From the NCBI GenBank assembly GCA_021521415.1, contig JAIQDT010003863.1, positions 229,749 to 293,748 on the forward strand: a stretch of DNA of 64,000 nucleotides. The letters run 5' to 3'. This document shows, one piece after another, positions 1 to 64,000 of this stretch (its first letter is position 1; each line of letters starts with the position of its first letter). Source of the stretch: Bidens hawaiensis (taxonomy: Eukaryota; Streptophyta; Magnoliopsida; Asterales; Asteraceae). Under the pieces are notes generated by a model, which was given only the letters and a program-made list of their open reading frames with translations, ran no database searches and had not been told where the DNA came from. A program made the translations under genes and the position numbers.

Positions 1-744
1 TAGTAATCAAATTATTAATGGAAACTTTGGAGATACGTTGGGTTTATTATATTAACTATTTAGAAATTTGAATTGGAAATTGAGTTGTTTGTTTCCTATG
101 TCTTGTCATGAAGTAAAGAACACGATGATGATTATGATCATATATTTTCAAGTTTCAACTTTCAAGAGTGTGTACGTACGTAAGAGGCAAGAAGTAAAAG
201 TCAAGAGTCAATGCTCGTGTGCATGTACCTATACGTATAGTTGTTGTATATAATATATGTGTTTACACAGGTGTGGAACGGAGAACAGATGACTTACCAA
301 CAGCTTGCTCTGAATTTTTCAAAAGGAGACCCACCGAATTAACTAACGAGTACGTCGAATGAAACAAAAAAGGTTCTCTCATCCGTACACCAACTTCAAT
401 AAATTTACAGTACCAATCTCAAACAGATTGTACAGTAGACTTTTTATAATCGCAAATGATATCGGGTAAAGTCAGTATTAATTAATTCGGTACTTGTTTT
501 TGAGATTCTCGGTAACATTATTTTTAGATTCAGTACTGAGTCCATCCCTAATGATAGTCGAAAAAGGTAGTACTAGCTATATGACTTTGTTATACTAAGG
601 GTGTTCTAGGCATGTATCGGGATGGCTTCAGGTTGGTTGGCTACACTATGCCACTGCTAACCTTTCGGGTAGCTAAAATCCAAGCTCCGTCAATGTTCTC
701 ATTGGTTGGTTATTCTTCATAAATCTTAATCTATCTCTAATAAT
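1..744. other. AT-rich intergenic, no gene seen
   Basis: No reading frame of gene-like composition or length was found on either strand. The short frames are broken and AT-rich. Nothing recognisable as an RNA gene or a repeat boundary was seen. Confidence 0.5.
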
Positions 745-1397
745 TTAGGGTTGTAAACGAACCGAGCGAACGAAGCTTTGTTCATATTCGTTTGTTTAGA
801 ATTAAACTTGTTCACGAACGCTAACTGAATGGAAATTCTTGTTCGTGTTTGTTTGTTAAGAAATTGAACTTGTCCACGAACGCAAACGAACATTTACTAT
901 TTAAAAATGAATTAAAAAAAGCAATATTATTAAGTTAAAATATAAAGTTCAGCAGATGGTAAACATGAACATAATCATTCCCTAATTGGCGGTTAGGTTA
1001 TGTTCTGATAATGTCACCGAAGCACAAGTTAGATTTGTTGTTAGCTAAAGCGAGACTTTATAGAACAAACTTTAAACAAAACGAGCTGAACATAAACAAT
1101 AAAATTATAAAATTTAAATGTTAGCTAGGTAGGTTATTACCAAATAAAAGAATTAAAAAAGATATAAAGCAAACCTTTAACTAATGAACACAAACAAACG
1201 AACGTAGACGAACATGAGTGAAGACATGAGCAAGCGTTCATGAACACACATTAACGAACATGGCCGCTGTTCATGTTCGTTTATAACTAAACGAACAAAA
1301 TTTCTTGTTCGTGTTCATCCATTTATTAAACAAACAAACTTTCCGCTAAACAGTTCACGAACTGTTCACTGAACGTTTAGTTCGTTTACAACACTAC
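745..1397. mobile_element. hAT-like MITE with CGAAC/GTTCG-rich arms
   Basis: The ends are inverted: TAGGGTTGTAAACGAAC on the left, and on the right a sequence whose complement reads TAGTGTTGTAAACGAAC. The interior is a quasi-palindrome built from many GTTCG and CGAAC words, with AT-rich DNA in the middle. The flanks CTAATAAT and CTAATATC resemble a decayed 8-bp target duplication, so the exact ends may be off by 1-2 bases. There is no transposase. The hAT assignment rests on the 8-bp duplication and the TAGGG end. Confidence 0.6.
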
Positions 1398-1629
1398 CTA
1401 ATATCCTTATAAGTCTTTATAAATTTCAATACACTCCTCAAGTTTGAGATGCTACTTTCTCATTGAGTCGTTGGTCAAGTTCTCTCTATAATTCCACATC
1501 ATCCTCTATACACCCCTAATACCCTAATATCAGTTTAATTCTTTTTCAGTTAATATAAACATATCATATATCATATGACCGGTATGATTTTGCTCTTACA
1601 CGATCTATATGACGTACTACCAAGACATC
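1398..1629. other. AT-rich spacer
   Basis: Nothing supported was seen here. Confidence 0.4.
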
Positions 1630-1773
1630 TTGTTTGATCACTATTTGTTCTCATACGCACATATAATGATACAACTAAATGCAATAGTGTCTTTATGGTT
1701 GTTTGATCACTATTTGTTCTCATACGAACATATAATGAATGATACACAACTTAATGCAATAGTGTCTTTATGG
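1630..1773. repeat. Tandem duplication, two units of about 70 bp
   Basis: The unit starting TTGTTTGATCACTATTTG at 1630 is repeated at 1699 with few changes. The second copy has a short insertion of about 5 bp. It looks like a recent local duplication with no coding content. Confidence 0.85.
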
Positions 1774-1924
1774 TGTCGGTGATATTTTTATAATTGTAGC
1801 CAAACAAAAAAATATATCTTACACCGACTAAGATTGAGAAAGTTTCATTTGTTCCTTGTCCGATAACTCATATGTAAGTATAAAAAGTAGTGTGTTATGA
1901 CCCATATTTTAATATTTCTATGAT

Positions 1925-3060
1925 TAGTAAACTAGGTAAATTTATGGCGCGTTGGAACGGGTTAATGTAATTAACAGTCGTACAACTTATCAAACCTTGG
2001 GGTACGGCTGCGAGTTTAGATGAATTCGATCAGTGTCGGGTTACGAAACTGGAAATAAACCTAAATAAACTTTGTTAATGCCCAAATACAACAAATTAAC
2101 ATAACAAAAACACGCGTTGTATTGGCGAATCAACAACAGTTCGGTTGGTATTTGGTTATGGAGCCAAAAGTAAGTAAAGCAAAACATAAAGTCATCCACA
2201 TCTAAATACAACAATTTAACATATTTAATAAATAAAATAATGCGGCAAACAAAAAAAAACATTCGTGTCGCAGTAGTGAACTAATATGAATCCGTTGATT
2301 CCAAAATCAACAGAGAAAAAAATGCGGTAAAAATTGTGTGTTTCGTTCTCAAACTGACGCAAATTTGGTCGGAATCGACGTTGTCGGCACTAAATCGTAA
2401 AAAATAATCGCGTGTTGTGGTGGTTAACAGACACGTGTTCGGTTTGTATCAAATTACGACATTGAAATTATAGTAATAAGTTAAAACCTGCTCGTTGGTA
2501 AAATCAAAGCGTTACGGAGGTGAGTTGACGCAATTAGTTTAGTATCGGTTACGTTCAATGTTGGTAAAACCCGAGCATTGAAACCCACAACAAAAATTCG
2601 TCAAATTAACTTATAAAAAATTAAAAAGAAGTTTACTCGGTCGATAAACTCGGGCGCAGGTAAAACTCAAACGTTGTCATTCCGAAACGTTGAGATGGTG
2701 AATCGAAGCAAATTCTGACGATTTTGGTCATGTTCATTACGGCACCGGAACTAAAACAAAATAAAAACAAAATTATATTAAAATTGAGGTGGACCAATTG
2801 AGTAGCCTTAGTTGGTGAAACTCAGACGTTGGTAAACCCGAGCTTTGTCGGTCCCGGGCATCGAAGTGGGCGACTTCAGTTGGTTTTCGTTACGAAAAAA
2901 ATATAAAAATTGAGGTGGCCTACTGTGGTGGCCTCGATTGGTGAAACTCAGACGTTGATAAAATCTGAGCGTTGTCGGTCCCAAGCGTCACGGTTGGTCT
3001 CCATTACATTGGTTACCATACCATCACTAAAGAAAAAATATAATAAATTAGTGTGGCCCA
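1925..3060 (+). repeat. Dispersed repeat module, block A (forward)
   Basis: Several diverged copies of one module lie head to tail. Its recognisable words, in order, are GTAAAACCCGAGCGTTG, a GTCGGTCCC word, GTGAGTCGACACAAATT, GGTCGG, GTTACGTTCGTTATGGTACC and a tail like GGAACTAAAACAAAA. Copies are clearest at about 2500-2640, 2650-2770, 2790-2900 and 2925-3040. Spacing is roughly 100-150 bp but irregular. The same module recurs in block B in this orientation and in blocks C and D inverted. No protein reading is maintained through it. The family is unknown to me. Confidence 0.65.
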
Positions 3061-3362
3061 ATAATAGGTTGCCACTTTGACCCAATAAAAGGCTTGTGCC
3101 GCCAACCATGACTTTTACTATATATAAATAATAAGTGAACAACTAACAAATAACTCATGTTAGAATGATATACTATACCAAATCCGTAAATCTTTATGAT
3201 CTTTCACAATTAGAAACTACAATCTTATCTTATTTCTAGCCATTTCAAACTAATACTAAAAATGGAATTAAAAAAAATTAATGTCGCATAGATTCAAGGT
3301 TCAAACAAATAGCACAATTCATTAGAATGTGAACATACAAAGTGATAATGCAAGTACAACTA

Positions 3363-4433
3363 CTAGGGGCCCAATCCAAGAGCTGATTCAATGACGCCAT
3401 CAGTAACGACTTCAATAACTCTATCCCTAATTGTGGAGCTTTTAGTTGCATCCACAATCGCAATAAGTGTCACTATGAATGCATGATCCACATTAGCAAA
3501 AACTTCTAACATGAACCTATCCTTACTAAACCTTACATTCTCCGAAACTTCCATTGTGCGCATCTACAATAGTTAATCAGGAAAATTCAACAATATATAA
3601 ATTTTGACCTAGAGATTGAAACTAAAAGTTAACAAAGAAAAATTGGATCGATATGTGACATAGTCTCACAAAAATGGTAAAAATAAAATGTGGAAGAAAA
3701 ATTACTTGTGCTATAATATTAGATGAATCTCCCATATATATCGTGCAGTTTCTCTTGGACCAACTTCCTTTGAACATGAAATCCCATGCATCCTTCTTTC
3801 TTTTCTTGTTTGCCAAGAACACATGCACGTTAGTTTTAGATCGTACGGCATGTGCTGCTTGTGTGCTAAATATCATATCCGATTTTGCGACACTGTCGCC
3901 CAAATACACTTTCCATCGCTTATGTCCGGTCATCAACTGCAGATGAAATCAAACATCATTTCATGTCAGTTGTGGTGGAATCAGAACTTTTAGTTGTGGT
4001 GGAATCAGAACTTTTTAATTAGAGGGTCATCAAATGGTTTTTATTATAAAAGAACAGTTAATATATATATAAAGATTGATAAATTCTAGTGACTGGAGGG
4101 CTAATGGACCCTCTTGATCCTCTTGTAGTTATGCCACAAAGTTGGTTTTGGAATCAAAATTTAAAAGAATAATCAAAGATTAGGGATCACCTTGTCTCGA
4201 GCCATTGCGATAGGTCTGTCATCGGCATGTAGAAGCAAGAACTGATGATGGAAGATTGTGTTGCACTCTTTTGCTTTGAGTATAACTTTATGGTTTGTAT
4301 CCGTGACCAGAAGGCTGCCTTTTGAATTTGTTTCGACTATAACTTCAAGTGGATTCGAGATTACGAATTGACGTCCAATCACGCAAACTGGAGATACCGC
4401 AGGTTCATCCTCAGGCTGAGCCATCGTCATCAC
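3363..4433 (-). CDS. LURP-one-related (LOR, DUF567/Tub_2) protein
   Basis: Three exons on the minus strand: 4433-4191, 3936-3706 and 3563-3363. All joints are phase 0 with GT-AG introns, giving about 224 residues, the usual LOR length. Exon 1 holds the N-terminal strand region after an acidic-proline leader (VCVIGRQFVISNPLEVIVET, then LLVTDTN). Exon 2 has HKRWKVYLGDS, DMIFST and the FKGSWSKRNCTIYMGDSSNI stretch that aligns with the family's KGSW(F)ERSC-VYAGESS core. Exon 3 carries ENVRFSKDRFMLEVFANVDH followed by AFIVTLIAIVD, the family's C-terminal helix. LOR proteins have a tubby-like beta-barrel. LURP1 in Arabidopsis is linked to basal defence against oomycetes, but most members have no known reaction. 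The C-terminal tail after AIVDATK runs about 27 residues beyond the conserved part. No frame breaks were seen. The start was chosen as the first Met of the open frame; Met4 is an alternative. Confidence 0.85.
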
Positions 4434-4734
4434 ATACGTACAGAAATAATGTGTGTGGTGTCGTCAAAGTGAAGATGAGTTTGAGAAACTGGTAATTAAT
4501 ATGATGACAATATTGACCACTGTAGCAACAAGCGGGTTAATGTCAACATTACATATTATTGTTATATTGGACAATTTTGATCAATTAGTGGGGTGATAAG
4601 GTGTTGTGAGTGTGAAAAAGGTCATGGGTTCAATATACATGATGTACAATAATTTAGCTCTTAAAAAAAAAGAAACGAGTAAAAAAGCCTGATACAAGAA
4701 CGAATTACCAAAAAGTTTTTTTGATAACTAAATG
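4434..4734. other. Upstream region of the LOR gene
   Basis: AT-rich sequence that should contain the promoter of the minus-strand LOR gene. No clear TATA box stands out. Confidence 0.4.
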
Positions 4735-5110
4735 GTGTTTTACTCGGCGTGTTGCGCCGGGAAGGTCAGTAAAACTTGAACGTTGATAAAACCAAGCATT
4801 GTAGGTCCCGTTTTTTTAGGCGGTCAGTCGACACAAATTCGATCAGTGTTGGTTATGTGCGTTATGGTATCAGAACTAAAACTAAAAATAAAACAAAACC
4901 AATTTAAAAACTAAGGTGTACCAGTGGGGTGGCATCGATCAGTAAAGCTGAGCATTGGTAAAACACGAGCGTTGACCATCCCCGGCGTCGAGGCAGTGAG
5001 TCTACACAAATTTGGCCGGCCTCCGTTACGTTTGTTATGGTACCGCTCGTTACGGAACTGGAACTAAAAAAATAAAAACAAAATTGATACTTGGTCAACT
5101 TTCATTACGG
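4735..5110 (+). repeat. Dispersed repeat module, block B (forward)
   Basis: It carries the same words as block A: GTAAAACTTGAACGTTG, TAGGTCCCG, GTCGACACAAATTCGATCAG, GTGCGTTATGGTATC and GAACTAAAACTAAAA. A second, diverged copy begins near 4940 (GTAAAACACGAGCGTTG, CATCCCCGGCGTCG, TTACGTTTGTTATGGTACC). Together with block A it brackets the LOR gene. Confidence 0.65.
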
Positions 5111-5643
5111 TACAGATACTAAAACAAAATGCGGTGATTGTACGTAACTTCGGTCGGTTTCACTTAACAACACAATTATCCGGTCACCAAAGTTACTATT
5201 GAAAGACAAACCATTCGAATATATACAAAAACATAAATAACACAATTTAAAAAAATTAACAAACGTTTGGAGCATCAGAGAATCAAACCCCAGTTCCAAA
5301 CCAGTACAAACATTAATCATTGCCAATTAAACCATCTGGCCAACACCAATCCATATTCTAAGTATCAAAACCATTGATACATATATAAAACAGAATAACT
5401 CAAAAGTTCTCGATCATACTAATTAAATAATATACAATTATAATTTCTAAAAAAAGAATGATTATATATTTTATTTAAGGATATTGGTTTTTAATACTTT
5501 AACTTTCACTTGTTGGTTAATTTCACCGATTATATATTTTATTTTTATATTTTGTGACCGGTAGAATAGATTTATTATGTTTACTTTAAAGAAGGAATTG
5601 AAATAATAAAGTGAAAATAATATTAGTTATAGTGGTTAAGGGA
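5111..5643. other. AT-rich intergenic, no gene seen
   Basis: Only AT-rich sequence with short broken frames. Confidence 0.4.
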
Positions 5644-5651
5644 GTATAAAG

Positions 5652-5945
5652 TAGGGATAAGCGAAATCGGTACTGGTACCGGTTGGTATCGGTACCGAAC
5701 CGATACCGGTACCGATTTGGTATCGTCGGTACCAAATCGGTACCAAAGTTTTAAGTTTCGGTACCGGTACGGTACGGGACGGGACCGGTGTTTCCCGAAT
5801 TTTTGCCTTCAATCCAGGTACCGTCCCGGTCCCGTACCGGTACCGGTACCGAACCGAATATTTCGATACCGGTACCGGTACCAAGAATTCGCAAATTTCG
5901 GGACCGGGACCGGTCAGTACCGGTACGGTCCCGAGCTCATCCCTA
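5652..5945. mobile_element. hAT-like MITE made of GGTACC-type palindromes
   Basis: A 294-bp element. The 8-bp target duplication is GTATAAAG (5644-5651) and CTATAAAG (5946-5953). The terminal inverted repeats are TAGGGATAAGC and, complemented from the right, TAGGGATGAGC. The interior is almost entirely overlapping GGTACCGG and TACCGG words and is close to self-complementary over its whole length. Long open frames here on both strands encode only Val-Pro-Gly-Thr and Arg-Tyr repeats and are not genes. Confidence 0.85.
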
Positions 5946-5953
5946 CTATAAAG

Positions 5954-6479
5954 TACAAGCAAAATTGAACTTTGTTATGTGCTTTTTAGGTGTAATAGAC
6001 TTTTAATGTTATTTGCTTGTTCAGTTGTTTGGAAATTTTTTCAAAACATAAAAGTAAACTATGGTTCTAGCCTTCTAGGTTAAGTTTGAAAAAGGTGATA
6101 CAACTATCTATTATCTACTAGGGGAAAGTTCATGTACATTTTGATCTTAACATGAGTATGTAAAAAATAATGTTAATTTATTTAAAAATGCGAACGTAAG
6201 AAATAATACCAATCTACATAAACAATGACTTATAATAACAAAGAAAATAACCTAAAAACTACAACATATACCAGCAAATACTTATAATAGCAAAAGAAAC
6301 ATCTAATAATAACAACAAAATATAAATAAGCAAATACTTATAACGTCTCATAATCGAAAATTAGCAAATGCGAACAAAAAATAGCAGCAAACACCTATAA
6401 AAATAAACCTAATCATAATAACAAATTAGTTCTCACCGTTTTCATGTTAAAAATAAAATGTATTTGATCATGTTTCTTA
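5954..6479. other. AT-rich intergenic, no gene seen
   Basis: Very AT-rich with many AATAA runs. Nothing supported. Confidence 0.4.
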
Positions 6480-6762
6480 TCTAATATATATATAATAAAA
6501 GTTTGGTTTTGCTAGGCAGTCAAGTGACGGTCCAGTATTGGGCCACTGTATATTTTTTCTTTTTTGTTTTGGCTTTTTATTTTTATTTTTTTAGTTTCGT
6601 TATCGTAACGAGCGTAATTGAAACCGATTAAACTCGTGTCGACTCACCGTCACAACACCCAATTCTGGCAACACTCAGGTTTTACCGACTCACCATCGTA
6701 ACGCCCGGATTTTACTGACTTTTTATTTAGTTACAGTATCGTAACGAACGTAACCTCCGACC
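6480..6762 (-). repeat. Dispersed repeat module, block C (inverted)
   Basis: Reverse complement of the module in blocks A and B: TTTAGTTTCGTTATCGTAAC, then GTGTCGACTCACCGTC, then the CTCAGGTTTTACCGAC word. It probably continues as block D, with the MITE at 6771-7369 inserted in between. Confidence 0.6.
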
Positions 6763-6770
6763 GAATTCGC

Positions 6771-7369
6771 TGGGGGTGTTCAAAATTTGATTCAAATTAG
6801 AAACATTCAAAATTCGATCCGATTCGAAGTCGAATATGAAGATTCGAATTAGATTTCAAAATATTCGAATTCGATTCGATTCGTTTCAAGTGTAGTAATC
6901 GAATACGAATTCATGATTTTTTATTCGATTCGATTCAAAATTCGAATACAAATTATACAATATTATTAATATATATTTAATTTATTAATTTGGGTCAAAT
7001 CCTTAAATAATAAATGTCAAAACATAATAATAAATCCCATATTTCTTAATTTTGCAAATACTTAATTTTGAACTTATTTTCATGTGATATTGTAGCTATT
7101 TTAAACTTATATTTATGTGTTTACATTGATGATTATGATTTTTGAAGTTTTTGACATATGTAAACTTGAATCAATTCAAATTCGATTCGAATTTGAGTTT
7201 CAAATACGAATATAATCGAATTTCGAATATGGGATGTAATACGAATACGAATAATCCAACTTTTAAATGAATGCGAATCGAATACGAATACCAGCAAAAA
7301 AATAAATTATTCGAATTATTCGATTCGATTAACTTGAAAATTCGTTATTCGATTCGATGAACACCCCTA
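6771..7369. mobile_element. hAT-like MITE made of TTCGAA-type palindromes
   Basis: A 599-bp element. The target duplication is GAATTCGC (6763-6770) and GAATTCGT (7370-7377). The inverted ends are TGGGGGTGTTC and, complemented from the right, TAGGGGTGTTC. The arms are dense in TTCGAA and GATTCGAAT words, with an AT-rich centre at about 6960-7160. There is no coding sequence. The element interrupts the inverted repeat module: CCGACCGAATTCG lies to its left and GAATTCGTGTCGACTC to its right. Confidence 0.88.
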
Positions 7370-7377
7370 GAATTCGT

Positions 7378-7935
7378 GTCGACTCACCACGACAACGCCC
7401 GTTACCGACATTGCTCGGGTTTTTCAACCCTTTTGTTTTAGTTTCGATACCGCTAAGAACTTAACTGTGGCCGACCAAATTTGTGTCGACTCATCGCCGC
7501 AACGCCGGGACCGATAACGCTCGGGTTTTACCAATGCCCAGGTTTTACCGATTCAACGTCGGGACCGACAACGTTCGGGTTTTACCAACCTTTTTGTTTT
7601 AGTTCCGGAACCATAACGAAAATGAACGAACCAACCGAATTCACGTTGACTCATCACCGCGACGCATGAGACCGACAACGCTCAAGTTTTACAAACGCAC
7701 GTTGACTCACCGTCGCCACACCTGTGAATGACAACACTCGGTTTTACCAACATTTGGGTTTTACCGACCTAAAAACGTCGTTTTAAATTTATTTGTTATA
7801 TATTAATTTGATGAATTAATTTTTTGAGTTTCAACGCTTGGATTTTACCAGTGTCGTTAACAGCGTACCGTAAAGAACACGACGCGACAGGTACATGACC
7901 AGATCCGAGGTAGAACACTAGTTTTGAAGTATTTG
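7378..7935 (-). repeat. Dispersed repeat module, block D (inverted)
   Basis: At least three inverted copies. The word GCTCGGGTTTTACCAA (or near variants) recurs near 7410, 7530, 7560-7590 and 7740. GTGTCGACTCA or GTTGACTCA recurs near 7377, 7485 and 7650. TTTTGTTTTAGTTCCGG precedes a TAACGAA word. A short frame at 7481-7669 falls in it and is not a gene. Confidence 0.65.
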
Positions 7936-8728
7936 TTAAAGCTAGTAACAATGAAACTTAGACCGAGTTTTATATGCGGCGACCTTTGTTAATAATTACT
8001 TTCATAATTAACGACCATGCATGTTAGGGATTATCTTAGTGCACTTTTTAAACTATCTTCTAACCCATGTAATTTTTGAAAGCTACGACTAAACCTACAA
8101 ATATATGTAAACCACATGGAACATTAAGTAATTAACTCTTTATTATATTATCTAAAATCATCCATCCTTCACACTCTAAGATTCTAACACTCACCGTTTT
8201 GAGCATAGGAATACTCTTTATCACTCTAATTTCACATTGGGGAATTTTATGTCACTTACTTGTTTGGGAATATTTTTAAGCATAAAAGTTACCTGTGATG
8301 TTGAGTTGAGTTTTAAATTAAAGAAGTTGGAGATCCCGCGCGTTATGATGACTCGAACTTGATTTGTGAAACCCTAACGTCTACTCTAGTTACCTTGTCG
8401 ATACCCGAAAGTATCCAAGCCGTCTAGCTATAGCTGCTTTAAACCAGTGCGTTGCAGCGGAGACTCGACAGTAACTGATCAGTCGATGTCGGTTCTATTC
8501 ATTATGGTATTGTAAAAAAAGACGTTTTATAGCCAAAGTTGAGCAGTTAAATGTCTTCTACCAAAAGTGTAAACGACGTGAAACTTTGGTGGCTAAAGTT
8601 TGAAGAACAAATAACTTTGGTGACCAAAGTTGAAAGTTTAAAACATTTCAATTTGCCTCGTAAACTTTGGTCTAGTTGAAGATTTCAAACCTTCCAATTT
8701 TCATTTTTAATATTTTGGTGACTAAAGT
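7936..8728. other. Intergenic, with one weak module copy
   Basis: No gene. Near 8445-8520 the words GCGTTGCAGCGGAGACTCGAC and TTCATTATGGTATTGTAA look like another degraded forward copy of the block A module. From 8520 to 8720 the motif GTGACTAAAGTT (or GGTGACCAAAGTT) recurs several times. Confidence 0.4.
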
Positions 8729-9120
8729 TAGGGTGTGTTTGGGATTGCTTATTTAAGTGAAAAACGGACTTTTTGTTAAAAGAACTTATAAACTTATGAC
8801 TTTTTTAAAAAAAGTTTTCAAATAAATGTTTGGATTAGCTTATGTGTTGGGGGAAACCAAAATGACTAAAAAAGACATTCTTTTTTAAATGGAGTGTAAT
8901 GGGTTTTGAGGGTAAGAGGGGTGTAATAGGTAATTCAAACCCATTAAGTTAATAAGTTACATATTCCTAACTTTTCATAACCCTTTTATTTTGCCTTGTC
9001 CAAAAATTAAAATCCATAAAATCTTATGGTTTGCAAAAACACCTTATACCCCTTATTAACTTTTTAAAAAGTTCATAAATCATAAGTTGATGAAAATAAC
9101 AAATCCCAGACACCCCCTTA
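8729..9120. mobile_element. MITE with TAGGGTGTGTTTGGGATT-type ends
   Basis: The left end is TAGGGTGTGTTTGGGATTGC; the right end complemented reads TAAGGGGGTGTCTGGGATTT. The subterminal arms also pair (ACTTATAAACTTATGACTTT against a right arm with CATAAATCATAAGTTGATG). No convincing target duplication is left. The similar but shorter element at 16289-16468 appears related. Confidence 0.65.
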
Positions 9121-9690
9121 CGGCTATTAAACTTTTCAACTTCTATTTAATATTTTGGTGGTCGAAAATCTCAAACTTCCTTTAAAATATAATAACAATT
9201 GAGATACTTAAAGTATAGTTTATTCTTGTTGAAAAGTATTGGTCGTACCTTGTTCCTAATTTTTTTCTTTGAACATTGAAGTAAATTGGTAAATTTACTT
9301 GCTTGTTCCCAACGCCAAGATGATAGACATAATGTGAACGAAAACATTGACATCATATCCTGGGAAAGACTAGTAGTATGGTCGTTTAAGAGCAATATGT
9401 GACAATTTTAGAGGTTGTTGTGAGTCGCATACATGCCGATTGCCACGTGTTAGAAGGTTGGTGAGATTGGAGACGGCCAAAGACGTAGTAGATTCAATGT
9501 TGTTAATATCAATACACGCATGTGACGGTGGCTTAAGAAAAAACGATGCCCTTGACCAGATCTTTCATTTTAAGTTCTAGTTTATGTGCAAAATTGTGGC
9601 AACTCCCTCTGCATGTGTGCGGTTCATGTCGGTTTTGTAAAACATGTTGTGTTGTATTAAATAAGCTTTTTTTTTAAAACAAGACATAGT
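9121..9690. other. Intergenic, no gene seen
   Basis: A broken frame at 9171-9395 has no gene-like composition. Nothing else was seen. Confidence 0.4.
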
Positions 9691-10463
9691 TAGGGGATTG
9701 TTTGGTTCACTAAAAATTTATGTACGTATTGAAATGTTTCAAAGAAATTGGATTTCAATGAATTTGAAATTAATTCCAATGAAAAAAATTATGGCGTTTG
9801 GTTGATAAATTTATGAAAAGGACTTAGAATGTAAAAATGACATGATTACCCTTAAAAAGCCCCTCACCCTTCAATCGTGCATTCAATCATCATCTATCTC
9901 CCAACCCTAATTTTCTCCCTCAGGGAACATTAGTTTATAAACCGTCATTAGTTCATTACATCTATTCTGGTTCGTGCTCACAATAATCTGGAGGAATATG
10001 TATTACAATGTTTTTGAAAAAAAAGTGAAAAAAAAAAAACAAACTTTAAAAATGATTTGTTATGTCGACTGGAAGCTATACATGAACTGAACACTACTAG
10101 ATTTGAATTTCATGGGGTTTTGCCTTTTGGGTCTAGCATCTAGCAGGAAAACAAATTGATTCAAGTGGTTATAGTATTCAACGAGAAACCAAAGAAAAAC
10201 TATATGGGTTTAATTATTTATGTTTTATTTAAAATTATGGAAAATAAGATATCAAGGGCTTTTTGGTAAGAATTGAAGTATTGAACATTCCTATGAAATG
10301 TTCTGAATTCCTTGAGTCATTGGAAGGAAAGTTGAATTCCTTTGAATGAGTGAATGTTTTCAAATTCCAATTCCTTTCCTCATTAACCAAACACAATTTT
10401 GAAAGAAGTGTTTTCCAATTCCAATATAATTTCCTTGAATTCCATAAACCAAACAGACCCTTA
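9691..10463. mobile_element. MITE with TAGGGGATTGTTTGG-type ends
   Basis: The left end TAGGGGATTGTTTGGTTCA pairs with a right end that complements to TAAGGGTCTGTTTGGTTTA. The arms contain repeated GAATTCC/GGAATTC words (AAATTGGATTTCAATG at the left, TTCCAATTCC at the right). The roughly 770-bp length and AT-rich centre fit a non-autonomous hAT-like element. A target duplication could not be fixed. Confidence 0.6.
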
Positions 10464-11520
10464 TAGTGACCTCGTTTATTCTTAACCGTTGATCATACTA
10501 AATTACTAATCAATGGTACATAGTCTTTCCTACGAAAATCATCCTTTGTGTCTGATCCACCCCCACAATTACTAAACGTACCTACAACTTATTGTTATTT
10601 CCGGTCAGACCTTTATGTATTATTCATTTTCCAAGAGTTTGTTGTCTTACTCTAAGGAGCTCTTCCCTAGTTACATGTTGGCTAACTTCATCTCTAACAT
10701 GGAAGAAATAAAGACTGGAAAATGAATATCTCAATGCCAAGGTCAGACTACAAGAAAGTTTAGGGATGAATTGAAATTGATTACATAACCGAATAACCTT
10801 CACAATAAACAGCCAAACAAGTACTTATTTTATCATTTCAATCTTTTTCATCTGAGGACCTTTTAGTTGGTGCCCTGATTCGACAAACATACATTCCAAA
10901 TCCTAATATAATATATGTATTAGTTTAAATGTATAGTCACAGTAGCACGCCTGAATGATGATCATGCTGACAAGACTAAACACATATTAAGATAATTATA
11001 TACTGCCATTCAAAAATAAATAAAAAAACATAATTATAATATTAGTCAAATTACCTACCTCCGAAACGAGATTTGTTTAATCCCTGATATGAAGTCACCT
11101 TAATTCTGGTTAGTTAGCAATGCTTAATCAACCATGTAGACATGTTCCTATTCAAGCCATAGTTCAACTTGCATAAAACTAATTACATGTAACAGTGACC
11201 AGACAACATATATATTGACCCATGATATTGTCTTATTGAAGGACAAAGAGAGAGTTTGACAAACCTTAAAGATTCCACTTGATTCCTAAGATCAATAAGA
11301 CAAATGTCCCTCACTATAAGAGCAACCTTAACCAATGTCAGTAACACATATTCACTCCAATCTTGTAGTTCCTTCAACAGAATATTAGATTCGACCATAA
11401 AAATGGTAATGCTTAGATATTGATTTTTGTTTTTGGTAACCAACAACCCATAAGAACCGATAGACAAACCTCACGGGCCCCACCAATACCTTACTAAGTC
11501 GTTTTTTTGTCAACTTTCAG
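10464..11520. other. Upstream of the NPF gene; first exon unresolved
   Basis: The first recognisable NPF exon begins right after the acceptor CAACTTTCAG at 11520. Its frame meets a stop at 11461 without an ATG, so a short upstream exon with the start codon must lie here. I could not pick it with confidence. A minus-strand frame at 11183-11467 has no recognisable content. Confidence 0.45.
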
Positions 11521-14024
11521 GGGACGAGTGGAAATGTCAAATTACAACCTAAACACCAGACAAGGCCCGGTGGGACGAGAGCTGCTATGTTTGTATATGG
11601 TATTGTAACCTAGTACATATGCTAATGTTGGAATGAATCTTACAGGCGTTAACAGTTTTTTTGTTTGTTATTGACCGTTTCGACATTCGTGTGTGGATTT
11701 ATGCAGTTATGATGGGGCTTGAAAACATGGCATTCATTTCAATGGCAGTCAGCTTGGTAACATACTTCTATGGTTATATGAACTTTAGTTTGACCAAGTC
11801 AGCCACGACCCTAACTAACTTTTCGGGGACCGCATATCTACTATCACTATTTGGAGGGTTTATTTCCGACACCTACTTGTCAAGATTCAAGACTTGCATC
11901 CTATTCGCTTCTTTTGAAGTCGTGGTTCGTTACATAAAACACAAAATAATAATTATTTTTCTTATGCAACATTTACAATGTATTTAATTGAACATGACGT
12001 AACTAATGTATAAACTCAGGGTTATGCACTTCTAGCAGTCCAAGCACACTTCCAACAGTTAAGACCGGTTCCCTGTAATGCCAGCCTAGGAAATCAATGT
12101 GAGCCAGCAGAAAGCAGGCAAGAGGCGATACTATTCACGGGTCTGTATTTAATTGCATTTGGAACAAGTGGAATTAAAGCGGCTCTGCCTTCATTAGGAG
12201 CAGACCAATTTGATGAAAGTAACCCGAATGAGGTGAAATCACTTGCAAGTTACTTTAACTGGCTTATGTTTAGCATCACAACCGGAGCTATATTTGGTGT
12301 AACGTTTGTTGTGTGGATCAGCTCCAACCGAGGTTGGGATTGGGGATTCGGTGTGTGTTCTGTGTCTGTCCTAGTATCAGCTCTTTTTCTACTTATGGGG
12401 AAATCCATGTATAGAAATTATGTACCTAAAGGAAGCCCGATTACTAGAATTCTACAGGTATAATTAAGAATTAAGTTCGATTTTCGTACATGTGGATTGA
12501 CCATTTTAACTAGTTCAGTTCAAAACTGAAACCTTCAACTCTTTTGAGTTGTTATGGCTTCACTTTTTGACCATTTCGTCCTTGACACCATAGATTTTTC
12601 TGTTAGATAAAAGGTTGTTTTAGACCAAAAATACTATTTCTGTACAATGACAGAAATACCCTTCTACTTAACAGAAAAATCTTACAGTGTGTGCACATAA
12701 CTGAAATAGTTACAAACGATTCATTTTCGAATGAAATAAGTTAAAAAAATGAAATCATTGTGACTTACTGACTTAAAGGGTTGAAGGTTTCAATTTTAGC
12801 CTGAATTAGTAGTGAATTAGATAAAACTGTCAAACCACTGGGACGAAACTGAACTCAAGTCTATAATTGATAATACACTTAACGTCACACCAAAAGATTA
12901 ATCGTAAAACATAGATTAACAAAATGCATATTATTGGTTTCAGGTATTCGTGGTGGCTATTAAAAACCGAAATTTACCAGTACCCGAGAGGACACAGGAG
13001 TTGCATGAGATTCATGACAAAGAATCTGGTACATCAACGGATATCCTACAAAAAACAGATCAATTCAGGTAGGTATTACATTATTTCTGACTATTTGTAA
13101 CTTTTAAATGCTAATTGTCAAATGTTGTATCTTATGGCTGCTAATACTTTAATTAATGTCAGATATCTGGATAGGGCAGCGGTTGTTAGAAGTGAAATCG
13201 ATGCTTCTGAATTGACACCATCGGGATCATGGAAACTGTGTACCGTAACACAAGTTGAAGAAACCAAAATATTAATCCGCATGCTGCCGATAATAATAAG
13301 CACTATATTCATGAACACATGTTTGGCTCAACTGCAAACCTTCACCATCCAACAAAGTACAACCATGGACAGAAACCTTCATGGTTTTAAGGTTCCCGGT
13401 CCCTCAGTCCCAGTAATTCCACTATTGTTCATGTCTATTCTAATCCCACTTTATGACCGAATCTTCGTGCCATTGGCCAGAAGATTCACTAAGATTCCAA
13501 CAGGAATCACACACCTCCAAAGGATTGGAGTAGGATTAGTTCTCTCAGCCATTTCAATGGCGGTGGCGGGAATTGTGGAAACGCACCGGAAATCAGTGGC
13601 AGTTGAGAATAACATGGTTGATTCCCCAGGACCGTTGCCACTCACGGTTTTCTGGCTCGGTTTCCAATATGCTATTTTTGGAGTGGCTGATATGTTTACA
13701 TTAGTAGGGTTGTTAGAGTTTTTCTATGAAGAGAGTTCGTCAGGAATGAAGTCACTCGGGACAGCTATCGCATGGTGTTCATTGGCTTTTGGATACTACA
13801 CGAGCTCAATAGTGGTGGAGGTGGTTAACAAAGTGAGTAACGGGTGGTTAGCTAGTAACAATTTGAATAGAGATAAGTTAAATTATTTCTATTGGTTATT
13901 AGCAATATTAAGTTTAGTGAATCTAGGGTTTTATTTGATGTGTGCTTCTTGGTATAAATATAAAAAGGTGGGTAGTAATGGTGATGACACAAGTGAAGGA
14001 AAGATTCATACGTCTATTGCATAG
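11521..14024 (+). CDS. NRT1/PTR family (NPF, probably NPF4) transporter
   Basis: Five exons seen: 11521-11599, 11707-11924, 12020-12457, 12944-13068 and 13163-14024. All have GT-AG introns and the phases join, giving 573 residues plus a short missing first exon (family length about 560-620). The protein begins in the RPGGTRAAMFVYVMMGLENM region of helix 1. Then come FGGFISDTYLSRFKTC, the loop Cys-rich segment before LFTGLYLIAFGTSGIKAALP, ADQFDESNP, FNWLMFSITTGAIFGVTFVV, the central cytoplasmic loop, and the C-terminal bundle from TVTQVEETKILIRMLPII through NRDKLNYFYWLLAILSLVN. NPF proteins are proton-coupled importers of nitrate, peptides or hormones in the plasma membrane; NPF4 members include abscisic acid transporters. 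The helix 1 ExxER proton-coupling motif is absent (GLENMAF instead), as in NPF4.6. The substrate cannot be told from sequence. AATAAA lies at 14112. No breaks were seen. Confidence 0.88.
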
Positions 14025-14111
14025 ATTAATTCATAATGTACCCCGTTTTATAATATCTATTAATTCTGTAATTTTTCTATGTGTAACAAAAGCATGTAAC
14101 GAATTTGAATG

Positions 14112-14117
14112 AATAAA
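14112..14117 (+). terminator. Poly(A) signal AATAAA of the NPF gene
   Basis: AATAAA 88 bases after the NPF stop codon, in AT-rich 3' sequence. Confidence 0.5.
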
Positions 14118-14357
14118 ACGAAAACAAAAGCGCACCTGTATTGAGCAAGAACTCAGACAAATCCAAAGCATTTTGTGGCAAAGCATCTGAAATAGAAAAA
14201 CCGAATCTTTTGGCTCTTCATTTCTTTAATAACTTGATTTACAAACCTCAAAGTCTCAAACTATAAACTTTATTTTACAAGTAATCTGAGAGACACTCTA
14301 AAGGCGGAAGTTACTTCATCGTGCAAGAGCCTTCCCAATAATACACATACAAATATC

Positions 14358-16048
14358 CTACCAATTCACATCTAATGTAAGAGCCTCAGGGGCTACAAGG
14401 ACAGATGACAATTTCGTGAGGGAAATATTAGACATCAAGTTATTCCAGTCAGATGAATCTCTTCCAACAAAAGGCTTAATCTTCCTAAAAGTTAACGGCT
14501 TTAACCTCTTTATTTCAAGTGTTGCCAACACCTCAAACGATACACGCTCAACAGTAGGCCGTGTACGCCATTCTGCCACAGTAGCCCACCGAGTATCATT
14601 ATTCCTAATATTCCTTTCAAGTTCTAACTGAAACCGAAACACGGTGGGTACATCAATCTTTGCTTTAACTTTTGCATTATTAACCTTGTCAGATAAAAAT
14701 AACTTCAATAATTTTTCACCCACTCGTATCCACGACCTCAACGATTCAATTGGGCATTGTTGCGGTTTATAAGTTTGTCTCAAGTAGCATTTATTGGGCA
14801 GCAATTCAATGACATCCTCAGATAGCACATTTGCTGCGATGTATGCCTCAGGATTTTGAGTCTTGTATGCAACTACAGACGCAGACCCTGAAATCCTTAT
14901 TGGAAGCAACGGCATACACATTAAACATGAAGAACCATAGGTGGTTACATTGCTCCCGATGAGCAATAACATTTGTTTGTTGTCCAATAATGGATGCTTG
15001 AGAAAGAGAGATTTCATATGCATTCTTCACTTCAACTGTAATGTCCTCACCAACAAGTATCCGCTTCAGACCGGTATGAGACGTGTTCCACTGAAACACA
15101 TGGTCCAAACATACATGAATAGTCAAACACGATTTCTCTTCGGAACTCCAAAAAATTTAAAAACTTCAAAGACTCCTAACAAGTAACAACCAATCATTTA
15201 ATTTCTTTATTTTATAAATTTTAAAATTATTCGAGGGTAGCTTTGTCATTTAATATATCTTATCACAAGTTTACATATGTGTAAAAACCAATTTACATAT
15301 ATGAAATCATATAATAAATGACAAAACTACCCTCAAATGACTGGTTGTTAAAAGAGTTCTTAAATTATTTGGAAATTTTGAAATGATCCCGATCTTGATC
15401 CTAATCAAACAAACGCATAAAACAAAAACAATTCAATTTCGAAAAACAATCATACCGGCATTACTAACGACATCTCATCATACCCCGAAACAAGTAACTC
15501 AACCGGCCCATTAATTCTAACCGAACCAACAACAGTTCGTGGCGCCACTCGATTAGCCAAAACCTCAAACTCCCCACTTTTATCCTTAAACCTCTTCCAC
15601 AACGAAACATTATCCCACATATAAAACATATCCCACATATAAAACAAATAATCCTTCTTATTCCCCAATTGAAACTCAATCTCATACCTCTGCAATCTCC
15701 CATACTTCACCTTCTCAATACCCACTTCCGAAACCCCAATGTCTTCCAATTTCCATTTTTCTTGATCGCATATAGCTCGTAACACATCCTATAATCAATA
15801 ACAACAAAATTAGATTGTGGGTTTTGGAAATTAGTCAGATTACAATAAAGGGTTGAATCTTAATCGATTATTATTGTTGTTATTATTACCTTTAAGAAGA
15901 GAGATGATTGAGGACGAGGTTCTTGGCTGGTTTTTGGTGGGATGAAGTGGGAAAGATTGAACCTTGGAGAAGCAATTGCTTGTGATAATGATAATAATAA
16001 TAATAATAATAGGAGGAAGAAGAAGAAATTGAATCTAGTGAGGATCAT
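14358..16048 (-). CDS. TUNICAMYCIN INDUCED 1 (TIN1)-like, frameshifted
   Basis: Three exons on the minus strand: 16048-15890, 15788-15456 and 15090-14358, with good GT-AG sites and phase 0 joints. Exon 1 encodes a strong signal peptide (a run of F and L, then SLSQAIASP). Exon 2 has EKWKLEDIGVSEVGIEKVKY, GRLQRYEI and ELLVSG. Exon 3 begins WNTSHTGLKRILVGEDITVE and ends with DTRWATVAEWRTRPTVERVS and NWNNLMSNIS-type text, closing EALTLDVNW. This order matches TIN1, a plant-specific ER-stress-induced secretory-pathway protein that affects pollen surface structure in Arabidopsis. Its biochemical function is unknown. Exon 3 is 733 bases, which is one off a codon multiple. The frame changes between the EISL region and CMPLLPIRI (about 14930-15010). 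Either the allele is broken or the assembly has an indel. An 18-bp tandem duplication in exon 2 doubles the YMWDMF residues. Confidence 0.8.
15148..15385. mobile_element. MITE inside intron 2 of the TIN1-like gene
   Basis: A long inverted repeat with AT-rich centre. CGAGGGTAGCTTTGTCATTT on the left pairs with AAATGACAAAACTACCCTC on the right. Outside them, AACAACCAATCATTT pairs with AAATGACTGGTTGTT, and TTTAAAAACTTCAAAGACTC pairs with the right-hand GAGTTCTTAAATTATTT. It is entirely intronic (the intron is 15091-15455), so it need not affect the protein. It resembles the element at 55320-55712. Confidence 0.7.
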
Positions 16049-16288
16049 GGATGGTTGAATTGATGTGATGATTTTGTTGGTGAATCAACGAACTTTTGAA
16101 CAGTGTGTGAATATCAACTAAAGTCTAAAACGACATTTCCAGATCTGGTTAATTAGGGGGTGATAGTGACGATTGTACTTGGTTTAGGTAGTTAATTACG
16201 GTCACCCAAGGTACATCTTTTTATGCATGAGGTACATAAACGTTACACCAATTTGAGTGAAATTTTTATCCTTAAAAATTGGTTAGGT
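16049..16288. other. TIN1-like upstream region
   Basis: Expected promoter of the minus-strand TIN1-like gene. No ER-stress element could be assigned with confidence. Confidence 0.35.
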
Positions 16289-16468
16289 CAGGGGTGTTTG
16301 GAATTCTTTATTTTACTTTCATATAATTATTCATTAAGTTAATAAGTTTTAAAAGTGTACCTTATTAAACATTTTCTCTCATAATATAAGTAATCACAAA
16401 CACCTTATAACTTCTCAAAAAGTTTATAAGTTATAAGTTGGTAAAACTAAGGAGTCCCAAACACTTAC
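16289..16468. mobile_element. Short MITE, AGGGGTGTTTGGAATTC ends
   Basis: The left end is AGGGGTGTTTGGAATTC; the right end complemented reads TAAGTGTTTGGGACTCC. Inner arms ATTAAGTTAATAAGTTTT and GTTTATAAGTTATAAGTTG also resemble the 8729-9120 element. The exact ends are uncertain. Confidence 0.5.
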
Positions 16469-17419
16469 CTACCTAGTTCAAAAACTCTTTACATTTGGGC
16501 CCTTGACGTTTCAGATTCTAAGAGTTTTTATCCAAATTGTCTCTGTCTAATTTTCTAATGTTAAGTTAGGGACAATTCTATTTTTTTTACCTATTTGGAT
16601 GAAAGTGACAGTTGTGACAAAACCTCTTTAACGATTTCGTAAGACGGATGTTAAATATTCAATGCGGTGGCTACAGCTCGGAATTCGGGTTTAGGTTGGA
16701 ACGGAAGATTACATCATGTTGTTTAGAGGACCGGGTGTAAGTTCCAAAGCACCATGAGTGTTTCGTCTTTCTTTCAGACTTTGTTTATCTTCAAACAGTG
16801 CACCCGTATGACGTAATCTTCCCTTCAATATCAATGGGAAACATCTTGATGAGTGGGTAAATGTCTGTGTTTTAATGTTTAATATCACGCGTTTTAATCG
16901 TTTTACCATATCGAAAGTGAGTACTTTGTTTAGCTTTGTACGTGTAGGTAACTAACGGGGGCTTAAACGAGCATTTTGAAGTTATTATGGTGAATATTAA
17001 GAAAATACTGAGAAGGAGGAAGCACGTGGAAGGTCCGGACAACTTACGGGATTGAAAATGAATAAATTTGAGCTATGGCGTAGCCTATATTGGGGAGGGC
17101 GTGGGGCCACACCTTATTTGACATTTTCCGTCAGAGAATAATATTCCATGCAGAAGGAAACATTTGGCACGTGCGAAAGCTGGGCAGGGGCTGTTATACA
17201 AGTAAACACAAATTGATCGTACAATTATTGGGCCAACAAAAGGAAAGTAAAGTGGGTTTTATCATTTGGGCCTAGAATACAACAAGGCGCTTGGAACAAA
17301 ACAAGGCTCCTGGAACGTATCCCAATAACAAGGTGGCAACTAGATTTTGTAACTGAACTAGGCGGCTGCCATAAACGTATCTGTCAGGTGTCGGAAAACC
17401 GGGTGGCCGTTGGGAAACA
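16469..17419. other. Intergenic, no gene seen
   Basis: Short frames at 16709-16909 and 17090-17275 show no family features. No transposon ends were seen. Confidence 0.4.
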
Positions 17420-18010
17420 TTCTTGTAAGCTATTGTACACGTGGCGTTTGGGTTACTAATGTAGAATAAAGTGTTGTTTGTTTTTATAGAGGTAAAATGT
17501 CTGCAGTCTGCAGATCATATCTGCAGACATCTGTAAAAGAAGATGTGAACCAAACTTATGTAGTTTGCAAGAAGAAGACTTTTTGTTTTTTAACACATGT
17601 AAACTGCTAAAATAATTGGTAGTGGTGTACGAACTGTGGTAGTGAGTGGTAGTGGTGGACGATTGGTGGTAGACGATGGTGGTAGGTGGTGAACGGTGGA
17701 GAATGGTGGGTGATGGTGATGGACGGTGATGGTGGTCGGCAATGGTGGTGGTCAACGGTGGTGGTGGTGGTGGCCGACGGTTAATCGATGTCTAAAGGTA
17801 GGTGATCGATGTCAACGGTACGCGGCCGTAGACATAAGCCTTTTGCAGACCTTTTAAGTAAAAACAAACATAATCTAAGTAGGCAGCCCGATAAGTTTTG
17901 GAATAGACATGATTGTACCGGTGAGATTTCTATGAACATTTTTGGAATAAGGCTGGTCAAAATGAACAATTTGGTCATTTTCCCTTAAATAAATAACTTT
18001 ACGTACGTAA
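17420..18010. repeat. Duplicated segment, copy 1 (with insertion)
   Basis: The segment TTCTTGTAAGCT...GTACACGTGGCGTT...GTAGAATAA, followed by a part containing GATTTCTATGAACATTTTTGG and ending TAAATAAATAACTTTACG, occurs again at 19108-19274 plus 20882-20905. Copy 1 is interrupted by the element at 17470-17878. Copy 2 is interrupted by the Harbinger element at 19275-20881. Each copy therefore shows the empty site of the other's insertion. Confidence 0.8.
17470..17878. mobile_element. hAT-like MITE with GGT/GGTGAT microsatellite core
   Basis: Absent from the paralogous segment, where GTAGAATAAGTAGG is continuous near 19150. The left end GTGTTGTTTGTTTTTATAG pairs with a right end whose complement contains ATGTTTGTTTTTACTTA, and CTGCAGAC words sit inside both arms. 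The core (about 17620-17775) is GGTGGTAGTGG and GATGGTGATGG repeats. The His/Thr-rich minus-strand frame at 17456-17755 is a by-product of these repeats. Confidence 0.65.
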
Positions 18011-18109
18011 AACTTTAATTTCTTATAGGAAAAATACCCAAAATAAGCGTTTATGAATACGTTTTTCAGGTTTTAGGTGTCATTTCCAACAAATTCCCAA
18101 AATAGGTAT

Positions 18110-18780
18110 TATAAACTATTCGCGTCGTATAGTTTATGATTGCACACGAGTAGTTTGTGTAACTAGTTAAAACTTGTCACGTGTCCATAAACTAACTATA
18201 ACGACCAGTTTCACTAATAATCTACTCGTAACGATTAATAAGTTTCAAGCCTCGTAATCAACGCCCATGAGTTAATAAGAAACCCTTTAGTCGTGACGAG
18301 TATATTTTAAAACTTTACGAGACACGACTAGTTTATTAAACTAACCACGACGATGCGTTTATTTACCAAATACATCAAACCGGTTAGTTTTACAAAATAC
18401 TAATCGAAATGGTTAGTTTGATAGGTCAACTTGTCGTTACGAGTAGATCTTGGTCAACGACTAGTTTACATTCACCATACGAGTATTTTATTAATAATTA
18501 ACTCGTCTCGATAAGTTTACCTGCTTTACTTTACTCATACGAGTAGTTTATATGTAGTTAACTCGTCGTGACTAGTTTACATTCCCGATACGAGTATTTT
18601 ATTAGTAATTAACTCATACTGATAAGTTTACCTGAGTTACATTACCCATACGAGTAGTTTATATGTAGTTAACTCGTCGTTGCTAGTTTACCTTGTTTAT
18701 ATTCCTTATACAAGTAGTTAATTAGTAACTAACTCGTCTTGGCTAGTTTAAATCTACTCGTTGCGACTCGTTTTACCGGT
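18110..18780. repeat. Tandem array of about 60-bp units
   Basis: Units share ACGAGTAGTTTATATGTAGT, TAACTCGTCGTGACTAGTTT and ACATTCCCGATACGAG, with alternating variants (GTAGTTTATATG and GTATTTTATTAGTAATT) that suggest a 120-bp higher-order unit. The clearest part is 18470-18760; units decay towards 18110. Each unit contains the inverted words ACGAG and CTCGT. There is no coding potential. Confidence 0.75.
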
Positions 18781-19107
18781 ATGCTAAAAAAAAAAACACT
18801 GTCACACATTGTTTTTACTAAATAAACGAAAAAAACACTACTACACATGGGATTTTGCAAAATATTAGAATATCGTAACCGAGCTCGCAACAAACAAACT
18901 ACTAATTAATGTTACAAATATTGTTCTCTTCTTATTATAACACACATAACATCAACAAAAATTGCAAGCATAGTGCATGTAACAACCAAAGTCCATTTTC
19001 ATAGCTCTTAGTATTACATAAACACAATAATGACCTTTATAACTTAGGTCATTTTGAAATTAAATACAACACAAAAAACATCCAACTCAAAACTAAACAC
19101 ATCTTCA
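18781..19107. other. AT-rich intergenic, no gene seen
   Basis: Nothing supported. Confidence 0.35.
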
Positions 19108-19450
19108 ATCTTTCTTGTAAGCTCTTGTACACGTGGCGTTCGGTTAATAATGTAGAATAAGTAGGTGACCCGATGAGTTTTGGAATGAACATTATTGAAC
19201 CACTGAGATTTCTATATATAGACATTTTTGGAATAAGGCTTGTCAAAATAAACAATTTTCTCATTTTCCATTAAGGCTATGCGTAGTGGAGGGGCTACAA
19301 ATTGGACGAATTGTGACACGTGGCGCCCTATCAGCAAAGGATAGGAGTTTGTTTTTTAGTGTAATAGTGTTGTAGCCCCTCCAGTGCCACGTCACCATTT
19401 TTTATTATTTTCTTTTAATAATTAAACTAAACAAATGAAAACTCATTAAA

Positions 19451-19878
19451 TTAAATAGTTAGATAAAAATACATTATAATTAAAAAAGAAACATTAAAAA
19501 AATACATAACAAAAAAAACTAATATCCATAAAAATTCGCGCATTTTTTCAATTCGTCGTCGTTGCAATAATGCGGCATGTTCGTGTAACCCGACCGCTTT
19601 GAGGGATTCGTATTCTTTACTCATTTCCCGCAGTTTCAACATAGCGACAATCTTTTCGTGTTGTTTGTTGGTTTCTTTCATGGTAGCGGTGAGTTCCACG
19701 ACAATCTTTTCGTGCTGTTTGATGGTTTCTCTCATGGTAGCGGTGAGTTTCACGGCATGGGTTTCGAAAGGAGGGAATGGGTGTTTCGGTTGGTTCGGGG
19801 TGTTTCTAGGATTCATTTTGGTTGTATTTTTGAAGAATTTGGTTATGTGTAGTGTATGAAATGGATATGGGTATTGAG
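19451..19878 (-). pseudogene. Harbinger ORF1-like protein remnant
   Basis: A minus-strand frame rich in Lys/Glu near its end: HAVKLTATMRETIKQHEKIV is followed by an imperfect repeat (ELTATMKETNKQHEKIVAML), then KLREMSKEYESLKAVGLHEH and ALLQRRRIEKMREF. This is the coiled C-terminal part of the Myb/NAM-associated ORF1 protein of plant Harbinger elements, often labelled glutathione S-transferase T3-like in databases. The Myb-like N-terminus is missing and the start is cut by the hAT MITE at 19879. The ATATM/HEKIV repeat is a 51-bp internal duplication. Confidence 0.55.
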
Positions 19879-20650
19879 TAGGGCTGTTCAAAAAGCTCGC
19901 GGCTCGTGGTTCGCTCGAAAAAAGCTCAGCTCGAAAAAAGCTCGAACAAAAACGTCTCGGCTCGGCTCGGTTTCGAAACGAGCCGAGCCCGAGCCATGGT
20001 CGGCTTGGCTCGTGGCTCGGTGGTTATATATATATATATATATAACTAATAATGTATATATATGTATATATTAATTTTCATATATTTATCTCCTATATAT
20101 GGACTTGATTTGGACATTTATCTATTTGGCTGAACCTTTTTTGCATATGGTTTATTAAATTAAATATTACTCCATCCGTACCATTATAAGTATCTTAGTT
20201 TGATTTTTCAAGTCTTTCTTGTTTAACTTTGACCGACAATATTTTTGTTTGTGTTATATAATACTTGATGTAAAATATATGAATGGATTGGGTTTTAAAT
20301 GTATTTTACATTGATATAATTTTCGTCAAGTATTTTATGACACGAACAAAAATATTACGGTAAAGGTTGCAAAAGAAAAACTTGAAAAGTCAAACTATGA
20401 CACTTATAATGGGACGGAGGAAGTATATGTTAAGTTAAGTTATTAAGCTTAAAAATTGCAATATTTTTTTTGTATTTCGAGCCAATTCGAAATCGAGCCG
20501 AGCTGGCTCGTTTTAAAACCGAGTCGAACTCGAGCTCAGGTTTTCAGCTCGATTTAGATTTCGAGCTCGAGCCGAGCCAACTGGATCAAAATTCGAGCCG
20601 AGCCCGAGCCAGCTCTGGTTCGAGCTCAGTTCGGCTCGTGAACACCCCAA
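19879..20650. mobile_element. hAT-like MITE made of GAGCTCG-type palindromes
   Basis: A 772-bp element inserted in the Harbinger element. The target duplication is GTATTGAG (19871-19878) and GTATGGAG (20651-20658). The inverted ends are TAGGGCTGTTC and, complemented from the right, TTGGGGTGTTC. The arms are packed with CGAGCTCG, GGCTCG and CGAGCC. It is itself split by a Stowaway element and carries a TA microsatellite at about 20026-20042. Confidence 0.88.
20170..20423. mobile_element. Stowaway (Tc1/mariner-type) MITE
   Basis: A 254-bp element flanked by TA (20168-20169 and 20424-20425). The ends are CTCCATCCGTACCATTATAA and, complemented from the right, CTTCCTCCGTCCCATTATAA, which is the classic Stowaway CTCCCTCCGTCCC end. 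It lies inside the hAT MITE and is the innermost insertion. Confidence 0.92.
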
Positions 20651-20905
20651 GTATGGAGAAGAAGGGTATATGTATATATAAATTATTTAAATTAAATTTG
20701 TTTTGTTTTTAAATTTAACCGTTTACCACCTGTCTTCTTAATATTTTATTATTATTTTACACCGCAAACCGGCGACAAAATGTTCTCGTCCCTCCCCCAT
20801 TTCGCCCCACATATCGCCGGGGGTGGGGGGGTGGGGGAGTTGTAGCCTGGCTCGCCCACTTATCGTCCGCTACAGGTGGCCTAAATAAATAACTTTACGT
20901 ATGTA

Positions 20906-21142
20906 AAACGTTTCTTTTATGTTCATTTCATATACAAAAAGCCATCCTTTCACCAATTTGTTCTCAAACTTGTAACATAACCTGATCCTGTAAAGCTAGA
21001 AGCCTACACACACACACTCTCTCTCTCACGCAAAGATTAATCATAAGGCATTCATGATATAATCACAACTCAAAAAACTTCTCTCAAACACCACAAGTCT
21101 CTGTCTTTTATCTTAATCATTTGTTAGATTTTATTCAACTTC
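20906..21142 (+). promoter_or_regulatory. KAN4-like 5' region with CT-rich leader
   Basis: The stretch before the start codon has ACACACACACTCTCTCTCTC at about 21008-21027, typical of a plant 5' leader, then an AT-rich leader up to the ATG. No exact TATA box or start site could be fixed. Confidence 0.4.
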
Positions 21143-24100
21143 ATGTTTCTGATCTCAAGAACTACTCCAATGACAAGTGATATTGCAGCCACAACTATGC
21201 CTGATCTATCCTTAAAGATCAGCCCTCCGGCTGCTGATTGTATCAAGAGATCAAGCTGCAGCTCTACCACCGCTGATTCCAACAGCAGCGGCAGCAATTT
21301 AAGCCTTGAAAACGGCTTAAATATCGTGTCCAACTATCAACATTACCAGCCACCGGCAGTAGACATCAGAGGTTTTGTCCCTAATCACCCAATAATACCT
21401 TTGCAACTACAAAAAACTACCCTTTATCATTTTGGAAATCAACGTTATCGTCCGCCTCAAATATACGGTCAGGAGTTTAAGATGAGTAGCCGTGTTAGAA
21501 GGGTCGGTCGAGCTCCTCGTATGAGATGGACTTCGACTCTACACACGCACTTCGTCCATGCGGTTCAGCTCCTTGGTGGCCATGAAAGTATGTTTTTTTA
21601 AAATTCACATATGGTCATATGTACCCATAATTTGTTTCTTCATAAAGCTTGTAAAAATGAATTTAGTATATTTTAGTTTATTATTTTTATAAAATGTGGC
21701 AGGAGCAACCCCTAAATCAGTTCTGGAGTTGATGAGTGTGAAGGATCTAACTCTTGCTCATGTGAAGAGTCATCTACAGGTGGTTATATATCTTCCTTAC
21801 CTAATTTATGTACAAGATCTCGAAATGAGTATCATCATGTCTGGTGAAACAAGATAGTTGACCTTTTCGTCGAAAAGTAGTGACAATCCAAAAGAGAACA
21901 CTGACAACACATAAGGATGTCCTTTTAATACTGTATTTTGGTTAAATTTTAATGTGAGGATAGACGTATGGCCAATGGTCGTTTTTATCAAAATTTAAAG
22001 TTAGACTGTCTATGGTCATAACAGTCGTCCGGTAATTACTGGCCAGACAGCCTTTCTGAACAATAATTTGCAAAGTTCGACTTTTCCGGCCAAAACGACA
22101 GTCTGAGTGTTTTGTGTACGGTTGACTCACATGTTTGTCTGATATAATCATGCAGATGTATAGAACGGTGAAGATCACTGACAAAGGACCAGGTACAAGA
22201 TCTGGATCTTTTCTTTCTATAATGAAGGACCCCCAGACATCACATTTTTCCTTAATTGTAATGACAGATCTAGTGGATTGGAAATTTTCCATATATATAA
22301 GATTAACACATATGATCCAATTCGAATTATTACTGTCCGTCTGTTGGTCGGTCTCTTTGTCTGATAAGCTACATAAAATTGATAGATACTTTGCATATCA
22401 TGTGTTTGCAGCTGGACTTGCGGATAGGGATATGATAAATTCAGTGACTCCAAAAACAATATTTGACATGGATGGGGGTATCTTAAAATTTGTTGATACC
22501 AACTCCTCTAACCCGTACCTATACGATCATTCTCTTCACGGATCACCAACAACTACAGTACTAGAAACACCCGAAAGGTTAATGAGTGCCATGATCGGTA
22601 CATGCTACATACTTGCTGCTTTGTATGTCTTAATCTAAGTTTTATTCCTTTCTCAGTTTCTGTTACACCCTACTTGTCCAAAACAACTTATCTCCCATTT
22701 ATGTTATATATAATTTATCCTAAAAAAATTCAATTTCGAAATAATTCATTATTTATCTACTTTAACTGAACTCTATTTTATAACTAAATTGTATTTATTG
22801 TAAATTCCTTATATGTATGTATTATTTAAAAAGACATTAATTTCATATGCTAAAATTGGTGGATAATTATTTTGGAGCATTAAGAGGGTATGTCGTTTGT
22901 TCACCATCATTACTTATTTGAACTTATAGAGGATATGATGCCAAATTGACTTAGAAAGGCATCTAATAAGTGAAGGGCAGAAAACATAAATGGATATGAT
23001 GTTTGTTGGCTGATGAATATTGTCTTGATCTAGCAAGGATCTTGTCTTTCTATATTGACAGTGAAAATAAAAAAGGGATGGGGGAATTTTATGTAGTACT
23101 ATTCTTTAATAGTATAATATATAGAAACATTGTGGTTAAAGTTTCAAAATCTTTTAGTTATGATATAACTGTTATTCTATACAATACGCCAGGGTTACAT
23201 GTTAATATATATATATATCTAGATGATCTTGAGGAAAACTAATCAACATAAAACGTCACAAAAAATTAAGTCACTAATGTTATAGAGGGATATTTGGAGG
23301 ACATGTATCGATCCATGCGTATATTATACTTTTTTTAGTTAGATTTCAAACTAGAGACCTTAAGATCCAACGTTGGATTAGAAGACGAACTACGTTTATA
23401 TTATTATACTTCTAGAAAACTAAATTCGTGTACCCACTCGAAGCAGGCCAGGGTATATAAGTTAATTTCTCTCAGTTTTTTTCTTTTTTTTATCAAGTTA
23501 GGTAGAATATTAAAAGACATTGGCTAGCCTTTTTTGACCTAATTATTTTTGGACGGCAATTGATAACCATCAACTATATCAGCCTGACGTAGATACACAC
23601 ATGTGGTTTTGTAGTTTCATTTTAGAAACATGTAATTCCACACTATTTGAAGCGCTTGAATATATACTTCAATTTTATCATCTTAATGTAGGATTTAAGT
23701 ATTTATCATTAGCATATAATCATGAGACACAAATAAAAGGACATGAGGACGTGACATTTTTTATTTCCAATTATATCTTTACATGATGTCTTGTCATTGC
23801 CTGTTATCAAACCTAAATTTTAAAGTAGAGGATCGTGGTCATTGTCAATGGAGTCATATTCTAACTTCTCCGAATACACTCGAAATTGTTCTACACTTCA
23901 AGGAATCGATACAAAGGTATGAATATGTGTACTACTTTCATCTTATGTGAATATGCGCATATATACCAACATTTTTAATTGTTGGTAATCATTTATTTCT
24001 CTTTTTCTATAGCCTGATGAACATAAGGCATGGTTAAGCTTGACGCAAAAGCATAAGATGTTGGAAAATAATACTTGGAACAAGTCTCCAAATTCAAACA

Positions 24101-24153
24101 TGATGCCAAATCTTGACTTCACTCTGGGAAGGCTAAGCCAACAAAGTGGATGA
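21143..24153 (+). CDS. KAN4: KANADI4 / ABERRANT TESTA SHAPE-like GARP factor
   Basis: Six exons: 21143-21587, 21703-21779, 22156-22192, 22412-22577, 23829-23916 and 24013-24153. All introns are GT-AG and the phases agree, giving 317 residues. Residues about 115-182 form the GARP (Myb-like) domain: GRAPRMRWTSTLHTHFVHAV, QLLGGHERATPKSVLELMSV, KDLTLAHVKSHLQMYRTVK. The exon breaks inside it fall where KANADI genes have them. The N-terminal PDLSLKIS (residues 20-27) and the C-terminal LDFTLGRLS are shared with ATS/KAN4, separating it from KAN1-3; LSLKI resembles an EAR repression motif. KANADI proteins are nuclear repressors that specify abaxial identity; KAN4/ATS shapes ovule integuments and seed coat. 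Met10 is an alternative start. Between domain and C-terminus the sequence is poorly conserved, so exons 4-5 are the least certain. Confidence 0.87.
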
Positions 24154-25316
24154 CTGTTTCCTCAAGCGAAAATGAATTCATTCATCGATCGTTATAATCT
24201 TACCTATAACATACGTAAACATTTAAGGCGCAATGAAGTGTTAACATTGCTTGTTCTTGGCGTTTATATTAATCTTAAGCAATTTTATATCAAGTAGCAT
24301 GTAGAGATGAAACTGGAAACTAAATGAAATTAGGCGGTCTTCAGAATGAATAATATATCTTATAGTTCCATCTCTTAGGTTGTTATTGTTATTGATCGAT
24401 AAACCCTTCTATAATTTGGATCCATTATAACGATGAAAAAATATATATATTCTTTTGTGAAGTAACGACTTTTTTATGAACAGTAGAATTAACTGCATTA
24501 AATGATCCAACTAGAAGGACTTGTATACGGTTTTCAGAAATGGTGCTAAAACACAATGGTATCTAGCACGCCACCTTTTTTTTTTCGTGTGATAAAAAAT
24601 ACTCTGAACCAAAGACCTTTGATTTTTAACACCGGTTTTGAGAAACTTTTTTTTTCTCTTATACACACTATAGTTGAGCCACATATATAACTTAATGGTT
24701 ATGCATTTGTTGGTGTTTTTTGGCGTCACATGACACTTCCCAACCAATAGAAACCATTCTTTCTCTCCCACACTCGTACACATCAAAAACATAACTCTCT
24801 CCTCCCTCTTCCCCTCGATCTGATTTTGTAAGTTTTTTACTCATAGTCAAGAAATCTGCAGTTTTTACTTGATTAGATGTTAATATAGGTAAAAACAACC
24901 TTATCAAAGAAGCTCATACTAGTATCAACTAGGTACGTTGCAAAACCAGATACTAAAATATCTTCTTATGAAATCACTCACCACTAATAATAAGACGTTG
25001 ATTTATTAAATCTTGTCTATACAACCACGATGGAGGAATAATCTCTGCAATTTGTTAACTTAGGTGCATTAAGATAACTAGATAAGTGTGATGAAACCAC
25101 AATTTTGACTCTTATTACTTCAAACATAGTTTTACAATTCTAAATTTAAAGAAACAAGAACAAATTCAATCGACAAGATACAAAATACCAATCAATAGAG
25201 GAACAGGTAACCACTCATATATAAGACTCCCACCGTACTAATCTTAAAATGAAGATCATGTCAGAATTGTGAAAATGATCATAGTTAGATGCAAAGAGAC
25301 CAGAAAATGATGATAG
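24154..25316. other. Intergenic, no gene seen
   Basis: Contains the KAN4-like 3' end, then AT-rich sequence. A CT-rich stretch near 24795-24825 could be a leader, but no coding exon follows it. Confidence 0.4.
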
Positions 25317-25321
25317 ATATT

Positions 25322-25449
25322 TGTTGATAACTAGCGTATATTTATATGTTTCCGTATATGTTTAGTGTAGCGTATATGTTTGCTTGTCTATAAATACTAG
25401 TTTGTAATCACGTTTACATTCGAATGAGAATCATGATTAGAATTTTACA
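25322..25449 (+). repeat. TRIM left LTR
   Basis: 128 bp, TG...CA, containing repeated GCGTATATG-type words and TATAAATACTAG, a possible TATA box. Confidence 0.9.
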
Positions 25450-25461
25450 TGGTATCAGAGC
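25450..25461 (+). promoter_or_regulatory. TRIM primer binding site (tRNA-iMet)
   Basis: TGGTATCAGAGC immediately after the left LTR, complementary to the 3' end of plant initiator tRNA-Met. Confidence 0.9.
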
Positions 25462-26382
25462 ATCTTGCTCAATCCGATTCCGCATCATCTTCATCCACTT
25501 CCGCATCATCTTCGATTCATCATCTTTATCATTCGATCTCGGTTCCTATCCATTGATCACATATATGTGTGATCATCTTCATCATTTGATCTCATTCCTT
25601 TGTGATCATCTTATCATCTTCATCATTTTCTCGATTCATTGAATCAAATTCACTTCGTTCATTCCGATTTCTGTTTGAATGTCGTAATCACCTTAATCAA
25701 TGAAATCTATTCCGATTTTGTTGATTTATCTTTCATTTTGGTTCGTTGAATCGATTTAACCTCATTTGATCCTCTTTGGTTTGAATTTTCATTTTATTAG
25801 TCATAATTCATCATCGAAATCTGGTGATTTCGTTGATTCATCTTTCATCTTTATTATTCAATCGATTGAGTTCTTGTTCTTTAGATTGAATTTCAATCGA
25901 TTCGGATGTTAATCGGTTGTTGTTTGACATCTTTGATTGTTTAGGATTGATGTATGAATGTTATCGTGTTCAAATCTGTGTTCGATTTGAAATTTTCGGC
26001 ATAAAAACGCTTTTCCAGTGTAATAACCGTTATTCTGACAACTAACAAACTTCTTCGGCGACATTTCAGGTGGGAATTGTTTTTCCGGCCACATGAATTC
26101 TTGCGAGAAACATTGTTATCCGGTTGTAACAATTTAACCAGCACCAAAATAAATTTTTCCAGTAATCATTCAATCGAGCTCCGACTGCAACCGAATTTCC
26201 CAGCGACATTCATAATGTCCTACACTTTTCGTTTTTCCGGCGATCATATTTTCAGCGTATATATTATACGCCCATCACACTTATACGCCCAAATTATAGG
26301 TTCATCATTGTTCATCATCAACCTTCATCTCCATTTTTTCAAGTTATCTTCAAGTTGGAGTTGAAACACCTCCAACTTCCCC

Positions 26383-26399
26383 GGGGGAGGGGGGGGGGG
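26383..26399 (+). promoter_or_regulatory. TRIM polypurine tract
   Basis: A run of Gs with one A ending three bases before the right LTR, the place where plus-strand DNA synthesis is primed. Confidence 0.8.
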
Positions 26400-26402
26400 T
26401 AC

Positions 26403-26534
26403 TGTTGATAACTAGCGTATATGTATATGTTCCCGTATATGTTTAGCATAGCGTATATGTTTGCTTGTCTATAAATACTAGTTAATTTGTAATCACATTT
26501 ACATTCAAATGAGAATCATGATTTAAATTTTACA
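26403..26534 (+). repeat. TRIM right LTR
   Basis: 132 bp, TG...CA, with a handful of differences from the left LTR including one 4-bp indel. This points to a moderately old insertion. Confidence 0.9.
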
Positions 26535-26734
26535 ATATTAGACTTTAATGATCCTTTGAAGAGGATAAGACGAAATTGACCGACTTCTCTTACGCTCCTC
26601 TTCATTCTCCCGAATATACGAGACCCAATCCATCCAACTCCCAATGGGTCTTAATTAAGCCCAACTCCAACTGTACGTCGACTTAACCCAAACTGAGACA
26701 TGTCAGTAGCAATCCTTTTAGCGCACAATTAATT

Positions 26735-27068
26735 GATTTTTTTTTTGAAAGAGGGGCCAAAATACAAGGGTAAATCACAAGGGGGGCTGGAATTATTTTT
26801 TTTTTCAAAAGAGGGGTTACCTCCATTCGTAATGGCGGGGAGTTTTATACGTGATAGGGTGTCAGGTGAGTGTCAGGTACAAGGTTATGCCCTCCATTTG
26901 TAATGGCGGTGAGTTTGAAAAAGTGGTCTCCCCTCCATTTGTAATGGCGTGGACTGCAAAAAGGTACTCCCCTCCTTTTGTAATGGCGGGCAGTATGAAA
27001 AAGGTATCTCCCCTCCATTTGTAACGGAGGGGAGTCTAAAATAAACGTTGGGAACACACTTCCTTTTA
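26735..27068 (+). repeat. MULE left terminal inverted repeat with sub-repeats
   Basis: Pairs with 31199-31531. It holds five imperfect sub-repeats of about 44 bp from roughly 26820 to 27040, each with a CCTCCATTTGTAATGGCG-type core. Open frames through it are repeat by-products. Confidence 0.88.
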
Positions 27069-27278
27069 ATATACACACTCAGTTTCAGATACACTTCAAT
27101 TAACACAATATTTATTGATCCACCATCCCACCTAACCTCAACCATAAAATTGAAGACAATTCATCAGATTACACAACTCAACTAATCAATAAGATTTTGT
27201 AAGGTTTTTCACACTTCAAGATTTTCATTTTCTCTTCCAATTTTCACTCCTATATTTCCCGCCAAATTACATATAAAT

Positions 27279-29695
27279 ATGGAAAGACATTTTACTTCCG
27301 GACCTTTGGAAGACGACTTGTTGTTTTTAAGTGGTAACCACAGAGCAGATTACGTGTTTCAACAACCAAAAGACGTACCGAAAAGCGGGTTTTTAAGAGT
27401 TAGACGCGGTGATGAAAAATTATGGGGTTACATTCATAGAAATCCAATTACGGAGAACGTGTTGCATTATATTCGTATGGCCGGTTTCGCTGGTGTATTG
27501 GAGTGTGACCACCGTAGGATTGACAATGCTCTAATATCAGCACTCGTTGAAAGATGGCGGCCAGAAACACACACATTTCACATGCCATTTGGGGAGGTAA
27601 CAGTAACCTTACAAGATGTAGAAGTTTTGTGTGGTTTGCGGGTTGACGGTAATGCCGTATGTGGTAATGATCATCACTGGAACGTTGAAGAAATCCAGGA
27701 ATCTTTTTTTTCTTTAACCGGTATTCGACTAGAAAATGGTACGGGCATAAGTGGGCAAAAAATAAATATGCCTTTTATTCTAAAATGTTTAATGGTAGTA
27801 CAATTTCCAGAAAATCCATCAGAATTACAATGTCTCCAGCAAGCAAGAACGATTATAATTCTTTTAATTGGTGGTCAACTATTTCCTGAAAATTCAAGCA
27901 ACTGGGTGCATGTTAAATATTTAAATCACCTACAAGATTTAGCTGCATGCGGCGAGCTTAGCTGGGGTAGCGTTGTTTTATCTTGTTTATATAGAAGTCT
28001 TTGTAAAGCCACCAATATTAATACGAATGAGATTGCCGATGGAGTTTTTTTGTTGCAGTTATAGGCATGGGAAAGATTTCCTAGCACAGCTCCAAAACAG
28101 TTACGCCAAACTGATTGGAATAAACCATTAGCTTCACGGTATGCGTTATATTTTTGTATATTGTTGTAGAAAAATATATGAAAAAATTACAAAGTGTTAT
28201 TAATATAATTTAGTTGTTTAAATAATTTTTTTTCCAAAGATGGCAAGGTCCTTTGACGTTTCTTGAAGCTTCATCACACGTACTTAGTGCCTACCGTTCG
28301 GAGTTCAATTCTTATTCGGAGTTTCAATTCATGTGGAAGCCATACGATGATGACCTTCATAGACTTCCCCAAATTTGTAGAAATGGTGAACAATGTTGGA
28401 GGAGTGAGACGTATCTCATTTGTTGGGAAATTGTCGAACCCCATATTCCTAGTAGGGTTTTGAGATAATTTGGCATGTTTCAACCAATCCCTATGAATAC
28501 ACTTTTGAATGTTGATGAACATAAGAAACTCCACAACATTAGTCGTGCGGGTGGTCGGAGTGGCGACTGGTTAAACGAACATCAAAAGTATATTAACTCA
28601 TGGATGGCTCGTAATCACACGACTGTCACTCAAGTTGAGTGGACTTCGGTCGCTGCGAGCCCAGAGTACATGCAGTGGTTTAAGTCTCATACAGTTTTAT
28701 ACACGGCTAATCCGACACGTAGTTACCAAAACCCGCGAGAGTATCCAAATGATGGGGGGAGGGTTATGATGTTGGTATGTGAAAATTTGTTAATATTTAA
28801 TTTATTAATTTCTTTTAAATTGCATGCTATTAATTTATATATTTAAATAATAAATATAATACTAAGTTAAATGCAGATGGAAGGATTGAGCCAGGTGCAT
28901 CAAACGTCAAATGAAAATCCAGTGAGAGAGTTGGTCGGTCATTACATGGGGTACGCTAGCTTAGGTGATCATATGAGTTATTATCCGACTCATGAGACCC
29001 AAAATATTGGTCGTCAGGTGCTCCCTATCCCCCAACGAATCCGGAGAAGACATGTAAGGGGTCGTGGAGTTAATGTAGAGCAACCGAACCCGGGGGAGCA
29101 AATGAGTGGCATATCTACGAGTCATATAAGCAGCCCACATACGAGTCGTATGAGCAGCCCACATACGAGTCATATGAGCAGCCCACTGCATACGAGTCAT
29201 ATGGGCAGCCCACATGTGAGTTGTATGAGCAGCCCGCATCTTAGTCTATCCCAAAGTAATCCGCTCGGGCAGTCTTCACAATTAATTATGGCAAGTTATG
29301 ATATGTTTTCCTCGCCATTTGACCTTGACGATATGCAAATAGGGGGGTCTTCAACAAACTTTATCCCATCGATTCAACAAGATTTTTTAAGTCCTTTACT
29401 CCAAATGCCCTTCTACCCCAACGTGGATACCTCATCAGGGTTTAGGTTTCATCAAAACCAAAATACAAGACCAACCAGGCCACAAGTTGTAGATGGCAGA
29501 GACATAAATTTTGACTTAAACAAGGAGGGCGGGGTTGAAGATGAAGACGAGGATGATGAAGATGACGATGACAATGAAGATGTAGCCTTGACCGGTTCCC
29601 TCCCCTTAGCTAAACGAAAAGGCAAACGGCCAAATGCAGGCGTTAATAATAAATGGTGTGGCACTCATGAAGGAAACAAGCATATACATGATTAA
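27279..29695 (+). pseudogene. Plant mobile domain (PMD/MAIN-like) gene, two stops
   Basis: Three exons: 27279-28138, 28240-28774 and 28877-29695, with GT-AG joints in frame, about 737 codons. Exon 1 shows the PMD in order: HIRMAGFAGVLECDHRRIDN, ALISALVERWRPETHTFHMP, FGEVTVTLQDVEVLCGLRVD, later SWGSVVLSCLYRSLC and ADGVFLLQL-stop-AWERFP. Exon 2 continues FQFMWKPYDDDL and EPHIPSRVLR-stop-FGMFQPIP. Stops at 28062-28064 and 28466-28468 sit where the family has Trp and Gln, both explained by single C-to-T or G-to-A changes. Exon 3 is a low-complexity tail: repeats of SSPHTSHM, the acidic run EDEDEDDEDDDDNED, and the basic run AKRKGKRP that could be a nuclear signal. Cellular PMD proteins (MAIN, MAIL1) act in silencing and genome stability in the nucleus. 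In transposons the role is unknown. The frame is otherwise remarkably open. Confidence 0.88.
29104..29250 (+). repeat. In-frame 21- to 24-bp tandem repeats in the PMD tail
   Basis: Six or so units reading S-S-P-H-T-S-H-M with small changes; one unit has an extra Leu-His. The units are in frame with the PMD reading. Confidence 0.85.
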
Positions 29696-29874
29696 TTACA
29701 TATAAACGAACTTGTGGTTTTATGCTAAGTATTATTGTGTAATTTTTGTTTTTAGGAATGTAACCTTTGTAATATTATTTAAAAAAAATTGCTTGCAAAA
29801 TCTCAAACCCAACTTTGCTCGATTAATGATAAAGTTACATTAAAAAATTAAAAAGGAAGTACATTGAAAAAGAG

Positions 29875-30803
29875 TTAACACATAACATTATAGTCACCGG
29901 TATAATGACCGACAAGCGTTCCTTTTATGACCCACTTGTTTACATATTCCACATCTAAATGTTCTAGGTTGGTCTTGATGTCGAACTCCATCTCGTTATG
30001 AATTCTTCTTGACTTCCTTCTACCACGTGATGTGGTAAGTTTTGATGTGTCTTCTTTAATTCTCCAACTCGGGTCTGTCCAATAATCAGGGTGAGCTAAT
30101 GGGAAAAACTCACCATCATATTGTGCTTTGTAGGCACCAATTGTGTAAAATTGATTAATAATGCTATCGAGAGAATCACCACTATTATGACAAACCGCGA
30201 TAGCATGTGAGCAAGGAAATCTTTCCATTTGCCACTTACCACATGTGCAATTTTTTTAAGGTACTCAACGGTGTAATCGTTTCCACCGGTTGAGTTTGGT
30301 TGTATATTTGTAGAGTTATATTGTGTAATAAATTCATGAACGATTTCATCATCATCGTCTGTGGTTTCTACCGATGACGGATCTGGTTCTGATTCTTCAT
30401 CACTGGCTTGCTCAACATCTGATTCGGATTCAGATTCAAATTCAAAGTCAACATCGGCGTTAGCCATGTCATGAACGTTGGAAGATGGGCCGGCTTCAAG
30501 TTCATGTGGGTTCATAAACCCATTATAAGAATGAGCTGTTTGTTGGGGGGGCTCATACACAGAAGAAAAACCACGCATGAGATCCATACAACTGGATTGT
30601 GTGAATGGCACCATTGGCTCAATATGAGCGTAAATGTTAGGGTGAAAGTTACCCTCGTTGACCGCTAAAAAATACAACACTTCGAGACTAGGGTCGCTAA
30701 ATATTTCGGATGATTGAGAATAGCCTAGATGAGTATAATATAACTTCAATTTTAAACTGTAAAATTCTTTTTGAACCTTAAGATGGAGATAAATCAAATC
30801 CAA
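29875..30803 (-). pseudogene. mudrA-type transposase remnant, catalytic core lost
   Basis: Minus strand, convergent with the PMD gene. The 5' part (from 30803) reads LEVLYFLAVNEGNFHPNIYA and later acidic text (FEFESESESDVEQASDEES, TTDDDDEIVHEF), the N-terminal region of MULE transposases. It then jumps to NDYTVEYLKK. After a frame change comes the SWIM zinc finger CTCGKWQMERFPCSHAIAVC (C-x-C...C-x-H, about 30255-30200), followed by the usual tail with YKAQYDGEFFPLAHPDYW and RGRRKSRRIHNEM. The several-hundred-residue DDE region normally between these parts is absent, and the frame changes just before the finger. It cannot be active. Confidence 0.88.
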
Positions 30804-31198
30804 AAATTCAACATATGAAAGTTTTTATTGAATAATAACGGTAGTGTTTCTAGTATAATTATCACACGAAATAACTCCGTTTTCGTATGATACCTCACCA
30901 CCCCAAAATAGCTGAACAAAAAACGGAGAAAACATTTTTGGTTTTGGTTATGATCTAAAAAAATATGTGATTGCTGGCTTTGGAGGAAAATAAACAAAGC
31001 ATGTAGGTTGCTGGCTTTGGAGGAAAATAATCAAAGAACAAAAATTATGAGATGGTTGTGATGGTATGGTTGTCCAAAGCATGTAAATATATAGATTAAA
31101 TGTTGGATGAAGGTTGGTGCATGCAGAAAATATTTAATGTGCATGCAGTAAGAAATGAAACGGTTGGTATAAATAAATATGGTAGATGTCTCGATGTA

Positions 31199-31531
31199 AA
31201 TGTGCTTTAAAAGGAACTGTACTTTATTTTAGACTCCCCTCCATTACAAATGGAGGGGAGATACCTTTTTCATACTGCCCGCCATTACAAAAGGAGGGGA
31301 GTACCTTTTTGCAGTCCACGCCATTACAAATGGAGGGGAGACCACTTTTTCAAACTCACCGCCATTACAAATGGAGGGCATAACCTCGTACCTGACACTC
31401 ACCTGACACCCCTATCATGTATAAAACTCCCCGCCATTACAAATGGAGGTGACCCCTCTTTTGAAAAAAAAATAATTCCAGCCCCCCTTGTGATTTACCC
31501 TTGTATTTTGGCCCCTCTTTAAAAAAAAATC
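31199..31531 (-). repeat. MULE right terminal inverted repeat with sub-repeats
   Basis: Inverted copy of 26735-27068 with the same five sub-repeats. The two ends differ by scattered substitutions and small indels, for example in the T-run near the tip. Confidence 0.88.
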
Positions 31532-31540
31532 CAATTAATT

Positions 31541-32089
31541 AGATAGCCTAGGTCGATTACTCTTAATATAACATGAAACACAAAATAAAACTAGTTAATC
31601 AACAAGTTCGTGTAGTTATATAATCTATGCTTTATAATGAATTGGAAATATGCATGTTTTCAACAATAAGCATTGAGTGGGTTACAAAGTAATCACGAGC
31701 ACTGAAGAAACACGGATCACCCTAAGAATTTATAGTGGAAAATTGTTTAATTCATTGTGAAAGGTAGAAACCACAATTGAGCACAAAAACACTCTACTGT
31801 AACAAAACCAAATATAGAGTATAAATTGAAGCAAATAACCACTAGAGGGATAGCCCTATTATTAACATACACCTCCAATGTCCTAAAAATGCATGAAGAA
31901 AAATTTTCAAATTTAGCTCCACCGATCAAAAATGAAGCATTGTCTCTTTCATCACTTCGTAATCAACATTTTATCTACCGAGCCATATTTGGCCTTCTAA
32001 TGGTTCAATCTCTCACAGGTTGCATGGCTGGTGCTAAGTGAATTTTGGATCAACTAGATTTTGTTTTTCTTTAAAATTCTTGGTTTACA
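31541..32089. other. Intergenic, no gene seen
   Basis: A 71-codon frame at 31826-32041 is not recognised and has no promoter-like setting. Confidence 0.4.
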
Positions 32090-32615
32090 AAATATTAGAG
32101 CAACATGGCATGTTGGATATCAGATAATCAGATTTGAGAGATAGTGGAATCAACTATTCATCATATCATTAGCTATAAATAGGAGAACAACTAACCAAAA
32201 CGGAATGCGTAATTAATTAATAATATTTCTAGAATTATAACTAACTAATTGCTAATTGTCTCGGCTTGCTTGTAATTGCCAAGACATGTAACAACAGTCA
32301 GGATGAGCAACAACTAATTTGAGTTATACTTAACATTCTCGTTCTTTAACACCATGCATGTCTCAAATGGAGGTAACTGAATTGTTCCTGACATAATGCC
32401 TTGGTAAGTACATCTGTCACCTGCTTTTGTGTATAGCATATGATTAAATTTCTACTTGTTTATCTTCAATAAAGTCCCTAATATTGTAGTTAAAGTGTTA
32501 AACTTGATGTCTAAGTGCTTAATACAAATGTGGAACGCCTAATTCTTGGTTACGAAGAGTACTTGAGTTGTTATCATAGAAAATTGTCATTAGGTCAACC
32601 TGTATGGAGTACCTA
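32090..32615 (-). pseudogene. Copia retrotransposon relic (RNase H end, maybe LTR)
   Basis: Read on the minus strand, 32610-32380 gives scattered Copia RNase H text: FYDNNSSTLRNQELGVPH, RDFIEDKQVEI and KQVTDVLTKALCQEQF (compare the family's CDN-SA, EDKQV and DI-TKAL). Stops interrupt it. The 32090-32370 stretch downstream on that strand is in the right place for a 3' LTR, but no second LTR was found. Confidence 0.65.
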
Positions 32616-35310
32616 GACAATAAAAAATCTAGAGTCACGGTTTAATTATTTACATTTAAACCTAGTTACAATTAAATAAATTGAATTTATTTATTTATTA
32701 AACTGCTAGTTATATTTTAGGCACGTTTATAGTATATTAACATTTAATTTTCAACCCGTTTCATGCATTTATTGTACTTGTACTTCAAAATTTGCCAAAA
32801 CGTTCTTTCAATAGAATAGAGTCTACTTTTCATTGTTATTACTATTTTTGTAGGTGCGGGTGAGAAGGATTCCACTGAATTATGGAAAAACTTGGAACAT
32901 TGTTAACCCAATCAATGAGATTTGAGCTGCTAAAAGGAAATGATACGAGGATGAATAAGTTAAAAATGATCTCAAATCAATCTTCTAGCCGCACAATTGA
33001 CATTGGACTATTTTATGGGATTCAACAAACAAATGCAAAGGCGTTGTGGGCTAGAAACTAAGTATAGTGGGCCAATTTCAGCCGCAGGCTTATGAAGGGT
33101 ACTACATCATTTCTTCTATAATTTTGTTATTGTTGAATGATAAAGATACTATCGGAAAGGGACTCTTTGATATTCACACTAGGAATATTTAACTCTCTTA
33201 GTCTTGATATTAATGACATGACTAGCTCGGAGAATTTACGTGTCCCGACTAAACTGGAAAAAATATGCCCCTTAAGTTTTAACATACTAAATAATGTAAT
33301 TTTTTTTAAATGACGGATAAAGTGATGGTAATAAACACAAAAATTAGCAAAATTATGGTATTAGAATGAGTTTATGGTATACTGAATAGGCTAATAGCTA
33401 ACCGAGGATTTGTAAAGCTCTCATAATATTCTTGATAGCAAACTGGTGAATCAACTCTTAATATTTTGTGCTCTCTAATATTCCGTTCTCAATAACTATC
33501 ATCTCCATCCAGTCAAGTCTTTCTTGGGGCATTGTGGATCGTAAATAAGATTTTAATAACTACAATTCAAAAAAAAAAAAACTATTTGTCCGCAGATGCT
33601 ACAATGACTGTTGGTGTTCGAAGTTGACGCTATTGTTATCTTGCCTATTTGTTTCATTTTTTTTATTTATTTAAATTTTATGATTAATTTAAAGTAATGA
33701 CATTTTTTCAAATTTTATAGGCCTATAAATCTTTGGAAATTTAAAAAAAAAGTTGGTACAAGATGCTTGGGTATTATAAAAATAGTGGGATTATAAGCGT
33801 TCATGTATTATATATATATATAACATCGAGAATGTTTAAAACTCTTGTGCCCTCGAAAAAAATGTGCCCCTGCCAAGCGCCCACATCACCCACCCTTAGA
33901 GCTGTCCATGATTAATGATATGCATGTTCTAAGCTATGACAATTGATCAAATATGAAAGAAAAACATCAAAGAGTTCAAAGAAGATTTCTAGATATAAAT
34001 CCTATAAACAAGATTTTTATATATAGATCCTATAGCTTTTTATACTTAATGTGATTTCTGTAATCTTAATCTTGCATTATTTGTAATGGTAACACTTGTA
34101 CTAGTAAGTATTGTTTTTTTTTGAGACACACGACACGTTTATTCTATTTTTTTTCTGGTTCTACTAAGAGGTGACAAATTTTGAAAGTGTATATTAAAGG
34201 ATTAACTCTTAAATCAATGGCTGCCACTCGTGAGGAAATATGTGTTGAACTGTTTGTTAGTGAATTTAGTGTAATTAGGGATTAACTTGTTGATGAAGTT
34301 AATTGTAATACGAATCTAAATAAGTCAGGTGCGGTTGCAGACTTATTTGATCTTATTATAATTTATAATCTTATTGGGTACTTAGGGGTGCCCCTAAGTC
34401 ATGGGGATTCCAAAGGGGCAACACCCCCTTGCGGGGGTCCCGAGGGCAGCGCCTCTGTTAGCAAGGTCTAAGGGACACCTGTTGCTTCATTAGAGTCATA
34501 TTAGAAATTCAATTAAATTTAATTTCGGATAGTGTTAATCCCGTTAGATTTCAATTTTTTATATGTAAGAGAAGCTTTAGTTACTTGAAGTTATAGAAAA
34601 GGATAATCGATGTTAATTCAAAGTGGAACTAAATTAAAAGCCAATAATGAACTTCATGATTCTTAATTTTTTGTATCAATTGTAATGCGGTATCAAATAC
34701 TACATGGTGAATACGGTGAGCAAACGTTACAATCAGATGACATGCATCGTGATGATGCTATTAATTAAAGAAGTGAATGTATTGATTGAACTTTGAAACA
34801 TTATGAAACACTATTTGGTTTTCAGTTACTAAATAAGTTGAAATTTTTTGAAGCAAAAGATCTTAATTCGGTTTGTATCGAGAACGCACTGAAATATGAA
34901 GGAGGTTCAAATATAATTGCTGATGAACTTTATGTGTAGTTTTAATAAAGTGAAATCTCTAAACTACAGATATTCTAACATACTTGAAGCAAGTTAATTG
35001 TTTTCTTAATGCAATAATTGCGTATAGAATCTAATCCTACTATACTATTAAAACGAAATGATTTTTCCACATGGTATCACTCTAAGGCCTTCACATAAAT
35101 GTCATATGAGCAATTTCTTATTTTAGCGTCTCCTCTTCTAAATTCAATACGAGACACGAAATCGTTTAGTTATGTTATAACCCATGACCCGGTATCTCCT
35201 CAAACACATCCATTTTAATATGGCAGTAAGGCTTTGTAAAATTTTAAAAAATAGATTATTGTGTGATACAAGTCTCGAACTTAAGACCACATGTTTCAAA
35301 CTAAAGATAC
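32616..35310. other. AT-rich intergenic with a GC-rich insert
   Basis: No gene. A GC-rich stretch at about 34385-34490 (GGGGTGCCCCTAAG, CACCCCCTTGCGGGGGTCCC, GAGGGCAGCGCCTC) stands out and looks like part of a retroelement, but no ends were found. At about 35033, TCCTACTATACTATTAAAA resembles a Helitron 5' end without a partner. Confidence 0.4.
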
Positions 35311-35313
35311 TTA

Positions 35314-36620
35314 GGCTGTGTGTTGTCGCTGAAGCCAGTCTCCGAATTCATCCAATAATATTGCGTCATGCAGTGCTGACTGGATGCCGACTTGACACTC
35401 GTTGAAGTCACCGCTGAAGCATCCTGAGCCTGTTGTAGTTCAAGCGAATGGTGGCTTCAGCGAAGTTTATGATTGTTGTTATTTTTTTTTAATTTTAAAA
35501 CAAGAATATATATTAAAAACCCAAACTTATATAAATTGTATATAAAAAACCCAAATTATATACCAGTTTTATAAAATCACAACCCAAACAACACAAATTA
35601 TAATATACATAATGTATGAAAAAACACATAAAATAAAAAAAAGCCCAACAAGAATTAGGTTAAAAAAAGGATCAAGTTATTCTAAAAGTGGAACAAAAAT
35701 GGCAAAGATAAGAAGGATTTATAGTCACACAAAAAAACCTCTCAAAAAAATTTAAAAAAAATAAATAAAAGAATCATAACTCAAAATTTAAGAAAAAAAA
35801 AACGAAAAAAGTAAAAACACAAAAATGTTTGCACGAAGTGGTGGTGATTTTTCAATCAGGTTTTCTTGATCACGTTCTCATAAAAAAACACAATGGTAAG
35901 TGAAAAAATTCATTGCGTCTTTTTGTTTATCATTGTGTTTTGTGTTTATTTCGTCATTGATTGTGTCTTTTTTCTTTGACATTGCGTCTTTTTTTCTTTA
36001 TATTGTGTTATATTACTCAACATTGTATTATATTTTGTTCGGCATTGTGTTAATTTTGCGATCTATTGTGTTTTTTAGTTATAATTGTGTATTTTGTTCA
36101 TTTTCGTCATTGTGTCTTTGATCTTGGCATTGTGTCTTTTCGTCAATTTTTTTTGCATTTTTTTAACGGGAATGATGGCGGAAACATTTTAATTTTTTAA
36201 ATTTTTTTCCGTTTTTTATTTATATTTTAAGTTATGATTTTTTTATTATTTTTTTGAATTTATTTTTAAAAGGTTTTTTACGTGGTCATAAATCCTTCTT
36301 ACAATTCTTATTTTTATCTCCATTTTTATTTTAACTTTATCCTAAAAAACCTAACTCCTTTTCTTCACTCCTCCCTTTTTCATTCTTCTTTTCTTCATTC
36401 CATGGATAAAAAGAAAAAGAAAAACGAAAAGGATGTCCAGGATAAAAATACAAGTTACTTCTTCTCTTCATTTCACCACTTCTGCATCCGCGACTGGGTC
36501 ACGGTGGCTCGCAGAGGTCCGCTTGCGCCGCGGCTTGCGGAACACTGTTGTGGTGTTCGCCACCGACGTGGCTAGCGCCGGCCACTCGCGGCTCCTATGA
36601 AGCCACCACAACGCATAGTC
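35314..36620. mobile_element. Fold-back Harbinger element, about 1.3 kb
   Basis: The target duplication is TTA (35311-35313 and 36621-36623). The ends are GGCTGTGTGTTGTCGCTGAAG and, complemented from the right, GACTATGCGTTGTGGTGGCTTC. The arms pair over several hundred bases: AAGGATTTATAGTCACAC at 35711 pairs with the complement of 36279-36297, and AATCATAACTCAAAATTTAAG pairs with the 36230 region. The loop at about 35890-36150 is made of CATTGTGTCTTTT-type repeats. There is no transposase. The Arg-rich frame at 36282-36575 runs through the right end and is not a gene. Confidence 0.82.
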
Positions 36621-36623
36621 TTA

Positions 36624-37233
36624 CACTCTTACCAACTCCACTAAAATGATAATTGTGTTAGAGTTCATTACTTATAAATGAGGTTTTAAATATTTCTCAC
36701 CCATATATAAACACGGGTCACCATTCAATGTTGTATTCAAAGAGAAGGTTAGAGATTTATGAATTGTAAATTTTTGTTTATCATTATTTATATTTTATGA
36801 ATTCATAAGGTATGTGATTGCGTATATTATTAAACTTAACTTTTTTGTTGTTTTTTTAACCATTTGTACTGTATCACACGGCCTCTGTCATAGTTTAGTA
36901 TTATAACAACATTGAGATCTGTAGAAATTAGAAACTTTTCAAAATTAAAGTTGTTAGACAATGATGTCTTAAGGAAGACTTGACAATGATGTATAGTTAT
37001 CGAGAAGGATTTATTAAAGAGTATCAATTATGAAGCACTGACCAATAACTTTGCTTCGAAGAATTCTAGAAAAGTAACGATTCGTGTAACTTCGTTTTGT
37101 TTAGTATTTAACTTTGGTTTGTGTTACTTTTATTGCTACAATAGCTTTGTTTATTACTCCGTATTATTATTATTATTGATCTATGAAGTTTTTTATATAT
37201 TCGTTCCTTTATAAGTGCACCTATTATGGGTAT
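36624..37233. other. AT-rich intergenic, no gene seen
   Basis: Nothing supported. Confidence 0.4.
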
Positions 37234-37449
37234 TCAAAATTTCAGAGACGACCTCGCAGATAGGTCGCTTCTTTTAATAAATCTTCCTAACAGCAGCTGA
37301 ATCCCGCACCAGTCAGCTATTTTGGCCCAGATCATATGGGCTGCAAACTTGCAATAAAGAAGTTGGTGGTCTAGCGTCTCAACACAAAGCCGGCATAAAG
37401 AACGCACCCGGTTTACAATATTAACGCCTTGATTTGCAAGTGAATCCAA
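37234..37449 (-). pseudogene. LINE reverse-transcriptase zinc-binding fragment
   Basis: The minus-strand frame reads DSLANQGVNIVNRVRSLCRL, CVETLDHQLLYCKFAAHMIW and AKIADWCGIQ. This is the zf-RVT pattern C-x2-C...H-x3-C...W...WC found at the C-terminus of plant LINE polyproteins. Only this domain remains; RT and endonuclease are absent. Confidence 0.8.
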
Positions 37450-37783
37450 TGTTGTTGATTTTATTAATAACAGAACTCAAGGTGAGTATATTCTTATCTT
37501 TGATATCGGTGGAAATCTGGATTTAAAATGTGAATGATATCGAGTTCATTCAATTTACATTTGCCTTATTTCAAAGACAAAAAGTCTTTCTGATTCCAGG
37601 AACCATATTCAATGCACAACACCGTTGATTTTAAGCTTAGCGCATGGCATACGTTAAATACATTTTTTTAACAATCAACAAAAAGGATAATAAATAATAA
37701 TAGAGAAAAAAAACCTAGGTCATTGCATATTGGTTGAGCGCATCTTTTTTTCTTTCTTTCTTTTTTATTTAATGGTTAGCGCA

Positions 37784-37831
<48 letters not shown>

Positions 37832-38806
37832 CATTGACTGCTATCTTTTTTTTTCTTTTTTTAATATCATCAGAATGGATAATATTAATAAGACTTTCAA
37901 GGTCATTGGGTAGTATAGTTATAATGAAATATACGTTTTAAAAACTCAATATGTTATAACACGAAGTATATGGTAGTATAAGGTAGTTCTAGTTTGTTGC
38001 TTTCTTGATTTTACTGAATTGTAAGACTAGCTTTATTATGTGTTCATCCGTCCTACGGGTGTTTAGTTACAGATGATACAATTACGCAAACCGCAATTTT
38101 CAAAAATATTATATGTTATTTTATAGTTAAATGCGAGGGACTGCTACTATATTTGTAAGTTTTCAACAGATTCCTCTATTGATTTGTTTTTGATAATAGT
38201 TACCTCATACCTGAGAAAATTTGAAAAATAAATATTATTTCACCGGCTAGATGTCATCAACATCATACACTTTGTCAAATTCAACATATAATACTTTTCA
38301 AGTGTTGTATTTAATTTTAACGTATGCCATGCGCTGCTTACCTTAAATAATTACGTTACGAGCAATGCAAATTTAAATTGAATTAACCAAGGACCAAAGG
38401 GATTTTTTTACTGAGATTTATTTTAATTATAATGGTGATTACGTTACGAGTAAGGAGTTAAAAGCATGCAACACGTAATACCAGAAAAATGAAAATTAAA
38501 TTAACATCTATATAATAGTCTAATGAGGGTATATATAGTTTTGTCCCTCTTTTTATTCCAATAAACGCATTCTTCTTGATCACTTCCATATCTGTTAACG
38601 TAGATTTCAAACTAATAATGATTAATGAAAACTTTGAATGAGCACGCCACAAAATTACGAACACGAAGTCGGGAATATCACATGCAACCCTTATTGTATA
38701 TGCGGCACTTTCTTTGGGCCGTTGGGGTTGCCACTGCCGGCCTCTTTGACCGATTCAGTCAGCAAGAAATTAATGTAGGCATTTTGCACAATGCATAAAT
38801 ATGGGA
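37450..38806. other. AT-rich intergenic, no gene seen
   Basis: Includes the TA microsatellite at 37785-37827. At 38048-38070, CATCCGTCCTACGGGTGTTTAG is a small hairpin of unknown meaning. Confidence 0.4.
37785..37827. repeat. TA dinucleotide microsatellite
   Basis: About 20 uninterrupted TA units. Confidence 0.95.
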
Positions 38807-38812
38807 CCATAA

Positions 38813-39103
38813 GGGGGTGGGGGTGGTCCAAATTCCATCACTCACCACACCCAATGGTGGTATGCCACCTCATCTCACCACATTCCATCACTAGTGATGG
38901 AATTTAGTGGGGTGGTGGTAGTGTGATGGATATATATATATATATATGTATGTATGTACGTATAGAAATATGTATCAATCCCCATCACTCGTGATCACCA
39001 TCACGTTGAAATCTCCATCACCCGTGATGAAAGGGGCGGCGGCGGTGTTCCACCCTCCATCACTCGTGATGGGAGCCCCATCACGGACCACCCCCACCCC
39101 TCC
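38813..39103. mobile_element. Tourist-like (Harbinger) MITE
   Basis: A 291-bp element flanked by TAA (38810-38812 and 39104-39106). The ends are GGGGGTGGGGGTGGTCC and, complemented from the right, GGAGGGGTGGGGGTGGTCC. The interior has repeated CCATCACTAGTGATGG palindromes and a short TA run at about 38932-38947. Confidence 0.9.
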
Positions 39104-39106
39104 TAA

Positions 39107-39829
39107 ACACAAAAGGTTTGTAGCCTAGCAGAATTAAAGTTTGTAGAAAAGGTGTTCATGTGTTTTCGGTATCCCAAGGTGGATGTATGTGTAGATTTAG
39201 GAGTATGATTAGTTGTGTGAGTTAGTCATACGTTAAAAAGTAGGATAACTTAACAAATTTATGGTTATGTTGTAAAAATCGATCTCAATTCTTGATATAG
39301 ATCCATCCGCTCATTGGATTCGAAGATGTTTATCATCAGCTCGATCTTCTGTCCTCGTTAACAATTGTCATATATTTGAATTCCAGTATCATCGACAGGG
39401 GGAGCCCCTCTCTCCTTTTATATATATTTTAGCTACGGAGATCCTTAAAGTCATGATTTATGCCTAATAGCTTGGGGTTTCACGGTATTCGACTACCAAA
39501 TGATGGCCCTCTTATCTCACATATTTTTACGTGGACGTTGCTATTTTTTGGGAAGTAGTCCCGCCATAACTGCAAAAACTTGTCTCGTATATTGCGATGA
39601 TTTTTTCCTTTCTACATGTCTTAAGCTAAGTTTGGAGAAAAGTAATTTATACGGTGCTTATCGTATTACAACCGAAGTAGATTCTCTGACTGATTTTTTA
39701 ATTTTATTTTTGTCTCCCATGAAATTTGATCACTTTTGGAGAAAAGTAATTTATACGGTGCTTATCATAATATAATTTTATTTTTGTCTCCCGTTGAAAT
39801 GTATTACCACTAGAAAAGGACAAAGTCTT
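39107..39829. other. Intergenic, no gene seen
   Basis: A direct repeat GGAGAAAAGTAATTTATACG occurs at about 39632 and 39739. No gene or element was recognised. Confidence 0.4.
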
Positions 39830-40341
39830 ATGATACACCATGATACCCCTAGACCAAAGACTCTTTATACCTTATATTAGATAATGTAAATAGTGTGCAT
39901 GTACATGACCAAGAGATTCGGTTTTTATTTCTTATTTTTGTGTGAATTTATCTTGAAAATACTTTGCATCCAAAAATAAGTAATCAATTCTGGCTTGGAG
40001 GTTTAATATGCATACGACGAACTTAAACTTTAGGCACCATCCCGTCAATTGAATCGTCCATAACTATAGTATATGATATTCATTAAGATGATATTATATA
40101 GTTATATGATGTCAACGGTTATCTAAGAGTCAACTTAATCATATCAAATGTCAAAAATGAAAAATAATATTTTCCAAAGTTGCTCCTTTCATATTTGTAT
40201 CGTCAAAAATGGCAAATAATCCATATGGCATTTCAATACAATCCACAAAGCAACCCAAAAACTAACATACTTCATGTAAATGTTAGCTTCTTGATTTTTC
40301 AAAACAATAATGATGCTACTTATTATATTGTCATCATATAA

Positions 40342-40720
40342 GGCTGCTTGTTGTGCCTTGGCGCCATAGGCGCTATATGGCCACCTCAATAACTTTTTGC
40401 TCGTTAAATCATGCCGACCAAATCAAGGGAGCATCAAAATGGTGGTGCCACCCCCTTCTATGGAGCTGAAATGGCTTAAAGAGTAGGGACCACCTCACTA
40501 ATAACCAATGAATTAATTGCTTGGACCAATAAAAAAACCACCTCACCCAACTTTACCACTTTCTTTCTTTTATTTAATTATTAAATACTTTAATTATTAT
40601 TTTAATGAAGTAGTGGCTAGTTATCCAACAACGTTTAAAGTAACGAATGACTAGTTATCTTACGTGGCAGTGACGTGACGCGATAACTATCTCTTGCTAG
40701 TTATCCCGCAACACACAACC
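40342..40720. mobile_element. Harbinger-like MITE
   Basis: The left end GGCTGCTTGTTGTGCC and the complemented right end GGTTGTGTGTTGCGGG are partly alike. The flanks TAA (40339-40341) and TAC (40721-40723) would be a decayed 3-bp duplication. Internal CTAGTTATC words repeat near the right end. It has no counterpart in the 46.5-56.3 kb part of duplication copy 2 that I could find. Confidence 0.55.
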
Positions 40721-42214
40721 TACTAACCAAGGGCGTAATAGAGGGGCATTTGGCTTCAATGCTATAAACGGAAATGATGTATTTAGAAGTAGATTATAAT
40801 TGGCTATAAAAAAACAATCAAGAACTTAAGATATTATTCATTTCAACATAATTCATATGTAATATCCACAATAACAATTAACGAATAATATTTTTGAAAA
40901 TTGATGCTTTCATTATCCATGTTGGTGTCATCCGTAACTAAACTAATCAATACGTTTGAGTCTTTGACCAATGAAGTCTTACAATTAAATAAAATCAAGA
41001 AAGCAACACAAGAAGATTTTGATAAGATAGATAGGGAATTAAAAAGAAAATGCGATGGAATAGCGTCAAAATTTTCCATCCTCGTTCCGACAACCAAAAA
41101 TCATTGCTAACTTTTATTTAACAAGATTGCGACAAGATGGAAATTTGTGAAGGAAATGTGTAGTAAAAATAATAAAAAGATGAATAAAATGATCTAAGAG
41201 ATGAGATATGGAGAAATTATTAGATTAATGGACATTGCCAACCAGGTAATCAAAAGTCCTCGAAAAAAAATGAGCAGTAAAGAGCAAAATTTCAGTCTGA
41301 CTTGGTTTGTTATGTATGGTAATCGGTTAGAGTACAACATAAAAGAAGACAAAATATATTATTTGTGGTGGTGTTTATTTGCCGATCATGTTGGGAATCA
41401 AGGTGGGCGTGATATATTTTCAAAAGAAGGGCTCACATGAGGGTGATGTTATGTACACATGAGGGTGATGTTGATAGTGCTCACAATAAAGCACTTAAAA
41501 AATATGAAAAATCTAATAATCAAAAGAGTCTATTGCCATAGTTTTTAATTAGCAAGATGATATTGTGAAGAGAGCAAATCGACTTCGGCTAAATGCTAGT
41601 ATTGATGGGATTTTTTTTCTTGTGTTTATGAATATTCCGATATAAATTTTGAAATTTTAAACTATAGTGTCATATTCAGCCGAATTTTAATGGTTTGCCG
41701 TGTGCTTAAATATCCAACCGCCTTTTGAATATGATATTCAATAATCTACAATAGTTTTGATCTATTTACCGTTTTAAAGGAACGTGATTGACTAAAGTCT
41801 ATTCCCACAATTTTCGTACTACAAAGATTTTCTCATATTTATTTTAAAGGTTCATTTTTATTAGCTATATACAAATGACCACTGATATGGTGATATATCA
41901 CGACAACGCGGTAAGTGTTACGTGAACAATGAAAACCATACAAAAAATATATATACATATATATAAAATATATTCAATACACAACGGACGTTGATTTACA
42001 GGTAAGTACATCTTGGCATACGTTGAAATGTTGCCTTTGACGACATCAAAGAGAGTTACTTAGACAATTTCCTTGCAACCTTGACAATATCTAGATGACC
42101 ACTGAAAATATATCATTTTTCATATTTTCTCGGGTAAAATATATAGTCAAAAACTTGAATCCTTTGAGAACGTAAAATAATAATATGATATAACATGTGT
42201 CACCTCTTGTTTAC
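40721..42214. other. CYP82 upstream region, no gene
   Basis: A short lysine-rich frame at 40901-41110 and one at 41201-41440 are not recognised and are not kept open in duplication copy 2 (around 56300), so I do not call them genes. Confidence 0.5.
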
Positions 42215-42224
42215 CTATATATAC
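42215..42224 (+). promoter_or_regulatory. TATA box of the intact CYP82 gene
   Basis: CTATATATAC 59 bases before the chosen ATG. The same CTATATATACTCT word with similar downstream spacing is kept at 57378 in the duplicate. Confidence 0.75.
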
Positions 42225-42282
42225 TCTAGATTAGGGCAACTATCATATAACCAACACATAGTTCTCTTTGCATACAGAAGGC

Positions 42283-43963
42283 ATGGAGTTCCCTAATATT
42301 CTCTCACTTTCAACAGCTTTAACGTCCATTCTTATTGTTTTTGTAACAACTTTCCTGTTGCGCATCCTTAGGGGAAAGAAAGTGAAGATCCCACCGGCAC
42401 CTCAAGCGAAAGGTGCACTGCCTATAATAGGCCACATGCACCACCTAGGTGGATCTAAGATAACACATCATGTTTTAGGTGACATGTCAGAAAAGTATGG
42501 TCCTGTCTTTACCATCAAGCTTGGTGTTCACCAGGCTTTGGTTGTGAGTAGCGGGGCGGTAGCTAAAGAGTGCCTTACCACAAACGACAAGGCCTTTGCA
42601 AATCGACCTAAATCAAAGGCAGTAGAGTTCATGACCTATAACTATGGCGCGTTCCCCCTTGCTCCCTATGGGGATTACTGGAGACAAGTTCGCAAGATCA
42701 TCATGCATGAGGTTCTCTCTCATACAAGAGTTGAGATGCTTGGACATGTTCGAGTTTCAGAACTTAGAGCATCCGCAAAGGATATCTACAAGACGTGGCG
42801 TATGAACAAAGACAGTGAAGGTTCAGATATGGTAAAGATGGACATGCAACAATTGTTTGGGAACTTGGTAATTAACCTTCTTATGAGGGTTGTATCAGGG
42901 CATAGGCTCCACTACAAGGATGAGGAAGCAGTAAGATTTCAGAATGTGGTAAAGAAATTCTTTAAGTTATTCACCACATTTGTCGCGGCAGATTTCCTTC
43001 CCTTTACAAATGGTTTCGACCTAGGAGGATACGAGAAAGAAATGAAGATGGTAGGTACAGAAATTGACGATATCGTTGAAGGATGGTTAAGGAGGCGAAA
43101 GGAAGAGAGGGAGTCTAGCTCAACACAACAAGAAGGTGACCAACACTTCATGGATGTGCTAATTTCTACTGTTCAAGATGCCGCTGAAAACGATTTTCCA
43201 GGATTTGACCATGATACAGTTATCAAAGCCACAAGTCTGGTAATTAATTACATTATCACCGTTTCTTAAGTTCACGCCATGTAGCTCATAATCAAATCCA
43301 ATAACACTAGCGGTAATTTCAATTCTGCAGGGACTTATAATTGCTGGCTCGGACACCACAGCTGTAACTTTAACATGGGCTTTAGCCTTACTACTTAATA
43401 ACCCACACGCATTAAAAGCTGTCCAAGATGAAATTGATAAACATGTTGGACGAGATAGACTGGTGGAGGAGTCAGACTTGAAGAACTTAGTTTACCTGGA
43501 TGCCGTTATCAAAGAAACAATGCGTTTACACCCAGCCGGACCACTCTCCATTCCTCGTGAGTCTATGGAGGATTGCACTGTGAGTGGCTACAACATCCCA
43601 AAAGGCACACGTCTGTTTGTAAATATTTGGAAAATCCATCGTGATCCAAGTATATGGACAGATCCATTAGAATTTAAACCAGAAAGATTCTTGACAACTC
43701 ACAAGGATATTGATCTTAAAGGAAAAAGTTTTGAGTTGCTTCCTTTTGGTAGCGGCAGAAGAATGTGCCCTGGTATTTTCTTTGTTTTAAAGGTTGTGCC
43801 TTTAACATTAGCCAATATGATTCAACAATTTGTGATAAGCAAACCATCAAATGAGCCACTTGATTTGACAGAAAGCCCGGGACAAACTGGCAGCAAGGCA
43901 ACGCCGTTAGAAGTCCTTCTTGCCCCTCGTTTGCCCCTGAATATGTATCATGATGGCGAATGA
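42283..43963 (+). CDS. Cytochrome P450, CYP82 family
   Basis: Two exons, 42283-43239 and 43331-43963, joined by one phase 0 GT-AG intron as in CYP82 genes, giving 529 residues. The N-terminus is a hydrophobic ER anchor ([18 protein letters not shown]), then the proline hinge [20 protein letters not shown]. Further on are the I-helix oxygen-binding motif AGSDTT (start of exon 2), ExxR in [11 protein letters not shown], the PERF motif FKPERF, and the haem-binding loop [11 protein letters not shown] with its cysteine. An upstream in-frame ATG at 42268 exists, but starting there adds five residues ahead of the anchor, so Met at 42283 is preferred. CYP82 enzymes hydroxylate or oxidise flavones, coumarins, alkaloids, terpenoid precursors and, in pyrethrum, pyrethrin alcohols; the substrate here cannot be named. 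No defects were seen. A broken duplicate follows about 14 kb downstream. Confidence 0.93.
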
Positions 43964-45335
43964 TCGATATATGTATCACACATAAAATCGTTTACAACCC
44001 CATTCCCATCCATCTTGTGAGCCAAAGTACTTTTCTAAATAACTATATCCATAAACACATCTGCTCTTGTGTAGTTACAATAAGCTTTATTACAGCATTT
44101 GTATTTAGTTGCCTTTCTTTTACATGTGTCAAGAGTTATTTGTATGCCTGTTTACTGCTGTAAACATTTCTATAAATAAATTGTATGCTTTAGTTCTTGC
44201 AGGTATGAGAAAACTAAACTAATGAATAAATCTTTGCAACTTTGATTTCTGTCTTTAGAGTTCTTTGTGGATAACTTTGACAAGCAAATAAATAATAATT
44301 TTGTGAAAATTCTCAAGTTAAAATCTTGACTTTTGAATTTATGAAATCCACAATCAACTTGAAGTATTCCAAAAATGCCCTTGAGCTGCCATAACTTGCA
44401 ATCTGTCTGATCTGAAAATACCCTATGTGCTATAATAATATTTTCATCAGTTCATGTTGTGATCTAGATTTTAGTCTGAACGGTAAATGAGGAGTTTGAT
44501 GTTGACATTGACTTGACCACAGGTAAAACAAATATATTTTGATTTCACGGGTTACAGATTACTGGTTATAAGAAAAATTCATATGAAAAATTATAAATAT
44601 GTTTATAAATTCTAAAAATTTGGCGTAAATTACCCAAATAGTTTAAGGTCTTACATCAAAATATTTTTGAAAACTAGAAAAAAAAAACAATGGGTTAAAC
44701 GTACCCACAAACATGTTGGGTTGACATGAAAACAACCCGTTTAGATATACATGTTTGAGCTTATATGGGACTCATAAGCAAAATTATGGGGTTTGATTCC
44801 AAATTGCCCCTTAAGTTAGTTACTTGACGTGATCTGCAAACTAGGTAGATTGCGTCAATTTACTATGAATAGGTAATATAGTTTTTGTAATCATATCTGG
44901 CACCATAATTCTCTATATAGAACTTAATTTTTCTGGGCTAAAAGTTTTCAACTCAACTCAATTGTTCTTAAGGTTACTTCATTATAACACAAAGTTCCAT
45001 TTGACTTAGTGTGTGTGTGTGTTTTATTTTAAAAAAAATAATCACCTAACAGCTCAAGTTGTCTGAAACAAAGCAAACCAAGTATCATTTTCTAAACTCA
45101 AGTTTAAGAAGCCCATATTTATTTGTCTATTTATTTTAAACAGCCTAAATAGTAAGTGCTTAAACCAATATAAAGCCCTGTAAGGCCCAATTAAATGCTA
45201 AACCGAAAACACAAAATACAACAAACTTAAACAAGCCCGCACTCCCGCATCTCCTATCTCATTAATAATTAACAATATTTATTAGATCATCAAATTGACC
45301 AAGTAATACTAAAATCATGTTGCTAACACTAAATT
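43964..45335. other. CYP82 3' region and AT-rich intergenic
   Basis: AATAAA at 44175 is a plausible poly(A) signal for the P450 gene. The rest shows no gene; a GT microsatellite of six units lies near 45010. Confidence 0.45.
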
Positions 45336-45349
45336 TACTGGCAACATTT

Positions 45350-45480
45350 AGGTTGCTTTGGTTATGTGTCCCGTATATGTGGATGTTCCGGAGTTTGCTA
45401 AACATTTAACGCTATCCCACCCTTTGGCGATTGCGGTTTGGCATAGTATTAGAGCTTGGTGTAAGGCTCCTTATCTTCTG
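45350..45480 (+). pseudogene. Possible LINE zinc-binding fragment
   Basis: One frame reads VPEFAKHLTLSHPLAIAVWH and SIRAWCKAPYL, which resembles the VW...WC end of the plant LINE zf-RVT domain. The expected cysteines upstream are not clear, so this is tentative. Confidence 0.3.
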
Positions 45481-45732
45481 TTCGTTCTCAATTGATGGTG
45501 TCTCCACACCGTGAGTTCACAAACAGAGATAACTAGCATTCATCAAAATATAATTCAAAATATCTTTAGTATAACGATTTGGAGCATTTAATTGGAAGGC
45601 GAGAAGCAAGAAAGTTTTCTACAAAATAATTACCCAGGCAAACAAAATTGTGGATGAAGTAAAACTTTAAGCTTTTTTTGGGTGATCTCAAGGTCAAGAA
45701 AGTTTTTCATAGATTGATAGCATTGGTGTAAG

Positions 45733-45735
<3 letters not shown>

Positions 45736-45784
<49 letters not shown>

Positions 45785-46128
45785 GTACTAAGTAGGGTCT
45801 GAGGTGGGTAAGTTGTAGACAGCCTTACCTCTACCCTTTAGGAATAGAGAGGCTGCTTCCGGTGAGACCTCCGGCTCGATAGTAGTTTTGCATCAAGCCT
45901 TTGATATAAGACACATAACACACAACCATCGGAACACCGCCAATTGGTGCATGTACCCTTGTCTTTGATATCAACGCCACCACATGATGCCTGATTAACC
46001 TTCCGCCACTTTTAGCGTTATTTTCACGAGATTAGTAAAATAACGTCAAAATTAGTGCAATTTCACTTTTGCCCACCCGAGGGTTCACACATATATACAT
46101 TATATGCCACACACTGCAAGCATGACAA
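45736..46128 (-). mobile_element. SINE, about 393 bp, with ATG-repeat tail
   Basis: A perfect 15-bp target duplication CATTGGTGTAAGGTT flanks it (45721-45735 and 46129-46143). On the minus strand it ends in an (ATG)n tail (45736-45784). Just before the tail it contains the plant SINE text GAGCCGGAGGTCTC, GGAAGCAGCCTCTCTA, GGGTAGAGGTAAGGCTG and CCACCTCAGACCC. No protein is encoded. I know this 3' region from plant SINEs, but the 5' half is unfamiliar and may be a second module. Confidence 0.82.
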
Positions 46129-47357
46129 CATTGGTGTAAGGTTGATTTTGCTATATTTGTAGGTATACTACAATGTTGTTCTTGGGCGTTAGCCTCTTGC
46201 TGGCCCTTCTTGGTTAAAAAAATTTAACATTCAAAATGAAAAAAATCAAATATGTCTTTCATGCCTAATTCCCAAATATCATATATAAGACTTATTTGCC
46301 TTCTACTATATAATGTAAATAGCGTTGCATATACACACCAAGCTATTCGTTTTATAAATTTTTGTGTGGATTTATCTTCAAACTACTTTGCATCCAAAAA
46401 TAAGTAATCAGTTCTGAACTGAAGCTTTAATATGCATATATGAACTCAAACTTCAGGCACTATACCATTAACTGAATCGTCCATAACTAAACTAATTGTT
46501 GGGGAATTTCGGATTTGTAAGTTGTATTATCTAAGGGTTGTGTAGGACTTTCAAATCGAAACTATTTGATGGTTCTTCAAATAAATCAACCGGATGAGAT
46601 CAAGAACGAGTTTGTGATTTTTTTAGAGTGAGACCTTTAACCGGAGAATAAGATAGTTCAACCAAATGAACAGAATTATTGATATACATATTAGGCTTTG
46701 GTAACTATCTTGGCCAGTTATCGTTTTGATTTTTAAATATTAAAAAATCAACCCATATTTTGACTAAGCTAGGGGCGTGCCCATTGCACCATGCTACCAT
46801 CCCCACCCCACCCCACCCCACCCCACCTTGAACCAATATTGGACCCAGAAAATTTTTTTATGGGGGCGAAAAAATTTAGAGAGCCGATTGTTCATCGTAT
46901 AATGGCAAACAACTTTGAGGTCGAGTTAGGTCATACAATAAAAAAAAACAATATCCCTACATTACTATGTAAAATTTTATATTATTTGAAACATATTTAG
47001 TATTCATTACAATATGTTTTCGGTTTTTTATTTTGTTTTTATTGGCTTTTGGTTTCGTTTTAATTAGGTTATTTAGTTTTTAGTTTCCTTTCAAATTGTT
47101 CAATTTAAAATTAAGATTTGTTATTTTTTTTTCTGTTTTATAAGTTTCATTTCAATTAATTCGGTTTAAAATTAAAAAAATTGGTTTCTTTTAGTTAACT
47201 AGTGTTCTAATTCTCATTTATTTTAATATTATTCTTTGTTATGTTGTCTTTCTTGTTAAATAAACAACTTAAATGATCTTAATAAACTCACGTTTAATTT
47301 TAATCAACATTTAATAAGAAGTCATAATTATGTTAAAATTCTAAAATACCTATTGAT

Positions 47358-47543
47358 TGTTGTAAAACAAGCCTAATAGCCAAATATGTGAGAAAGAGAT
47401 GTAGGGAGAAAGATGGAGATTTCATTAATATGGTGTGTATTACAATAAGATACAATGATATGTATATATAGGAAAAGATAACTTGGAGAATAAGCCTAAT
47501 CTATATTAGGTATTGATAACCATAATAATATATATTTATAACA
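47358..47543 (-). repeat. Copia 3' LTR (left)
   Basis: 186 bp. On the plus strand it starts TGTTGTAAAACAAGCC and ends TTTATAACA. Confidence 0.9.
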
Positions 47544-50500
47544 CTCCCCCTTGGTTATCAACTCAATACGCTTGGACATGCTGCCTCATTAAAAACCTTG
47601 TTAGGAAAACCCAGTGGGACAAAACCATAGCTAAGGGAAAAAGAGTGCAGCGCGTATTGTCTCCCCCTGATTTATATATCCTTTAAAATGGTAAATATCG
47701 ATCTTATGTGAAAGTTACCCAAAACTTTTGTAGTCAATCATTTGCGTCTTCGTCCATTGACATTTGAATCTTTAAGTTGAATAATGTTGTATGATCTTCA
47801 CGTGAAAACTTCTTTTGCTTCATCTAGTAAACACTATGATTCTGTTGTGTTTCTCTGCATCAACAAGACGAACCAAACTTGTTTTGATGGGTTAGTAAAA
47901 TATAAAAACATATATTTCATACCTGAAATACATGTTTTAACCCATTTTGATGTCTCCTAGCAAGACACATGCCGATAAACATAAATAAAGAAAATAATAA
48001 TCATATGTAGCTAACAGTACAACATAATATAATGCATATACGCATTTAATTATAGTATTTTCGAACCAATAATATTTCATATTTAGATAGGAAATTATAA
48101 AGAGTCATTGTGTGACATCCTTTAACGTGCTAAAAGAATTAAATTTGTCCATGGTAAAATGTCTCAACATTTTATAGATCTTTGGCGGATTTATAAACAT
48201 ATAAATATATAATTACACATATACTCGAACTATAAGTCGAGTAATAATCACACATTGTCAAGGTCTTTTAAAAAGAATTATCTCTTTAAAAGCTCATAAT
48301 TTTCTCTCGGTGATATATCGTCATTGTAAACTGTGATTATAATAAACTTTTAAGAGTGAAATTTTGATAAAAATATGGCTAATTATACCCAACTTATCTC
48401 CATCTTTATCAAAATATCTCTTGATTTGTGCGAAGCTCAATTCGAATAGTTTAGTTCATACGTAATAAGCATAAATCTATGCATTTACCAATCCATCATG
48501 GACTTCTTTTCTACTTAACAAATTATGCATACGCATTCACTTTATCAGGATATTTGCTGCATAAACTTGCTCATTAACACATCACTTTGTATCACATATC
48601 AAAATCCATATTGTACAATTTCTTTGTTTATTGAGATATTGTACTCATAAAATGTATTCTCTTCTATGTGTATGCTTATTGAGATATCAACTAATCTTTC
48701 AAGCATTCAATTATCTTAGGAAACTTTTCAGGAGTTCCATTTATGTTCAACATATTCAATAATCGTAAAGTATCAAATATGGCTCTATACACAACAATCA
48801 TTATGTTCTCGAGAACTTACTTTACATGATTTGATCATTCAAATCCTTCATAGATTTTCTTGTAAACTCTCAGTATCAACTGAATAACAATATTTATTGG
48901 ACGCATATCAATTCTCTCTTTATATTACCAGACTTTTTAGTTATTGGAAAGTCATTGCTTCCACCATTGAAGAATGTGTCTCCTCAATCCTCATAATTAA
49001 TCATGGGTCTTTGCAAAAATATTTGTGCCATCAATTTTGCTTTATATCACTTGATGAATTTTCATAACTCATATACAAGACCCGTTTGTATCTAACACAT
49101 TTTACAACTTTAGTTGTACGGACTGCTGGTCCAACAAACTTTCCGTTATTTAGAGAATTCAACTCTGCCCTGTTTGCTTTTTTTCCACTTTGGCCAATCA
49201 TTTTTTTATAGGCAGATTTAGATCTTGATCCTCATCATTATTTCAAGCGCTAATTATATATATAAATAAAATTATAACAACGTCGACTTTATTTCGATTC
49301 CATATATCTTTGTAGACATGATACAATATAATTTATTGAGAGCTCTTTGTTTTCAGGTACCTAAGGTTCTTCAAGAACCATCATGTCTAATATCTTTCAA
49401 GAGACCTTTTACTGCACCTCGACTTGATCATCTTTATTACTTGCTCCAATTTTCGAGGAAATTTAAACTTTGGAACCGATCAATCTACCACGCTACAAGC
49501 GTGCATTAGAATTATTATCAATTTGCGTTTGTCCTTCCGGGACATTTATTAATTGGAGCATTAGCAGTTCGTATAGGTGTCTTAGCTAGACACTCTCTTT
49601 TGGTCAGTGAATCGTCTGGTAATTCATTCGTTGATCTTTATTCATGAATTATCCTTTGAACTTTTAGTTCATATAATTTAGTTTGAGGATAAATGATAAT
49701 TCATTCCAACTAAATTTGTTTTCCAACTGCTTTAAATCTCCCTCTAATGTTGGGAATGTTGATTCACTAAAGTGAAAACTAATGAGCCATAAGCAAATAT
49801 CTCATTAATGGCTCAAAGTATTTAATCATATATAATATTTAATACCGACATATATTCCCAACTTCCTTTGTGTTCTCATCTTTGTGTCTTGTGGTGGATT
49901 AATTTCAGTATATAACACATACGAAATCTTATATGAGAAATATTTGGTTACTGACAAAAAACCAATTGCAATGGGGAGGAAGTATCATAACTTGTTGGCT
50001 TGATGCGAATTAGTTTAAAGACAGTAAAATCATATGTACTCAAATACAAACATGAACCTTTGCTCTCGTGATGATTGCCTTTGCAACAAATTATAGACGT
50101 TGAGTAATCGTCTTTAACAATACAATTTATGTAAGAACATAATCTGTTATGAAGTTCAACACTTATTCCAATGATCATTATTAACTTCGGAATCAAATTC
50201 ATTATTATAATCGAATGTAAATATACCAATCTGGAATAATATGTTTGCTATCTTATTAGCTAAGCAATAGATCATGCAAACATGAAGTTGCGATCTTGAT
50301 AACCATTTAGATGATGCATCGATTTTGAAAATACTAAATGGTATCATATTAGATTCCATAATATTTAGGGATTCACACCCTATTCTATTTAATAAATAGG
50401 TAATTTTCATTGAGAGCAAACTTTGTATGTTTAATCATCATGAAGAATCTCATGGTTTTTCAATATATTTCACATCATTGACTCGGTGTGGTCTAACCGG

Positions 50501-52785
50501 TCATGCCATTAGATAATCATGATTCATAAACTTCAGGTTTATGATCGTATATGTATCATGCTTCTTTAGTACAAGATTGTAAATATGAGTGAACATTGTA
50601 TTATCGTTTCAAACGATCATGTAATTTCACTTTTGTATTTCTAGATTTTGTTCTCATATATGATCAATCTCTTTGCCACATGTGGTGGTCAATCTCATTA
50701 TTAGCATGACCAACATTATAATTTCGATAGCCGATCTCATTATTAATATAATCATTATTACAAATTTTCTATTATGTCCATGATCGCAACAATCAGTGCA
50801 TATTCACATTCACTTCGGGGAATGATATCAAACCAAACACTTTTCATGGTTTATTCATAATTTTCTCGGACATAGATACAAAATCACTTCAAACATTTCA
50901 TACGCTTTAATGATATGCTACTTCAGGAGCATACATCTGACTAATGAATAATTGTCGTTTCTGATTTTTCCTCATAATTAATCTTCTCTTAATCATCTCT
51001 TCATATAACAAGTACTGAGAATTATCGTGCTAATATTTTATAACCTTTGATAATGAGATCTATAGAGAATGACACTTCAGGTGCCATATATAAGCACATC
51101 TCTTTCATGAGAGTAATAATAAAATACAACTTTGGTTAGTTTGATTGTATGCTATCTATATTAATAAGATATAGAATATAAAGCATTCACAAAGCTAAAT
51201 AATAAATATATGACTTTATAACATGATATCATATAAAATGAGTTATAATATAACTCTACAATATAAGAGTTTTCAACACTTACAACTAAATACATATAAT
51301 TTGTGTGCAAACCACCTATATAACAATATAACAAACAACAAAGATATCTTATATGCGCGAATTTTCATTGTAGATTATCATCACAAAATATATCCATATA
51401 GTTCCAACTTTTCAACTTTTTTTTATAATAAATGGTATAAATTCAAATTCTATTGAAAAGAAATCTATTTCTTGAGCTAAGGCTCAAATGAGATTCAATA
51501 GCAAAATTTGTTGAAAACTAGCTGTCATAATGCAAAACCTTAAAAATCATTCATGTTTCTATAAATATTAAATACTTTTTAATGATTATAAAATCAACTA
51601 ATTATCAAGAAAACGTTCTCGTCAGTTTTTGAAAGGAATAGATCTTCATGGACAAACCAATGAGATCTAATAAAATTTTGTGTAATAATTATTTTTTAAT
51701 ATTATTCTTCAATAATAAACATATTGAATCAGTAGTTTAATATATCACAATATTGCTTCCCTAAAAAACCAAAAACAAACAAATGTGTACTATTTATCTA
51801 TCAATAGTTTAATTCTTATCACTTTAATTAATACACTTGTATCAAAGAATTATAGCATCTTAACAAGCTTTTCATTGTCCAATATTCATCTTACACTCAT
51901 AGAAACACATAAAAAGAAATCGCAGCTTATGGTATATTGCGAACAACAATACATAATTCACTTATTTGGATGTTTGATGTATCAGTTCATATTAGAGTCA
52001 ACTAATTGTTCATGCTTATTCAAATTCAACAGAATGTATGTATTAATGTATCTTCTAAAATAATGCCTTATAATATTATACGTCATATCCTAAAATATCA
52101 TAATCAATATTATTTAGAATATATTATATAAACATCTTATTAATTTGTAATCGTAGTATCTGTATGATTGATGATTCATATTATTAGACTCTTTTAACAA
52201 AATCCATAAAGTATGGCATATCTACAACTGTATCTATATTATCAAATCAATCTAATTTGAAACATAAGGATATAGTTTATTCAAATTCCCGCAAGTATAT
52301 AAAATAATATGTTATAAATTATAGAGATTTTTTTTTCTTTTGAGTTCTAACAAACTGTTTAATCAATCTTTTAAGCCATTCATACATAAATAATGAATAA
52401 TATCTATTCGGTGTATTTACAACTATATGTTTTTAAACTATGAGTTAATAAAAAGAATAATTTCAGTAAAGAAACGAATTAAGAGTAAACCTCAAAATAA
52501 AAAAATACTCAGTTTTAACCCATGGTCCGTCTCCGTCCCATAACTTCCTAGAGTTATTTTCATATGCATATATAAAAATTATAGGTGTGTGGCACCACCA
52601 AATCGAGTGCTAGTGCCATCTCTAAAGATAAAGAATCTGAAATAAAATAAGAAACTCAAATATTATAAGGTTAGAGTTAATGTACCTTTGCTTTAGCTTT
52701 AGTGGCAAATCAAAACCGAATGGAGGGTGTAGGAAATTCTTTTGACGTGTGATGCATATTCATTAAGCAACTCGTGCTGATAACG

Positions 52786-52971
52786 TGTTGTAAAACAAGC
52801 CTAATAGCAAAATATGTGAGAAAGAGATATAGGAAGAAAGATGGAGATTTCATTAATATGGTGTGTATTACAATAAGATACAATGATATGTATATATAGG
52901 AAAATATAACTTAGAGAATAAGGCTAATGTATATTAGGTATTGATAATCATAATAATATATATTTATAACA
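52786..52971 (-). repeat. Copia 5' LTR (right)
   Basis: 186 bp with about 4 percent difference from the left LTR, so the insertion is of moderate age. Confidence 0.9.
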
Positions 52972-52976
52972 TTGAT

Positions 52977-55119
52977 AATATTAATTATTTTAAAAATATG
53001 TTACATTTTTAACAAACAAGTCTAACTATATTGAAAATCATTAATGTAATTAATTTCTCATTCATTTTATCACCTCCTATATTAACAAACTTATTTTAAG
53101 CAAACTCAAATTTATATTAAAACTCGTTAATCTTACATTTGTAGGGAAATTATTTGAAAATTTAAGTTATTGGTGTCTAGAATGTTTCATTCTCATTTAT
53201 ATTTTTTTAATTATATGTTACAATTAACATTTTAAGTGGTCAAGAGCAGTTGAATATTCTTAATTATTTTGGTGGGTAAATTAATGTTAAATAAAAGCTA
53301 AATATTAACATATTGTATTTATTGTTTTATATGATATTTTGAGTTAGTGTTTTATTTTTCTAGGAAGACAATTAGATAAATTGTTGGTTGAAGATCCAAT
53401 ATTAAGCTTAAAAACATAGCAAAGTGGCAAGAAACATATAACTATATTGAGCTGCAGTCTGAGAGCGATGTGGTTTATAGGCCAAGCAGGAAGATAGGCA
53501 TGTGCAAAAATAATAAATTTTATGGGTTGACCGGGTAATACGTTAAAATAGCCTTAATCAAGTTGACCATTTACTTTGTTTGATCATTTTTTAAAATTAT
53601 TTTATGAATGATTACCATGCCAACTAAGATCAATAAAACAACATTTTTTTGTAAGCCTTTTATTTGATCTTGACATGGCTTAATATGTTTTAACCCATAT
53701 CATGTTGATAGGACGAAATAGATTTTTGTCCCAACATGTTTTATTTGGTCATGATTAAGTCGAAACACTTTTTTTCAATATTCTTAAAACTTTTTTACAC
53801 ATAATTAACATCAAATATGATTACAAAGTTATTTTGTTTCTTAGCATTGAGTATTGACCATTTTGACACGTTAGAGGTATAACACACACACGAGACCTGT
53901 TGCCACCTATATAATTTTTACATCTCATTCATTTGGTTTTATTTCTACCATTTTTGAGAATAAGTTTAAATGTTGTTTTTAATAATCTTTGAGGCTTAAT
54001 ACTTGCCTAACTATGAGAAAATAACTCAGATCGTGCTTTATTAATGGCTAAAGAATAACAATCATCATTGACAGAATTGTTTGGTTAATGAGTTTATGTT
54101 TTAAAATCCATTCACATCCCCATTCCAGCATACTATTAGTTCATATCCGTAGTTAATGTATTGTTTATTTGATATTTAAATGTATATTTTAAATAACTCT
54201 TACACACATTTCAGTTTGCACAGATCTTGTACTCGAATAATCCGAGATCAAATTTCAAATATTCATTTAATTGTGTTTGTCTGTGTGTGTGTGCGCGCGC
54301 GTGTGTGTTAGTTGATTGCTTAATAAATTGATGCTTTTAATTTGTAGATGGAATTATGACTGAATTAGATTAATTTTCAAAATGCAATGGAGGTGTTCTG
54401 GATACGTCATCCTTGGTTATGTTGAGAGGTTCGATTATGATCTATTAGGTTTTATTTCTGGATTTGAAATTTACTAATGATATCATACTACATGTATTTG
54501 TTTTCTATGTGCAAGCTATGACCGGCCATGCTACAAATAACTGCTTTGTAACAACGTCTCTTCAATGTAATATACAAAATGGAACCAACAGAATATACCA
54601 CCGCAACGCGAAAATGTTGACAAATATGCAATTAATATGGTACCAAACTCAGCCAGCCTAGTCTTCTTTGCGTTTTTAGTTTTACTTGAATTACAACAAC
54701 CAACATTTTCATTGTATTTTTAGTTTACTTGATTAACGACAACTAACGTATTGGTATACCTTTTAAGAAATCATACATACAAATGAAAGAATTTAGGGGA
54801 TTTGGTATGTTATTGAGAATTTAGTTTTGAATAATTATAATGTTCATTTACTATAACTTCCGGCCTTTAAGAAAGATGTGACTTTTATATGTGTTGGCCG
54901 CTACTCAAGCATTTGGTTTCTATGAATTGGTTTTTAAGGAACGACGTGAGGCAATTCAAATTGGTATTTTATAATTACTATGTAACCTCATTTTTTTGTA
55001 AGTTTATGTTTTTCATTACTTCTTTTTGTATGAATACGAATTGCAAACTATTAATCATATTACTGTCTCAAAAAACATATTATCGTTTGAAATTATATAT
55101 GTGTACTTGAGAATTTCTA
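52977..55119. other. AT-rich intergenic, no gene seen
   Basis: A GT/GC microsatellite lies at about 54280-54308. The frames at 54464-54661 and 54889-55110 are unrecognised. Confidence 0.4.
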
Positions 55120-55156
55120 TATTACTGCATGTGTCGTACACGGGTCAATAACCTAG
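55120..55156 (+). mobile_element. Possible Helitron 3' terminus
   Basis: The hairpin GTGTCGTACAC, followed by GGGTCAATAA and terminal CTAG before a T, matches the CTRR-T end with subterminal hairpin of plant Helitrons. No matching TC 5' end or Rep/helicase sequence was found, so the element's extent is unknown. Confidence 0.4.
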
Positions 55157-55319
55157 TTAGTAATAAATTAATAACCAAGGACCTTGAAAGTGTAAGATGT
55201 TATTCTTTCAAATAATATTATAATAATATGATTTCAACTGTTAGATAATAGTCAACATACGTTAAAAAAAAGACATGACAATGATCACAATCTTAATTAT
55301 ATGTGTATATATATATATA

Positions 55320-55701
55320 GGATGAGTTTCATTACAGAACTCTTAAATTATTTAAGAACTTGAAGGAACCCTTGAAAACTAACGATTTTTATAAAAGTTT
55401 TTGTATGTTAACGTTCTTTGAGTGTAGCTTCATCATATTTTATATCTATACTTACGAGTTCAGTTTTGAAAATTAGTTTTTATACATATCTATATTTTGT
55501 TTTACACTTATGTAAATTTGTTTGTACATTAATTTTACACATATGTAAACTTGTGATTAATATATCTAATCAAATTTTTTTATATAATATGATAAAACTA
55601 CTCTTATATAATGTTACTATATAAAAAAAATTTAAAAAATATTTGGTTGTATAGAGTTCCTAGTAGTTCTTAACTTTTTTAGAGTTCTTAAATGATACTA
55701 A

Positions 55702-55712
<11 letters not shown>
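55320..55712. mobile_element. MITE related to the TIN1-intron element
   Basis: The left end GATGAGTTTCATTACAGAAC, then TCTTAAATTATTTAAG, pairs with a right end complementing to GAGTTAGTATCATTTAAGAA. It is flanked by TA-rich DNA (TA microsatellites at about 55310 and 55705-55737), so the target duplication cannot be fixed. Confidence 0.6.
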
Positions 55713-55741
<29 letters not shown>

Positions 55742-57103
55742 CTAGCATCCATTCCTCTCACTATTCATCCATCTTTCATTTATAGCCATACAAAATTTTG
55801 ATCAAACTTATTATTAACCACACATCATTTACCTTTCACATATATCACGAGTAACCAAAAGATATTCACTATTAATAAGATATACAACTTTTTTAGCTTG
55901 GTATGCAAGTCCTTAAAGCATGTTAGTTATGACATTTTGTTATTTATTAAAAGTCATTTCTCAAACTTTTAACAATTTATTAAATGTAAGAATATAGTTT
56001 ATATTTTTGAGCAATTTATTCTATTCATTTTTTACATTTTTTAGTTACTATATTTTTCCACTCTTAACTTTTGTTAATATATATTTTTATGACGGTTTCG
56101 TAACAAACCAAACCGATTACGCCCGAGTTTCCACCGCGGCGTGTCGGCTTAAATCAACCACAAAGAGAGGTTTTGATATTTTTTGTTTTCCGATTAACCA
56201 ATAGAGACGTTAAAGTTCATTTGAGAATCAAGTTCGAGCCGCTGCACGCGCGGGACATTTGACTTGTTCACATCAAATATCAAAAATAAATATTTTTGAA
56301 AATTGCTCCTTCGATAATTGTATCGTCCGTAATTAAACTAACGAATACGTTTGACCAATGAACATATGACGTACGAGTCTTACAATTTAATAAAATACAT
56401 AAAGCTAACATAAGAACCACCATTAGAGAATAGGTGATCCCTAGTCTTTCTACTAAGGAGGTACAAGTACTTAAACATGGTAAATTATAAATGAAAAAGA
56501 CACAACTTTATATACTAAAACATTATAAAAACTGACAGTCATTAATTATAAAAATGATATTCTTTAATATTAAAGATTCAGGAATTATGTTTTATTTCTT
56601 TTTAAAGTTAAAATCAGTTCGAGTTAACCCACTAGACCCTATTTTGGTTGAGTAATACCGCCTTTGGTCAACTCTAAGTAGCCGGATTTACAGAAGTGAG
56701 GGAATGGTGATCGAACAAGGGTGTTCTAGCCGGAGTGAAGAATTTGGGTAGGGTACCGGTTTTAAGTTTTTTTTTTCTAGTTCTTTTAGCTAAAGAATCA
56801 TAGAAATTGTAATAGAAAGATTAATGTTCATTCACTTCGGTTAGGATCTGTTTTTGAGGACGTCCCAAAGTGTTTTGGGTGGCGATCTTACATGGCCCAA
56901 ATTTTAAGTCCCAAAAAAAAATTCTGATATATGATAGACCGCTCATATATTTTAATGCACACCCAAATAAATCAACAATGTGGATTTAGCTCATATGAAT
57001 ATATGATAGACCGCTCGCATTTATTGCATGATATATGCGACAGCCGTGAGCCGTGAGCCGTGAAACTGTAAAACAATGAAAACCATAAAATAGATAAAAA
57101 GAA

Positions 57104-57157
<54 letters not shown>

Positions 57158-57377
57158 TAAATAAAAAAAATTCAATGCACAACAGCCGCTGACTTCTAAC
57201 CTTTGAAAAGTATTATTTTTGACAACAATAAATATGACGTTGACAATTTCCTTTGTAATGTTTTGTTTTGAATGGCGACCATGACAATATCCAGATGACC
57301 AACGAAAAAGATATTGTTTATTATAATTTCTCCGGTCAATCATTTGAATCCCTTAAAAAGCTACACATGTCGCTCAG
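55713..57377. other. Upstream region of the CYP82 copy 2
   Basis: Between 56295 and 56425, and again from about 57020, it matches the upstream region of the intact P450. No gene. Confidence 0.5.
57105..57152. repeat. AAT trinucleotide microsatellite
   Basis: About 15 AAT units, sitting where copy 1 has only a TA-rich stretch near 41950. Confidence 0.95.
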
Positions 57378-57387
57378 CTATATATAC
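57378..57387 (+). promoter_or_regulatory. TATA box of the CYP82 pseudogene
   Basis: CTATATATAC 63 bases before the former start codon, conserved with the intact copy. Confidence 0.65.
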
Positions 57388-58711
57388 TCTGGATTAGGGC
57401 CGCTATTAATTGTATAACACTCGCATAGTTCTCTTTGCATACAGAAGGCATGGAGTTCCATACTATGCTCTCATTTTCAACAGCTTTAACGTCCATTCTT
57501 ATTGTCTTTGTAACAGCTTTCCTGTTGCGCATCTTGAGGGGAAAGCAAGTGAAGACCCCACCGGCACCTCGAGCGAAGGGTGCACTGCCTATAATAGGCC
57601 ACATGCATCACCTAGGTGGATCTAAGATAACACATCATGTTTTAGGTGACATGTCAGAAAAGTATGGTCCTGTCTTTACCATCAAGCTTGGTGTTCACCA
57701 GGCTTTGGTTGTGAGTAGCGGGGCGGTAGCTAAAGAGTGCCTTACCACAAACGACAAGGCCTTTGCAACTCGACCCAAATCAAAGGCAGTAGAGTTCATG
57801 ACCTATAACTATGGCGCGTTCCCCCTTGCTCTCTATGGGGATTACTGGAGACAAGTTCGCAAGATCATTATGCATGAGGTTCTCTCTCATACTAGAGTCG
57901 AGATGCTTGGACATGTTCGAGTTTCAGAACTTAGAGCATCCGCAAAGGATATCTACAAGACGTGGCGTATGAACAAAGACAACGAAGGTTCAGATATGGT
58001 AAAGATGGACATGCAACAATTGTTTGGGAACTTGGTAATTAACCTTCTTATGAGGGTTGTATCGAGGCATAGGCTCCACTACAAGGATGCAGAAGCAGTA
58101 CGATTTCAGAATGTGGTAAAGAAATTCTTTAAGTTATTCACCACATTTGTCGCAGCAGATTTCCTTCCCTTTACGAATGGTTTCGACCTAGGAGGATATG
58201 AGAAAGAAATGAAGATGGTAGGTACTGAAATTGACGATATCGTTGAAGGATGGTTAAGGAGGTGAAAGGAAGAGAGGGAGTCTAGCTCAACACAACAAGA
58301 AGGTGACCAACACTTCATGGATGTGCTGATTTCTACTGTTCAAGATGCCGCTGAAGACGATTTTCCAGGATTTGACCATGATACAGTTATCAAAGCAACA
58401 AGTCTGGTAATTAATTACTTTATCACTGATTTCTTATAAGTTCACGCCATGTAGCTTATAGTCAAATCCAATAACACTAGCTGTAATTTCAAATCTGCAG
58501 GGACTTATAATTGCTGGCTCGGACACCACATATGTGACTTTAACATGGGCTTTCGCCTTGCTACTTAATAACCGACGCGCATTAAAAGCTGTCCAAGATG
58601 AAATTGATAAACATGTTGGACGAGATAGACTGGTGGAGGAGTCAGACTTGAAGAACTTAGTTTACCTCGACGCCGTTATCAAAGAAACAATGTGTTTGCA
58701 CCCAGCCGGAC

Positions 58712-59027
58712 TAATGGAATTGGTACCAGGTATTGAACACTCAGACTCGTTAATTTGGCTAACACCCAAACACGAATATTATTATTGAGAAACTTCACAA
58801 AACTCAATTACCTGATTACTGATACAATCTCTAAACCCCAAAGCACGGGTATTTATAATCTAACATATCACGTTTAGACTACAACTAGGATTGCTAAATA
58901 ATAGGATATAATAATTATACTAATAATTAAATCTAAGCACACTTAATTATCTATAATTATCCACTCCTTAAATCTCGTTACTTAACCTTGCACGCCAAGT
59001 AATGGCCTTTAACCGAAATTCCCAACA
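58712..59027 (-). repeat. Copia 3' LTR (left)
   Basis: 316 bp, highly similar to the right LTR with only a few scattered substitutions and 1-bp indels, so the insertion is young. Confidence 0.92.
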
Positions 59028-61935
59028 ATCACCCCCGGATTTCGAACTCGAAACCGACAAGTCTTCAACTCCAAGTAATTCTCGCATCTCCTTGAATTTG
59101 ATTCTCCCAAGAGCCTTCGTCAAGATATCGGCACATTGCTTAACACCACTAACATGCTCGACACTTACTTCTTCACGATCAACACATTCTCGAATGTAGT
59201 GAAACCGAGATTTGATGTGTTTGGTCCTTCCATGGAAAACCGGATTCTTCACGAGTGCTATTGCTGATGTATTATCGATACGTAACACCACTGCTTGAAT
59301 TTCATTGTCGAATAACTCACTTATCAAGTCTCTTAGCCAAACCGCCTGACACGCGGCTTCGCTTGCCGCCATGTACTCTGCTTCACACGATGAGAGTGCA
59401 ACCGGACATTGTTTCTGAGAACACCAAGTAATTGGTGAAGACCCAAGATAAAACACGTGCCCCGTAGTGCTTCTGCCATCGTCTTGGTCAATGTTATGGC
59501 TACTATCACTATAACCAACTAACACGTTTTTCCCACGAGTGTAAGAAATACCAAAACCGAGAGTACCTTGAATATAACGAAGAATTTGCTTTATAAGAGT
59601 TGCATGAGATTGCTTCGGGGTTTGCATGTACCGGCTTACGACTCCGACCGAATACGCCAAGTCGGGACGAGTTTGCAATAGGTACCGGAGACACCCGACA
59701 ATCTTTCGGTATCTCGTAGCATCAAAATCTTCTTCTTTTAACTCGCCATGTAGGAACGCGGATTTGACATCAAGGTGATGCAATTCCCAACCTCCATTTG
59801 CTGCGAGAGATATTAATAAACGAACCATTTTGAGTCTAGCCGCTGGTGCGAAAACCTCGTCAAAATTGACTTAGGTTGAATGCCTCACCGCTTCACCCCA
59901 CATATAATACAGAACTTGTCTCGCTTTTAATATGCTCCGAGTCATATCCAATATCGTGCGGTTCCGCATTTCGACAACACCGTTTTGTTGAGGTGTATAT
60001 GGAGCGGTAAAATGCCGAATAAAACCCTCGTTTTCAGAGAACCGATTGAATTCACGAGAAGTAAATTCTCCCCCTCGATCGGTTCGAAACGTTTTAATTT
60101 TCTCACTATTTTCCGCTTCCACCATGACTTTAAATCGCTTGAAGGTATCAAATGCTTCACTTTTTTCCTTCAACAGAAATGTCCACATGAAACGAGAAAA
60201 ATCATCTATCAAGACGAACACGTATCTATTTCTGGCTATGGTACTAGGAGTAATGGGCCCGCATAAGTCCCCATGGATTAGTTCCAAGGCTCGGGTTGCT
60301 CTAAAAGTCGCCGACTTCGGAACGGTTTCCTCGTTTGCTTCCCGACTAAGCACGAGTCACAAATTTGATTTTCTTGATCAACTTTTGGCATTCCAATGAC
60401 CATATTATTATTCACCATTTGTTTCATAGACTCGAAATTTAGGTGTCCTAATCTCGTGTGCCAAAGCCAATTCTCATTATCAATCCGGGCTTGTAAACAC
60501 ACGGGTTTCCCCGTCTTTAACTTAATCGTATAAAGACGATTCTTGGATCGAGTAACCCTCATCAACAATTTTCCTTGATCATCATACATTAACAAGTAAT
60601 CGTCTTTCATACGAATATCACAACCACTTTCTGTTGCTTGCCCAAGACTAATAATATTACTTTGTAAACTAGGAATATAATAAATGTCGGTCAATAATTG
60701 TTGCTCCCCCGTTTTACCGACTAGCAATATCGACTCTTTCCCGCAAATATCCACATAAGACCCATCTCCAAATTTAACTTTTCCACCAACACGCTTATTT
60801 AACTCAGAGAAAAAAGATAAATTACCCGTCATATGGTTGCTCGCATCGTTATCCAAATACCACAAGTCTTGTTCGTTCGAACCACCCCCGTAATCTTTTG
60901 GTATAACCTTCTGTTCATTCAAGTACACTTTTCTTGAACACACTGCACCATATAGAGGGACGAGTCTTTTTCTTTTGCGTCGGCCAAATGTGCTTGTCTT
61001 TCTTTCCTTCGTAACGGACACCTCGAAACGAAGTGACCAAATTCATTACAACGAAAGCATTGAACTTCCGAGTAATCCTTTTTACCCTTTCGTTTATCCC
61101 CTTCGTTGGACCCTCCTTGTGAACCACGGTTCTGACTCCCACGTCCACCACCACGTCCTCGATTCGAACCTTTCCCGCGCCCCCCTACTCGATTCGCGTG
61201 AAAACTGCTTCGAACTCGAAGAGGATTCAGAATTATTAAACAAAAGTTTACCTTCTTCAGAACGCAACACGTGTCCTTTGATACGCTCCTCATAGGTCTT
61301 TAACCTCCCGACAACATCCTCAAAACCAACTGTTTTAAGGTCTAACACTTGCTCGAGGGATGCTACAGCTTGGATAAACCGGCTCGGCAGGCTTGCGAAG
61401 AATTTCTGGACTAGCTTCCTTTCTTCATACGGTTTTCCAAGTGTGGCTGCTTTAGAAGAGATCGCGGTTATTCTCGAGGCATACTCGTCAATGGTTTCGG
61501 TTCTTTCATCATCAAACCATCAAATTCACGTATTAACTTATGAAGTCTAGCATCCTTCACACGTTCCGCGCCCATATTTCTTGACTTTATGGCATCCCAC
61601 ATCTCTCTTTCCAATTTAAAATTACCGATTTGAAGTATCTGTTCCTCGGGAATCGACTGAAACAGAAGCGCCTTCGCGATGTTATTTTGCTTCGCATCAT
61701 TAGAGCCCGAGTCAATCACATCCCAAACTCCATGAATCCCAAAAATAACCTCCATATGCATACTCCAAATCGTGTAGTTTGTTTTCGTCAAACGCGGACA
61801 CTGAAACGACCCGGAGATCGTCTCTTTTCCCGTTTGGTTCGCGTCACCCATCTTGGTTTTACGACTATAAGTCTTTGAAAAATCCTTTGACCTCGATTTA
61901 ATGATTTCAACACGTGATTTAGTTTTTATGCGCAA
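58968..61935 (-). pseudogene. Copia gag-pol, deleted and frameshifted
   Basis: Reading on the minus strand: gag starts near 61860 (SGSFQCPRLTKTNYTIWSMH) and has a frame change near 61470. The CCHC knuckle CFRCNEFGHFVSRC is at about 61055-61015. Then come the protease-like site WYLDNDASNHMTG, where the family usually has D-T-G or D-S-G, the pre-integrase WHTRLGHLNF, and the integrase core with HGDLCGP, LIDDFSRF and FRTDRGGEF. A deletion at about 59870 joins integrase to the start of reverse transcriptase (VFAPAARLKMVRLL, DVKSAFLHGELKEE). A second deletion removes the YVDD catalytic region and joins directly to RKIVGCLRYLLQTRPDLAY and RNase H (SSCEAEYMAASEAACQAVWL, KHIKSRFHYIRE). The copy is non-autonomous. 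Confidence 0.9.
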
Positions 61936-62689
61936 CCAAAACCACCAAAGTTTTCAATTTGAATAAAGATTTATTCAAATACTTTTACAACCAAAACCCT
62001 TTAAACAAATTTGACAAAAAGTAATTCTGTCAATTGTTTAATAATAACACCAAGCCACCAACTTGGCTCAAAGTTCACGTGAAAAGTGAAAGAGCTCAAC
62101 CTTGATTGTTGTGCCACTTTACAAAACACTACCACAAAACAAGTTCTTTCAACCACCACCAAACACGATTTAATTCGTTGAACACCAAATTTCTTTTTGA
62201 TATTATTTTCTTTTGCAGACCAGATTGAATTAATTCAATCTTCAAACCGATCGAACTCTCCAAATCAGAACTCAGGTTATCACTGTTCTGATTACCTGAA
62301 CGAACCTTCGATAATGCAGGTTTCTGATAACCGGACAAAGTTCCCTCACGTCGCGGGCTTTGATTCCGGTGGCAGGTACACATTGATCGTTGATTGCAGA
62401 CCGTAGATTGCTGGCGATTCCGTTGATCGATTGCTGCTGCTTCCACCTCACGTCACAGGTTTGGATGCCGCTACTGCCGAATCGATTGAACGCCGGTGGG
62501 AGTTCCCTCATGTCACAGGCTACTATCACTGCTCGGAATTTCCCTCACGTCACGGGTTACTCCGGCTAATGACTGCAGATGCCGAAGAGACTGTCGACCT
62601 CAAACCACCGTTGTTCACTGATCGGAACTTCCTCACACCACGATTCGGATCTATTAACACAGGTCCTTCTCGAATGCTCTGATACCAAT

Positions 62690-63007
62690 TAATGGAATTG
62701 GTACTAGGTATTGAACACTCAGACTCGTTAATTTTGGCTAACACCCAAACACGAATATTATTATTGAGAAACTTCACAAAACTCAATTACCTGATTACTG
62801 TTACAATCTCTAAACCCCAAACCACGGGTATTTATAATCTAACCTATCACGTTTAGACTACAACTAGGATTGCTAAATAATAGGATATAATAATTATACT
62901 AATAATTAAATCTAAGCGCACTTAATTATCTATAATTATTCACTCCTTAAATCTCGTTACTTAACCTTGCACGCCAAGTAACGGCCTTTAAACCGAAATT
63001 CCCAACA
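62690..63007 (-). repeat. Copia 5' LTR (right)
   Basis: 318 bp. The stretch between it and gag (61940-62675) is untranslated leader with repeated CCCTCACGTCAC and TTCCCTCA words. Confidence 0.92.
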
Positions 63008-63263
63008 CGGACCGCTCTCCATTCCTCGTGAGTCTATGGAGGATTGCACTGTGAGTGGCTACAACATCCCAAAAGGCACACGTTTGTTTGTAAATATTTG
63101 GAAAATCCATCGTGATCCAAATATATGGACAGATCCGTTAGAATTTAAACCAGAAAGATTCTTGACAACTCACAAGGATATTGATCTTAAAGGAAAAAGT
63201 TTTGAACTGCTTCCCTTTGGTAGTGGCAGAAGAATATGCCCTGGTATTTTCTTTGTCTTAAAG

Positions 63264-64000
63264 TTTTTGAACTGCTTCCCTTTGTATGGCTACGTATTTT
63301 AGTATACTTGAATTTGCTTGGGAGTTTTCACAAAATATGTGTGGGGAACAATGAATATGCCAAAGAAGCTGATCGTGTGCTTCAATTAAGAACGAAGTGT
63401 ACTGATCGTGTAAAGCGATCAAGATCAAGCTTGGAAAGTCAATCGTGCGAGATGGTCAGAGAAACGGTGAAAGATATTTATGTGATACGAATTCAAAGCA
63501 ATCTGGGTGATCAAAATGGTTCCGGAAGAGATCGATTGAGGGATTCTAAAACAGATCTCTTTGATCCACAAACAGCTTTTAAAACAGATCTCATATTTTT
63601 TCCAATAATTTCTTATTTTATTTTCCAACCACAATCTATTTATGTACTAGAGTAGAGAATGGGTGAATGAATCATCACCGGCCACATTTTTGTTAGAGAT
63701 TGATTTTCATTCTCTCTCTCGTCCATACTAGAGAATAAAAATGTGTGTGTGTATGGTGAGTGAATTGGTATTGGAATGGAAATAATGACTTTTCGGTTAA
63801 CATTGATTGTTGGATTGGTAATAACGAATGGGTGTGCTTGGGTTAGTTTTGACCCAAACAACCATATCGAAATATCGGATCGCTTGGTTAAGTCAGTTTT
63901 GGTTTTAAATGTCACAGTGGCCAGTGGGTCGATTCACTTTATATCTAAAGGCTTAAAAATAAAGTTGAAACCAGTTGTGTCAACAATTTTTAGCCACTTC
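63264..64000. other. Sequence replacing the P450 3' end
   Basis: Starts with a short copy of nearby P450 sequence (63264-63284), then unrelated DNA. A frame at 63236-63655 runs through the joint and has no recognisable domain beyond the P450 part. A GT run lies near 63742. Confidence 0.5.

Follow-up and report, generated by a model that had tools for sequence, protein, structure and literature searches.

The locus raises the question of why a plant transposon carries a PMD (plant mobile domain) gene beside its transposase gene, and what the PMD protein would have done for it. The domain was reportedly first described by Babu et al. in 2006. Passages of PMC5418596 and PMC8616336 describe its molecular role as unknown, and the former also states that silencing requires MAIN and MAIL1, which are cellular PMD proteins. 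We consider it probable that the element is a decayed, non-autonomous two-gene plant MULE, with mudrA and a convergent PMD gene, and that its PMD was originally VANC-like. The window below is the whole 64-kb stretch of Bidens hawaiensis DNA that was analysed, and the element is delimited in it by the following features.

26726-26734, no strand: left copy of the target duplication (TSD), CAATTAATT, 9 bp
31532-31540, no strand: right copy of the TSD, CAATTAATT, 9 bp
26735-27045, plus strand: left terminal inverted repeat (TIR), 311 bp
31223-31531, minus strand: right TIR, 309 bp
26890-27035, plus strand: array of ~41-bp units in the left TIR, making five CCTCCATTTGTAATGG-like motifs with an extra copy at 26820
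31233-31378, minus strand: array of ~41-bp units in the right TIR, same motif as in the left TIR, with an extra copy at 31434

The first-pass annotation had placed the 9-bp TSD and the element borders exactly, and both copies of the TSD abut the inverted ends without a gap. The inverted ends are also present, but the 330 bp given for them was slightly long. Alignment of the two TIRs showed 302 identical columns of 312, with 6 mismatches and 4 gap columns. With up to two mismatches allowed, the CCTCCATTTGTAATGG-like motif is found five times in each TIR at a spacing of 39-41 bp, with one exception of 71-72 bp, and all 10 occurrences in the window lie inside the element, with none in the remaining 59 kb. 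The TSD falls within the 8-11 bp of MULEs, and together with the long TIRs and a mudrA-type coding sequence (SWIM and the family N-terminus) it bears out the description of the element as a complete MULE. A blastn search for a second copy in the window returned just low-complexity similarity over 36-47 bases at about 45735-45785, and one 32-base TIR pattern had no exact match in the viral contigs.

Several other features surround the element. A direct repeat (25322-25449 and 26403-26534, 91% over 132 columns) has its second copy ending ~200 bp to the left of the MULE, and another lies at 47358-47543 and 52786-52971 (186 bp, 96% identical). A 284-bp segment at 20155-20438 shows 78% identity to its reverse complement and is perhaps a hairpin-type or MITE-like repeat. 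The window also holds a POT/PTR2 transporter gene in two open pieces (12014-14021) and a cytochrome P450 gene (42215-43963), whose 95% identical duplicate within 57378-63269 is interrupted by a Copia-type element whose LTRs (58712-59027 and 62690-63007) are 97% identical.

The two genes of the element are convergent, as had been annotated, with the PMD gene on the plus strand and the mudrA remnant on the minus strand. The remnant consists of the following parts.

29906-30935, minus strand: extent of the whole remnant, which converges on the PMD gene
30300-30935, minus strand: N-terminal part, 59% to P0121 over 218 columns, no Pfam match above the cut-off
30825-30827, minus strand: stop codon in the N-terminal part
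30300-30311, minus strand: internal-deletion junction, with P0141 matching the N-side and P0129 and P0121 the C-side
29986-30255, minus strand: SWIM zinc finger and downstream part in a shifted frame, Pfam SWIM E 3.8e-08
29906-29986, minus strand: C-terminal zinc knuckle after a second frame change, 81% to P0121 over 27 aa

The N-terminal part is 95% identical over 56 residues to the sister Bidens protein P0141, and the SWIM part is 70-73% identical to P0121, P0122, P0123 and P0129. The Pfam SWIM match and tblastn agree with the annotated mudrA gene that keeps its N-terminus and SWIM finger and lacks the DDE core; the zinc knuckle, the stop and the two frameshifts (near 30255 and 29986) are additional to that description. 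Measured against P0123, the deletion removed ~490 codons, including the MULE/DDE domain (454-553 of P0123) and the region where 10 of 130 relatives match PF03108, the MuDR DNA-binding family. A tblastn search with eight relatives (E <= 1e-3) matched only the N- and C-terminal parts and no DDE region in the window. Likewise, the DDE transposase domain PF10551, which an autonomous MULE would carry, was not found in the window. It is present in 109 of the 130 relatives in the transposase list (72 of a subset of 88, which included P0218 and P0250, picked for their known PMD, and 37 of the other 42, which were scanned as well). Because this domain is absent, the element is classed, on its sequence, as a non-autonomous MULE derivative, and we are almost certain that it is a decayed copy of a two-gene plant MULE of this kind. 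The same two residues occur on both sides of the deletion join, which makes a short-homology deletion a plausible origin of the gap. The stop and the two frame changes may have come before or after the deletion.

The PMD gene and its features are as follows.

27279-28138, plus strand: exon 1, Pfam PMD, 95% identical to P0001
28240-28774, plus strand: exon 2, open piece with a Pfam PMD match
28877-29695, plus strand: exon 3, coding a variable C-terminus that includes an acidic stretch, aligning with Mikania P0002 and P0003
28062-28064, plus strand: in-frame stop in exon 1, where P0001 codes a residue
28466-28468, plus strand: in-frame stop in exon 2, where P0001 codes a residue
29116-29239, plus strand: 24-bp tandem repeat in five copies in the C-terminal part, coding an 8-residue peptide repeat

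The gene spans 737 codons, and its introns of 101 and 102 bp are both bounded by GT..AG. Pfam PMD matched the first two open pieces (E 3.6e-41 and 4.2e-13), and exon 3 had no Pfam match above the cut-off. Over 398 aa the window PMD shares 95% identity with the Bidens hawaiensis protein P0001, and the join between exons 1 and 2 is the same in both. For exon 3 there was no relative as close as P0001 is for exons 1 and 2, though Mikania proteins could be aligned with it. Exons, introns, domain and join all agree with the three-exon gene that had been proposed, and the two nonsense changes counted in it are the stops listed above. Exon 1 had no match in a sequence search of the PDB at E <= 1, and the viral contigs contained no exact match to any of the peptide patterns tried, six from P0123 and six from P0003.

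The near-openness of the PMD gene, presumed to have outlasted the transposase, had been read as meaningful. Two disablements in the PMD codons compared with three in the ~343 residual mudrA codons gave a Fisher p of 0.33 (0.085 once the mudrA deletion is counted as a fourth disablement). The 18 differences between the window PMD and P0001 were polarised by outgroup majority, some calls resting on few outgroup letters, into 9 on the window side, 8 on the P0001 side (two of which fall where the P0001 gene model departs from the family sequence) and 1 tie. Since two of the nine window-side changes after the split from P0001 are stops, the pattern looks like neutral decay, and these stops, together with disablement rates that do not differ significantly, led us to reject near-openness as a sign of selection. 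By their sequences, the window copy and P0001 both look as if they are decaying freely. With both genes broken, the window copy can hardly be acting now.

The loss of the transposase core from this copy would suit a passenger PMD, acquired from the host genome in a single capture event of the Pack-MULE type. The relatives were compared at the protein level. Other Asteraceae also have the PMD-transposase pair, as do members of other asterid families. In Mikania, P0010 (PMD, E3N88_33987) and P0123 (an 843-aa transposase, E3N88_33988) have adjacent locus tags, and the contigs that carry them are equal in length. They are the sole adjacent pair between 17 transposase tags of the E3N88 series and 27 tags among the PMD matches listed (120 of 360), and the other 16 transposase tags lack a PMD neighbour in that list; ~0.02 adjacent pairs would be expected by chance, assuming ~46,000 tags as estimated from the largest E3N88 tag. 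PMD and this transposase were also found in one protein (E <= 1e-4) in 9 of the 250 relatives listed.

P0004, Mikania: chimeric PMD-transposase protein with only 47 transposase residues
P0032, Cinchona: chimeric protein with the transposase N-terminal 100 only
P0085 and P0164, Centaurea: chimeric proteins
P0102, Apium, and P0130, Helianthus: chimeric proteins
P0192, Oldenlandia, P0218, Erythranthe, and P0250, Paulownia: chimeric proteins

PMD comes first in four of these proteins and the transposase in five. They indicate neighbourhood rather than proven fusion because most are automatic single-strand gene models, some of which may be annotation errors, and they place both genes on the same strand, unlike the convergent genes of the window. 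Centaurea solstitialis P0164 (OSB04_012793) lies two tags from P0022 (OSB04_012795), a second PMD model. In P0121-P0250 (n = 130), Pfam at E <= 0.001 found PMD in four proteins, and the other non-transposase families were a kinase, DUF4283 and zf-CCHC_4, each in one. The window PMD belongs to an 8-row clade of the PMD tree (support 100/100), each half of which includes a transposase-linked row; over all 43 rows, the eight linked rows are scattered (6 changes against a shuffled mean of 6.8), although unlabelled rows may also be linked. The PMD and transposase distances in 35 comparable pairs of the 11 linked pairs gave a rho of 0.37 (nominal p 0.029, permutation p 0.117), a weak correlation in which species relationships and unequal segments are confounding factors.

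Table 1 of PMC6446971 records PMD for MULE groups 42 and 45-50, and within the MUDR group the paper gives it as antisense for most of them. Passages of PMC5418596 (Ikeda 2017) report PMD-transposase fusions in grasses and Amborella and infer two captures, and PMC7156037 (Nicolau 2020) describes eudicot PMD-C as mainly genic. The recurrence of PMD with this transposase and the listing in Table 1 make PMD a recurrent partner and a one-off capture unlikely, and we give the passenger explanation very little credence. An arrangement of mudrA with a convergent PMD gene has been recorded before, in several MULE groups of angiosperms. Among these, the MUDR and MUDRAVI2 groups of PMC6446971 above all resemble the window element in the 9-bp TSD, the long TIRs, the SWIM transposase and a PMD gene that commonly runs antisense to that of the transposase, as it does here; the window copy differs in being broken in both genes and lacking DDE, and it is likened to these groups by features, not by tree position.

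Structure models of the PMD matched VANC21 (9lnj) across the full PMD domain, and this was the sole close predicted-fold match. The Foldseek superpositions on VANC21 were loose both for the first model (TM 0.45/0.51, rmsd 6.5) and for the second (TM 0.26/0.44, rmsd 5.8), which shares 37 of its 50 underlying rows with the first, so that the two models are not independent. A profile search of the PDB with PMD gave three matches at E <= 10 (best 0.084), none of them VANC21, and the viral fold library gave nothing below E 0.001. DUF1985 was detected in 17 of 75 PMD proteins at E <= 0.05, below the Pfam cut-off, and was absent in 4 of 10 proteins inspected; since it is only sub-threshold, the window PMD is not classed as a VANC. 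The VANC family is further defined by sequence-specific hypomethylation of the members' own element families. DUF7745 was seen in 4 of the 75 PMD proteins (alignment A2) at E <= 0.05 (best 0.00055) and, by sequence, may belong with PMD and DUF1985. In Mikania micrantha P0039 (E3N88_26431), PMD is joined to a Ulp1 protease domain. This is another parallel to VANC, since PMC13317346 describes Arabidopsis VANC genes that contain Ulp1 (KIU). A literature search that excluded preprints, most subscription journals and the 9lnj paper found no report of PMD-VANC homology, which may therefore be in print.

Fold likeness alone shows no function. The 9lnj structure contains VANC21 with its target DNA bound, and from the predicted fold we regard a VANC-like mechanism of the PMD as slightly favoured. 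In intact relatives, the transposase moves the element, as is established for MULEs, and the PMD protein would be a sequence-specific, VANC-like DNA-binding protein that recognises short reiterated motifs in the non-coding ends of its own element and counteracts host silencing of it. The candidate target is the CCTCCATTTGTAATGG motif reiterated in each TIR. The array itself does not point to PMD, because repeated motifs in long TIRs are expected transposase sites in any MULE. The published VANC21 and VANC6 motifs were not enriched in the element (of four occurrences of each in the window, one and none, respectively, lie inside it). Protection from host silencing, one of the roles suggested in the first-pass annotation, gains support from the predicted fold like that of VANC21, but it is not a new idea, having been raised as a speculation in a passage of PMC5418596 and as a counter-silencing strategy of TE PMDs in part of the review PMC8616336.

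The comparison with Arabidopsis VANDAL21/Hiun shows both likeness and difference. Each is a MULE with a transposase plus further coding capacity, and the VANC21 fold of the PMD models and the tandem-repeated non-coding motifs are shared; in both, the additional protein carries a tandem peptide repeat. VANDAL21 has three genes (VANA, VANB and VANC) compared with two recognised here, and absent or degenerate TIRs as opposed to the long TIRs of the window element, which is therefore not a VANDAL by this feature; some relatives in the VANDAL group do have TIRs, according to a passage of PMC6446971. Unlike VANC21, the PMD shows DUF1985 just below threshold, and the window element is known from sequence alone.

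In maize MuDR, mudrA and mudrB are convergent and lie between long TIRs, as do the two genes here, and the second gene of the window element is a PMD gene instead. The PMD may accordingly be a transposition accessory like mudrB, helping integration or acting with the transposase at the TIRs and having no silencing role. The repeated motifs lie in the TIRs, where the transposase acts, DNA binding through a VANC-like fold would serve such a role equally, and mudrB is apparently required for integration, as stated in part of PMC6446971. The sole close fold match, however, is to an anti-silencing protein, and we consider an accessory role rather unlikely. PMD is also common to MAIN and MAIL1, both involved in silencing according to passages of PMC5418596 and PMC7156037, and the element PMD might act as a decoy for, or a partner in, the host MAIN/MAIL1-PP7L pathway and so interfere with it, instead of binding element DNA, which would fit the counter-silencing proposal of the review (PMC8616336, in part). 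The bound target DNA in the VANC21 structure argues against this, and interference seems to us somewhat less likely still. Both the accessory role and the interference nevertheless stay seriously open beside the VANC-like reading.

MAIN and MAIL1 have the plant mobile domain, as described in part of PMC5418596, and differ from the element PMD in being host genes needed for TE silencing; they count against an anti-silencing PMD because their effect on silencing is of the opposite sign. A wider interpretation, which we offer tentatively, is that PMD and VANC represent lineages of a single family, in which the antisense MULE PMDs of angiosperms would represent an old, widespread anti-silencing system reading tandem end motifs, with MAIN and MAIL1 alike in domain and opposite in effect. 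The VANC21-like fold over the full domain would turn the anti-silencing PMD of MULEs into a concrete idea that can be tested through binding to the TIR motif, and the match to a protein-DNA complex raises the question of whether MAIN and MAIL1 bind DNA likewise.
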